Below are positions 1 to 46,294 of a stretch of 46,294 nucleotides of DNA, in pieces. The notes under the pieces are model-generated. The model saw only the letters and a list, made by a program, of their open reading frames with translations. It ran no database searches and had not been told where the DNA came from. The stretch is taken from contig CALWJF010000065.1 in assembly GCA_944380935.1 (NCBI GenBank), positions 1 to 46,294 on the forward strand, written 5' to 3'. The position numbers and the translations under genes are program-made. How positions within the stretch are numbered: the stretch's first letter is position 1; each line of letters begins with the position of its first letter. This DNA is from an uncultured Clostridia bacterium (GTDB taxonomy: Bacteria > Bacillota > Clostridia > Oscillospirales > QAMX01).

Positions 1-157
1 CCGGCGCTTCCGCTTTCCGGCAATACAACTCTGCGGATTGATACTCTTTAAACGACAGCTCTGCAAACCCCCAGATATCGTCGCTGACACCGGTAAACAA
101 ACCGGCATTTTCTTCGATATACTGAATCGCGCCTTCTTTATTTGCATTCATACTCAT
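1..157 (-). CDS. M20-family amidohydrolase, N-terminal part (AbgB-like), runs off the window
   Basis: Only the first 52 or so codons are inside the window. The N-terminus contains [20 protein letters not shown] and a [14 protein letters not shown] pattern, which resembles the start of p-aminobenzoyl-glutamate/aminoacyl-glutamate hydrolase subunit B (M20 metallopeptidase superfamily). The ATG at 157 follows an AAGGTG ribosome site and overlaps the TGA of the upstream ATPase gene (ATGA), so the two are translationally coupled in one operon with the amino-acid importer. Inference: the importer may bring in an acylated or peptidic amino acid that this enzyme hydrolyses. The catalytic metal ligands lie outside the window, so the subfamily is tentative. 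Confidence 0.72.
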
Positions 158-879
158 AATAACACCTTACTTAAAAAGTCTTTCGTCCGCGGGTTTTGCG
201 GATGGTTAAAAATTTCCTGCGGGGTTCCGGATTCCGCAATCACCCCTTCATCCATAAAAAGAATCCGGTCCGACACTTCACGGGCAAATCCCATTTCATG
301 TGTAACAATCACGGTGGTCATTCCTTCGCGCACCAGATCCTTAATTACCATAAGCACTTCACCAACCATTTCCGGGTCCAGTGCGCTGGTCGGCTCATCA
401 AACAGCATTACATCCGGTTCCATCGCCAATGCACGTACAATGGCAAGCCGCTGCTTTTGTCCGCCGGACAAGCGGCTTGGATGCTCGTCAATTTTTTCCA
501 GCAGCCCAACGCGCGCAAGCAGTGCCTTTGCCATTTCATCGGCTTCTTCCTTCGTCTTTTTCTTTAACAATACCGGCGCAAGGGTGATATTTTCCTTTAC
601 AGACAGATGCGGAAAGACGTTAAAGTGCTGAAATACCATTCCCATTTTCTGCCGGTGCAGATTAATATCCACTTTTTTGGCCGTGATATCGACACCTTCA
701 AAAATTATCTGCCCTTTTTCCGGGATTTCCAGCATATTCAGGCAGCGCAGGAAAGTGCTCTTCCCGCCTCCGGACGGCCCGATAATGGATACGACTTCCC
801 GGGGCTTAATATGTTCGTTAACGCCCTTCAAAACATGAAGCTGTCCAAAACTTTTATGTAAATCCACAACCTTAATCAC
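154..879 (-). CDS. Polar amino-acid ABC transporter ATP-binding protein (GlnQ/HisP type)
   Basis: This 241-residue protein is the usual length of the PAAT family ATPase. Walker A is GPSGGGKST near residue 35, the Q-loop lies in [14 protein letters not shown], the signature is LSGGQKQR, Walker B is [13 protein letters not shown], and the H-loop is [11 protein letters not shown]. It should energise import through the permease just upstream (the genes overlap by 8 bases, 872-879). It ends in TGA overlapping the start of the amidohydrolase. The substrate cannot be read from the ATPase; the nearest relatives carry glutamine, cystine or other polar amino acids. Confidence 0.93.
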
Positions 880-1555
880 TGCTTTTCAATCTCCTTTCAT
901 AAACGCCGATAATCTTCGAAAGCGTAAACGTGAGTACAAAATAGATCACGCCGACAATAAACAGGCATTCAAAGGACAAATATGTGATCCCTCTGACTTT
1001 CAAATAGGAAGTCATCAGGTCGCCGATAAAGAATGTGGATGCAAGAGACGTCTCTTTGATAATCATAACAAATTCATTGCCCAACGCCGGGAGAATATTT
1101 TTAATGGCCTGCGGCAAGACAATTTTCAGCATGGTCTGCCGGGCGTTCAAACCCAGGCTGCGCGCCGCTTCCGACTGGCCGCGATCCACCGCCTGAATTC
1201 CGGAACGGATAACCTCGGATACATAGGCCGACGAGTTAATAACCAACGCCACAGAAATCGACGTAAAGTCGCTCATTTCCAAAAACGGCAGCAGTTCAGG
1301 AAAAACAAAATAACCGAAATATAACTGCAAAAGGATCGGCGTACCGCGGATCACCTCGACAAAAGCCGTAATAATCCACACCAGCGGCTTAAACCGCGAA
1401 CGTTTCCCCAACGCAAGCAGGGAGCCTAAAATTGCGCCGAAAAAGACGGTTATAACCGACAGGATCAGCGTATAGCTGACGCCTTCTATCAGAAAAACCT
1501 GCCAGTATTCAGACATGATTTTTACAATATTATGACAAATTGTACCGATATCCAC
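872..1555 (-). CDS. Polar amino-acid ABC transporter permease (HisM/GlnP type)
   Basis: Membrane subunit of the importer. I place the start at a GTG at 1555 because GGAGGG sits 7 bases upstream; a longer frame to 1603 has no ribosome site. The 227-residue product has several hydrophobic segments and the EAA loop typical of this family ([20 protein letters not shown] followed by [16 protein letters not shown]), which docks on the ATPase. It overlaps the ATPase gene by 8 bases and follows the binding-protein gene after 96 bases that hold a strong hairpin. Substrate unknown; amino acids by family. Confidence 0.92.
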
Positions 1556-1599
1556 AATATTCCCTCCGTAGCTGACGTTTCCCTTTAACCGACGGGAAA

Positions 1600-1632
1600 G
1601 CACGACCAGCGAAAAAACTGCGCTGGCCGTGC
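1600..1632 (-). other. Intercistronic RNA hairpin between binding protein and permease
   Basis: On the minus strand a 12-bp stem (GCACGGCCAGCG pairing with CGCTGGTCGTGC, one G-U pair) closes an 8- to 9-base loop. No T-run follows, so it is not a normal intrinsic terminator. Hairpins here often protect the 3' end of the binding-protein message so that this subunit is made in excess; that role is inferred. Confidence 0.55.
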
Positions 1633-1651
1633 TGCGATATTGATTTGTATT

Positions 1652-2611
1652 TTATTCGTTTTCAGCGTCTTCGCCGCCGTCTTCTTGGGTGCCTTCCGTG
1701 TCCGCTTCGCCGCCTTCAGCATCCCCTTCGGTGCCTTCCGCGTCTTCTTCGCCGCCGTCTTCCTTAATATTACCGTCATCGTCGTATTCGATTTCTGCAG
1801 CAGTATCAATACCGGCAAGCGCTTTGGCTTCTGCATACCATTCGCCATACAAGCCGGCTTCATATGCTTTGGCTAAAATAGCGTTGACCTGCTCAAGAAG
1901 CTCGGTATCCTGCTTGTTCATCAAAATGACATTGTTCTGCTGATCCTCGGTTACCTCAAACAGGAAGCCGGACATCGCAACGTCCGGGTTATTGGCAATA
2001 ATTGCTTCCGCATTGCCCACTGCAACGGCAACAGCGTCAACCTTATCGGTTTTCAATGCCATAACCGCATCGTCAACCGTCTTATACGTCTTAATGGTCA
2101 CGGAATCCGGCAGCTGGGCAGTACACAGATCCATCTGCAGGGAAGCGTCCTGTGCAGCAACGGTCAGATTCGCAAAATCTTCGGCAGCAGAGTAGGTCCC
2201 TGCTTCATCCGCCATTACGATAATGGTCTGTTCCGTTTCATTATCCCCGGCATAGTAGAAATCGGAAAGCAGATAGTTTTCTTCCCGGTCATCCGTCTTG
2301 GAAAAGCCGGAAATCGACATATCCACGTTTCCAAGCTGCACCGCCGTCTGGCACGCTTCAAAGCTCATCGCCTTGATTTCCAAATCCATGCCCATTTCCT
2401 GTGCGATATATTTGGCAAGCATAACGTCAAAACCAACATACTGATCCTGTCCGGATTTGGATACGTCTACAAACTCCATCGGCGCAAAGTCCGGAGAAAG
2501 CGCAACCGTCAGGACCTCCTTCTCCTCCCCTTCCTGCGGCGGATTGGAACAGCCTGCAAGCATCGCCGCCATCATCAAAACTGCAAGTACAAGCGCCAAT
2601 AATTTTTTCAT
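1652..2611 (-). CDS. Amino-acid ABC transporter substrate-binding lipoprotein with acidic tail
   Basis: Solute-binding protein family 3. The start at 2611 (MKKLLALVLAV) has AAGGA 7-8 bases upstream. A signal peptide ends in the lipobox LAGC, so it should be lipid-anchored at the outer face of the membrane. The fold signatures include LTVALSPDFAPMEFVD, YVGFDVMLAKYIA, and VDMSISGFSKTDDREE. It delivers substrate to the permease and ATPase encoded next. Odd feature: after residue ~275 the chain becomes a Glu/Asp/Gly-rich, repetitive tail (EGTEGDAEGGEADTEG) of about 45 residues that is not part of the fold. It is the first gene of the operon and has its own near-consensus promoter. Confidence 0.93.
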   Translation of the reverse strand: MKKLLALVLAVLMMAAMLAGCSNPPQEGEEKEVLTVALSPDFAPMEFVDVSKSGQDQYVGFDVMLAKYIAQEMGMDLEIKAMSFEACQTAVQLGNVDMSISGFSKTDDREENYLLSDFYYAGDNETEQTIIVMADEAGTYSAAEDFANLTVAAQDASLQMDLCTAQLPDSVTIKTYKTVDDAVMALKTDKVDAVAVAVGNAEAIIANNPDVAMSGFLFEVTEDQQNNVILMNKQDTELLEQVNAILAKAYEAGLYGEWYAEAKALAGIDTAAEIEYDDDGNIKEDGGEEDAEGTEGDAEGGEADTEGTQEDGGEDAENE

Positions 2612-2680
2612 TTTTCTATCCTTCTTTCTAATTCTTCCAGCGGCAGCACCTGCCGTCATGGGTTTTTAAACGATGTGGCT

Positions 2681-2709
2681 ATTATACACGTCTATCCTTT
2701 CTTTGTCAA
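2681..2709 (-). promoter_or_regulatory. Sigma-A-type promoter of the amino-acid importer operon
   Basis: On the minus strand TTGACA (2704-2709), a 17-base spacer and TATAAT (2681-2686) form a perfect consensus promoter. The leader to the ATG at 2611 contains a short hairpin (CGGCAG, loop, CTGCCG; 2641-2655). In the stretch 2710-2890 I see nothing else. Confidence 0.85.
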
Positions 2710-2890
2710 CGGATAATTATATCTAAATACGAATAAAAATTTGTGCTCATCTTTTATCAATTCGCAAAACTTGAAAACAACTTCCCATTTATAGATGAAA
2801 AGAGTCGAGATTCTTCGGATTTTATATTAACTTGTAGGTATATTTATTCATTCGTTCTGTACGCACCCGTAAGCGTTCCCCAGACTCCCG

Positions 2891-2926
2891 ATAAAAAGAA
2901 ATCCCGGGGCACATCCGCTCCGGGAT
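2891..2926 (-). terminator. Intrinsic terminator of acpP
   Basis: ATCCCGG (2901-2907) pairs with CCGGGAT (2920-2926); on the minus strand the stem is followed by TTTCTTTTTAT. It lies about 65 bases beyond the acpP stop. Confidence 0.8.
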
Positions 2927-2991
2927 AAATCCTTTATTCTTTTACAAAGAGAACCGGTCTACGCCTTCGGTAGAAAAGTACCAGTTACCCC

Positions 2992-3219
2992 TCAGATGTG
3001 TGCTTCGATATAGGACACAATATCGCCGACTGCACGCAATTCCTGCGCTTCTTCGTCGCTGACCGTCACGCCAAATTCATCCTCAATACACAGAAGTAAA
3101 GTCACGACATCCAGCGAATCCGCACCAAGATCATTAATGATATCCGTCGATTCCGTTATATCATTGACATCTGCGCCAAGCTGCTCGGCAAGAATAGACG
3201 CTACTTTTTCAAAAATCAT
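2992..3219 (-). CDS. acpP: Acyl carrier protein
   Basis: This 75-residue acidic protein has the usual ACP length. The phosphopantetheine site is LGADSLDVV, with Ser35 as the attachment residue. It carries growing acyl chains in fatty-acid synthesis in the cytoplasm. The ATG at 3219 follows an AGGGGGA ribosome site. It stands alone, with its own promoter and terminator, divergent from lexA, rather than inside a fab cluster. Other ACP paralogues may exist elsewhere in the genome, so a role in a secondary pathway cannot be excluded. Confidence 0.93.
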   Translation of the reverse strand: MIFEKVASILAEQLGADVNDITESTDIINDLGADSLDVVTLLLCIEDEFGVTVSDEEAQELRAVGDIVSYIEAHI

Positions 3220-3240
3220 TGAAAGGTCCCCCTAGCATTT

Positions 3241-3292
3241 CTATCTGTTGATTGGATAGCAATATCATAATACAACAAATATAGAGTGTCAA
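3241..3292 (-). promoter_or_regulatory. acpP promoter with an inverted repeat at the transcription start
   Basis: On the minus strand TTGACA (3287-3292), a 17-base spacer and TATGAT (3264-3269) form the promoter. Just downstream CTATC (3241-3245) and GATAG (3255-3259) form an inverted repeat with a 9-base spacer, positioned at about the transcription start. It could be an operator for a repressor or a 5' RNA hairpin; undecided. Confidence 0.75.
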
Positions 3293-3345
3293 CTATTATT
3301 CATTATAAAATTTCGGAAAATGCAGTTTTTTTGTTTTAAAAGCTT

Positions 3346-3384
3346 GAACATTTGTTTGCTTTTTTGGAGTGCTTATGCTATACT
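3346..3384 (+). promoter_or_regulatory. lexA promoter overlapped by a LexA (SOS) box
   Basis: TTGCTT (3356-3361), a 17-base spacer and TATACT (3379-3384) with an extended TG (3376-3377) form the promoter. GAACATTTGTTT (3346-3357) fits the Firmicutes SOS box (CGAAC-N4-GTTYG type) and overlaps the -35 element, as expected for LexA autorepression. Confidence 0.8.
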
Positions 3385-3409
3385 GTAATTAAAGGAGGGA
3401 CAGCAGGCC

Positions 3410-4036
3410 ATGAAACAAAATAAAATTTCTGAAAAGCAATATGAAATTCTTTCTTTTATACAAAAAACAACCCGGGAAAAGGGCTTTCCGCCATCTGTGC
3501 GAGAAATTGCGGAGGCTGTCGGTCTTCGCTCCCCTTCTACCGTACATGCCCATTTAAAAGTCCTCGACCGCGAAGGGTATATCAAACGTGACGGACATAA
3601 AATGCGCGCCATCCGTACCGCCGATCCCGTTGACGCTGATCCGTCTTTTGACGAGGACAATCTCATGCGCGTCCCGCTCATCGGCCGCGTTACGGCGGGC
3701 CTCCCCATTCTGGCCGTTGAAGATATCGAAGGCTATGTTTCCTTTGACGCCTCGCACAGTTCCGGCGAGCATTTCGCGCTGCATGTACAGGGTGATTCCA
3801 TGATTAACGCCGGGATTTTTGACGGTGACATCATCATCGTGCGCCGGCAGCCAACCGCGCAGCAGCGCGACATTGTCGTCGCACTTTTGGGCGAGGAGGC
3901 CACCGTCAAACGCTTCATGATGCGCGGCGGGCATCCCTGGCTGATGCCGGAAAACCCCGACTATGACCCAATCGATGCCGAAGGTGCGGAGATTTTAGGG
4001 AAAGTGGTCTTTTTGATGCGCAGTTACAGCGAATAA
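3410..4036 (+). CDS. lexA: LexA repressor, SOS regulator
   Basis: This 208-residue protein has the full LexA layout. The N-terminal winged helix-turn-helix (residues 1-70) contains PPSVREIAEAVGLRSPSTVH. The self-cleavage site is Ala96-Gly97 in RVTAGLPI. The catalytic serine is Ser130 (QGDSM) and the catalytic lysine Lys167 (ATVKRF). RecA filaments trigger self-cleavage and derepress DNA-repair genes. The ATG follows GGAGG 11 bases upstream. The SOS box over its own -35 indicates autoregulation. It is monocistronic and ends at a strong hairpin. Confidence 0.97.
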   Translation: MKQNKISEKQYEILSFIQKTTREKGFPPSVREIAEAVGLRSPSTVHAHLKVLDREGYIKRDGHKMRAIRTADPVDADPSFDEDNLMRVPLIGRVTAGLPILAVEDIEGYVSFDASHSSGEHFALHVQGDSMINAGIFDGDIIIVRRQPTAQQRDIVVALLGEEATVKRFMMRGGHPWLMPENPDYDPIDAEGAEILGKVVFLMRSYSE

Positions 4037-4056
4037 ACAAAAACCATTCATATATA

Positions 4057-4103
4057 CCAGGCGCCCTGTGGACAGCTTCACAGAGCGCCTGGTTCTTATT
4101 CTT
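4057..4103. terminator. lexA terminator, shared with the convergent gene
   Basis: CCAGGCGC (4057-4064) pairs with GCGCCTGG (4085-4092), with an inner CTGTG/CACAG stem. On the plus strand TTCTTATTCTTTT follows. The minus side has a weaker T-run, so it may also serve the gene that ends at 4119. Confidence 0.8.
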
Positions 4104-4118
4104 TTGCAATCTTCTGCT

Positions 4119-4460
4119 TTACAGCACGCCAGTTTGATTCAAAATCCACAGCGCGGCAACCGAAAGCGCGATGGGAATCCACACCGCAGACAGACACATA
4201 AGCCAACCCGGAACCTGCTTCGGATAAAGACGCCTTTTATGGATCCATACCCCAAGCGCGCACTCGCTGCAGACAAAGATAATCAGCCCCATATAGCTTA
4301 AAAAGGGCAGCGCCCGATGATAAGGAGGCAGAGGGAAGCGGTCCAGTAAAGCCATTGAAGTACGGACCGCAACAAGGCTCAGGCAGCTTGCCGGCAGCAA
4401 CGCCGCGGCGGCAAGAATATCGATACGTCTTTTTCCGCATTTCTTATCCTTCTTGCACAT
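4119..4460 (-). CDS. Small membrane protein of unknown function
   Basis: I do not recognise a family. The product from ATG 4460 is 113 residues: a basic start (MCKKDKKCGKRR), then about three hydrophobic segments (ILAAAALLPASCLSLVAV; FLSYMGLIIFVCSECALGVW; MCLSAVWIPIALSVAALWIL) with a short basic loop HKRRLYPK. It is probably an integral membrane protein. No good ribosome site precedes 4460; a TTG at 4505 with GGAAAG 8-9 bases upstream is an alternative start, which would overlap the decayed frame that ends at 4478. Translational coupling to that frame is possible. Confidence 0.5.
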   Translation of the reverse strand: MCKKDKKCGKRRIDILAAAALLPASCLSLVAVRTSMALLDRFPLPPYHRALPFLSYMGLIIFVCSECALGVWIHKRRLYPKQVPGWLMCLSAVWIPIALSVAALWILNQTGVL

Positions 4461-4477
4461 TTTTATCAAAGATCGTA

Positions 4478-4825
4478 TCAATACCCGTACATATCCAAAT
4501 ACCAATCACCATACTTTCCGGGATATGGATTGGAAAACCTATCATTGTGGGGAGAATATCTTGTGTAAGTCTTATGTAGCACGCCATCTACAAAACTATA
4601 ATCAATCCTCATGAAATGATCATCACGCATCGTTTCAAAACAGTCGTACATTGCGCCTCGATCTATCCTGGATAATATTCCCCAATCAATTTCAATAGCG
4701 GCGACTACCGCAGCTACCGAAATCGCAAAAGGCGCACGCCCTAAGTCTAAAATGCGATCAATCGCCGCTGCAATGGCAGTTGCTGTTGCGGATGCGGCAA
4801 GATTCTCCAGCTCTGCAAAAGCATC
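4478..4825 (-). pseudogene. Remnant of a small Ala-rich protein, start lost
   Basis: An open frame of 115 codons ends in TGA at 4478-4480. It begins just after a TAG at 4826-4828 and has no ATG with a ribosome site until residue ~58. The translation has an Ala-rich helix (LAASATATAIAAAIDRIL), a hydrophobic stretch (APFAISVAAVVAAIEI) and a Tyr/Asp-rich end (YSPHNDRF, PGKYGDWYLDMYGY). The composition looks like real protein, so I read it as a 5'-truncated gene. I do not recognise the family. From 4826 to 4950 nothing else is visible. Confidence 0.4.
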
Positions 4826-4954
4826 CTATCCAATTTATTCCTTCTGTATTGAAATGTTTTTGTTTAAAATAACCTTTCAATATGAAATTTGTCAAGAGAA
4901 ACATATGATTATTATTTAATCAGATGATTTTGCTTTTTATTCAAAAATCCTGCA

Positions 4955-5011
4955 TAAAAAATCCCCCTGCCTATGTCCGCCGGGATTTTCGGGAACACAG
5001 GCAGGGGGGGA
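4955..5011 (-). terminator. Intrinsic terminator of ileS
   Basis: On the minus strand a long stem with CCCCTGCCTGTGT on one side and ACATAGGCAGGGG on the other is followed by ATTTTTT. It begins next to the ileS stop codon. Confidence 0.85.
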
Positions 5012-5013
5012 TT

Positions 5014-8000
5014 TTACTTCGCGATCTTCAGCGTTACGGTATCTTCGCCGATTTCAACGGCCTTCTCCATCACGTACGCATCCGCTTCGCCCAGCGTAGC
5101 CAGCGCTTCGCGCTCGATATCCGCGCGATAGGCATCGACAACTTTGGCGATCTCCGCGGAATCCGTCACGACGGCGAGGCGCACGCGGTCGTCCACGCGG
5201 AAACCGGCCTCGCGGCGCAGCACCTGGCAGTTGCGCAGCAGGTCGCGGTAAAACCCTTCGGCGCGCAGCGCATCGGTAATCGTCACATCCATGGCGACAA
5301 GTTCTTCGATCTTATCGGTTGTATGCGCGGCGATGTGCGGCTTGGTTTTGGACAGAAGGTTGAACTGATCCGCTGCAATCGGCGCATCGTAGCCGGGCAG
5401 CGTCACCGCCTCGCCCGCCTTGCATTGTGCAGTAGCAGCAGCCATCTCTTCTTCTGTAAGGCCGTCGAGCAGGCCCTTGACCTTCTGCAGATCGCCTTTG
5501 AGCGTCCGGCCCGCAACTTTGAAGTTCAGCTGCAAGTAATGATCCTCCAGCAGGGAAGTATCTTCGACAAAGACAATGTCCTTGACATTCAGTTCCTCGC
5601 GGATTACTGCCAGATAGGGGGCAAGCTCCGCTTCACGGGACTGATGCAGATACAGCGTCGACAGCGGCTGACGCACCTTGATCTGCCGTTCGTTTCGCAG
5701 CTTCAGCGCAGTTGCGATCACCTCGCGCGCTTCGGCGGTCGCATCGAGCAGCGCCTGATCGATTTCCCCGGCTTTCGGGAAACCGGCCAGATGTACGCTT
5801 TCCGCAGCATCCGGCTGATACTTGCGCACCATATTCTGCCAGATATATTCCGTCATAAACGGGATAATCGGCGCCATCACGCCGCAAATACGGCGGATCG
5901 CATAAAACAGCGCCGTATAGGCTTCCTGTTTGTCGGCATCCTCGCCTTCTTTCCAGAAGCGGCGGCGGCCGGTACGGACATACCAGTTCGAGACATCATC
6001 TACGCATTGTTCAAATGCACGTACGACATCCGAGGTGTTGAAGTTCTCATAGGTGCGTGTTGCGGATTCCACAAACGCCGCGATCCGTGAAGCGAGCCAA
6101 CGGTCGGAGAGATTTTTATATACAGGCTCTGCGCCGATGGTCGGTTTATCAATCTCCGCGTAAGTTTCAAAGAAAGTATAAATATTCCAAAGGCCCAGCA
6201 TCTTGCGGCGGGCCTCGTCGCCCAGATTATAACCGAAGCGCACGTCAGAAGCGACGTTGGCGCCCGCGTAGAGGTAACGGATCGCGTCGGCGCCGATGCG
6301 TTCGGCCGCTTCGTCAAAGCGGATCATGAAACCGGTCTTGGAGAATCGGGAACCGTCTTCCGATACGACGGAATTATACGCCAGCACACGCTTATACGGC
6401 GCGCGGCCGGTCAGCGTGACGGACATAAACAGAATCGAATAGAACCACAGGCGCACCTGCTCGCGCATTTCGGTGACCCAGTCTGCCGGGAACTGCGTTT
6501 CCCAATACGCACGATCCGTAAAATAACCGAGCGTGGAAAACGGCGTAATACCTGCGTCGAGCCATACGTCTCCCACGGACGGGATTCGGTGCACCTGCGC
6601 GCCGCAGTAGGGGCAGCGGATCGTAACTTCGTCGATCCAGGGGCGGTGCAATTCCGGTAATGCGTCCACCTTTGCCGGGTCCTCCGCAAGCTCGCGCAGC
6701 TGCGCACGCGACCCCACAACGGTCACCTTTCCGCAGTCCGGGCAGACATAGAACGGCAGCGGCAGACCGTAATAGCGTTTCCGTGAAATATTCCAGTCGC
6801 CCATGTTATTGAGCCAGTCCATCATGCGCTTGCCAATATAGGGCGGGTCCCAGATCACGCCCTCGGCGGCTTGAATCAGCTGCGGGCGGATTTCTTCTGT
6901 TTTAATATACCACTCCTCAACCAGTCGGAAGAGCACCTGGCTCTTGCAGCGCCAGCAGACGGGATACATATGGGTAAACTCCATCGTCTTATACAGCTTG
7001 CCCAGTTCTTTAAGTTTCGCAAAAATCGGCTGCGCCGCTTCTGCTGCGGTCAGGCCGGAAAGGAAATCATAATTGTCGTAAATTTTTCCGGATTCGTCAA
7101 TCGGGCAGATCTCAGCAAGGCCCAACGAACGGCCCAGTTCAAAGTCCTCTGCACCGCAGCCCGGCGCAATGTGTACAACACCGGAGCCTTCGTCTGCCGC
7201 AACGTCTTCCCACGGTACAACTTTATGCTCCACGCCCTGCTGCACAGGCAGCATCGGGAAAATCGATTCATAGGTCAGCCCAACCAACGCCTCGCCCTTG
7301 AACGTTTCCAGCACGGTTTTGGCGCCGTCTATATATCCGAGCGAGCTTTTCGCCAGAACCAGCGGGCGCGGCGAATCATCCGTCAGGATTTTGACATAGG
7401 TCAGCTCCGGATTCACCGCCAGCGCTACATTTGCCGAAAGCGTCCACGGCGTTGTCGTCCATACCAGCAAGTCGAAGTCGCGCTGTGCCATCGGGACACG
7501 CACAAAAACAGAAGTATGCGTCACTTCTTTATGCGAACCGGTCATTTCATGCTCGGACAGCGACGTCCCGCAGCGCGGGCACCACGGCATCGGACGGTTT
7601 TCCGTCGTAATCCAGCCGCGGTCATTGCACACTTTCAAAAAGTGCCAGATTCCTTCAATATTCTCGTCGGTATTGGTATAATAGGAATTGTCCCAGTCCA
7701 TCCATTGCCCCAGCCGTTTGGACTGTTCCGTAATAATCCCGGAAAATTTCTTTACGCGATCTACACACTTGCGCGTAAATTTATCCATACCATAGGCTTC
7801 AATGTCGCGTTTACCGGAAAAGCCCAGTTCCTTTTCCACCTCGACTTCCACCCAAAGCCCCTGGCCGTCAAATCCATTGCGGTAATGGCAAGCGTGCCCC
7901 GTCATACCCTGATAGCGCAGGATAATATCTTTGATACTGCGGCCCCAGGCATGGTGTACGCCCATTGGGTTATTGGCCGTAATCGGCCCGTCAAGGAACC

Positions 8001-8109
8001 GGAACACCGGCCCGTTTTCGTTTTTCTTCATGAGCTTTTTCTGAAACCCTTCCCGCTCCCACAGGTCCAGAATCTCATGTTCCATTTGAATAAAATCAGG
8101 CTTTACCAT
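5014..8109 (-). CDS. ileS: Isoleucyl-tRNA synthetase, type 2, with swapped GXHH signature
   Basis: Class I synthetase of 1031 residues that charges tRNA-Ile. The start at 8109 (MVKPDFIQ) has GGGAGG 7-8 bases upstream. The first class signature reads PMGVHHAWGR: where HXGH is normal, the order is GXHH. The second signature (KMSKS) is RFSKT in EDGSRFSKTGF. The CP1 editing domain carries LLVWTTTPWTLSANVAL and GSGVVHIAPGCGAEDF. The long eukaryote-like C-terminus and length place it in the IleRS2 class, which is known for mupirocin resistance. Pairs of CXXC (CPRCG, CWRC, CPDCG, CPYCG) lie in the insertion domains. Expression should be controlled by the T-box leader upstream. Confidence 0.96.
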   Translation of the reverse strand: MVKPDFIQMEHEILDLWEREGFQKKLMKKNENGPVFRFLDGPITANNPMGVHHAWGRSIKDIILRYQGMTGHACHYRNGFDGQGLWVEVEVEKELGFSGKRDIEAYGMDKFTRKCVDRVKKFSGIITEQSKRLGQWMDWDNSYYTNTDENIEGIWHFLKVCNDRGWITTENRPMPWCPRCGTSLSEHEMTGSHKEVTHTSVFVRVPMAQRDFDLLVWTTTPWTLSANVALAVNPELTYVKILTDDSPRPLVLAKSSLGYIDGAKTVLETFKGEALVGLTYESIFPMLPVQQGVEHKVVPWEDVAADEGSGVVHIAPGCGAEDFELGRSLGLAEICPIDESGKIYDNYDFLSGLTAAEAAQPIFAKLKELGKLYKTMEFTHMYPVCWRCKSQVLFRLVEEWYIKTEEIRPQLIQAAEGVIWDPPYIGKRMMDWLNNMGDWNISRKRYYGLPLPFYVCPDCGKVTVVGSRAQLRELAEDPAKVDALPELHRPWIDEVTIRCPYCGAQVHRIPSVGDVWLDAGITPFSTLGYFTDRAYWETQFPADWVTEMREQVRLWFYSILFMSVTLTGRAPYKRVLAYNSVVSEDGSRFSKTGFMIRFDEAAERIGADAIRYLYAGANVASDVRFGYNLGDEARRKMLGLWNIYTFFETYAEIDKPTIGAEPVYKNLSDRWLASRIAAFVESATRTYENFNTSDVVRAFEQCVDDVSNWYVRTGRRRFWKEGEDADKQEAYTALFYAIRRICGVMAPIIPFMTEYIWQNMVRKYQPDAAESVHLAGFPKAGEIDQALLDATAEAREVIATALKLRNERQIKVRQPLSTLYLHQSREAELAPYLAVIREELNVKDIVFVEDTSLLEDHYLQLNFKVAGRTLKGDLQKVKGLLDGLTEEEMAAATAQCKAGEAVTLPGYDAPIAADQFNLLSKTKPHIAAHTTDKIEELVAMDVTITDALRAEGFYRDLLRNCQVLRREAGFRVDDRVRLAVVTDSAEIAKVVDAYRADIEREALATLGEADAYVMEKAVEIGEDTVTLKIAK

Positions 8110-8134
8110 GGTAAACCTCCCGAAAAAGTTAAAT

Positions 8135-8369
8135 AAAAAACCTCGTCCCGGCAACCGGAGACGAGGCGTACTGCACTCGTTTATACCACCTTTTGCGCGC
8201 ACTGCATGCGTTCGCCCGATAACGGCGGCGGCGCCGGCGCAGCCTACTCAAACCCGTTCGGTGCGCAGCTCGGGAGCGATTTCCATACTGCCGCGCCGCC
8301 GGGCTTCCACCCGCCCCGGCTCGCTTCCGGCGTTTTTGCCGCATGGAGTTCTCCGTCATTGCCTTTAAC
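8135..8369 (-). promoter_or_regulatory. T-box leader of ileS (isoleucine specifier)
   Basis: The minus-strand leader of ~235 bases has the T-box parts in order. A stem-I apical motif (AGCGAGCCGGGG, later GAAGCCCGG) is followed by the specifier region GGAAATCGCTCC with ATC (8278-8280), an isoleucine codon. The T-box-like AAAGGTGGTATAAACGAG has TGGT, which pairs with the ACCA end expected for tRNA-Ile. The terminator stem (8141-8166) is CCTCGTC...ACGAGG with an inner CCGG/CCGG and a TTTTTT run (8135-8140). Uncharged tRNA-Ile should favour the antiterminator. The T-box bulge is a variant of the usual GGTGGNACCGCG. Confidence 0.82.
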
Positions 8370-8375
8370 AGAACA

Positions 8376-8404
8376 TTTATACACCAAAACCAGATTTTTG
8401 TCAA
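8376..8404 (-). promoter_or_regulatory. Promoter of the ileS transcript
   Basis: On the minus strand TTGACA (8399-8404), a 17-base spacer and TATAAA (8376-8381). The start would fall near 8369, at the head of the T-box leader. Confidence 0.82.
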
Positions 8405-8511
8405 GTACCGCCCGCAATTTTAGCGCCTTTTTGAAAGCAAATCTGAAAAACTGTCATTTGCACCTGTCCCGTATTTTTATCATAAGGATAAAGCGCCGGA
8501 GGATTACGGAA

Positions 8512-8649
8512 ATGGTCTGTTTTCTACTTCGCATCCCCATACATAAGCCCCGCTTTATGCGGAAGAATAAGCGTATCCTGTATATACAATTTTCTATAAA
8601 AAAGCTTTTGCACTGCACGACAGGCTACCAGAATAGAATATTTTTATGA
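8512..8649 (+). CDS. Possible 45-residue basic peptide
   Basis: A short frame (MVCFLLRIPIHKPRFMRKNK, then a basic, Ile/Leu-rich end) starts at an ATG with GGAGG 9 bases upstream, a good ribosome site. There is no recognisable family and no clear promoter. Except for this frame, 8405-8700 holds nothing I can identify. It may be spurious. Confidence 0.25.
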   Translation: MVCFLLRIPIHKPRFMRKNKRILYIQFSIKKLLHCTTGYQNRIFL

Positions 8650-8756
8650 AATCAAAGTTTATTTAGTGAAATTTAGTTGACTTTTTTCCGTTTTTGGGTC
8701 ATGATATAAAGTGTATGAATTTTCGTTTTTGAAACAAAGGCAGAGGTGATCAAAGC

Positions 8757-9686
8757 ATGAACATACTTCACTTAAAATATGCGGTGGAAATTGCCAATAC
8801 AAAATCCATCAGTAAAGCTGCGGAAAACCTGTACATGGGACAGCCCAACCTCAGCCGCGCGATGAAAGAGCTGGAGGAAAGCCTTGGCATTTCCATCTTC
8901 AAACGCACTTCCAAAGGGATCACCATTACCCCAGAAGGCGAAGAATTTTTGCAATACGCGCGCCGGATTGTAAGGCAAGTCGATGAAGTGGAGTCTTTAT
9001 ATCGCAATGGAAAAAGCGACAAGAAAACCTTTTCCGTATGCGTACCGCGGGCAAGCTACGTTGCAAACGCCTTTTCGGCCTTCTCCGGCCGTCTGTCCAC
9101 CGATACGCCGATAGAAATTATTTACCGTGAAACCAATTCCATGCGTACCATCCGCAATATTGTCGATGAGGACAACGACCTGGGCATCATCCGGTACCAG
9201 GCCTCCTTCGACCGGTATTTCCGTTCCCTGTTCAACGAAAAAAAGCTGACTGCCGAAACCATCACGGAATTTTCCTATGTGCTGCTGATGTCGCGCCAGC
9301 ATCCGCTGGCCGGCCGCGAGGACATCAAACTGCGCGAACTTTCCGATTATATTGAAATTACCCACGCGGATTCCTATGTGCCTTCGCTGCCGCTGATCGA
9401 CGTCAAAAAAGCGGAGCTTTCGGAATATGTAAACAAGCGGATTTTCGTCTTTGAACGCGCCAGCCAATATGAGCTGCTGGAACGGGTTCCGAATACCTTT
9501 ATGTGGGTTTCGCCGGTTTCGCAGTCGCTTCTGGACAAGTACAGCCTGATTCAGAAAAAATGCACCTCCAATAAAAAGATTTACAAGGATGTGCTCATTT
9601 ACCGCAAAGGCTACTCTTTTACCGATTTAGACCGGCAGTTTATCGAAGAGCTCAACCAGGCAAAGCTTGGGCTGGACATGGGGTAA
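8757..9686 (+). CDS. LysR-family transcriptional regulator
   Basis: This 309-residue protein has the LysR layout. The N-terminal winged helix-turn-helix (residues 1-65) contains AVEIANTKSISKAAENLYMG and PNLSRAMKELEESLGISIF, then FKRTSKGITITPEGEEFLQYA and a linker helix. The C-terminal effector domain (~90-300) looks like the two-lobe periplasmic-binding fold (LLMSRQHPLAGREDI). The ATG follows an AGAGGTGAT ribosome site. No divergent target gene is adjacent, so its regulon and effector are unknown. It ends at a strong terminator. Confidence 0.93.
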   Translation: MNILHLKYAVEIANTKSISKAAENLYMGQPNLSRAMKELEESLGISIFKRTSKGITITPEGEEFLQYARRIVRQVDEVESLYRNGKSDKKTFSVCVPRASYVANAFSAFSGRLSTDTPIEIIYRETNSMRTIRNIVDEDNDLGIIRYQASFDRYFRSLFNEKKLTAETITEFSYVLLMSRQHPLAGREDIKLRELSDYIEITHADSYVPSLPLIDVKKAELSEYVNKRIFVFERASQYELLERVPNTFMWVSPVSQSLLDKYSLIQKKCTSNKKIYKDVLIYRKGYSFTDLDRQFIEELNQAKLGLDMG

Positions 9687-9700
9687 TGCAAATAACAGAA

Positions 9701-9727
9701 GGCCGCCGATTGATGGCGGCCTTTTTT
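9701..9727 (+). terminator. Terminator of the LysR gene
   Basis: GGCCGCC (9701-9707), a 7-base loop, GGCGGCC (9715-9721) and TTTTTT. Confidence 0.92.
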
Positions 9728-9740
9728 GGTACTGTCTGCC

Positions 9741-10319
9741 TTACCCTTCCAGATAATCCTTTATCAGGCCGGCGTAATCGCCGACGGAAATCGTGCCGGT
9801 ATCGGCAGACGCTGCGGACAGATAGCCGGCAGGGTACTTATGGGTTTGTATCTTCTCATTTTCATCGATTAATCTTAGATAGATCGGCGTCAGTACATGG
9901 TTATTCGCATCCAGGAAAACCAGCACATGGTCACCCTTTTTTAAAAGTTCAACGCCGTCCACCCTATAGATTCGGTCGTCCAATTCCCCGCCCTGCTGTA
10001 TACAAACAACACTGTCTTTCTCTTCGCCCTTCAGGGTGTGCTCCACCGAAATGACAGCGTCCGTATACACATCATAGGCTACCATATCGGTATCCGGAGG
10101 GCCGAAGGCTACGGTCCGGGCATCCGCCACGGAAGAAACCGTGCCGATGACAATCGTAGACGCAATGTCGCAGGCTTCCTCAAAGCTGAAATCCGCCCAG
10201 AGATTATGTACTTCGATGATCGGTTTGTCGGAACGCTGCGAAGCCTCCATACCGCACCCGGGAAACAGCGCCAGCAACAGGAACATTACAAAAATCAAGG
10301 AAATCCGTCTGTATTTCAT
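9741..10319 (-). CDS. Small secreted lipoprotein, unknown function
   Basis: The product from ATG 10319 is 192 residues; GGGAGGTG lies 7-8 bases upstream. A signal sequence (YRRISLIFVMFLLLALFPGC) ends in the lipobox FPGC. The mature part has features of small extracytoplasmic beta-rich domains: FEEACDIASTIVIGTVSSV, VEHTLKGEEKDSVVCIQQGG, and LLKKGDHVLVFLD. The last resembles extracytoplasmic proteins seen beside secreted metalloproteases, but I cannot name a family. It starts 16 bases after the stop of the metzincin gene, so both are probably one transcript. Confidence 0.75.
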   Translation of the reverse strand: MKYRRISLIFVMFLLLALFPGCGMEASQRSDKPIIEVHNLWADFSFEEACDIASTIVIGTVSSVADARTVAFGPPDTDMVAYDVYTDAVISVEHTLKGEEKDSVVCIQQGGELDDRIYRVDGVELLKKGDHVLVFLDANNHVLTPIYLRLIDENEKIQTHKYPAGYLSAASADTGTISVGDYAGLIKDYLEG

Positions 10320-10335
10320 AGCAAACACCTCCCTG

Positions 10336-10935
10336 TCAAGCATAGATGGAACGATAACTGTCTTTATCATAATTCTTCAAAACACGCTGCTGTGAGTTGC
10401 TCGAAAGAACGGGGCTCATCACGTTGTAAGGACAGCTTCCGACACCGCATGCCACAATGTTTACATCATTATGGCAATGTGCCACACCATATGCATGACC
10501 AAGTTCATGTAATATTACACTCTGTAAATCATAAGCGCCAACTTGCGCGGAGTCTGAAAAAGTATGAGAATTTGATAATCGAATCCAGACATACTGCAAA
10601 TCACCCAAGTCCGGATTAGGGGTTATACGTGCAATGGTACCTGTAGGCAGATAATCGAAATATATTCTGCATTGACTGGTTGAATCATTTGTCAAAACAG
10701 AATTTAACAGTTCCGATCCATCGTCAGCTTGAACATAGCTCCATTTTGTCATCGCAGCTTCTGCCTGAGTTTCCTGCTATGATTCCAAGCCATCACAATA
10801 CCATTCGATTATATGCGGCACGCTCGGCCATTCAAACCCCAACGCATACCGCGGGCCCGCTGCATAAACCGCCGTCGAGGAACAGGCGAAAAGGGCGGTT
10901 ATGCAAATGAGCAGAATTTTCATTCCTTTGTTCAT
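10336..10935 (-). pseudogene. Secreted matrixin-like zinc metalloprotease, interrupted by an in-frame TAG
   Basis: Two frames lie in the same phase, separated only by TAG at 10777-10779. The first part, from ATG 10935 (AAAAGG upstream), is a signal peptide (MKILLICITALFACSSTAVYA) plus about 30 residues ending CDGLES. After the amber codon the same phase continues QETQAEAAMTKWSYV through the catalytic motif HELGHAYGVAH and the Met-turn NVMSP. The whole would be ~199 residues, typical of small secreted matrixin-like proteases. Without read-through, a downstream ATG at 10752 would give a cytosolic fragment lacking the signal. Either a recent nonsense mutation, an assembly error, or amber recoding. 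The lipoprotein gene follows after 16 bases. Confidence 0.82.
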
Positions 10936-11164
10936 TTTACACATGCCTTTTCCAATTTTGCTTCTGCGGACGGGGGATAATCGATAAACCTTCTTCTCAT
11001 ACCGGCAATGTTGTAACTTACATGTAAATTTTACAAAAAATTCAGATTCTGTCAATATTTTTTGTAGTTTATTTCACTGGCGTTGATGATTTTTACTGTT
11101 TTTTTCCGTTTTCCTTCAAACTGTGTTATATCTGCGCTTATATAAAGTTATATCATTTCTCTAT

Positions 11165-11193
11165 TTGCATTTTCTGTACGCTTCCTTTATAAT
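11165..11193 (+). promoter_or_regulatory. Promoter of rex
   Basis: TTGCAT (11165-11170), a 17-base spacer and TATAAT (11188-11193), about 33 bases before the ATG. I see no clear Rex operator overlapping it. Confidence 0.8.
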
Positions 11194-11225
11194 AAGAAAC
11201 GGAATTTAACCAAAGGAGCAAAAAA

Positions 11226-11846
11226 ATGAGCGTTTCGCCAAAACTGTTTACACGGCTTCCGATGTACCTGCATTACCTCAAGCAGATGCCGGAAGAAGTG
11301 GAAAATATATCCGCCACCGCCATCGCTGCCGCGCTTGGATACGGCGACGTGCAGGTGCGCAAGGACCTGTCCGCCGTCAGCGGCGAAGGCAAGCCGAAAA
11401 CCGGCTATGAGGTTTCCGGCTTAATCCGCGCACTGGAAAATTTTCTGGGCTATAATCAGATCAATACCGCTGTGATCGTCGGCGCCGGGAAGCTGGGCAT
11501 GGCGCTTTATGAATATTCCGGTTTTGCTGAATACGGCCTGCGCATCGCTGCGGCGTTTGATAAGGACCCGGCAAAAACCGGCGTCACTTCCAGCGGTAAA
11601 ATGGTTTATCCGCTGTCGGATTTTGAAGATTTCTGTTCCGATGGGGCAGTCAAAATCGGGATCATCACAACCCCCGCCTCCGCCGCGCAGGAAGCCTGCA
11701 ATCTGATGTGTGCAAACGGCATCGCGGCGATCTGGTGCTTCGCACCGGCGCACATCAACGCCCGCGAAGGCGTTATGGTGCAGTATGAAAATATGGCGAG
11801 TTCCCTCGCCATGCTTTCCAGCCATCTGGCGCGGGAAACGGAATAA
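11226..11846 (+). CDS. rex: Redox-sensing transcriptional repressor Rex
   Basis: This 206-residue protein fits Rex. The N-terminal winged helix (residues 1-75) has the conserved RLPMYLHYLKQM and ALGYGDVQVRKDLS. The Rossmann domain has VIVGAGKLGMAL for NAD(H) binding, and the C-terminal helix that swaps between subunits is present. Rex represses fermentation and alternative NADH-oxidising genes until the NADH/NAD+ ratio rises. Its ATG follows AAAGGAG. A GH43-like gene follows after 69 bases in the same direction and may be co-transcribed. Confidence 0.96.
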   Translation: MSVSPKLFTRLPMYLHYLKQMPEEVENISATAIAAALGYGDVQVRKDLSAVSGEGKPKTGYEVSGLIRALENFLGYNQINTAVIVGAGKLGMALYEYSGFAEYGLRIAAAFDKDPAKTGVTSSGKMVYPLSDFEDFCSDGAVKIGIITTPASAAQEACNLMCANGIAAIWCFAPAHINAREGVMVQYENMASSLAMLSSHLARETE

Positions 11847-11915
11847 GCGTGCCCTCCGTCCCTGCGGAGTGCTGTGTTTGCATTTTTATACAAAATCCCG
11901 GAAAGGAGCTTTCGG

Positions 11916-12806
11916 ATGTTATTTACCAATCAGGCGCATCACTGTTTTGCAAAAGACCCGGCTGTTGTCCGCTTTGGCCGGCAGTATTTCCTCTACTACT
12001 CCATGCTGCACGATGATCAATCTTTCGGCGTCGGGATCGCAGTTTCCCCGGATATGGAAAATTGGGCCTGTGCCGGAGAAATCGAACAGACACAGCCCTG
12101 CGAAAGCCAGGGGATTGCCGCCCCGGCCGCGATCATGTTAGATGGGCGCATCCATTTGTTTTACCAGACTTATGGGAACGGACGGCTGGATGCAATTTGC
12201 CACGCGGTGAGTACAGACGGCTTCCATTTTGAAAAAAATCCTGAAAACCCCGTCTTCCGTCCCAGTTCGGACTGGTGCTGCGGCCGCGCCATCGACGCCG
12301 ATGTCTGTGTTTGGAACCATATGCTTTATCTCTATTTTGCTACGCGCGATCATGCGTTTGCCATCCAGAAGGTCGGAGGCGCCTGCGCGGCGCTGGATTC
12401 CGGTTTCGGGCGGGATGCGTGGCGGCAGCTTGCACGGCAGACGCTGGTGCATCCGGAATTTTTATGGGAAGGCGCATGCATCGAAGCGCCGGCAACCCTT
12501 GTCCACAACGGACGGCTTTATCTGTTCTACGGCGGCTCGTATAACTGTACGCCCCAGCAGATTGGCTGTGCGGTTTCCGACGACGGAATCTTCTTCCAGA
12601 AGCTCTTTACCGAACCGCTGCTTCCCTGCGGCGGCCCTCAGGACTGGAACAGCAGTGAATCCGGACATCCCTATGCGTTTGCGGATGACGACGGACGTTG
12701 TTATCTATTTTATCAGGGCAGCGCAGATATGGGAAAAACCTGGTATCTAAGTCGCAAAGAAATCCTGTTTGACCACGCGGGTATCCCGCGCCTGGTCGAA
12801 TGCTAA
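11916..12806 (+). CDS. GH43-like five-bladed beta-propeller glycosidase
   Basis: The ATG at 11916 has GGAAAGGAG about 9 bases upstream; product 296 residues, no signal peptide. Repeated blade motifs are visible: FAKDPAVVRFGRQYFLYYSM, HLFYQTYGNG, HMLYLYFATRD, LYLFYGGSYN, CYLFYQGS. The Asp in AKDPAVV and the Glu in CIEAPATLVHNG are in the positions expected for the base and acid of clan GH-F (families 43/62) or related GH117/130-like propellers. It probably acts on intracellular oligosaccharides such as arabinoxylan fragments, which would suit the esterases downstream; substrate not proven. Confidence 0.75.
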   Translation: MLFTNQAHHCFAKDPAVVRFGRQYFLYYSMLHDDQSFGVGIAVSPDMENWACAGEIEQTQPCESQGIAAPAAIMLDGRIHLFYQTYGNGRLDAICHAVSTDGFHFEKNPENPVFRPSSDWCCGRAIDADVCVWNHMLYLYFATRDHAFAIQKVGGACAALDSGFGRDAWRQLARQTLVHPEFLWEGACIEAPATLVHNGRLYLFYGGSYNCTPQQIGCAVSDDGIFFQKLFTEPLLPCGGPQDWNSSESGHPYAFADDDGRCYLFYQGSADMGKTWYLSRKEILFDHAGIPRLVEC

Positions 12807-12839
12807 TCTATACCTATTGATCTACATTCTTTATATTAT

Positions 12840-12887
12840 ACCGCCGTTACGGGAAACTTCACCTGCAACGGCGGTTATTGTGCTTTT
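12840..12887 (+). terminator. Terminator of the GH43-like gene
   Basis: ACCGCCGTT (12840-12848) pairs perfectly with AACGGCGGT (12867-12875), followed by TATTGTGCTTTTT. Confidence 0.8.
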
Positions 12888-12994
12888 TATATCTCATTGT
12901 TTATTTCTTTTACTTTAAAAAGCGTCTTTATTTTAATAAGTGCAAAAATGTGGGGTGAATTTTATAATTCTGTAAATAATTGACAAACTTTTTA

Positions 12995-13023
12995 TTGACT
13001 TTATGGAAATAAACAACTAAAAT
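12995..13023 (+). promoter_or_regulatory. Promoter of the first CE15-SLH gene
   Basis: TTGACT (12995-13000), a 17-base spacer and TAAAAT (13018-13023). A second TTGACA at 12980 lies upstream. The surrounding TTTTTATTGACTTT is also found at the promoter of the second paralogue. Confidence 0.72.
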
Positions 13024-13068
13024 TATAGGCAGCAAAGAATCCCCCAAAAAAATCATAGGAGGAAAAAA

Positions 13069-16000
13069 ATGAAAAAACTAATTGCACTGCTCACTGCGGT
13101 TGCCTTGGTGCTAACGCTGAGTGCACCCGCGCTGGCTACAGACATGTGGCCCGGTTATCCCGGTCCTGATGAGCTGGAAGTCCAGACTACGATCCCGAAT
13201 CCGTTCAAATTCGTTAACGCAGAGAACGATCCGACGGGTGACGGTTATGTTTCCAGCCCTGAAGAATGGGAAGCCCGCCGTGAAGAGATTAAGGATCTCT
13301 TCCAGCACTATTGGTACGGCTATAAGTGGCCCACCGCAGCTAAGGACGTCGTCGGTTATACCGAAGTGCGCGACGATCCGAACACCGCAAGCTTCCGCTC
13401 CGGTTGGAGCACTGCTACGGTAAATCTGGGTGAAGCCTTTGCAGAACTGACCGCCGCCATTCAGGCCGGCGCTGTTCAAGTCGGCGATGCGACGTATGGC
13501 CCGGAAACAGATGAAGCAGCCGCAAAAGCTTTAGCTATTGAAGCTTGGAATGCCGGCTATACCATTACAAAAGAAGTGACTTCCTGGGGATCCACTGTAG
13601 CAATTGAATGCTGCTTTGTGGATCAGACCGGTAAAATCGATGCGGATTCCATCCCGACTGTAACCATTCCGGTTGCACATCAGGTCGTCAAGATTCAAAA
13701 TCCGGAACTGGGGACCGAAGCAAGCTTCGATATTACGGTTACCGTTCCATCTGACGAACAGCGGATCGCCGCCTGGGGCAATGCGACCGATCCGGTCCCG
13801 GTTATGATCGGTATCGGCGGCACCTTCAGCGCAGACGCTTTGCTGAATGCCGGTTACGGTATCGCCACCTTCAAAACCACAACCATCTATCCGGATAAAG
13901 AAGGCGGAAACGGAAACGAAGACCGCAGCGGCGTTTATACGGATCTGTACCCGTATGACCCGACTGTATATGAATATTCCTCCGGCTCCCATATGGCCTG
14001 GGCCTGGGCGGTAAGCCAGATTATCACCGCTTTGGAAAATGCTTCCGGCACAGAGGGTTCGACCGTAACCTTCGGTGAGGAGCTCGGCCTTGACCCGACC
14101 CGTGTCGGCGTTACCGGACATTCCCGTAACGGCCAGACTTCCATCGTTGCCGCTGCATTTGATGAACGCATCGACGTTTGTCTGCCGTCTGAACCGGCAA
14201 CCGGAAGCTATACTTATAAAGTTGAAGGCAAGATCTTCAACTGGAACACTTCCTATTATCCCGCTGCCGACCGCGTTTACGGAAAAACCGGTCCTACTTC
14301 CAACGGCCTTGGCGGCACCTGGTTCTCCGGCGCAGCGGATATCTTTGAAGAAGGCTACCGCGAACTGCTGCTTCCGTTCGACCCGAGCGAACTGATCGCG
14401 CTCGTCGCGCCGCGGCCCTATTTCGTCGTAACCGGTATCCATCAGCACTGGCAGGGCAACGAAGGCATCGTGGCCATCGTCAAAGCTGCTGCTGAAGTTT
14501 ATGATTATATCGGCGAAACGGAAACCGAAAAGAATAACGTCGGCGTACGCGCCCGTGAAAGCTCGCATTCCTTCTACTACAATTTCGACATCCCGTTTGC
14601 GATTGCGATCCTCGACCGCGAATTCAAGCAGGATGAAAGCGATACCGTCCTGCATGTCCAGGATCTCTATCCGGACGGCGACAGCGCGCAGAACATGTCC
14701 TATCCGGCAAAGGATTATGCCAACATCAGCGACATGACCTCGCATCCGTTCGAAATTGCCAGCGCTTATATGCCCTGGTCCAGCCCCAACAAGTACATGC
14801 TGTGGACGGCGCAGGACAACTTCCTGGTCAATCAGAACGTTACCATTACTGCGCATTCTGACGCACCGGATGTAGATCTGTATACCCCGTCCGGAACCAA
14901 AATCGACGCCGTCTCCCATGAGGGTGAAATCCTTACCTTCACGCTGACGCCGGATCAGGCGGTTTACGGCCGTTATGAACTGCGTACAGTTGGTTCCGAT
15001 AAGGAAAACCGCAGCGTGTACTTCTCCGCCATCAGCCTGTCCGACGCACTGCGCCACGGCACCACCAAGGGCGACGAAGGCGAGCAGAACCGTGTGCTCG
15101 GTTTCTCCAGCCGTCTTGCCAATACCGAGCAGGACCCGCCGGTTGTCTACATCAACGGCGTCGCTACGGATATGAACTTTACCAGCAATCGGAATCCGGA
15201 CGAAGAAACCACCCTTTTCGGTTACGGAATCCAGTTCCATGATAAACTGTTCGCCCGCATCGCCAACGAAGGCTGGGACGAGACCGGTACGTTCAGCGTT
15301 AAGAATCTGAAATTCGTTACGCTGCCCGGCTATGTCTTTGAATTCTCCATGGCTGATATTTATGCTTCCGCAGAGGATAACGGCGAAGAAGGCGCGGACA
15401 AGTTTGTAAAAGATATTTCCTGGCCGGTGGAACGCTACAACAACGGTGAAGCCGAAGTCTGGCCGCCGATTCCTTATGGTCCGGAAGAACGGGCCGCTTA
15501 TGAAGCCGGAAAGACCATTTCCAGACCGGAAGGCCCGGACACCTGGACCACGGACTTCGACGCAGAAATCGTTGAAACCCGTGTGGCAGCCGAAGGTTCC
15601 AATGTCGTGATTACTCTGAAGTTCAGCGAAGCGCTGAATAAGGGCGAATATGCTTTCGGCTTTGATTCCGCATCGAACTGGACAACCGCCTGGAATGAAG
15701 CCGGAGACGAACTGTCTATTACCATCAGCGGCAGCAACATTCAGTCGGATGATGGTAAGATGGATCTGATTATCTTCCGTTTGATGGATCTGGAAGACAA
15801 CCTCATCGCCGGTCCGATTCAGATTGAAATAACGCTGCCGGAGGATTATTCCACCGGTACCGATGACACGGAAACCGATACGGATAAGAGCGCTCTGCTG
15901 AACAAGCAGGATCACAACGCTTATGTCAGCGGCTATCCGGACGGCACCATTCGTCCGGACGCCAGCATCACCCGTGCTGAGGTTGCTACGATGTTCTTCA

Positions 16001-16569
16001 GCATTCTGACGGATGAAGCCAAGGCAGAATATGCGACCCGCACCAACAGCTTTACCGACGTTAAGGCGGGCAGCTGGTATGAAGAAGCCGTTTCCACGCT
16101 CAGCGCCATGGGCGTATTCAATGGGTATAAGGACGGCAGCTTTAAGCCGAGCCAGAACATTACCCGCGCTGAATTTGCAACGATCGCCGCCGCGTTCGCG
16201 CAGCAGCAGGCGCAAACCATTACCTTTACAGACGTTGCGGAAAAGCACTGGGCAAGCAAAAACATTTCTCTTGTCGCCGCCAATGGCTGGGTCACCGGTT
16301 ATAAGGACGGCACCTTCCTGCCGAATCAAAATATCACCCGTGCCGAAGCCATGTCGATCATTAACCGGATGCTGGATCGTAATCCGCAGAGCATTGACGA
16401 TCTCTCCGATACGATGAAGACCTGGAGCGATAACGCAAATACGAAGAAGTGGTATTATCTGACGATTCAGGAAGCAACCAACAGTCACGAATATACCCGT
16501 ACTGAAGATGGGTTTGAGGTCTGGGGCAGCGCTTCTGCAACGGAAAACACCCCGGTTTCGGCAGAATAG
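13069..16569 (+). CDS. S-layer-anchored CE15-like glucuronoyl esterase, paralogue 1
   Basis: Secreted protein of 1166 residues. The ATG follows AGGAGG. The signal peptide (residues 1-23) ends LSAPALA. An N-terminal segment (YVSSPEEWEARREEIKDLFQ) and an alpha/beta-hydrolase domain match carbohydrate esterase family 15: nucleophile Ser352 in TGHSRNGQ, acidic residue Glu465 in WQGNEG, and His500 in SSHSF. CE15 enzymes cut ester bonds between lignin alcohols and glucuronoyl groups of xylan. Middle beta-rich domains follow, then three SLH domains (~949-1125: SGYPDGTIRPDASITRAE, NGYKDGSFKPSQNITRAE, TGYKDGTFLPNQNITRAE) for cell-wall anchoring. Odd: the Lys normally found after GxSRxG is Gln356. The gene ends in TAG with TAA two codons later. 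Confidence 0.85.
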   Translation: MKKLIALLTAVALVLTLSAPALATDMWPGYPGPDELEVQTTIPNPFKFVNAENDPTGDGYVSSPEEWEARREEIKDLFQHYWYGYKWPTAAKDVVGYTEVRDDPNTASFRSGWSTATVNLGEAFAELTAAIQAGAVQVGDATYGPETDEAAAKALAIEAWNAGYTITKEVTSWGSTVAIECCFVDQTGKIDADSIPTVTIPVAHQVVKIQNPELGTEASFDITVTVPSDEQRIAAWGNATDPVPVMIGIGGTFSADALLNAGYGIATFKTTTIYPDKEGGNGNEDRSGVYTDLYPYDPTVYEYSSGSHMAWAWAVSQIITALENASGTEGSTVTFGEELGLDPTRVGVTGHSRNGQTSIVAAAFDERIDVCLPSEPATGSYTYKVEGKIFNWNTSYYPAADRVYGKTGPTSNGLGGTWFSGAADIFEEGYRELLLPFDPSELIALVAPRPYFVVTGIHQHWQGNEGIVAIVKAAAEVYDYIGETETEKNNVGVRARESSHSFYYNFDIPFAIAILDREFKQDESDTVLHVQDLYPDGDSAQNMSYPAKDYANISDMTSHPFEIASAYMPWSSPNKYMLWTAQDNFLVNQNVTITAHSDAPDVDLYTPSGTKIDAVSHEGEILTFTLTPDQAVYGRYELRTVGSDKENRSVYFSAISLSDALRHGTTKGDEGEQNRVLGFSSRLANTEQDPPVVYINGVATDMNFTSNRNPDEETTLFGYGIQFHDKLFARIANEGWDETGTFSVKNLKFVTLPGYVFEFSMADIYASAEDNGEEGADKFVKDISWPVERYNNGEAEVWPPIPYGPEERAAYEAGKTISRPEGPDTWTTDFDAEIVETRVAAEGSNVVITLKFSEALNKGEYAFGFDSASNWTTAWNEAGDELSITISGSNIQSDDGKMDLIIFRLMDLEDNLIAGPIQIEITLPEDYSTGTDDTETDTDKSALLNKQDHNAYVSGYPDGTIRPDASITRAEVATMFFSILTDEAKAEYATRTNSFTDVKAGSWYEEAVSTLSAMGVFNGYKDGSFKPSQNITRAEFATIAAAFAQQQAQTITFTDVAEKHWASKNISLVAANGWVTGYKDGTFLPNQNITRAEAMSIINRMLDRNPQSIDDLSDTMKTWSDNANTKKWYYLTIQEATNSHEYTRTEDGFEVWGSASATENTPVSAE

Positions 16570-16600
16570 TCCTAAACTGCATATTTTTACAACAAATTGT

Positions 16601-16637
16601 ATCGCGTGCAGACAAAATCTGCACGCGATATTTTTTT
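16601..16637 (+). terminator. Terminator of CE15-SLH paralogue 1
   Basis: A perfect 12-bp stem (ATCGCGTGCAGA with TCTGCACGCGAT), a CAAAA loop, then ATTTTTTT. Confidence 0.95.
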
Positions 16638-16719
16638 ACAATAACTTTGCAAAAAAATGTTTTTTAACAAAATTTATCCATTGTAACGGTTTATTTTATG
16701 AAATAAAAACAAATTTTTA

Positions 16720-16747
16720 TTGACTTTTTTTAAAATTCGTTTAAAAT
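16720..16747 (+). promoter_or_regulatory. Promoter of the second CE15-SLH gene
   Basis: TTGACT (16720-16725), a 16-base spacer and TAAAAT (16742-16747). It shares TTTTTATTGACTTT with the promoter of paralogue 1, suggesting the duplication included the promoter. Confidence 0.72.
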
Positions 16748-16791
16748 AGGTGGTAGTCTTCTTTTTTAAAAAACACATAGGAGGGAAAGAC

Positions 16792-19700
16792 ATGAAAAAA
16801 CTTGTTGCGCTGTTAATTACAGCCGCAATGATCGTCACGCTCGGTGCGCCTGCTTTCGCAGCGGCTCCGCTCGACGGATATCCGGGCATTGACGAACTGG
16901 AAGCGATCGATACGATTCCAAACCCGTTTAAGTTCTTCGATGCATCGAACGACCCGACGGGCGACGGCTATGTTTCCACCCCGGAGGAGTGGGAAGCACG
17001 CCGTGAGGAAATCAAAGACCTTGTACAGCATTACTGGCTTGGTTATCAGTGGGAAACCGATCCGGCGGATGTTTCCGGCGGTTCTGTGCCTGAAGAAATT
17101 GCGAATACGGTATCGTTCGGCGGTTTCTGGGGCATGGGCGGTGCTACCATTAACATCGGTGAGGAGTTCACCAAACTCGTTGCCGCCATCCAGACCGAAG
17201 GCGTAACGGTCGGTGAAGATACTTACGGACCGGAAGCTGACGAAGAAGCTGCAACAGCTTTGGCAATCGAAGCCTGGAATGCAGGCTACAGCGTCCATTA
17301 GGTTGCATCCGGATGGATGGGCTGGGGCGCCGGTGAAGGCGACGCCGTCATGAAAGAGCAGACCGGCGAAATCGATGCCGACAGTATTCCTGGCACAACC
17401 AAAATTGTTTATTACTACAATGTAATCGTAAAGAATCCCGATACGGGCGTCGAAGCGCAGTTCCGTATTAATATTTCTGCGCCGACTGCGCAGCAAAAGC
17501 TCGATGTCTGGGGCGATGAAAATGCACAGGTTCCGTTTGTCATCGACGTCGGCGGCGCTGCAGCATTCTCCGCTGCAAACCTGAACCCGCAGGGCTATGC
17601 GCTGGTTTCTTTCACTCCGACGGATATTTATCCGGATGATTCTTCTGAATCCGATGGCATCAACCGTGACGGTGTTTATACCGAACTGTATCCCTATGAT
17701 GCCGATGAATATGAATATGCATCCGGCGCATTACTCGCCTGGGCCTGGGGCGTCAGCCAGATCATCTCTGCCATGGAGCAGCCCTCCGCTACGGAAGGCT
17801 CCGATATGACCTTCGGTGAGGAAGTCGGCCTTGACCCGACACGTACGGTTGTAACCGGACACTCCCGTTATGGTAAAGCTGCCATGTTTGCTGCTGCCTT
17901 TGACGAGCGTATTTCCATCTGCTGCCCGTCTGAACCGGGCGGATCGGGTATCCAGTCCAACCGTTATAAGGTAGAAGGCAAGATCTTCAACTGGAATACC
18001 TCTTATTATCCGAAGGCAGACCGTGTTTACGGAAAGACCGAGACCCCGACCGTTTCTTATGGTTCCGGTAACTCCTGGTTCCCGGAGACTGCTGCTATGT
18101 TTGTAAATAAGGACAACCAGATCCCCTTCGATTCTGATGAAATCATTGCTCTGGTTGCTCCGCGTCCCTTCTTCGTTGTCAGCGGTATTGATACCCACTG
18201 GCTCGGAAACGAAGGCGGCGTTGCAAGCGTTATGGCTGCTGCGGAAGTCTACGACTACATAGGCGAAACTGAAATTGAGAAGACGAATATCGCCATCCGC
18301 TGCCGTCAGAGCGATCACGTATTCTATCCGCAGGATTTCTGCTTCGCGCTGGCCATTATGGACCGTGAATTCAAGCAGGATGAAAGCGATACCACGCTGC
18401 ATGTTCAGGATCTGTTCCCGACGGGCACGGACTATCGCTCCATGTCCTATCCGGCAGCAGATTATGATTACCTCAGCGACATCACCTCGCATCCGTTTGA
18501 AATTTCCAGCTATTATATGCCCTGGTCCAATGCAAACAAATATGTTCTGTGGACGGCACAGGATAACTTCCTGACCAACCACGACGTTACCATTACCGCT
18601 TATTCCGACGCACCGGAAGTTGTGCTTTATACTCCGGATGGCGTGATGATTGAGGCTGCCAGCTCCAGCGGCGAAGAGTTCATCTTTGAACTGAGCGCAG
18701 ACCAGGCGGTTTACGGCCGTTATGAACTGTGCACAGTCGGTTCCGATAAGGAAAACCGCAGCGTATATTTCTCCGCCATCAGCCTGTCCGATGCACTGCG
18801 TCACGGCACCACCAAAGGCGATGAAGGCGAAGAAAACCGTGTGCTCGGCTTCTCCAGCCGTCTTGCCAACAACGAGCAGGACCCGCCGGTTGTTTATATC
18901 GACGGCGTTGCTACAGATATGAGCTTTACCGCCGGCCGTATGCCGGAAGAAGAAACTACGCTGATGTCCTATGGTATCCAGTTCCATGATAAGCTTTTCG
19001 TCCGTATTGCGAACGAAGGCTGGGATGAGACCAAGACTTTCAGTGTAAAGAACCTGAAGTTCGTCACGCTGCCGGATTATGTCTTTGAATTCTCCATGGC
19101 AGACATTTACGCTTCCGCTGAGAATAACGGTAAGGAAGGCGCTTCCAAATTCACCAAGGCAATTTCCTGGCCGGTTGAACGCTACAACAATGGCGATGCA
19201 GAAGTCTGGCCGCCGATTCCGAACACGCTGGAAGAACGTCAGATTCTTGAAGCCGGCGGAACCGTTGAACGTCCGGAAGCTCCGGCTCCCTGGACCACGG
19301 ACTTCGATGCAGAAATTGTCAATTCCTATGCAGAACTCGATCTTGCTAAATTGAATATCGTAATCGAATTCAGCGAACCGCTGAATGTCGGTGAATATGC
19401 TTTCGGCCTGGACGTCGCCTCCGATTGGCAGACTTCCTGGAATGAAGCAGGCGATACTTTGACGATTTCCATCATCCGCGATGATCTGGCAGACGCTGAC
19501 GTCGCCAACATCATCATCTTCCGCCTGATGGATCTGGAAGGCAACCTCATTGCCGGCCCGATCGAATTGAGCGTTGATATTCCTGAGACTCCGACCATTG
19601 ATTTCGATGAGATCAAGCCGGTTGAAGGCTCCATCACCGTTTCTGTTGTTGATTCTGCAGATAATGCTGCAATCAGCGGCGCAAAAGTCAAGCTTTATGA

Positions 19701-20535
19701 AGATAAGGCTCTGCTTGGTACGTATATAACCAATTCCGATGGTAAGGCGTACATTGACGAGCTCGTACCGGGCGATTACAGCATCGTTCTTGGCGAAGTC
19801 CCGGATGGCTATGAGCTCAACAATACGGCCTATCCGGTTACGATTTCTGCCGGCAGCGAAAAAGCTTTGACGATTTCCGTCAATCGTAAGGTCGTTGTGG
19901 AAGAGCCGGATGAAGAAGTACCTGAGCTGGATAAGTCTGCACTCCTGGATAAGACCAGTGGTGACGCTTATCTCTCCGGTTATGAAGACGGCACCATCCG
20001 TCCGAACGCAGACATCACCCGTGCAGAAGTTGCCGTGATGTTCTACCGCGTCCTGTCCGACGAGGCGTTGGCACAGTATTCCACCAACTACAACACCTTC
20101 ACCGACGTTGATCGTGATGCCTGGTATAATACAGCGGTGTCCACCCTCTCTTCCATGGGTGCAATCAACGGTTATCCGAACAATACCTTTGCTCCGGATG
20201 CCAAGATCACCCGTGCTGAATTCGCTACTATTGCAGCAGCATTTGCCGAGGCCACTTCCGGCACCGCTTCCTTCAGCGATGTCTCCGGGCACTGGGCAAG
20301 CGAATATATCCGCATTGCTGCTGCCAACAACTGGATCAGCGGTTACGAAGATGGTTCCTTCCGTCCGGATCAGAATATCACCCGTGCAGAGGCGATTTCC
20401 ATCATCAACCGTATGCTGGGCCGCAGCGTATCTTCTGCGGACGAGCTCCCCGAAGGAATGACCACCTATTCGGATAACCTGGATACAACGAAATGGTATT
20501 ATCTGGATGTCCAGATCGCTGCCAACAAGATCTAA
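16792..20535 (+). pseudogene. S-layer-anchored CE15-like esterase, paralogue 2, with one in-frame TAG
   Basis: The ATG at 16792 follows GGAGGG. Ignoring one TAG (17299-17301, codon 170) the frame is open for 1247 residues. The signal peptide ends LGAPAFA. The CE15-like domain keeps the full motif TGHSRYGKAA (Ser358, Lys362), WLGNEGG and the later His in SDHVFY. Beta-rich domains follow, then a Cna-B/SpaA-like domain (~944-1033: SGAKVKLYEDKALLGTYITN, DGYELNN) absent from paralogue 1, then three SLH domains. The amber codon falls in a loop (GYSVH, stop, VASGW) where paralogue 1 reads GYTITKEVTSW. No other lesion is visible over more than 1000 downstream codons. Translation restarting at 17317 would lack a signal peptide, so without read-through it is non-functional. 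Confidence 0.82.
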
Positions 20536-20561
20536 GGATTCTTTCGGTCATCAACTGAATA

Positions 20562-20600
20562 AAAATCCCCGCAGCCAAAGGGCTGCGGGGATTTTCTTTT
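20562..20600. terminator. Bidirectional terminator between the esterase and threonine-aldolase genes
   Basis: AATCCCCGCAGCC (20564-20576) pairs perfectly with GGCTGCGGGGATT (20581-20593). T-runs follow on both strands (TTTTCTTTT on plus; TTTTTATT on minus), serving convergent genes. Confidence 0.93.
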
Positions 20601-20628
20601 CTGATTTACGCCAATTTTCTTCTCTAAT

Positions 20629-21657
20629 TTACGCCAGAAGTTTTGCAAGTTCGTCGATCTGTTCCGGTGTCGTCGCCCAGCTGGTCACAAAACGCACAGC
20701 GACTTCGCCGTTTTCAAGTCTGGCCCACAATTCAAAACCCACTTTTTCTGCCAAAGTCTTTGCATCTGATTCCGGCAGAACAAAAAACTGCTGGTTGGTC
20801 GGGGAATCCGCATACAGGCGATAGCCTCGCGTCAGGAATACCGACCGCAGCTTCCGCGCCTGGAGTAAGGCATTGCGTGCAATCCGCACATACAGGCCAT
20901 CAGTAAACAGGGTATCAAACTGTACGCCCAGCAGCCAGCCTTTGGCCAACAGCGCCCCATGCCGCTTCACGGTTGTAAAAAAATGCGGGCAAATCCCGGT
21001 TTTGGGAAATACAACCGCTTCCCCAAATAACGCGCCGACTTTTGTACCGCCGATATAAAACGCATCACACAGCCGGGCAATATCCGGTAAGGATAAATCC
21101 GATGCCTCCGACGCAAGACCGTAGCCAAGCCGGGCGCCATCCAGATACAGGTACAGCCCATATTCCCGGCATACCTGCGCCAGCGCCTCCAGCCCGGCGC
21201 GCGTGTACAACGTACCAAATTCACTTGGATGCGAAATATAAAGCATGCCGGGTATCGGCATATGCGTGTAAGTAGGGTCCGCATAAAACGCTTCCAGGTA
21301 CGCGCGCAGGGTATCTGCATCTACCAGTCCTGCCCTGTGCGGTAAACCTACAACCTTATGGCCCGACGCTTCAACAGCGCCTGCTTCATGGACATGGATA
21401 TGGCCGCTGTCTGCGCACAGCACGCACTGATATGGCCGAAGCAGCGCATCAATTACCGTTGCATTGGTCTGGGTCCCCCCAACAAGAAAATATACCTCTC
21501 CATCCGGGCAACCACAGGCCTGCAAAATTTTTTCCCTGGCCTGGCCGCACAATGCATCTGCGCCATAGCCCGTCATCTTTTCCAAATTCATCGCGCTCAA
21601 CCGTGCAAGAATTTCCGGATGCGCGCCTTCCATATAATCGCTGTCAAAGCGAAGCAT
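20629..21657 (-). CDS. Threonine aldolase / beta-eliminating lyase family PLP enzyme
   Basis: Fold-type I PLP enzyme of 342 residues. The start at 21657 (MLRFDSDYMEGAHPEIL) has AGGAGG 9 bases upstream. Motifs: GYGADALCGQAREKI, VYFLVGGTQTNATVI, the PLP-stacking region HIHVHEAGAVEASGH, and the Schiff-base lysine in YIGGTKVGALFGEA with the preceding LYLDGARLGYGL. Low-specificity threonine aldolases split threonine or allo-threonine into glycine and acetaldehyde; tyrosine-phenol-lyase-like members share the fold, so the substrate is not certain. Directly beyond its stop, the sequence TTGGCGTAAAT that ends the gene is repeated once, a tiny tandem duplication. Confidence 0.88.
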   Translation of the reverse strand: MLRFDSDYMEGAHPEILARLSAMNLEKMTGYGADALCGQAREKILQACGCPDGEVYFLVGGTQTNATVIDALLRPYQCVLCADSGHIHVHEAGAVEASGHKVVGLPHRAGLVDADTLRAYLEAFYADPTYTHMPIPGMLYISHPSEFGTLYTRAGLEALAQVCREYGLYLYLDGARLGYGLASEASDLSLPDIARLCDAFYIGGTKVGALFGEAVVFPKTGICPHFFTTVKRHGALLAKGWLLGVQFDTLFTDGLYVRIARNALLQARKLRSVFLTRGYRLYADSPTNQQFFVLPESDAKTLAEKVGFELWARLENGEVAVRFVTSWATTPEQIDELAKLLA

Positions 21658-21768
21658 AGATCCAATCCTCCTGCGAAATTTGTTTCCCGCGTATTCCTTC
21701 TCTCCCTGCAAGGAAAAACCTGCGGATTTTTCCCGGAGCACAAGGGTACGATTCCTTTTTACCGTCCC

Positions 21769-21797
21769 ATTATACCGGTCCCGGAGCATGTTGTCCA
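21769..21797 (-). promoter_or_regulatory. Promoter of the threonine-aldolase-like gene
   Basis: On the minus strand TGGACA (21792-21797), a 17-base spacer and TATAAT (21769-21774). Confidence 0.72.
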
Positions 21798-21811
21798 GCA
21801 TAAACACCAGC

Positions 21812-21846
21812 AAAAAACGCGCGCAGGAAAATTTCCCCTGCGCGCG
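21812..21846 (-). terminator. Terminator of the fprA-FTR operon
   Basis: CGCGCGCAGG (21818-21827) pairs with CCTGCGCGCG (21837-21846); on the minus strand TTTTTT follows. Confidence 0.9.
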
Positions 21847-21854
21847 TCATGCTT

Positions 21855-22052
21855 TTATTTTTCTTTATAATACAGCAAACAATGACAATACCCCTCAAAA
21901 TTCGGATCTGCTATCTGTTCACGGAATTCCCGGCACATACACTTTGTATCTTCGCTTTTTTCCATCCGGCAGGGGCAATAGCCGCCCTTTCGTTTCAAGC
22001 CTTCCTGAATGGTTTGCACAATCTGTGGATCTTCATTCAATCGGATTTTCAC
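21855..22052 (-). CDS. Small ferredoxin:thioredoxin reductase catalytic-chain-like protein
   Basis: A 65-residue protein with three CXC pairs: Cys26-Cys28 (YCPCR), Cys38-Cys40 (KCMCREFR) and Cys56-Cys58 (YCHCLLYY). This spacing is that of the FTR beta subunit, where the cysteines hold a [4Fe-4S] cluster next to a redox disulfide that passes electrons from ferredoxin to thioredoxin-like partners. It begins with GTG at 22052 after AAAGGA, 36 bases after the stop of the flavodiiron gene. The partner variable chain is not in the window. The pairing suggests a reduced-ferredoxin-driven thiol or oxygen defence role (inference). Confidence 0.82.
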   Translation of the reverse strand: MKIRLNEDPQIVQTIQEGLKRKGGYCPCRMEKSEDTKCMCREFREQIADPNFEGYCHCLLYYKEK

Positions 22053-22088
22053 CGTTTCCCGCTTCCTTTCTCCCTTTATTTTATCATT

Positions 22089-23321
22089 TCATACTCCAGT
22101 GGCAGATGCACTGTCTTCAGAACCCGGAAATGACGCTGCAATCGCATCGACCAGCGCCGTCAACTCTGCCTCCTGCCCTTCGTCCAACGAAGAGCGCAGC
22201 GTCAAGCCCGTATCCAATATCGTCATATCCGAAAGCGGCGCAAAAATTTCCCGCATCAGCTTCCCGCTCTGCGGCGCCCAGGAACCGTTTTCTATAAACG
22301 CCACCGTCCGATTTTTCAGGTTATGCGCGGCAATATCCCGCAGAAGTTCATCCATCGTTACAAAAACACCCATATTATAGGTCGTAGAAGCAAAAACAAG
22401 ATGGCTCAACCGGAAGCATTCCGCGATAATCTCACTGGCTGCGGTAACGGAAACATCATACATTACCGTCGGGATCCCCCGGTCACGCAAACGCGCCGAT
22501 ACAATTTCCGCAGCATTTTCCGTATTCCCGTAAACCGAAGCATAGGCAATCATGACCCCCTGCGTTTCCGGTTCATAGCGGCTCCATTTGTCATATTTTT
22601 CCAAGAAAACATGCAAGTCCCGGCGCCACACAAACCCATGCAGCGGACAGATCATCTGAATATCCAACCCTGCCGCCTTTTTCAGCAGCGCCTGCACCTG
22701 CGGCCCGTATTTCCCGACAATATTGGTGTAATAACGGCGCGCTTCCTTCATATAATCCTGAACAAAGTCTACTTCATCGGCAAACATCGCACCGTTGGTC
22801 GCGCCGAAGGTTCCAAACGCATCGGCAGAAAACAGCGCATGTTCGGATTCATCAAATGTGACCATCACTTCCGGCCAATGGACCATCGGCGCCATCACAA
22901 AACGCAGCGTATGGCGGCCGGTACACAGGGTTGCGCCTTCCTTCACAATACAGCCGTCTTTCGCCAGATCCTGTCCGGTAAACTGCCGGATCATTTTCGC
23001 CGTCTGTGCATTACAGACAATCGTCACTTCCGGATGGCGCAGCACAAGATCCGCAAGCGTTGCGCTGTGATCCGGTTCCATATGCTGGACCACAACATAA
23101 TCCAGCTTCCGGCCGGCAAGCGTATGCTCCAGGTTCTCGAAAAAAACCCGGGCTACCGCACGGTCCACTGTATCCATCAATACCGTCTTTTCATCCAATA
23201 TCAGATAGGAATTATACGATACCCCATTCGGTACCGAATATACGCCTTCAAACATCGCAAGCCGGCGGTCATTCCCGCCAACCCATACAATATCTTCTGT
23301 AACCTTTTTCGTACAGTACAT
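22089..23321 (-). CDS. fprA: A-type flavoprotein (flavodiiron protein), oxygen/NO reductase
   Basis: The 410-residue protein from ATG 23321 has the two-domain flavodiiron layout. The metallo-beta-lactamase-like domain carries the diiron ligands: HMEPDHS (His80, Glu82, Asp84, His85), MVHWPE, FSADAFG and CPLHGF. The flavodoxin domain begins near residue 260 with MIAYASVYGNTENAAE (FMN phosphate loop) and later ASTTYNMGVF and IENGSWAP. Such proteins reduce O2 to water or NO to N2O with electrons from rubredoxin or F420H2, protecting anaerobes. There is no fused rubredoxin. It shares a transcript with the FTR-like gene. Confidence 0.95.
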   Translation of the reverse strand: MYCTKKVTEDIVWVGGNDRRLAMFEGVYSVPNGVSYNSYLILDEKTVLMDTVDRAVARVFFENLEHTLAGRKLDYVVVQHMEPDHSATLADLVLRHPEVTIVCNAQTAKMIRQFTGQDLAKDGCIVKEGATLCTGRHTLRFVMAPMVHWPEVMVTFDESEHALFSADAFGTFGATNGAMFADEVDFVQDYMKEARRYYTNIVGKYGPQVQALLKKAAGLDIQMICPLHGFVWRRDLHVFLEKYDKWSRYEPETQGVMIAYASVYGNTENAAEIVSARLRDRGIPTVMYDVSVTAASEIIAECFRLSHLVFASTTYNMGVFVTMDELLRDIAAHNLKNRTVAFIENGSWAPQSGKLMREIFAPLSDMTILDTGLTLRSSLDEGQEAELTALVDAIAASFPGSEDSASATGV

Positions 23322-23396
23322 CCTTCTTCTATCCCCTTTCGTTCCCTTGCCAGAACCTTTTGAATTTTGGGAAATTGTCTTTGAAACTATACCAAA

Positions 23397-23425
23397 ATCA
23401 TACAAGAATTATCCGCTCTTGTCAA
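23397..23425 (-). promoter_or_regulatory. Promoter of the fprA operon
   Basis: On the minus strand TTGACA (23420-23425), a 17-base spacer and TATGAT (23397-23402). Confidence 0.82.
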
Positions 23426-23515
23426 TCCCATCTCTTCTATCCGAAAAAAAAGCGCCGAAAAGGTATGTGCTTTTGCGCCCCTCAAGCTCAAATTCCAAAC
23501 GCTTTTTTAACAATT

Positions 23516-23552
23516 CTCCCGGTTTTCTTGCTGATATGCAAAAAACCGGGAG
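23516..23552 (-). terminator. Hairpin after the MacB-like gene, probable terminator
   Basis: CTCCCGGTTTT (23516-23526) pairs with AAAACCGGGAG (23542-23552), with TTGC/GCAA inside the loop. The T-run after it is poor (AATTGTT), so termination efficiency is uncertain. Confidence 0.55.
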
Positions 23553-23564
23553 TTAATATAGCGA

Positions 23565-26513
23565 CTATTCGCTGCGCAGCGCAACGACCGGATCTTTTCT
23601 GGATGCAATCTTCGCCGGAATCAATCCCGCTATCAGGGTCAGGAACATGCTGATCAATACCAAAATTCCTGCCGCTCCCAGCGGAAGAACCGCTGCGATA
23701 TTGGAAATCCCGGAAACCGACTGTACTATATGACTGATCGGCAGATTCAAAAGCATGGTCAACCCGATTCCGATACCGCCTGCGGCCAGCCCTACAATCA
23801 AGGTTTCCGCGTTGAATACCCGGGAAACATCACGCTTTGACGCACCGATTGCACGTAAAATACCGATTTCCTTGGTACGTTCCAAAACCGAAATATAGGT
23901 GATAATACCGATCATTATCGAGGAAACCACCAGGGAAATGGCAACAAATGCGATCAAGACATACGAAATTACATTGATAATCGTCGTGATCGAAGACATC
24001 AGCAGGGCAATATAATCCGTATAGGAAATCTGGTCCGTTTCATCCACTCCCGCATTATACGCAGCAATCTGTTGCGCAATGGCATCCTTGTTTTCAAACG
24101 TGTCCGTATAAATGCTGATCCGGCTCGGGTTTTCCACATCCGTATAACCCAGCTGCGTCAGCCTTTGCTCATAACTTGCATCACTGTACTGGGGCGGCAT
24201 ACATTCCTCATAAACAAAAGCATACTGTTCATCGTCCAGCTCTGCCGCATCCAAAGCTGCTGCAAGCTGTTGCGAGGTCTTATCCGCAAGCACCGCCTGC
24301 GTCTGGACACGGTACTGCTCGCGTACCTGCTGCTCAATCGATTCCCGTATATAGCCGAACAGCGTTTCATCGTCCATGGAAGCAATATACTCTGCTACAG
24401 TCGATTCTTCGACCCCCATCTGCTCGGCATATTGCGCCGCAAGCTGCGTCTCAACATAGGAACGATCCAGACCGGTCATACTTTGTTCCACCGCCGCCTG
24501 TACATATTCCTCCGACGGGTGTTCCAAAAGCTGACGGTACAATTCTGCTTTCTCTTCTGTATCCAAACCGGCCAGATAGGCATCCACCGCCGCCTGTTTC
24601 TCCTCCGGCTGGATTTGCGCATCCGTATCCGAACGGAAAGGCAGGCCCGTTACCACATCCGTATCCGCATCGGCAAGCTGCCCGGCCACAATTGCCTGAT
24701 CCGCCGTTTTTTCCATCATAAAATCCGTCAGCGCTTTGGTATATCCGATCGCACCGCTGAGCATATTGGAAACTGCATCTTCGTTTTCGCGCACAATACC
24801 GACAATTTTCAATTCCGTCCCAATCGAAGCGCTGTCATAAAGGAATTCGATCCCGGCTTCACGCTCTGCCAAATTCGTATACGTCCCGGTTGCGGCGTCA
24901 TAACTGTAGTACTCCGACGGCAGCATCAATTTATAGCGCCTGCCCAGCACCTGATCATAACTCCACGACTGCATCGTATGATCATCCGTCAGATTCTCTT
25001 CCTTCACAAACGCAGCCGCAAGATCTTCCAATTCCTGCATCGGTTTTAAACCGAGCGTATACAGCACCAGATCAGAAACTTCGTTATGACTGTTGACTAT
25101 GAGCACAACCTCATCATACGCCTGGGGCCAGGTTCCCGCCAGCAGCTCATACTGATCATCGAGCATCGGGCTTATCCCTTCCCCGTCTGTATCAGGCAGC
25201 ATCTCTTCCCATACCTTCATACCTTCCATCATCATATTCGACTGCATGGTTTCATTTGTAACGCTGTTGCCCATTGCGGCCATCATATCCTGCATAACTG
25301 CCGTTATATCGCAATGCACAAGCGTCCCGTCCGCATCCCGTGTATAGACGTCAAAGGGAATATCATAGCTGTATTGAATTACACTGGCATATTCGCGTAT
25401 TGGGCTATCCCGCGCTTCAAGATAATCGCGAAAAGCAGAAAGATTGTTGGTATTAACTTCCACGTTCAGCATGGAATCCATAAGATCATACAGAATCGGG
25501 CTGGCGTATACAGCATCGTTGGCATGTTCCCCGCCCTGTCCGGAAGACATAAAGGTCGATATCATACTGGAAAGGTCCACTGTCTCCGATTCAATGGTAA
25601 TGGGATAGCTGGAAAGCGTATCTTTTTGCACCTGATCGATATAATTCTGAATTCCAGTAGACAAAGAAAGAATCAACGCTATACCAATAATACCGATACT
25701 TCCGGCAAATGCCGTCAAAATGGTGCGCGTTTTTTTGGTCATCAGATTATTACAGGACAGGGAAAGCGCCGTCAAAAAGGACATGGAGGGCCGCTTTTTC
25801 TCCTGCTTATCCAAATCCGGCTCCTCCGTCTGCGCCGGGCAGGGATCCGAATCGGACTGCACCTGGCCGTCAAAGAGGCGGATAATTCGGCTCGAATACC
25901 GCTCCGCCAAATCCGGATTGTGCGTGACCAGAATGACCAGGCGGTCGCGGCTGATCTGCTTGAGGATTTCCATTATCTGTACACTGGTTTCGCTGTCAAG
26001 GGCTCCCGTCGGCTCGTCCGCCAGCAAAATTTCCGGATCATTGACCAGCGCGCGCGCTATGGCAATACGCTGCATCTGTCCGCCGGACATCTGGTTGGGC
26101 TTTTTATGAAGCTGCGTTTCCAGTCCCACTTTTTTCAGCGCTTCCAGCGCACGCGCACGCCGCTGCGCGCGGGATACGCCGGAAATAGTCAGCGCAAGCT
26201 CGACATTCGCAAGTGCAGACTGATGCGGGATCAGATTATAGCTTTGGAATACGAATCCGATGGAATGGTTACGATAAGCGTCCCAGTCTGCATCCCGAAA
26301 TTTCTTCGTCGAACGTCCGCGGATCAACAGATCCCCTTGCGTATATCCATCCAGGCCGCCGATGATATTAAGCATCGTGGTTTTCCCGCAGCCGGACGGA
26401 CCCAGGATGGAAACAAATTCCGAGCGGCGAAAACACAGGCTGACATCTTTCAGCGCCTGGATTTCCTGCCCGCCGACCGTATATATCTTTGTAATGTTTT
26501 TCAGCTGAAGCAT
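23565..26513 (-). CDS. MacB-like ABC transporter, ATPase fused to FtsX-type permease
   Basis: The 982-residue protein starts at ATG 26513 (MLQLKNITKIY). The N-terminal ATPase (residues 1-225) has GPSGCGKTT, SGGQMQRIAIARA and EILLADEPTGALD. A first membrane segment (~TILTAFAGSIGIIGIALIL) is followed by an extracytoplasmic region of more than 450 residues, then three C-terminal membrane segments with the FtsX motif ERTKEIGILRAIGASKRDV. MacB-type proteins work as mechanotransmitters rather than as pore transporters; in Gram-positives they are used in peptide efflux, sensing or envelope work. It follows a two-component system in the same direction but has its own promoter. The stop is TAG, with TAA four codons on. 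Confidence 0.92.
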   Translation of the reverse strand: MLQLKNITKIYTVGGQEIQALKDVSLCFRRSEFVSILGPSGCGKTTMLNIIGGLDGYTQGDLLIRGRSTKKFRDADWDAYRNHSIGFVFQSYNLIPHQSALANVELALTISGVSRAQRRARALEALKKVGLETQLHKKPNQMSGGQMQRIAIARALVNDPEILLADEPTGALDSETSVQIMEILKQISRDRLVILVTHNPDLAERYSSRIIRLFDGQVQSDSDPCPAQTEEPDLDKQEKKRPSMSFLTALSLSCNNLMTKKTRTILTAFAGSIGIIGIALILSLSTGIQNYIDQVQKDTLSSYPITIESETVDLSSMISTFMSSGQGGEHANDAVYASPILYDLMDSMLNVEVNTNNLSAFRDYLEARDSPIREYASVIQYSYDIPFDVYTRDADGTLVHCDITAVMQDMMAAMGNSVTNETMQSNMMMEGMKVWEEMLPDTDGEGISPMLDDQYELLAGTWPQAYDEVVLIVNSHNEVSDLVLYTLGLKPMQELEDLAAAFVKEENLTDDHTMQSWSYDQVLGRRYKLMLPSEYYSYDAATGTYTNLAEREAGIEFLYDSASIGTELKIVGIVRENEDAVSNMLSGAIGYTKALTDFMMEKTADQAIVAGQLADADTDVVTGLPFRSDTDAQIQPEEKQAAVDAYLAGLDTEEKAELYRQLLEHPSEEYVQAAVEQSMTGLDRSYVETQLAAQYAEQMGVEESTVAEYIASMDDETLFGYIRESIEQQVREQYRVQTQAVLADKTSQQLAAALDAAELDDEQYAFVYEECMPPQYSDASYEQRLTQLGYTDVENPSRISIYTDTFENKDAIAQQIAAYNAGVDETDQISYTDYIALLMSSITTIINVISYVLIAFVAISLVVSSIMIGIITYISVLERTKEIGILRAIGASKRDVSRVFNAETLIVGLAAGGIGIGLTMLLNLPISHIVQSVSGISNIAAVLPLGAAGILVLISMFLTLIAGLIPAKIASRKDPVVALRSE

Positions 26514-26552
26514 GGGGGGTAGCATTCTCCTTTAAATACACAATTGACGTTT

Positions 26553-26580
26553 ATTATACGCAACACACGCAGAAAATCAA
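26553..26580 (-). promoter_or_regulatory. Own promoter of the MacB-like gene
   Basis: On the minus strand TTGATT (26575-26580), a 16-base spacer and TATAAT (26553-26558), 40 bases from the start codon. Confidence 0.72.
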
Positions 26581-26600
26581 GCAGATTTTATAAATTTTTG

Positions 26601-26698
26601 CCGTATAGGAACCGCGCACGCCTTTTTATGCAGCAGCAAAGAGAGGGAATCTGCAACACAAAAAGGAAAAAAGGGGGAATACACGCAGTCCTATACGG
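26601..26698 (-). other. Nested inverted-repeat element between kinase and transporter
   Basis: A perfect 10-base inverted repeat, CCGTATAGGA (26601-26610) and TCCTATACGG (26689-26698), encloses a second arm pair (CCTTTTT and AAAAAGG) and a third (GCAG/CTGC). As RNA it would fold into a ~98-base extended hairpin with internal loops. No T-run follows on either strand, so it is not an ordinary terminator. It may be an RNA processing or regulatory element, or a small MITE-like insertion. Confidence 0.5.
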
Positions 26699-26739
26699 CT
26701 GTTTCAGGGGGAGACTATCGGCATACGAATGCCTGGAAA

Positions 26740-27810
26740 CTATCCTTTATCCATATGTATATGGGCGCCTTTGCCTTGCGTGTTTGGCAACGGCAAAAGC
26801 ACCGTGAATGTTGCGCCAAATCCGGGCTCACTGTGAACTTCCACCCGGCCGTCCAGCGCATCGAGAATGTTTTTAACCAGTGCAAGCCCCAGACCATTTC
26901 CTTCGCTTTTATGCGAGGTGTCCGCCTGATAAAACTTTTCGAAAATATGGCTCTGCGCCTGCGGGCTGATGCCGGGTCCTGCATCAGCAACGGTAAAAAT
27001 CAATACGCGATCCTGTATATATAACCGGATTTTTACACAGCTCTCCGGATAACTAAACTTGACCGCATTCTCAATCAGATTCGACCACACGTGGTACAGC
27101 GGTCTTTCCGCACCATAATATTCCACACGCTGCAAATCCACATCCAAATCCAACTGTTTTTCACTCCATTTCGGTTCCAACGTTACAATTGCTTCGCGAA
27201 TCTGCTCATCCAGCCGATAGGTATGTTTTTCAAAAGGCAGGTTCTGGTTTTCAATCCGGGAAAGCAATAAAATATTCCCCACAAGTTCCGAGAGCCGGCG
27301 GGCATTGAACAAAATCTTTTCCGCGCATTCTTTCTGTTCCTGCTCATCCAAATTCGGATCCTGCAAAAGCATGGCATATCCTTCAATTGCGTTAATCGGC
27401 GTTTTGAATTCATGGGAAACATTGGATACAAAATCACTGCGCAGCGTCTCCGTTGCGCTCAGCTCCTGCGTCATAAGATTGAAATCGTTATAAATATTGC
27501 GAATCACATCAATTCGGCTGTCTGCATCCAAACGCACGGTGAAATCACCCGAAGCAACTTTTTGCAGCGCTTCATCCAGCCGTGTAATCGGCGACAGGAT
27601 CTTCCGGCTGAACAGAAACGCAAAAACCGTACCAAAAGCGACACTGACAAAAATTACAAATAAAAGGATTGGGAAACTGGTTATCCGAAATTCCGTGAAC
27701 CGGTCTACCGCTATAACCAACGTCCCGAACAACAACGCGGATACCGTGATGATTCCAAGCGCAATAAGCGTATAATAAAACCGCAGCTTATGCGGAAGAT
27801 TTCTAAACAT
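26740..27810 (-). CDS. Membrane sensor histidine kinase
   Basis: This 356-residue kinase has two membrane segments (~12-34 and ~44-68) with almost no loop between them, so an intramembrane-type sensor is likely. A HAMP domain (~68-120: SRKILSPITRLDEALQKVAS) precedes the dimerisation helix with phospho-acceptor His133 (VSHEFKTPINAIEGYAML). The ATPase domain has the N box NLIENAVKFSYPE, G1 DAGPGISP and G2 GNGLGLALVKNIL. The start overlaps the stop of the response regulator by 8 bases. The lack of an extracytoplasmic domain plus a neighbouring MacB-like transporter suggests, by analogy with Bce-type systems, that the transporter may relay the signal (inference). Confidence 0.94.
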   Translation of the reverse strand: MFRNLPHKLRFYYTLIALGIITVSALLFGTLVIAVDRFTEFRITSFPILLFVIFVSVAFGTVFAFLFSRKILSPITRLDEALQKVASGDFTVRLDADSRIDVIRNIYNDFNLMTQELSATETLRSDFVSNVSHEFKTPINAIEGYAMLLQDPNLDEQEQKECAEKILFNARRLSELVGNILLLSRIENQNLPFEKHTYRLDEQIREAIVTLEPKWSEKQLDLDVDLQRVEYYGAERPLYHVWSNLIENAVKFSYPESCVKIRLYIQDRVLIFTVADAGPGISPQAQSHIFEKFYQADTSHKSEGNGLGLALVKNILDALDGRVEVHSEPGFGATFTVLLPLPNTQGKGAHIHMDKG

Positions 27811-28480
27811 GACGTTTCACCGCTTTATACCCCACGCCGCGCATCGTTACGATTTCAAAATCGGGATTGTTCCGAAACCGCTCCCGCAGCCGCCCAATAT
27901 GCACGTCCACTGTATGCGGGTCCGTTTCCGTATCTACCCCCCAGATATCGTCCATTAACTGCTGGCGGGTAAAAATTCGGCCCGGATAGCTGGTCAGTTT
28001 GTACAGCACCATAAATTCCTTCTGCGGAAGGGACATACTGACGCCGCCGGATACAACGCTCATCGAGTCGTATTCCAGCACCGTATCCCCGATTACCTGC
28101 CGCCGTTCGCTGACCATGCGCGCCCGGCGCAGCAGCGCTTCCACGCGCAGCACCATTTCGTTTACATTGACCGGCTTCACCATATAATCATCGGTCCCGG
28201 ATTGAAATCCGTGCCGCATATCGTCAAAGGCATCTTTCGCTGTGATCATCAGAACCGGAATGCTGATCCCCGCATCCCGCAGCGAAGATACCAGTTCATA
28301 GCCGTCCATAACCGGCATCATGATATCGGATATAATCAGGTCAATATATTCCCGGTCCAGCACATCCAGCGCTTCCTGGCCGTTGGAAACACAAACCGCC
28401 GTATATCCGTTTTTGGTCAGGACACGGTAAAACAATTGCCGGAGTTCAACGTCATCCTCCGCAATAAGGATCCGCATCAT
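27803..28480 (-). CDS. OmpR/PhoB-family response regulator
   Basis: The start is ATG 28480 (MMRILIAEDD), 10 bases after AAAGGAG; 225 residues. The receiver domain (1-115) has the acidic pair at 9-10, phospho-acceptor Asp52 (LIISDIMMPVMDGYE) and the switch lysine in MITAKDAF. The C-terminal winged helix (~130-225) has QKEFMVLYKLTSYPGRIFTR and PHTVDVHIGRLRERF with GVGYK. It shares a transcript with the kinase. A long structured leader and five 11-bp repeats lie upstream, the latter fitting the head-to-tail dimer binding mode of this family, so autoregulation is likely. Confidence 0.95.
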   Translation of the reverse strand: MMRILIAEDDVELRQLFYRVLTKNGYTAVCVSNGQEALDVLDREYIDLIISDIMMPVMDGYELVSSLRDAGISIPVLMITAKDAFDDMRHGFQSGTDDYMVKPVNVNEMVLRVEALLRRARMVSERRQVIGDTVLEYDSMSVVSGGVSMSLPQKEFMVLYKLTSYPGRIFTRQQLMDDIWGVDTETDPHTVDVHIGRLRERFRNNPDFEIVTMRGVGYKAVKRHV

Positions 28481-28705
28481 GGCAATGCACTCCTTTCGCA
28501 TCAATTTCCTCCCGACACGGAAAACTCCCGTGGCAAAACCCCGGCGTTTTCCGCTCCAACACGCCCCGGTCAGAAGCAGTCCGCCGCTCCCCGCGCGGCT
28601 TCCATCGGGCGGTAAGGAGCAGCATTTGGGTATCCCCGCTGTTTTGCTCCTTTGCTTTTCATAAGGGCTTTCCGGTACAAAAACAGATTCCCCAGGCTGC
28701 CCTTT
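28481..28705 (-). ncRNA. Long structured 5' leader of the two-component operon
   Basis: About 225 bases separate the predicted transcription start from the response-regulator ATG. On the minus strand successive hairpins are visible: AAGGGC...GCCCTT; GGAGC...AGC-GGG-loop-CCC...GCT-GCTCC; GCCGC/GCGGC; GGCGT/ACGCC; CACGG/CCGTG just before the ribosome site. No reading frame fits. It resembles a riboswitch-like leader, but I cannot assign it to a known class and see no clear terminator. Confidence 0.45.
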
Positions 28706-28711
28706 TTCCTA

Positions 28712-28740
28712 TGTATAAAATTTTATTTGCAATAAATCAA
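28712..28740 (-). promoter_or_regulatory. Promoter of the response-regulator operon
   Basis: On the minus strand TTGATT (28735-28740), a 17-base spacer and TATACA (28712-28717). The five-fold operator begins 5 bases upstream of the -35. Confidence 0.7.
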
Positions 28741-28745
28741 GTATA

Positions 28746-28796
28746 GTTCAACATAAGTTCAACGGAAGTTGAGATACGGTTGATTTTTGGTTGACC
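28746..28796. promoter_or_regulatory. Five direct repeats of GTTSA at exact 11-bp steps, PhoB/PhoP-type operator
   Basis: GTTCAAC at 28746 and 28757, GTTGAG at 28768, GTTGAT at 28779 and GTTGAC at 28790 are all spaced by 11 bases, one helical turn. This is the arrangement bound by OmpR/PhoB-family dimers. It sits between the divergent promoters of the response regulator and plsC, overlapping the plsC -35. Confidence 0.75.
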
Positions 28797-28809
28797 TGTA
28801 GCTTATAAT
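28780..28809 (+). promoter_or_regulatory. Promoter of plsC-pgsA, overlapping the operator
   Basis: TTGATT (28780-28785), an 18-base spacer and TATAAT (28804-28809). The -35 lies inside the fourth 11-bp repeat, so a bound regulator could activate or block it. Confidence 0.6.
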
Positions 28810-28871
28810 ATAAAAAAGGCTTTCGACTGGTTTCGCCTGATAAGGTCCAGAAGCATAATTTGAGGTGTTTT

Positions 28872-29708
28872 ATGTTGACTTTGGTTTTCGCGCTGCTGGC
28901 AGGAATCTCCTCTGCGTATATCTGTATCGCTTCCGAATATCCCGGTTGGACATGGGTGGGAATGTTTGTGCTGCTGGGTATCGCAGCTTTTGCCGCAATC
29001 CTGATTCTTTATGTAGGGTTCCTTGCGGTCTGCACCCTTTGGGTCAACCCAAAAAAGCCGCAGGATGAAATCAGTCCATTTTATCATTTCCTTCTGACGC
29101 AATCGACCGGTTTACTGGTTCACCTGTGCGGCGTACGGGTCAAAACAGAAGGATTTGAAAACATTCCAAAAGACCGCCCGTTTTTGCTGGTCGGAAATCA
29201 TCGTTCGAACTTTGATCCGATTATCGCCCTGTGGACGCTGCGCCAGTATAAACTTACCTTTGTTTCCAAACCCGAGAATCTGCAAATGCCGCTTGTCGGA
29301 AAAATTTTGTATAAATGCGGCTTTCTTGCCATCGATCGTGAAGACGACCGCCGGGCTGTGACAGCGATTCTGGCTGCTGCCGCGCAGATTCAAAACGGCA
29401 TTTGCAGCGTCGGTATCTACCCGGAAGGCACACGCAACCGGGAAGGGACCGGTTTGCTGCCTTTCAAAAACGGGTCCTTTAAAATCGCGCAGCGCACCGG
29501 TGCGCCCGTCGTTGTCGCTGCAATAGAGGGTACGCAAAACATCCATCGTCACGCACCGCTTCCCACACATGTGCGCTTTTCCATCGCCGGCGTGATCGAG
29601 CAGCCGGAAGGACGGCGCTGTGGTACACAAGAACTATCCCAGCAGGCACAGCAGATGCTCTGCCATACCCTCCATACCCTGGGCATTGAAAATCCCGGTA
29701 AAGCCTAA
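28872..29708 (+). CDS. plsC: 1-acyl-sn-glycerol-3-phosphate acyltransferase (PlsC family)
   Basis: The 278-residue membrane protein starts at ATG 28872 after GAGGTG. Two N-terminal hydrophobic segments precede the acyltransferase domain: motif I GNHRSNFDP (HX4D catalytic pair), motif II with FVSKPENLQMPLVG and AIDREDD, and motif III YPEGTRNREGTG. It should acylate lysophosphatidic acid to phosphatidic acid at the membrane. pgsA follows after 41 bases, so the pair supplies glycerophospholipid. Control by the neighbouring two-component system through the repeats is inferred. PlsC paralogues are common, so substrate preference is open. Confidence 0.93.
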   Translation: MLTLVFALLAGISSAYICIASEYPGWTWVGMFVLLGIAAFAAILILYVGFLAVCTLWVNPKKPQDEISPFYHFLLTQSTGLLVHLCGVRVKTEGFENIPKDRPFLLVGNHRSNFDPIIALWTLRQYKLTFVSKPENLQMPLVGKILYKCGFLAIDREDDRRAVTAILAAAAQIQNGICSVGIYPEGTRNREGTGLLPFKNGSFKIAQRTGAPVVVAAIEGTQNIHRHAPLPTHVRFSIAGVIEQPEGRRCGTQELSQQAQQMLCHTLHTLGIENPGKA

Positions 29709-29749
29709 ATTCTTTGTGCTGAGCCAGGAAAAATGAGGTCGTATATTCT

Positions 29750-30313
29750 ATGAAAAAGAAGATTTTTACCATTCCGAATCTTTTATCCCTGTTTCGGCTG
29801 CTGCTGATCCCACTGATCGTCTGGCTGTTCAGCGTAAAAGAAAATACGCTTTTGGCTATCGCCGTTATTTTGCTTTCGGGCCTGACTGATATCGTCGACG
29901 GATATGTCGCCCGCCATTTTAACATGGTTTCGGATATTGGCAAAATCCTCGATCCGATTGCGGATAAACTGACGCAGGCCGCCGTCTTGATTTGCATCGC
30001 TCTGCGTTTTATACCGGTGCGTTTCCTGTTTGCCCTGATGGCGGTGAAAGAGATCCTGATGGGGGTCTTCGGCCTTATTGTTATCCGGCGTACAAGCATC
30101 GTCAGCGGTGCGCACTGGCACGGTAAATTCTGTACGGTAACGCTTTATTGTGTGATTTTAGTGCATATGTTCTTTTTCTCGTCGCTGCCGCAAACCGTCT
30201 CCGCTGTGCTTTGCGCTGTTTGCGCATTGGTCATGCTTGCATCCTTGCTGCTTTATCTGCGCGAAGATCTGCACCTGTTACAACAAAACTTTGATGAATC
30301 GTCCAAAGCCTGA
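29750..30313 (+). CDS. pgsA: CDP-diacylglycerol-glycerol-3-phosphate 3-phosphatidyltransferase
   Basis: Integral membrane protein of 187 residues, usual for PgsA. The CDP-alcohol phosphotransferase signature D-G-X2-A-R-X8-G-X3-D-X3-D is complete (DGYVAR, then G, then KILDPIADK). N-terminal FTIPNLLSLFRLLLIPLIVW is typical. It makes phosphatidylglycerol phosphate from CDP-diacylglycerol and glycerol-3-phosphate. It is the second gene after plsC and ends at a strong shared terminator. A cardiolipin-synthase-like role for members of this family is a minor alternative. Confidence 0.92.
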   Translation: MKKKIFTIPNLLSLFRLLLIPLIVWLFSVKENTLLAIAVILLSGLTDIVDGYVARHFNMVSDIGKILDPIADKLTQAAVLICIALRFIPVRFLFALMAVKEILMGVFGLIVIRRTSIVSGAHWHGKFCTVTLYCVILVHMFFFSSLPQTVSAVLCAVCALVMLASLLLYLREDLHLLQQNFDESSKA

Positions 30314-30325
30314 TCTGTATAAAAG

Positions 30326-30367
30326 AAGACGGCCCGGAACTTTTGTGTTTTCCGGGCCGTCTTTTTA
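30326..30367. terminator. Bidirectional terminator between pgsA and the GH2 gene
   Basis: A 14-bp stem, AAGACGGCCCGGAA (30326-30339) with TTCCGGGCCGTCTT (30350-30363), has T-runs on both sides (CTTTTTATT on plus, TTCTTTTAT on minus). Confidence 0.93.
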
Positions 30368-32809
30368 TTGCACATGAATCTTCGCTTCTGCTTCCCCAAG
30401 CCCCTCGACCCAAATTTTCAAAACAGCTTCGCCGGCTTCATACCCGGCGCGGATAATCGCCGTAGCACGGCCTTTATAAGTTGTAAACGCACCCGTAGTG
30501 TAATTTTCCTCCGTACATGGATTTCCCGAGCCAAAGCCCTGCAATGTCGCGGCTCCACTTACCTGCGCTTTCGCCGCCAGTGCAGCATTCGGTACGCGGC
30601 GGCCCTGTTGATCTACAATCTCAATCATAGCATAGCACAGCGACTGGCCGTTACCCAGTATATTCGGGCGCTCCAACCGAATCTGAATCCCGGCTGCCGC
30701 CCCGCAGCTCTCAATGCGGTCCCGCGAAACTTCTTCGCCGTTTGTATAACTAATCGCCTCTACAACACCGGGTGTATATACGGCGTCAAATTTCGCCGTA
30801 TACCGGCATGCCTTACCCGCAGGTTTGCGGCCAAGGCTGACCCCATTGACAATCAGTTCCACCTCGTCAGCGCGGGAATATACGTCGATGCCAACCGGTT
30901 TCCCTTCCTGGCCCGGCCAGTACCAGGCGTGTTCTACTTCCGGCCAGCCCCATTTGCTGACAATCTCCTTCACCCCATAATGTTCCGGATGACGGCTGAC
31001 TATATACGTATCGGTGCTGCCCCAAACCACCTTACGGTAGGCCAACTGCGGCATGGGATTTCCGCAGATATCAAAATCCCCGCAATTTGCAAGCCGCCAC
31101 GGATACAGGCACGGGATCGACCAGAACGAGATGTGCTCATCCATCGCATCATCATAAATAACATCCCCGATATGCGCTTCCCCGATATAATCCCAGCTCG
31201 TCCAGGTGAAATCGCCAATCACATACGGCAACTGTTCGACCTTTTCCCAATAGATGTCGATCCGGTTCGGAAAACTTTCCGTACCGCAGAAAACATGGTT
31301 TGGAAAAATCTTCGCATCCGCTTCATAGCGGTTTTCGGCATAATTATACCCGATTACGTCCAGCGGCGCCACAAAAGCGCCCAGGTATTTTTCCGTTAAT
31401 TCATCAAAATACGGCGACTCCAGGCCTTCGGTATTGGGGTTTATCAGCTTCGCTTCATCCGCCGCAATGCGCAGCCGGGCAATTTCGTCTTTCGTTACGG
31501 CATTCATAAAGCCGTTGATGCCGTTTGTAATCAGACGGGTACGGTCAAGCCGGCGCACGCATTCAGCCAGATCGCGGGCATAGCGGTACCCGTCATGCAG
31601 GCCGCTGCGCTCCATGATCTCGTTGCCCGTACTCCACAGGATAATGCTGGGATGGTTACGGTCGCGGGTAACGAACGCTTCCATCTCCTTTTGCCAGTCG
31701 GTGCGGAAATACAGGCCGAAATCGTAGGTGTTTTTTCCAACATTCCAGCAGTCAAACGCTTCATCCAGTACCAGCAGGCCAAGCCGGTCGCAGGCTTCCA
31801 GCATATCACGCGAAGGCGGGTTATGCGCGCAGCGGATCGCATTATACCCATTGTCTTTGTGCAGCTTCAGGCGCCGGTACTCCGCATCATAAAAACTTGC
31901 AGCACCAAGGATGCCGTTTTCATGGTGGACACAACCGCCTTTGAGCTTGACCGTTCGGCCGTTGAGCATAAACCCATGGATACGGTCAACCGAAATCGTA
32001 CGAATTCCAAATAAAGTGTGATCGTCGTCCAGCACTTCACCGTTGCGTTCGATCCGCGCACGCAGAACATACAGCTGCGGATGTTCGATGTCCCAGATCC
32101 GCGCATCCGGAACAACAAGCTTGCAGTGCGCAACCGTCGTTTCCCCTGCCGGGACATGCACAGTCAGCTTTCCTCTTGCGGCAGCAGCTTTACTGCCCTC
32201 ATCCTCCAAATCGATAAAAGCGCGCAGCTGCGCATCTTCATCGGAATCGTTGACTACCCGAAGCTCCACAGCAACCACGGCAGTACCGTCCCTGTCAACG
32301 CGCTCCGTATAGGCATAAATCCCCCACGGCGCAATGTGCAGCTTCGGTGCGCACAGCAAATCTACATGCCGGTAAAGCCCGGAACCGGAATACCAGCGCG
32401 TATTGGGTTCGGCGGAATTGTTAATCTGCACTTCCAGAACATTTTCACCGCCGAAATTCAGATACTTGGTTAAATCCGCATGGAAGGGCGAATATCCATA
32501 ATGATGGGTCATAATCTGATTGCGGTTGATCGTTATGCAGGCATTCATAAACGCGCCATCAAACTCGACCAGTACCCGTTTCCCGCGCACATCCGCCGGT
32601 ACAGTAAAAGTTTTTTGATAATGCCCGCATCCATTGCGGTAATATCCGGTTGTGCGCACGCCGGGCGCATCCGGCGAAGGGTCCGTATGGATTGTAAAAT
32701 CATGGGGAAGATTGACTTCCTGTTCTTCGGAATCAAATTTATTCGCCACACCCATGATCGAATTCGTGTACTTGAATAACCAGCCCCGATCTAAACTGCT
32801 CCGTTTCAT
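30365..32809 (-). CDS. Glycoside hydrolase family 2 (beta-galactosidase/beta-glucuronidase type)
   Basis: This 814-residue protein lacks a signal peptide and starts at ATG 32809 after GAGAGAGG. Domains in order: an N-terminal jelly-roll (RGWLFKYTN, LPHDFTIH, YRNGCGHYQKTF), an immunoglobulin-like domain (~180-280), the TIM barrel with acid/base Glu in IILWSTGNEIM and nucleophile Glu in FCGTESFP, then C-terminal beta domains (DUF4982-like and a big-Ig-like domain: VEAISYTNGEEVSRD, GSGNPCTEENYTTGAF). It should remove beta-linked galactose, glucuronate or a similar sugar from oligosaccharides in the cytoplasm; exact specificity is not readable. Confidence 0.92.
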   Translation of the reverse strand: MKRSSLDRGWLFKYTNSIMGVANKFDSEEQEVNLPHDFTIHTDPSPDAPGVRTTGYYRNGCGHYQKTFTVPADVRGKRVLVEFDGAFMNACITINRNQIMTHHYGYSPFHADLTKYLNFGGENVLEVQINNSAEPNTRWYSGSGLYRHVDLLCAPKLHIAPWGIYAYTERVDRDGTAVVAVELRVVNDSDEDAQLRAFIDLEDEGSKAAAARGKLTVHVPAGETTVAHCKLVVPDARIWDIEHPQLYVLRARIERNGEVLDDDHTLFGIRTISVDRIHGFMLNGRTVKLKGGCVHHENGILGAASFYDAEYRRLKLHKDNGYNAIRCAHNPPSRDMLEACDRLGLLVLDEAFDCWNVGKNTYDFGLYFRTDWQKEMEAFVTRDRNHPSIILWSTGNEIMERSGLHDGYRYARDLAECVRRLDRTRLITNGINGFMNAVTKDEIARLRIAADEAKLINPNTEGLESPYFDELTEKYLGAFVAPLDVIGYNYAENRYEADAKIFPNHVFCGTESFPNRIDIYWEKVEQLPYVIGDFTWTSWDYIGEAHIGDVIYDDAMDEHISFWSIPCLYPWRLANCGDFDICGNPMPQLAYRKVVWGSTDTYIVSRHPEHYGVKEIVSKWGWPEVEHAWYWPGQEGKPVGIDVYSRADEVELIVNGVSLGRKPAGKACRYTAKFDAVYTPGVVEAISYTNGEEVSRDRIESCGAAAGIQIRLERPNILGNGQSLCYAMIEIVDQQGRRVPNAALAAKAQVSGAATLQGFGSGNPCTEENYTTGAFTTYKGRATAIIRAGYEAGEAVLKIWVEGLGEAEAKIHVQ

Positions 32810-32850
32810 AGCAAAACCTCTCTCTTTTCTATTTTTGCCTACATATGGTT

Positions 32851-32879
32851 ATTGTACAAAAAGTTTCCAAAAAAAGCAA
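32851..32879 (-). promoter_or_regulatory. Promoter of the GH2 gene
   Basis: On the minus strand TTGCTT (32874-32879), a 17-base spacer and TACAAT (32851-32856). Confidence 0.7.
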
Positions 32880-32960
32880 TGCGTTTCTCCAATTTTGCCC
32901 GCTGATTTTGCTAAAAATAGAAATCCGTCCGCCAATTTTTAGCCTGCATTCTGTTTTGCT

Positions 32961-33005
32961 TCCAGAAAAAGCCGTCCCGCAGGAGTACTCCTGCGGGACG
33001 GCTTT
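32961..33005 (-). terminator. Terminator of hsp20, a 38-base perfect palindrome
   Basis: AAAGCCGTCCCGCAGGAGT (32968-32986) is followed immediately by its exact reverse complement (32987-33005). On the minus strand TTTTTC follows. A T-poor plus side makes it a minus-strand terminator. Confidence 0.9.
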
Positions 33006-33034
33006 CCTTGTAATTGTTTTTTTATGCTGCGTTT

Positions 33035-33478
33035 TTACTCGATCTGAATGCGGTTCGGCGCCTGAATCTGCGGCGTACCCTTCTTCGGAATCTCCAGCTG
33101 CAAAACACCGGATTCAAATTTACCCTTGATATCCTCCGGCTTTACATCGCCGACATAGAAGCTTCTCATCAACGAGCCTGCATAACGCTCCCGGCGGATA
33201 TAGCGGCCGTTTTTATCTTCTTCATCTTTATCCAGACCCTTTGCGGCTTTTACCGTCAGATAATCATCTTTCAGCTCGACCTCAATCTCATCCTTCTTAA
33301 AGCCCGGAAGATCAATTGCCAGCTTATAGCTGTCCTTGTCTTCCCGGATATCCGTCTTCATCAGGTTCTTCGCGTGTTTTCCGTACAGCGGATTGTTCTT
33401 CGTCGGGAAGAAATTGCGTTCAAACGCGTCATCGAAAAATTCATCCATTAGATTTTCACCAAAAATGCTGGGCAACAT
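33035..33478 (-). CDS. Small heat-shock protein Hsp20 (alpha-crystallin family)
   Basis: A 147-residue chaperone starting at ATG 33478 (GGAGGA upstream). The N-terminal arm (LMDEFFDDAFERNFF) precedes the alpha-crystallin domain (~40-135: KTDIREDKDSYKLAIDLPGF, ELKDDYLTVKAAK, RYIRRERYAGSLMRSFYVG), and the conserved GVLQLEIPK is present. It holds unfolding proteins in a refoldable state. A CIRCE element over the -35 of its promoter implies repression by HrcA, which is more typical of groESL and dnaK operons but is known for hsp20 in Clostridia. Confidence 0.95.
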   Translation of the reverse strand: MLPSIFGENLMDEFFDDAFERNFFPTKNNPLYGKHAKNLMKTDIREDKDSYKLAIDLPGFKKDEIEVELKDDYLTVKAAKGLDKDEEDKNGRYIRRERYAGSLMRSFYVGDVKPEDIKGKFESGVLQLEIPKKGTPQIQAPNRIQIE

Positions 33479-33560
33479 AGTTCATTCCTCCATTTCTTTA
33501 TCAGACAGATGCCCGACCAGGAGGAGGTCTTTAGGAGGCCTTCTTTCTTGGTACACTTAT

Positions 33561-33602
33561 AGTATACACGCAAAATTAGCACTGTCAATAGGTGAGTGCT
33601 AA
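33561..33602 (-). promoter_or_regulatory. hsp20 promoter with CIRCE operator
   Basis: On the minus strand TTGACA (33583-33588), a 16-base spacer and TATACT (33561-33566). The CIRCE inverted repeat at 33576-33602 reads TTAGCACTG-N9-GAGTGCTAA, one mismatch from consensus, and covers the -35. HrcA should bind here. Confidence 0.88.
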
Positions 33603-33809
33603 TGTTTACAAAAAAATCATATTTTATATAATAAAAGTACATAAATTCTTTTGTGTTTGCATTCAGAATTTTAAAAATTTTGGATTCCTTAATGCTAAAA
33701 ACCAGCTATGCAATGATAAAGCATCATATGCAGGCGAAACACTGCCAAAATTTGAAAAACCGGCACTTCCCCGTTGTTTTGACATATAAAATCCAAAAAA
33801 CCGCCTGCT

Positions 33810-33860
33810 TTGCAAAATTTGCAATTTTCCCTTGACAAGGAAGAAAAAAAGGGGTATAGT
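33810..33860 (+). promoter_or_regulatory. Promoter of the IOR operon with an upstream palindrome
   Basis: TTGACA (33832-33837), a 17-base spacer and TATAGT (33855-33860). Eight bases upstream of the -35 lies TTGCAAAATTTGCAA (33810-33824), a perfect 7-base inverted repeat around one base, a candidate operator. The AT-rich stretch 33603-33809 before it holds nothing I can identify. Confidence 0.72.
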
Positions 33861-33948
33861 TTCTTTAATGGTTTAAAGCGATAAAATCCGTTTTCCATTC
33901 CTGTTAATTTTTATAAAATGCGGCCTGTTCGCAGCAGAAGGAGTTTTT

Positions 33949-35583
33949 ATGGTTATCACGCAGATCCTGGAACAAAACGCGCAGAAATTCGGGGAGGACA
34001 TTGCGCTTGTGGAGATCAATCCCGAGCAGCCGGAAACGCGGCGGCACACCTGGCGGGAATTCGAGCTGGTGGAGTCGGCGCCCTGCCCGTATTACCGGCG
34101 GGAAATTTCCTGGAATATTTTTAATGAAAAAGCCAACCGGTTTGCCAACGCGCTATTAATGCGCGGCATCAAAAAAGGGGACAAGGTTGCCATCCTGATG
34201 ATGAACTGTCTGGAATGGCTGCCGATTTATTTTGGAATCTTAAAAACCGGCGCATTGGCTGTGCCGTTGAATTTCCGTTATTCTTCCGATGAAATTGAAT
34301 ATTGTTTAAATCTTGCCGAGGTGGACGCGCTGGTTTTCGGCCCGGAATTTATCGGACGCGTCGAGGCAATTGCCGACCGGATTATGGAGAACCGGCTGCT
34401 GATCTATGCCGGACCGGGATGTCCGCGCTTTGCCGAGGACTACCATTCTCTGACTGCGGACTGCGCCTCCCGTTCACCGGAAATCCCGCTTACGCCGGAC
34501 GACTATGCGGCCATTTATTTTTCTTCCGGGACAACCGGGTTCCCAAAAGCCATTCTGCACAAGCACCGTGCCCTGATGCACGCCGCAATTGTCGAACAGA
34601 AGCACCATGGTCAGACTAAAGACGATATATTCCTTTGTATCCCACCACTGTACCATACAGGTGCAAAAATGCACTGGTTCGGGTCCCTGCTGTCCGGGGG
34701 CAAAGCCGTGCTGCTGAAAGGGACGAAGCCGGAATTCATTTTCGACGCCATAAGCAAGGAAAAATGCACGATTGTCTGGCTTTTGGTCCCATGGGCGCAG
34801 GATATCCTCGCCGCACTTGACCGCGGGGATTTGAAAATTTCCGATTATACGCTATCGCAGTGGCGGCTGATGCACATCGGCGCGCAGCCGGTCCCGAGAA
34901 GCCTGATCCGCCGCTGGCTCGAATATTTCCCCAACCATCAATATGATACCAACTACGGCCTTTCGGAATCCATCGGCCCCGGTGCAGTCCATCTGGGCGT
35001 GGAAAATGTCGCCCATGTCGGCGCCATCGGCGTACCCGGCTACGGATGGCAGACCAAAATCGTGGATGAATCCGGCGCCGCGGTCGCACAGGGCAGCGTC
35101 GGCGAACTGTGCCTCAAAGGCGACGGCGTTATGGTCTGCTACTACAACGACCCTGAAGCGACGGCGAACACCCTGAAGGACGGCTGGCTTTATACCGGAG
35201 ACATGGCCATGCAGGACGAAGAAGGGTTTATCCATCTGGTTGACCGCAAAAAGGACGTCATCATCACCGGCGGCGAAAACCTCTATCCTGTCCAGATCGA
35301 GGACTTTATTTCCGCATACCCGGCTGTACAGGATGTAGCCGTGATCGGCCTGCCCGACCGGCGTCTTGGGGAAATTGCCGCTGCTATCATTCAGCTCAAA
35401 CCCGGCGCCGTATGCACCGAAGAACAGATCAACGAATTCTGCAAGGGTATGCCGCGCTATAAGCGCCCGCGCAGAATAATTTTCGCAGATGTTCCCCGCA
35501 ATCCGACCGGAAAAATAGAAAAACCAAAGCTGCGCAAACTGTACGGCGGCGATCTTCTGGTCGAGTCACAGAATCTGTCGTAA
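33949..35583 (+). CDS. AMP-forming acyl-CoA synthetase (class I adenylate-forming)
   Basis: First gene of the IOR operon; 544 residues from ATG 33949 (AAGGAG upstream). ANL superfamily motifs: A3 YFSSGTTGFPKA, A5 region NYGLSESIGPG, A7 GWLYTGD, A8 hinge VDRKKDVIITGGENLYP, and the C-terminal lysine in NPTGKIEK. It should activate a carboxylic acid to its CoA thioester through an acyl-adenylate. The operon context suggests an aryl or branched-chain acid. An unusual N-terminal insertion (VESAPCPYYRRE) precedes the fold. It coexists with a second, different ligase (PaaK) in the same operon. Confidence 0.92.
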   Translation: MVITQILEQNAQKFGEDIALVEINPEQPETRRHTWREFELVESAPCPYYRREISWNIFNEKANRFANALLMRGIKKGDKVAILMMNCLEWLPIYFGILKTGALAVPLNFRYSSDEIEYCLNLAEVDALVFGPEFIGRVEAIADRIMENRLLIYAGPGCPRFAEDYHSLTADCASRSPEIPLTPDDYAAIYFSSGTTGFPKAILHKHRALMHAAIVEQKHHGQTKDDIFLCIPPLYHTGAKMHWFGSLLSGGKAVLLKGTKPEFIFDAISKEKCTIVWLLVPWAQDILAALDRGDLKISDYTLSQWRLMHIGAQPVPRSLIRRWLEYFPNHQYDTNYGLSESIGPGAVHLGVENVAHVGAIGVPGYGWQTKIVDESGAAVAQGSVGELCLKGDGVMVCYYNDPEATANTLKDGWLYTGDMAMQDEEGFIHLVDRKKDVIITGGENLYPVQIEDFISAYPAVQDVAVIGLPDRRLGEIAAAIIQLKPGAVCTEEQINEFCKGMPRYKRPRRIIFADVPRNPTGKIEKPKLRKLYGGDLLVESQNLS

Positions 35584-35595
35584 GGAGATCCACAT

Positions 35596-37149
35596 ATGAG
35601 CATCGTACTGATTACCGCTTTTCTTGTCGTCTTTTTTGCCATTATGATCGCCATCGGCATTTACTGCCGCCGGCACAGTTCCAGCGTAGACGGGTTCGTA
35701 TTGGGCGGACGCAGCGTCGGGCCATGGCTGAGCGCGTTTGCATTCGGCACTTCCTATTTTTCCGCTGTAATCTTTGTCGGCTATGCCGGGCAATTCGGCT
35801 GGAATTTCGGCCTGGCTTCGACCTGGATCGGCCTGGGCAACGCATTCATCGGTTCGCTTCTGGCCTGGGCGGTTCTGGGCCGCCGCACGCGCGTCATGAC
35901 GCAGCATCTGGGGTCCAAAACCATGCCGGAATTTTTCGGTGCGCGTTATGACTCCAAAACCTTGAAAATTGCGGCAAGCGTCATCACCTTTGTCTTTATG
36001 ATCCCCTATACCGCCTCTCTGTACAACGGGCTTTCCCGCCTGTTTTCGATGGCGTATAACGGTATCGATTATTCCCTATGCGTCATCATCATGGCCGTAC
36101 TCACCGGCATCTACGTTTTATTCGGCGGCTATATGGCCACCGCAATCAACGATTTTATTCAGGGTTTGATTATGCTCGGCGGTATTGTCGCCGTCATCGG
36201 CGCCGTACTCAGCTCCAACGGCGGCTTCAGCGCTGCAATAGAAACGCTGGCCACCAGCGAAAACGGCGGCTGGCAATATACTTCCTTTTTTGGCGCGGAC
36301 CCCGGATTCCTATTCTTTGTCGTCATGCTGACTTCGCTGGGCACCTGGGGCCTTCCGCAAATGGTGGGGAAATTTTATGCGATCAAGAACGAAGACTCCA
36401 TCAAAAAGGGCACCGTTATTTCCACGCTGTTTGCCATCATCGTCGCAGGGGGCTGTTACTTCCTCGGCGGATTCGGACGGCTGTATGAAGTGGATGTGGC
36501 AAACGAGGGTTTTGACGCAATTATTCCCACCATGCTTTCCAACCTGCCGGCAATCCTGATCGGCGTAGTAATCGTGCTGGTGCTGTCCGCATCCATGTCC
36601 ACACTGTCTTCTCTTGTACTGACTTCCGGCTCGACCATTACACTCGACTTTATCGCGCCGCTGCGGAAAACCAGCATGACGGAAAAAGGCAAAATGCTAT
36701 GCATCCGTTTGTTTATCGTCTTTTTTATCGCCGTTTCTACCGTTATCGCAATCTTCCAATATCATTCTAAAAGTTTCCTCATTGCACAGATGATGGGCGT
36801 GTCCTGGGGTGCGCTTGCCGGTGCGTTCCTGGCGCCCTTCCTCTACGGTCTATATTGGAAAGGCGTGACCCGGATTTCTGTCGTTGTATGCTTTATATAC
36901 GGCGTTGGGCTGGAAATTATGCAGCTTCTCATTTCCCTTGGAATTTTCAGCGTCGAATCCGTCCCAGTCCTCGGCTTTATCTTTAAAAATTCCCTGTATT
37001 CCGGCGTCTTTGCTATGGTCGGCGGCTTAATCCTCGTCCCGGTTGTAAGCGTCCTGACCCGTGCTTCCAGGCCTGCGGATACAGAGGGTATATTTGCCTG
37101 CTATGGGGAAAAGAAAACGGTTGAAATCACAGATTCTCTGGGAAAATAG
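35596..37149 (+). CDS. Sodium:solute symporter (SSS family)
   Basis: A 517-residue integral membrane protein with about 13 hydrophobic segments, starting 12 bases after the synthetase (AAGGAG upstream). Family motifs: VDGFVLGGRSVGPWLSAFAF, GTSYFSAVIFVGYAG, YVLFGGYMATAINDFIQG, and LSASMSTLSSLVLTSGS in the Na2-site helix. It resembles the PutP/panthothenate/acetate-type branch. It probably brings in the acid that the two ligases activate, driven by sodium; the substrate is inferred from the operon. The gene ends in TAG. The 64 bases to iorA hold only its ribosome site. Confidence 0.92.
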   Translation: MSIVLITAFLVVFFAIMIAIGIYCRRHSSSVDGFVLGGRSVGPWLSAFAFGTSYFSAVIFVGYAGQFGWNFGLASTWIGLGNAFIGSLLAWAVLGRRTRVMTQHLGSKTMPEFFGARYDSKTLKIAASVITFVFMIPYTASLYNGLSRLFSMAYNGIDYSLCVIIMAVLTGIYVLFGGYMATAINDFIQGLIMLGGIVAVIGAVLSSNGGFSAAIETLATSENGGWQYTSFFGADPGFLFFVVMLTSLGTWGLPQMVGKFYAIKNEDSIKKGTVISTLFAIIVAGGCYFLGGFGRLYEVDVANEGFDAIIPTMLSNLPAILIGVVIVLVLSASMSTLSSLVLTSGSTITLDFIAPLRKTSMTEKGKMLCIRLFIVFFIAVSTVIAIFQYHSKSFLIAQMMGVSWGALAGAFLAPFLYGLYWKGVTRISVVVCFIYGVGLEIMQLLISLGIFSVESVPVLGFIFKNSLYSGVFAMVGGLILVPVVSVLTRASRPADTEGIFACYGEKKTVEITDSLGK

Positions 37150-37213
37150 CTTGTATCTGCATATAATCTGCATTATAATATTTGTATGTGCATATGAAAG
37201 AAAGGAAATCCGC

Positions 37214-38959
37214 ATGAAAAAACTGATGCTCGGCAATGAAGCCGTCGCCCGCGGTTTCTACGAGGCAGGCGTAACGGTTGTTTCCAGTTATCCGGGAACG
37301 CCTTCCACGGAAATCACGGAATATTCCGCTAACTATGATGAAATTTACTGTGAGTGGGCGCCGAATGAAAAGGTAGCCTGTGAAGTCGCCTTCGGTGCTT
37401 CTTTGCGCGGCGCACGCGCGGCCTGCGCCATGAAACACGTCGGCTTAAATGTCGCCGCCGATCCGTTGTTTACCCTTTCCTATACCGGGGTAAACGGGGG
37501 GCTTGTCGTCTGCGTGGCCGACGACCCTGCAATGCATTCCTCGCAAAATGAACAGGACAGCCGCCATTACGCCATCGCCGCAAAAATCCCGATGCTGGAG
37601 CCTGCCAATTCGGCAGAAGCGCGCGACTTCGCCAAGGCTGCGTTCACGCTTTCGGAAACTTATGATACACCGGTGCTTCTGCGCATGTGTACGCGTATTG
37701 CGCATTCGCAAAGCATCGTCACGCTGGAAGACCGGCAGGCCCGTCCGCTTCCGGACTATCACCGTGCCCCGGCAAAGTATATTATGACCCCGGCAAACGC
37801 CATTCAAAAACACCCGCTGGTCGAAGAACGCACACGCAAACTGACCGAATATGCAGAAACCTGCCCGTTTAACCGTGTGGAAATGGGCGGAACCAAACTT
37901 GGCATTCTGTGTTCCGGTACCTGCTACCAATACATAAAAGAAGTATTTGGCGACAGTGTCAGCGTATTGAAGCTGGGTCTGGTCAATCCGCTTCCCGTGC
38001 AGAAAATCCGCGACTTTGCCGCACAGGTCGACCGGCTTGTCGTCGTTGAAGAGCTCGATGGGATCATCGAGCAGCATTGCGCTTCCATCGGCGTTGCTGT
38101 AGAAGGCAAAAGCCTGTTTTCCCCTATCGGCGAATTCAGCCAGGCTACAATCCGCCGTGCGTTCGGGTTGGAGCAGCCGAAAGAAGCCTGCGCTGAAAGC
38201 CTGCCTATACCTGTGCGCCCGCCGGTTATGTGCGCCGGATGTCCGCACCGCGGTTTATATTATTCGCTGGTTAAGAACAAAGTTACCGTTTTGGGCGATA
38301 TCGGATGCTATACCCTCGGTGCAGCCGCGCCGCTGAACGCGCTGGATTCAACGTTGTGCATGGGTGCATCCGTCAGCGGCCTGCATGGATTCAATAAGGC
38401 TTCCGATGGCGCCGATGCAGCAAAAACGGTCTGTGTTATCGGCGATTCCACGTTTATTCATTCCGGTATTACGGGCTTAGTCAACATTGCCTATAACAAT
38501 TCTCATTCTACGGTTATCATCCTGGATAATTCCATCACCGGGATGACCGGCCATCAGCAAAACCCCACTACCGGTTATAACATCAAAGGCGACCCGGCTA
38601 CGAAGGTCAGTCTTGAAGCGTTGTGCCACGCAGTCGGCATCCATCGGGTGCGTGTCGTCGATCCTTATGATCTGGCTGCCTGCGATACGGCTATCCGCGA
38701 AGAGCTCGCCGCGGACGAGCCGAGCGTCATCATCAGCCGCCGGCCCTGCGCGCTTTTGAAGTATGTCCGCCATCCCGGCCCGATTTCCATCGATGCGGAC
38801 AAGTGCCGCGGCTGCCGCGCCTGTATGCGCATCGGCTGTCCGGCTATCTCCGTACGCAATAAAAAGGCGGTAATCGACGCGACACTCTGCGTCGGCTGCG
38901 GCGTATGCAGCCAGCTGTGCGCGTTTGACGCCATTGAAAAGAAGGAGGTCAAAGCATGA
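37214..38959 (+). CDS. iorA: Indolepyruvate:ferredoxin oxidoreductase, alpha subunit
   Basis: The 581-residue subunit starts at ATG 37214 (AAAGGAA upstream). The N-terminal pyrimidine-binding domain has VVSSYPGTPSTEITEY and the C-terminal half holds the TPP pyrophosphate domain (CAGCPHRGLYYSL, TVLGDIGCYTLG, GDSTFIHSGI, NSITGMTGHQ). The end carries two [4Fe-4S] motifs, CRGCRACMRIGCP and CVGCGVCSQLC. With IorB it converts aryl pyruvates plus CoA and ferredoxin to aryl-acetyl-CoA, CO2 and reduced ferredoxin, or the reverse. The stop overlaps the iorB start by 4 bases (ATGA). Confidence 0.96.
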   Translation: MKKLMLGNEAVARGFYEAGVTVVSSYPGTPSTEITEYSANYDEIYCEWAPNEKVACEVAFGASLRGARAACAMKHVGLNVAADPLFTLSYTGVNGGLVVCVADDPAMHSSQNEQDSRHYAIAAKIPMLEPANSAEARDFAKAAFTLSETYDTPVLLRMCTRIAHSQSIVTLEDRQARPLPDYHRAPAKYIMTPANAIQKHPLVEERTRKLTEYAETCPFNRVEMGGTKLGILCSGTCYQYIKEVFGDSVSVLKLGLVNPLPVQKIRDFAAQVDRLVVVEELDGIIEQHCASIGVAVEGKSLFSPIGEFSQATIRRAFGLEQPKEACAESLPIPVRPPVMCAGCPHRGLYYSLVKNKVTVLGDIGCYTLGAAAPLNALDSTLCMGASVSGLHGFNKASDGADAAKTVCVIGDSTFIHSGITGLVNIAYNNSHSTVIILDNSITGMTGHQQNPTTGYNIKGDPATKVSLEALCHAVGIHRVRVVDPYDLAACDTAIREELAADEPSVIISRRPCALLKYVRHPGPISIDADKCRGCRACMRIGCPAISVRNKKAVIDATLCVGCGVCSQLCAFDAIEKKEVKA

Positions 38960-39528
38960 GAACCATCAACCTGATGATCGTCGGCGTCGGCGGACAAGGT
39001 TCGCTTCTGGCTTCCAAGCTGCTCGGCTCGCTGCTTGTTGCAGAAGGCTACGACGTCAAAGTCAGCGAAGTCCACGGCATGAGCCAGCGCGGGGGAAGCG
39101 TCGTTACCTACGTCCGCTACGGCGATAAGGTCTATTCCCCGCTTGTAGATCTGGGCGAGGCTGATTATATCATTTCCTTTGAAAAACTCGAGGCTGCCCG
39201 CTATGTCGACCGGCTGCGTCCGGACGGCAAAATTATCGCCAATACCCAGCAAATCGACCCCATGCCGGTCATTACCGGTGCGGCGGAGTACCCGGAAGAT
39301 ATCCTCGACCGGTATGCCGAAAAAGGCGTACAAATTGACGCCATAGACGCGCTTTCCCTGGCAGAAAAGGCCGGCTCTGTCAAAACCGTGAACATTGTAC
39401 TGATGGGCCGCCTTGCCCGCTATCTCGATATTCCCTATGAAAAATGGATTGCCGCCATCAAACAGAATGTAAAAGAACGCTTTGTAGCCATGAATCAAGA
39501 GGCCTTTGCCCTGGGCTATAACAGCTAA
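38956..39528 (+). CDS. iorB: Indolepyruvate:ferredoxin oxidoreductase, beta subunit
   Basis: The 190-residue gamma-domain subunit has the usual IorB length. It opens NLMIVGVGGQGSLLASKLLG and continues VKVSEVHGMSQRGGSVVTYV, both hallmarks of the pyruvate-oxidoreductase gamma domain that closes the CoA site. It overlaps iorA by four bases, so the subunits are made in equal amounts. It ends 15 bases before paaK. Confidence 0.96.
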   Translation: MRTINLMIVGVGGQGSLLASKLLGSLLVAEGYDVKVSEVHGMSQRGGSVVTYVRYGDKVYSPLVDLGEADYIISFEKLEAARYVDRLRPDGKIIANTQQIDPMPVITGAAEYPEDILDRYAEKGVQIDAIDALSLAEKAGSVKTVNIVLMGRLARYLDIPYEKWIAAIKQNVKERFVAMNQEAFALGYNS

Positions 39529-39543
39529 GGAGAGAAAACAACT

Positions 39544-40863
39544 ATGGAAAATACCGAAAAACGTTATTATCAACCGGAAGCGGAAACCATGCCGGTTGAG
39601 CAGATTCAAAAATTGCAGTCGGAAAAGCTGGTTAAAATTGTCCGCCACGTTTATGACAACGTCGCATACTACCGCAACCTGATGGATCAAAAAGGCGTCA
39701 AGCCGGAAGATATCCACGGAATCGAAGACCTGCATAAGCTCCCCTTCCTGACCAAGGCGGATTTACGCGACGCCTATCCTTACGGCCTGCTCGCCAAACC
39801 GCTTGCTGACTGCGTGCGGATTCAGTCCACTTCCGGCACCACGGGGAAACGGGTTGTTGCATTCTATACGCAGAAAGACCTGGATATGTGGGAAGAGTGC
39901 TGCGCACGCGCCATTGTTGCTGCCGGCGGTTCCCGGGAAGATGTCTGCCAGGTCTGCTACGGTTATGGTTTGTTCACCGGCGGGCCCGGTTTAAACGGCG
40001 GTTCCCACAAAGTTGGCTGCCTCACGCTTCCGATGTCTTCCGGCAATACGGAACGTCAGATTCAGTTTATGATGGACTTAAATGCCACGATTTTGTGCTG
40101 CACGCCTTCCTATGCAGCCTACATCGGCGAATCTTTGGCGGAACGCGGTTATAAACCGGAGGACAACCACCTCAAAGCCGGCATTTTTGGTGCAGAACCG
40201 TGGACCGAAGAAATGCGCAGAAGCATTGAAAAATCGCTCGGCATCAAGGCCTATGACATCTATGGCCTGACGGAAGTCTGCGGACCCGGCGTGTCGTTTG
40301 AATGTGAAGAGCAGCACGGCATGCATATCAACGAAGACCATTTCCTGGCGGAAATCATCGATCCCGATACCGGCGAAGTCCTTCCCGAAGGGGAAAAAGG
40401 CGAATTGGTATTCACGGCGCTGGATAAGGAAGCATTCCCGCTGCTGCGCTACCGTACCCGCGATATCTGCGTGCTTTCCCGCAAAAAATGTTCCTGCGGC
40501 CGTACCTTTATCCGGATGGCAAAGCCGATGGGCCGTTCCGATGATATGCTCATCATCCGCGGCGTAAACGTTTTCCCCTCGCAGATCGAAACGGTTTTGA
40601 TTCAGGAAGGCTATGGTACCAACTATTTAATCGAGGTTGACCGTGTCAACAACTCGGATACGCTGGACGTCAGCGTGGAAATTCAGCCGGAGCACTTCTC
40701 GGATACTGTCCGTGAACTGGCGCAGCGCGAACATGCGCTTGCAGATGCAATAAAAACCATGCTTGGTATTAATCCGCGCGTTCACCTGGTCGCGCCAAAA
40801 TCCATCACCCGAAGCGAAGGAAAAGCCGTCCGTGTAATTGACAAACGTAAGCTTCACGACTAA
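39544..40863 (+). CDS. paaK: Phenylacetate-CoA ligase
   Basis: A 439-residue PaaK-family adenylate-forming enzyme. Motifs: SEKLVKIVRHVYDNVAYYR at the N-terminus, the P-loop-like STSGTTGKRVVAFYT, ADLRDAYPYGL, YDIYGLTEVCGPGVSFEC, LLRYRTRDICVL and the hinge GRSDDMLIIRGVNVFPSQIE. It forms an aryl-acetyl-CoA from an aryl-acetic acid, ATP and CoA. Lying between iorB and an ACT gene, it probably works with IOR. Such iorAB-paaK-ACT sets are known in anaerobic archaea and Clostridia, where the ligase can run to make the acid and ATP or to activate it for reductive carboxylation. Confidence 0.95.
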   Translation: MENTEKRYYQPEAETMPVEQIQKLQSEKLVKIVRHVYDNVAYYRNLMDQKGVKPEDIHGIEDLHKLPFLTKADLRDAYPYGLLAKPLADCVRIQSTSGTTGKRVVAFYTQKDLDMWEECCARAIVAAGGSREDVCQVCYGYGLFTGGPGLNGGSHKVGCLTLPMSSGNTERQIQFMMDLNATILCCTPSYAAYIGESLAERGYKPEDNHLKAGIFGAEPWTEEMRRSIEKSLGIKAYDIYGLTEVCGPGVSFECEEQHGMHINEDHFLAEIIDPDTGEVLPEGEKGELVFTALDKEAFPLLRYRTRDICVLSRKKCSCGRTFIRMAKPMGRSDDMLIIRGVNVFPSQIETVLIQEGYGTNYLIEVDRVNNSDTLDVSVEIQPEHFSDTVRELAQREHALADAIKTMLGINPRVHLVAPKSITRSEGKAVRVIDKRKLHD

Positions 40864-40879
40864 AAAAGGAGGGTTTCTC

Positions 40880-41308
40880 ATGGCAGTTTCGCAATTATCT
40901 ATTTTTGCAGAAAACAAACCAGGCGGACTGGTGCAAATGACCTCCCTGCTGGCCGAGGCAGGTGTGGATATCCGCGCGATGAGCCTGGCTGACACCCAGG
41001 ATTACGGGATCCTGCGCCTGATTGTCTCCAATGTTGATCTTGCACGCGAAGTGCTGTCTACCAATGGCCTGGTTTCCTCTGTAACGCCGGTATTGGCTGT
41101 TGCGCTTGACGACAAACCCGGCGCACTTGCCCGGGCTGTCAAAGTCCTCTATGACGGCGGCATCAATGTCGAGTATATGTACGCTTTCATTTCCCCCCAG
41201 CCCTATGCCTGTATGATTTTACGCGTAACCGACAATACCCGTGCCGAGCAGATCCTTTTGGACAATGCGTTCCGGCTCATTTCCATGGATGATATAAACC
41301 AGATGTAA
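40880..41308 (+). CDS. Tandem ACT-domain protein
   Basis: A 142-residue protein made of two ACT domains: residues ~1-68 (QLSIFAENKPGGLVQMTSLL, ADTQDYGILRLIV) and ~72-142 (VLAVALDDKPGALARAVKVL, GINVEYMYAFI). The start is ATG 40880 after AGGAGGG. ACT pairs bind amino acids and tune enzyme activity; here the likely ligand is an aromatic or branched-chain amino acid that controls the IOR or ligase step (inference). It is the last gene of the operon and is followed by a strong hairpin. Confidence 0.92.
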   Translation: MAVSQLSIFAENKPGGLVQMTSLLAEAGVDIRAMSLADTQDYGILRLIVSNVDLAREVLSTNGLVSSVTPVLAVALDDKPGALARAVKVLYDGGINVEYMYAFISPQPYACMILRVTDNTRAEQILLDNAFRLISMDDINQM

Positions 41309-41310
41309 GA

Positions 41311-41348
41311 AAACCCGCCGCTGCCCGGAAGCCTCCGGGCAGCGGCGG
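41311..41348. terminator. Terminator between the IOR operon and the convergent Cys-rich gene
   Basis: A perfect 15-bp stem (CCGCCGCTGCCCGGA, 41315-41329, with TCCGGGCAGCGGCGG, 41334-41348) and AGCC loop. The T-run is good on the minus strand (TTTTCTTA) and weak on the plus strand. Confidence 0.8.
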
Positions 41349-41355
41349 ATTCATC

Positions 41356-41562
41356 TCAATGCAGGAACTTTGCCCGATATTCCGCATGGATCTGCGCAAG
41401 TTCCTTTTCCCCATCGATATACGGCTGATACATCGCCATCGGATCACCGCCGCCCAGCCGGCAGGACGAACAGTTTTCACAACCTTCGCCGCATTCCAGA
41501 CTCCTACGGACGATTTCCTCCCGCTGCTGCCGTGTCGTATCCCGAATCAGCACACTTTTCAT
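41356..41562 (-). CDS. Cys-rich small protein, often labelled 'PurH-like' in Clostridia
   Basis: A 68-residue protein starting at ATG 41562 (GGGAGGA upstream). It opens MKSVLIRDTTRQQREEIVRR, has a cysteine cluster CGEGCENCSSC, and ends YIDGEKELAQIHAEYRAKFL. I recognise the pattern from small clostridial proteins that databases call purine biosynthesis protein PurH, although it has no PurH catalytic domain. The cysteines suggest metal or Fe-S binding. Function unknown. Confidence 0.7.
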   Translation of the reverse strand: MKSVLIRDTTRQQREEIVRRSLECGEGCENCSSCRLGGGDPMAMYQPYIDGEKELAQIHAEYRAKFLH

Positions 41563-41695
41563 GACGGTTTTTTCCTCCCATTTTTGTTTCTGTATCTGCA
41601 CACAGGAGCAGTCTCTCCGCAACCGCAGTTTTTATGCATACAAAGCGCTGCTGTGTGGCATAGATCCGCGATTCTTTTGGAAAGCAGGAATATTT

Positions 41696-42130
41696 ATGCA
41701 AATTAAGCGAACTGAATTCCTTCGATTTTTCAAATTTGCTTTTTTCTCCGCGAGTGCGGGGCTCATCGAGCTGGGCAGTTTTTCCCTATTACATGAGCTG
41801 GCTGGATTTCCCTATTGGCCGTGTTATCTGCTGGCTTTGGTGTTGTCTATTGTATGGAATTTTACGCTCAACCGCCGTTTTACCTTCCATTCCGCAGCCA
41901 ACATTCCGCTGGCCATGTTAAAAGTAGCAGGATATTATGCAGTTTTTACCCCGCTTTCGACGCTGTTGGGCAATTATCTGGTTGAAACTATTGGCTGGAA
42001 TGCCTATTTGACAACGGGTCTGAATATGCTGCTGAATTTTTCTACAGAGTTCCTCTTTCAGCGTTTCCTGGTCTTTCGCAAAAGCCTGGATTCTGCTAAA
42101 AAGCAGGGAAAACCGACGCGATTGCGGTAA
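41696..42130 (+). CDS. GtrA-family membrane protein
   Basis: A 144-residue protein with four hydrophobic segments (FFKFAFFSASAGLIELGSFS; WPCYLLALVLSIVWNFTLNR; MLKVAGYYAVFTPLSTLLGN; a final segment with LNFSTEFLFQRFLVF). The N-terminal FFKFAFFSASAG and WNFTLNRRFTF are GtrA hallmarks. Family members are thought to move lipid-linked sugars across the membrane for wall or O-antigen decoration. The start ATG 41696 follows AGCAGGA. No glycosyltransferase is adjacent, so the partner is unknown. Confidence 0.88.
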   Translation: MQIKRTEFLRFFKFAFFSASAGLIELGSFSLLHELAGFPYWPCYLLALVLSIVWNFTLNRRFTFHSAANIPLAMLKVAGYYAVFTPLSTLLGNYLVETIGWNAYLTTGLNMLLNFSTEFLFQRFLVFRKSLDSAKKQGKPTRLR

Positions 42131-42162
42131 GGCAAAGCATGCTTTTGATAGAAATCTTTTTT

Positions 42163-42187
42163 GCTCTGATTTCAGGAAAATCAGAGC
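42163..42187. other. Hairpin downstream of the GtrA gene
   Basis: GCTCTGATTT (42163-42172) pairs with AAATCAGAGC (42178-42187). No T-run follows on the plus strand, so terminator function is doubtful. Confidence 0.45.
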
Positions 42188-42289
42188 TATCGCCTATATC
42201 ATTGCAAATTTTGAAATTGCTTTTGCGCAATATCCTGTTTTCTCCAAAAATGATACGAAAATCCAGGAAGATACCGTCTATTTTCAACC

Positions 42290-42319
42290 TTGACAAACGT
42301 TTTTTCCAAGCGGTATAAT
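42290..42319 (+). promoter_or_regulatory. Promoter of the ammonium transporter gene
   Basis: TTGACA (42290-42295), an 18-base spacer and TATAAT (42314-42319). Transcription should start near 42326. Confidence 0.85.
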
Positions 42320-42327
42320 GCGCACAG

Positions 42328-42372
42328 AAAGGCAAAGACGCCGATTTTGGTGTCTTTGCCTTTTTCTTTTTT
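42328..42372 (+). terminator. Intrinsic terminator inside the amt leader (attenuator)
   Basis: AAAGGCAAAGAC-GCC pairs with GGT-GTCTTTGCC (12-bp core stem, 42331-42342 with 42349-42360) around the hexaloop GATTTT, then TTTTTCTTTTTT. It lies between the only good promoter and the amt ribosome site, starting within a few bases of the predicted transcript start. It should end most transcripts unless antiterminated. Confidence 0.75.
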
Positions 42373-42392
42373 ATTTTCAGGAGGTGGACTTC

Positions 42393-44108
42393 ATGTCAAT
42401 CGTCGATACGTTATGGGTGTTTCTAGCTGGTATTCTGGTGTTTTTTATGAACCTGGGATTCGCAGCGGTGGAAGCCGGTTTTGCGCGTTCAAAAAATACG
42501 GTAAATATTCTATCTAAGAACTTTATCGTATTCGCAGTTTCCTCGCTGGGGTTTCTACTGTTGGGCTGGGGCCTGATGTTCGGCGGCGATCATCCGTTTA
42601 TGGGAACGCAGCATCTGTTTATTCTGGGCGGTGCAGATCTTTCTTTTTATGACAGCACGCTGACCTCCAGCGTACCATTTTGGGGAAAAGTTTTCTTCCA
42701 GCTGGTTTTTTGCGGAACCGCAGCCACCATTGTTTCCGGTGCGGTTGCAGAACGTATTAAATACGTAACTTTTATCATTTTTTCTTTTATTCTGACCTTA
42801 GTCATATATCCTATTGTTGGACACTGGGTCTGGGGCGGCGGCTGGCTGGCCAAACTGGGATTCATGGATTTCGCTGGCGATACGGTCGTCCACTCTGTCG
42901 GCGGCTGGGCCGCGCTGGCCGGCGCCATGATTCTTGGTCCGCGTATTGGAAAATACGGAAAAGATGGAAAAGTCAATGCCCTTCCCGGCCACAGCATGTC
43001 TTTGGCAGTTATCGGACTGTTTGTCCTGTGGCTCGGCTGGTTTGGGTTTAACCCGGGCTCGACCATGAGCTTCCAGAACCCCGCTGACGTTATGCATATC
43101 CTCTTTACTACCAACTCCGGCGCAATTGCAGCCGTTTTAACCTCTACCATCACCTCCTGGATCTTCCTCGGCAAGCCGGATCTGGGCATGACAATCAACG
43201 GATGTCTGGCCGGACTCGTCGCGGTTACCGGCGGCTGCGCCTATATTACAATTGAAGCATCGTTAATCATCGGCGCAATTGCAGGCATTCTGGTTGTCTT
43301 CCTGGTAGGCTTCTTCGATCGGCTCAAAATCGATGATCCGGTTGGCGCAACTTCGGTCCATTTGGGCTGCGGCGTGTTGGGTACGCTTTGTGTGGGCCTG
43401 TTTGCAAAGGAGGGCGTCACTTCCCTTTCCACCGTCAACGGTCTGTTCTACGGCGGCGGCATTAAATTGCTTGGTATCCAGCTGCTCGGTATTGTCTGCG
43501 TTGGCGCATTCGTATTCCTGTCCTCGGGCCTTATCTGGCTGGTCCTCAAAAAGACCTGCGGTATGCGGGTTTCTGCCGAAGAGGAAATTGCCGGCCTGGA
43601 CATCGGCGAGCATGGCAATGCTGCTTATCCTGAATTCACCGCAACGGCCATTCTTCCCGAAACCGGCGCTCTGGTTCCGGCGCATACAGACGAAAAACCG
43701 GTTCCCGTCACGCCTGCTGCTGTAGCCGGCTCCGACACGGGCGATGGCGCAAAGCTGACCCGTATTACCATTATCGCCAATCAGGCTAAATTTACCGAAT
43801 TGGAAGACGCGCTTTGTAAGCTGGGCATCACCGGCCTGACGGTGACCAATGTCTTTGGATATGGTGCACAGAAAGGGCATACCACCTATTTCCGCGGCGC
43901 CGCTGTACAGACAAAACTCCTTCCCAAGATTAAAATTGATATTGTCGTTTCCAAAATACCAGTTGATCTTTTAATTCACACCGTACAGGAAGTCCTGTAT
44001 TCGGGTCATGTCGGAGACGGGAAAATCTTCGTCTATGATGTTGAAGACGTCGTTAAAATCCGTACCGGCGAGCACGGATACGATGCATTACAGGATGATC
44101 CGTCATAA
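42393..44108 (+). CDS. amt: Ammonium transporter fused to a C-terminal PII domain
   Basis: The 571-residue protein starts at ATG 42393 (AGGAGGTG upstream). Residues ~1-405 are an Amt channel with about 11 membrane helices; the pore histidine pair lies in VVHSVGGWAALAG and SVHLGCGVLGTL, and FGFNPGS is conserved. After a linker (~405-460) comes a PII (GlnB/GlnK-like) domain of ~110 residues: LTRITIIANQAKFTELEDAL, VTNVFGYGAQKGH and VGDGKIFVYDVEDVVKIRTG. PII trimers sense 2-oxoglutarate and ATP/ADP and plug Amt trimers; fusion would make the gate intrinsic. The T-loop reads YFRGAAVQT, lacking the tyrosine that is uridylylated in enteric PII. Confidence 0.94.
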   Translation: MSIVDTLWVFLAGILVFFMNLGFAAVEAGFARSKNTVNILSKNFIVFAVSSLGFLLLGWGLMFGGDHPFMGTQHLFILGGADLSFYDSTLTSSVPFWGKVFFQLVFCGTAATIVSGAVAERIKYVTFIIFSFILTLVIYPIVGHWVWGGGWLAKLGFMDFAGDTVVHSVGGWAALAGAMILGPRIGKYGKDGKVNALPGHSMSLAVIGLFVLWLGWFGFNPGSTMSFQNPADVMHILFTTNSGAIAAVLTSTITSWIFLGKPDLGMTINGCLAGLVAVTGGCAYITIEASLIIGAIAGILVVFLVGFFDRLKIDDPVGATSVHLGCGVLGTLCVGLFAKEGVTSLSTVNGLFYGGGIKLLGIQLLGIVCVGAFVFLSSGLIWLVLKKTCGMRVSAEEEIAGLDIGEHGNAAYPEFTATAILPETGALVPAHTDEKPVPVTPAAVAGSDTGDGAKLTRITIIANQAKFTELEDALCKLGITGLTVTNVFGYGAQKGHTTYFRGAAVQTKLLPKIKIDIVVSKIPVDLLIHTVQEVLYSGHVGDGKIFVYDVEDVVKIRTGEHGYDALQDDPS

Positions 44109-44142
44109 ACAAGTCAACCCTGTTTCCACAGCCGGAAACGAA

Positions 44143-44182
44143 AAAAACGGCAGGCGACTTTTCGTACGCCTGCCGTTTTTCT
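44143..44182 (+). terminator. Terminator of amt, possibly bidirectional
   Basis: ACGGCAGGCG (44147-44156) pairs with CGCCTGCCGT (44167-44176), followed by TTTTCTATTTC; the A-run on the left gives a T-run on the minus strand too. Confidence 0.9.
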
Positions 44183-44236
44183 ATTTCTTTTTACGGTTCC
44201 CGCTTTTTAACCGGGCAGCCGCACGATCCCGCACCC

Positions 44237-44566
44237 TTACTGCACAGCATCCGGCAATTCCCCATCCCACAGGAAACGTGAAAGGTCAACGTTCCCATCC
44301 GGCAGGAATTCCACGCCTTCCGCCTCCAAACAGATCCGTTGTGTCTCACTGCCCATGGGACCGAATCCTTCATAAAGCCTGCCCTCACGGTTAACAATGC
44401 GATGGCAGGGAACCGAGCTGTCCCGGCAGACATGCAGCGCATATCCCACGACCCGTGACCAATGGGGATTGCCTGCAAGCCGGGCAATCTGCCCATACGT
44501 CGCCACGCACCCATAAGGAATCCGGCGTGCTATCGCATAAATCTGTTCAAATACGGATGCCTGCAT
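44237..44566 (-). CDS. Minimal MGMT-family DNA alkyltransferase-like protein
   Basis: A 109-residue protein from ATG 44566 (GGGAGG upstream). It is only the C-terminal DNA-binding half of O6-alkylguanine-DNA alkyltransferase: the helix-turn-helix ARRIPYGCVATYGQIARLAG, the asparagine-hinge-like NPHWSRVVGYAL and the active site VPCHRIVNREG. Short homologues (Atl/YbaZ type) usually have Trp in place of the acceptor cysteine; here the Cys is kept, so alkyl transfer is possible. It may repair O6-alkylguanine directly or flag it for excision repair. It is monocistronic. Confidence 0.88.
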   Translation of the reverse strand: MQASVFEQIYAIARRIPYGCVATYGQIARLAGNPHWSRVVGYALHVCRDSSVPCHRIVNREGRLYEGFGPMGSETQRICLEAEGVEFLPDGNVDLSRFLWDGELPDAVQ

Positions 44567-44670
44567 CAAAAAACCTCCCGCTTTACGCATTCTTTGTCTG
44601 TACAGCAAGCATAAGCGCCGTTCTTTTTTGGCGTTTTGTCAGGACCCTTTTCGTCACCCGTACAGCGCGC

Positions 44671-45200
44671 TTAACGGCCTGATTCCCTATAATATTGTGC
44701 CTGCATATCAAAAAGTTCTTTATATAATCCTTTCCGGCTCATCAGCGTCTCATGCGTTCCGTATTCTGCTAACTCTCCTTTCTCAAATACAGCCACCTTG
44801 TCACAGAATTTTGTACTGGACATTCTGTGCGATATGTACACAGCGGTTTTACCTTTTACTATTTCATTAAAATTGCGATACATTTCGTATTCCGCCCTAG
44901 GGTCCCAGGCAGCAGTCGGTTCATCCAAAATAACAAAAGAGGCATCCCTATAAAGGGCACGCGCCAATGCGATTTTTTGCCCCTCTCCACCTGAAGGCTC
45001 AAATCCATCTTCCGCAAAATTTTTATACAGTATGGTATCTATTCCCTTTGGCAGCGTTTGCACTTTCTCGGAAAGCCCTACACGGGCAAGTACAAACTTC
45101 ATCTTTTTTTCTTCATAGGGGAGTGTTAGCACAATATTATCTTTTAAAGAAAAAGAAAACAACCGATAATCCTGATAAACCCTTATTCCCTTTTCCGGGC
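44671..45200 (-). pseudogene. ABC exporter ATPase, 5'-truncated fragment
   Basis: The frame holds the C-terminal two thirds of an ABC exporter nucleotide-binding domain: VYQDYRLFSFSLKDNIVL (Q-loop), EPSGGEGQKIALARALYRDA (signature), SFVILDEPTAAWDP (Walker B), VYISHRMSST (H-loop). The membrane domain and Walker A are missing. Homology can be followed upstream to about 45195, where it ends next to an inverted-repeat element. Further upstream on the minus strand a promoter and an 8-codon start fragment remain (45312-45370), possibly the original gene start. It cannot act as a transporter. Signature and Walker B are still intact, so the break may be recent. Confidence 0.8.
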
Positions 45201-45202
45201 AT

Positions 45203-45299
45203 AAAAAAGCCGTAAAGACAACACAAAAACAAAAGGCAGTCGGTTCAACTGTCTGAAAAAAATTTCACGTTCTGTTTTGTGTTCCTTTACGGCTTATTT
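45203..45299. repeat. Short inverted-repeat element at the broken end of the ABC gene
   Basis: TAAAAAAGCCGTAAAG (45203-45217 region) and CTTTACGGCTTATTTA (45285-45300) are inverted copies with one mismatch, and the similarity continues inward (ACACAAAA / TTTTGTGT). The ~97-base span resembles a MITE-like element or the scar of a larger insertion. No transposase is present. Confidence 0.45.
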
Positions 45300-45606
45300 A
45301 CTGATATACGGCTTATACATTGCACAAACTCTCCATTTATTCTGTTCAATTCCAGTATACCATAGTTTGATACATTTACAAGAGGGAACATGCGCCGTTA
45401 TCAAAAAAAGCGGACAGATTCGGTGTGCGCCGCCAGGAATCCCCGAGCAGATAAAAAAATCCGGGGGGCATCCGCATCCGGATCTTTATCGATCTTTACA
45501 AATTGAACTTGCCGGCCGTATCCACACAGAGAATACCTGCAGCAAAAAACCGGACGGGCATCTGGGCGGGCCGCTGTCTCAGATGCTGTATCATGGGGGC
45601 CGCCTG
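45300..45606. other. Unassigned stretch between two gene fragments
   Basis: On the minus strand TTGTAA-16-TATACT (-10 at about 45351-45356) and GGAGAG before an ATG near 45331 look like a gene start that stops after eight codons (MYKPYISK). On the plus strand a frame ending at 45612 includes IELAGRIHTENTCSKKPDG and LGGPLSQMLYHGGRLS; I do not recognise it and it has no good start. Probably debris of rearranged genes. Confidence 0.3.
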
Positions 45607-45843
45607 TCATAAAAACCGCCTGCCCAGTCCATCAAAACAAAAAAAGACGATATTCTGATATCCTTTACTGCGTTTTTCTTTTAAGATCGGGAGCGCTGCG
45701 TTTTGATTCGGCGCACCAAGAAATTCTGCAAGCGCGGCAGAAACAGCAGCGATGCTGTTGCGAAAATCCGGCGCAAGGAATGGTTTCATGCTTGTCACGA
45801 TTTTACGGCTGCGTTCATTCAAAACATTCCTCTGTTTCTTCAT
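45607..45843 (-). pseudogene. Alkaline-phosphatase-superfamily phosphodiesterase, N-terminal fragment
   Basis: The frame starts at ATG 45843 after GGGGAG. It reads SIAAVSAALAEFLGAPNQNA, LPILKEKRSKGYQNIVFF and then CFDGLG before a stop a few residues later. NIVFFCFDGLG is the first metal-site strand of nucleotide pyrophosphatase/phosphodiesterase-like proteins, normally followed by 200-400 more residues. The break falls at about 45622, so the gene is cut at its catalytic core and is non-functional. Confidence 0.6.
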
Positions 45844-45980
45844 CCTCAACTCCCCTTTTCCCCCAGAACGGTGGGATTCAAATCAAAGAAAGTCGTTGAA
45901 ACACGGTTCCTCTTATCGTTTTGGCCAGTTTGCGCAATTGTTTCCATATTGCGGGAAACAAGGGACCAGAATATAAGAAA

Positions 45981-46082
45981 ACCTGCGGAAAGCAAATCAC
46001 TTACCGCAGGTCTGTCGGTGACCAAAATTATTGGCAGTTTCAGCACGGGTACCCACACAAAATGAAAGAAAAGACCCGTGCT
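45981..46082. other. Two hairpin-forming inverted repeats in a non-coding tail
   Basis: ACCTGCGG (45981-45988) pairs with CCGCAGGT (46004-46011), followed on the minus strand by TTTTCTTAT, so it may be a terminator for minus-strand transcription entering the window. AGCACGGGT (46042-46050) pairs with ACCCGTGCT (46074-46082). No gene is visible from 45850 to 46294. Confidence 0.5.
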
Positions 46083-46184
46083 TGGCGATCCCCATTATTA
46101 GAAACGACAAACTAAATATAGTATGGCTTTAACTTTGAGCGAATAACTCATCTATATAATCAAATTTAATAAAGATTAACTAAC

Positions 46185-46281
46185 GCTTTCCCTATCTCTC
46201 CATAGTTCTCCCTAAGTGCTACCCGTATTACATTTTTGAAACTTTTGCTTTCCCTAACTCGCCTATGTTTCCCTAACACGC
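46185..46281. repeat. Two imperfect 35-bp direct repeats containing four CCCTA units
   Basis: GCTTTCCCTATCTCTCC (46185 on) and GCTTTCCCTAACTCGCC (46247 on) begin two related 35-base copies, 62 bases apart. Each holds two TCCCTA units about 19-20 bases apart. The meaning is unknown; iteron-like binding sites or the edge of a larger repeat beyond the window are possible. Confidence 0.45.
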
Positions 46282-46294
46282 CGTAAGTTTAGTA

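Follow-up and report, generated by a model that had tools for sequence, protein, structure and literature searches.

Two secreted-protein genes of an uncultured Clostridia bacterium are each interrupted by a single in-frame TAG, probably through recent nonsense mutations

The window, as we refer to the whole stretch of 46,294 nucleotides analysed here, is contig 65 of a 1.8-Mb draft genome from an uncultured member of the Clostridia. The draft is assembled in 113 contigs and is 87% complete, with 1.65% contamination. The two interrupted genes described below have ordinary neighbours, among them genes for IleRS, LexA, Rex, LysR and ABC transporters, which indicate a chromosomal bacterial setting. 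The named relatives of the CE15-SLH protein likewise point to the Clostridia. A search of the window against Rfam yielded no matches. At positions 33949-39528 one gene cluster encodes an AMP-binding (acyl-CoA ligase-like) enzyme, a sodium:solute symporter and a two-subunit TPP/Fe-S ketoacid:ferredoxin oxidoreductase.

The first interrupted gene, located at 10935-10336 on the minus strand, encodes a metzincin and contains a single in-frame TAG at codon 53 (10777-10779; context GAA TCA TAG CAG GAA), with 52 codons before it and 146 after it in the same phase. The 52 upstream codons (10780-10935), as judged from their translation and alignment with homologues, specify the signal peptide and the first residues of the protein, whereas the downstream part (10336-10776; Pfam PF00413, 2.2e-05) carries the HExxHxxGxxH zinc motif, here HELGHAYGVAHCH, and the NVMSP Met-turn. 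The coding score of this gene is 0.07 bits per codon before the TAG and 0.02 after it, a bias too weak for a codon-usage test; the frame is nevertheless backed by homology on both sides. A sequence search of the metzincin against solved structures gave no match. Directly downstream, on the same strand, lies an intact lipoprotein-like gene (9741-10319), and the pair recurs in the same order on another contig of the genome, C39, and in two relatives (window 9741-10935; loci L065/L079, L096 and L097). The metzincin of contig C39 is intact and 40% identical to the interrupted one. The same contig carries three copies of the lipoprotein gene, one of which has decayed through an in-frame TGA and a frameshift, so that TAG is not the only route by which genes of these families decay here.

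The second interrupted gene belongs to a pair of adjacent CE15-SLH paralogues, both on the plus strand, which are 64% identical. Paralogue 1 (13069-16569) is intact and ends in TAG, with a TAA two codons further on. The frame of paralogue 2 (16792-20535) is broken at codon 170 by a TAG (17299-17301; context GTC CAT TAG GTT GCA) that separates 169 codons (16792-17298), encoding a signal peptide and the N-terminal region, from 1077 codons in the same phase (17302-20535), which contain no other stop before the terminal TAA. The downstream part comprises a CE15 esterase domain (Pfam GCE_fung, 2e-38; also matched by CE15 relatives in the PDB), a SpaA-like domain and three SLH repeats (3.8e-39). When paralogue 2 is aligned with paralogue 1 and a homologue from Thermobacillus, its residues S358, E381 and H509 (read-through numbering) prove invariant; we take them to be the catalytic triad (serine, glutamate, histidine) expected of CE15, and their catalytic role is thus putative. 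The coding score is 0.36 bits per codon on either side of the TAG, the highest for any stop codon scanned in 425 kb of the genome. The initial annotation, made from the sequence alone, had described one in-frame TAG in each of the two genes, with phase and motifs preserved, and had seen no other lesion in more than 1000 codons after the second TAG; translation, Pfam matches and homology bear out both observations.

Alignment of homologues at the two TAG positions, one of the checks that the initial annotation had proposed, revealed neither a conserved TAG nor a single residue replacing it: every homologue found has a sense codon at the site. In five homologues of the metzincin the position is occupied by D, A, N, N and N, and in two homologues of the CE15-SLH protein by K (AAA) and Y (TAT), within a variable stretch. 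In both genes, therefore, homology to intact genes extends over either flank of the stop while the stop itself is absent from those homologues, which is the pattern of a nonsense pseudogene.

We consider both TAGs to be probable nonsense mutations of the ordinary kind, recent and independent of each other, in non-essential genes for secreted proteins. Each frame bears a single lesion, and an intact paralogue of each gene is present in the genome. The ribosome would then translate 52 codons of the metzincin gene and 169 of the CE15-SLH gene, producing short exported fragments devoid of catalytic or wall-binding domains, and restart at a nearby ATG (10752 on the minus strand; 17317 on the plus strand) would give a protein without a signal peptide. 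Because restarted products would lack that signal, both genes have probably lost their function in the sequenced strain; their roles may be taken over by the intact CE15 copy alongside and, for the metzincin, by its paralogue on contig C39. Nonsense-interrupted genes of this kind are already known in bacteria, and the present pair resembles such pseudogenes in having one in-frame stop, unconserved, in a dispensable gene with an intact paralogue elsewhere. The pair differs in that neither gene shows further lesions, so the alleles would have to be young. The 1077 lesion-free codons after the CE15 TAG indicate a young stop but only limit its age: up to ∼3% substitutions per site could accumulate before three new stops would be expected in this length, indels being left out of the estimate. 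This clean run of more than 1000 codons and the absence of a release factor 1 gene from the assembly, discussed below, are the points that count against nonsense alleles. The occurrence of two TAGs in one window constitutes a weak link between them, since the genes are unrelated and the chance that both stops would be TAG is ∼1/9 if the three stop codons arise about equally often; that both nonsense codons are TAG is unremarkable.

The main rival is that the TAGs are absent from the organism's dominant genome and owe their presence in this metagenome-assembled contig to a consensus or sequencing error, or to a mixture of strains, by which a single sense codon was replaced in each gene. The fragmented state of the draft is in keeping with such an origin, and so is the presence of exactly one single-codon lesion in each gene with the motifs otherwise intact. 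Consensus errors are, however, rare in short-read assemblies, and two of them within 6.5 kb would call for a local coverage problem, given that the rest of the 425 kb shows no evident case, although the scan on which this comparison is based catches only about half of random interruptions. We regard this explanation as rather unlikely, and infer that the TAGs are probably real mutations rather than errors. In a draft metagenome-derived genome an in-frame TAG followed by a clean frame is to be expected from young nonsense alleles or from assembly error, and does not by itself constitute evidence of recoding.

How TAG is otherwise used in this genome was assessed in a sample consisting of the window and 20 sampled stretches (379 kb), 425 kb in total. 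TAG closes 38 of the 304 scored open reading frames, or 37 when the CE15 TAG itself is set aside, and the sequence that follows scores as non-coding after all three stops (-0.07 bits per codon for TAG, -0.06 for TAA and -0.14 for TGA). The five genes of the window that the initial annotation had listed as ending in TAG (16569, 23565, 26740, 27803 and 37149) are present, and three of them are indeed followed by TAA within five codons (two codons after 16569, four after 23565 and five after 27803). Across the sample a second in-frame stop occurs within five codons in 11 of 38 cases for TAG, 22 of 181 for TAA and 15 of 83 for TGA; this excess was weighed as a hint of leaky TAG and set aside, being small and drawn from a short sample. 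When every stop codon of the 425 kb was scanned by codon usage, only one strong interruption emerged, the TAG of the CE15-SLH gene. The sensitivity of the scan is ∼0.5 for random interruptions, so that a few could have escaped it but a genome-wide habit could not. Genome-wide reassignment, under which TAG would lie inside many conserved genes and would go unused as a gene end, agrees with the sample on neither count.

The initial annotation had offered three options, namely recent nonsense mutation, strain mixture or assembly error, and conditional amber suppression. The first two stand. The third is one form of a broader explanation, in which TAG is read through, always or conditionally, by a suppressor tRNA, by pyrrolysine incorporation or owing to loss of release factor 1 (RF1), and both proteins are made at full length. 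The intact frames downstream of both TAGs would suit it, but the searches for decoding machinery, also proposed in the initial annotation, argue otherwise. The Rfam tRNA model retrieved 36 tRNAs from the assembly, none with a CUA anticodon, an absence that is not absolute at 87% completeness. The best match to tRNA-Sec (RF01852) is a tRNA-Ser(UGA) according to ARAGORN. The best matches to PylS scored 25.7 and 22.8 bits against a cut-off of 178 (in the control for this search 13 of 14 genomes gave a match, only one of them over the cut-off), and that to PylD scored 18.9 bits against a cut-off of 150. Proteins containing pyrrolysine occur in methanogens and in some bacteria, such as Bilophila and Acetohalobium, and a functional amber codon is normally kept at one site. 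In the pyrrolysine system, whose genes are carried by the genome concerned, TAG occupies one conserved site of the methylamine methyltransferases (PMC7593587). Both genes studied here share with that system an in-frame TAG and an intact downstream frame, but neither TAG lies in a methylamine methyltransferase or at a conserved site, and the pyrrolysine genes were not found in the assembly. TAG-recoded phages (crAss-like and others) likewise possess internal TAG codons, whereas the window is a piece of bacterial chromosome with ordinary TAG ends.

The point most favourable to read-through concerns RF1 (prfA), the factor that terminates translation at TAG: the search for it in the assembly hit only RF2 (274 bits, cut-off 423). 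The family comparison covered 21 genomes, our own included, while the genus is represented by our own genome only. RF1 scores over the cut-off in 18 of these 21 genomes; the remaining three, which have no full RF1, are our own draft, a genome of 73% completeness and a fragmented one that gave two partial matches. No tRNA-Ile is present in our assembly either, and several tRNA-Leu are missing; a cell cannot live without these, so that the absence of RF1 is probably due to incompleteness. In addition, contig C51, which carries DUF1385, breaks off inside prmC, a gene that adjoins prfA in many bacteria; in the loci of the relatives, however, prmC does not lie within the flanks of prfA, and the position of the break is only suggestive. 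The ordinary TAG ends across the sample argue for a working RF1 and are hard to square with either its loss or efficient suppression. Taken with the unconserved positions of the two TAGs, this makes read-through very unlikely.

It has also been considered that the truncated or restarted products are functional, each TAG forming the boundary between a short secreted peptide and a second protein with an internal start of its own. ATG codons do occur a few codons past both stops and open reading frames of their own (10336-10752 and 17317-20535), but the proteins started there would be devoid of a signal peptide even though both domains belong outside the cell. Moreover, the break in the CE15-SLH gene follows ∼120 residues that are conserved with paralogue 1 and the Thermobacillus homologue, and no such arrangement was encountered among the relatives found. 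This explanation is highly improbable. Hardly credible is the proposal of a reassignment in its early stage, in which the lineage would be without RF1 and tolerant of partial TAG read-through, and harmless internal TAGs would thereby have entered a few secreted proteins, although a true absence of RF1 would make the genome a rare example of a bacterium at the outset of TAG reassignment.

Several other candidates for interrupted genes were rejected. Other stops with coding sequence on both sides (for example 12442 in locus L081, TAG; 514 in locus L077, TAA; and 39526 in the window, TAA) were judged by eye to mark the close of a gene, with another gene lying behind it in the same frame. In an SLH match on contig C67, a TGA that appeared to lie inside the gene proved to be just its own end.

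The esterase domain of the CE15-SLH proteins matches the sequences of characterised CE15 glucuronoyl esterases (OtCE15A, 6syr; Cip2, 3pic; and 8tse) at 1e-14 to 1e-26. They differ from these enzymes in the fusion of the domain to SLH repeats and, in the second copy, in the interruption by TAG. In their DNA the two paralogues (13069-20535) form a mosaic, ∼92% identical across codons 652-691 but 52% identical in several other blocks, a pattern that gene conversion between parts of the genes, or strong constraint on them, might produce.
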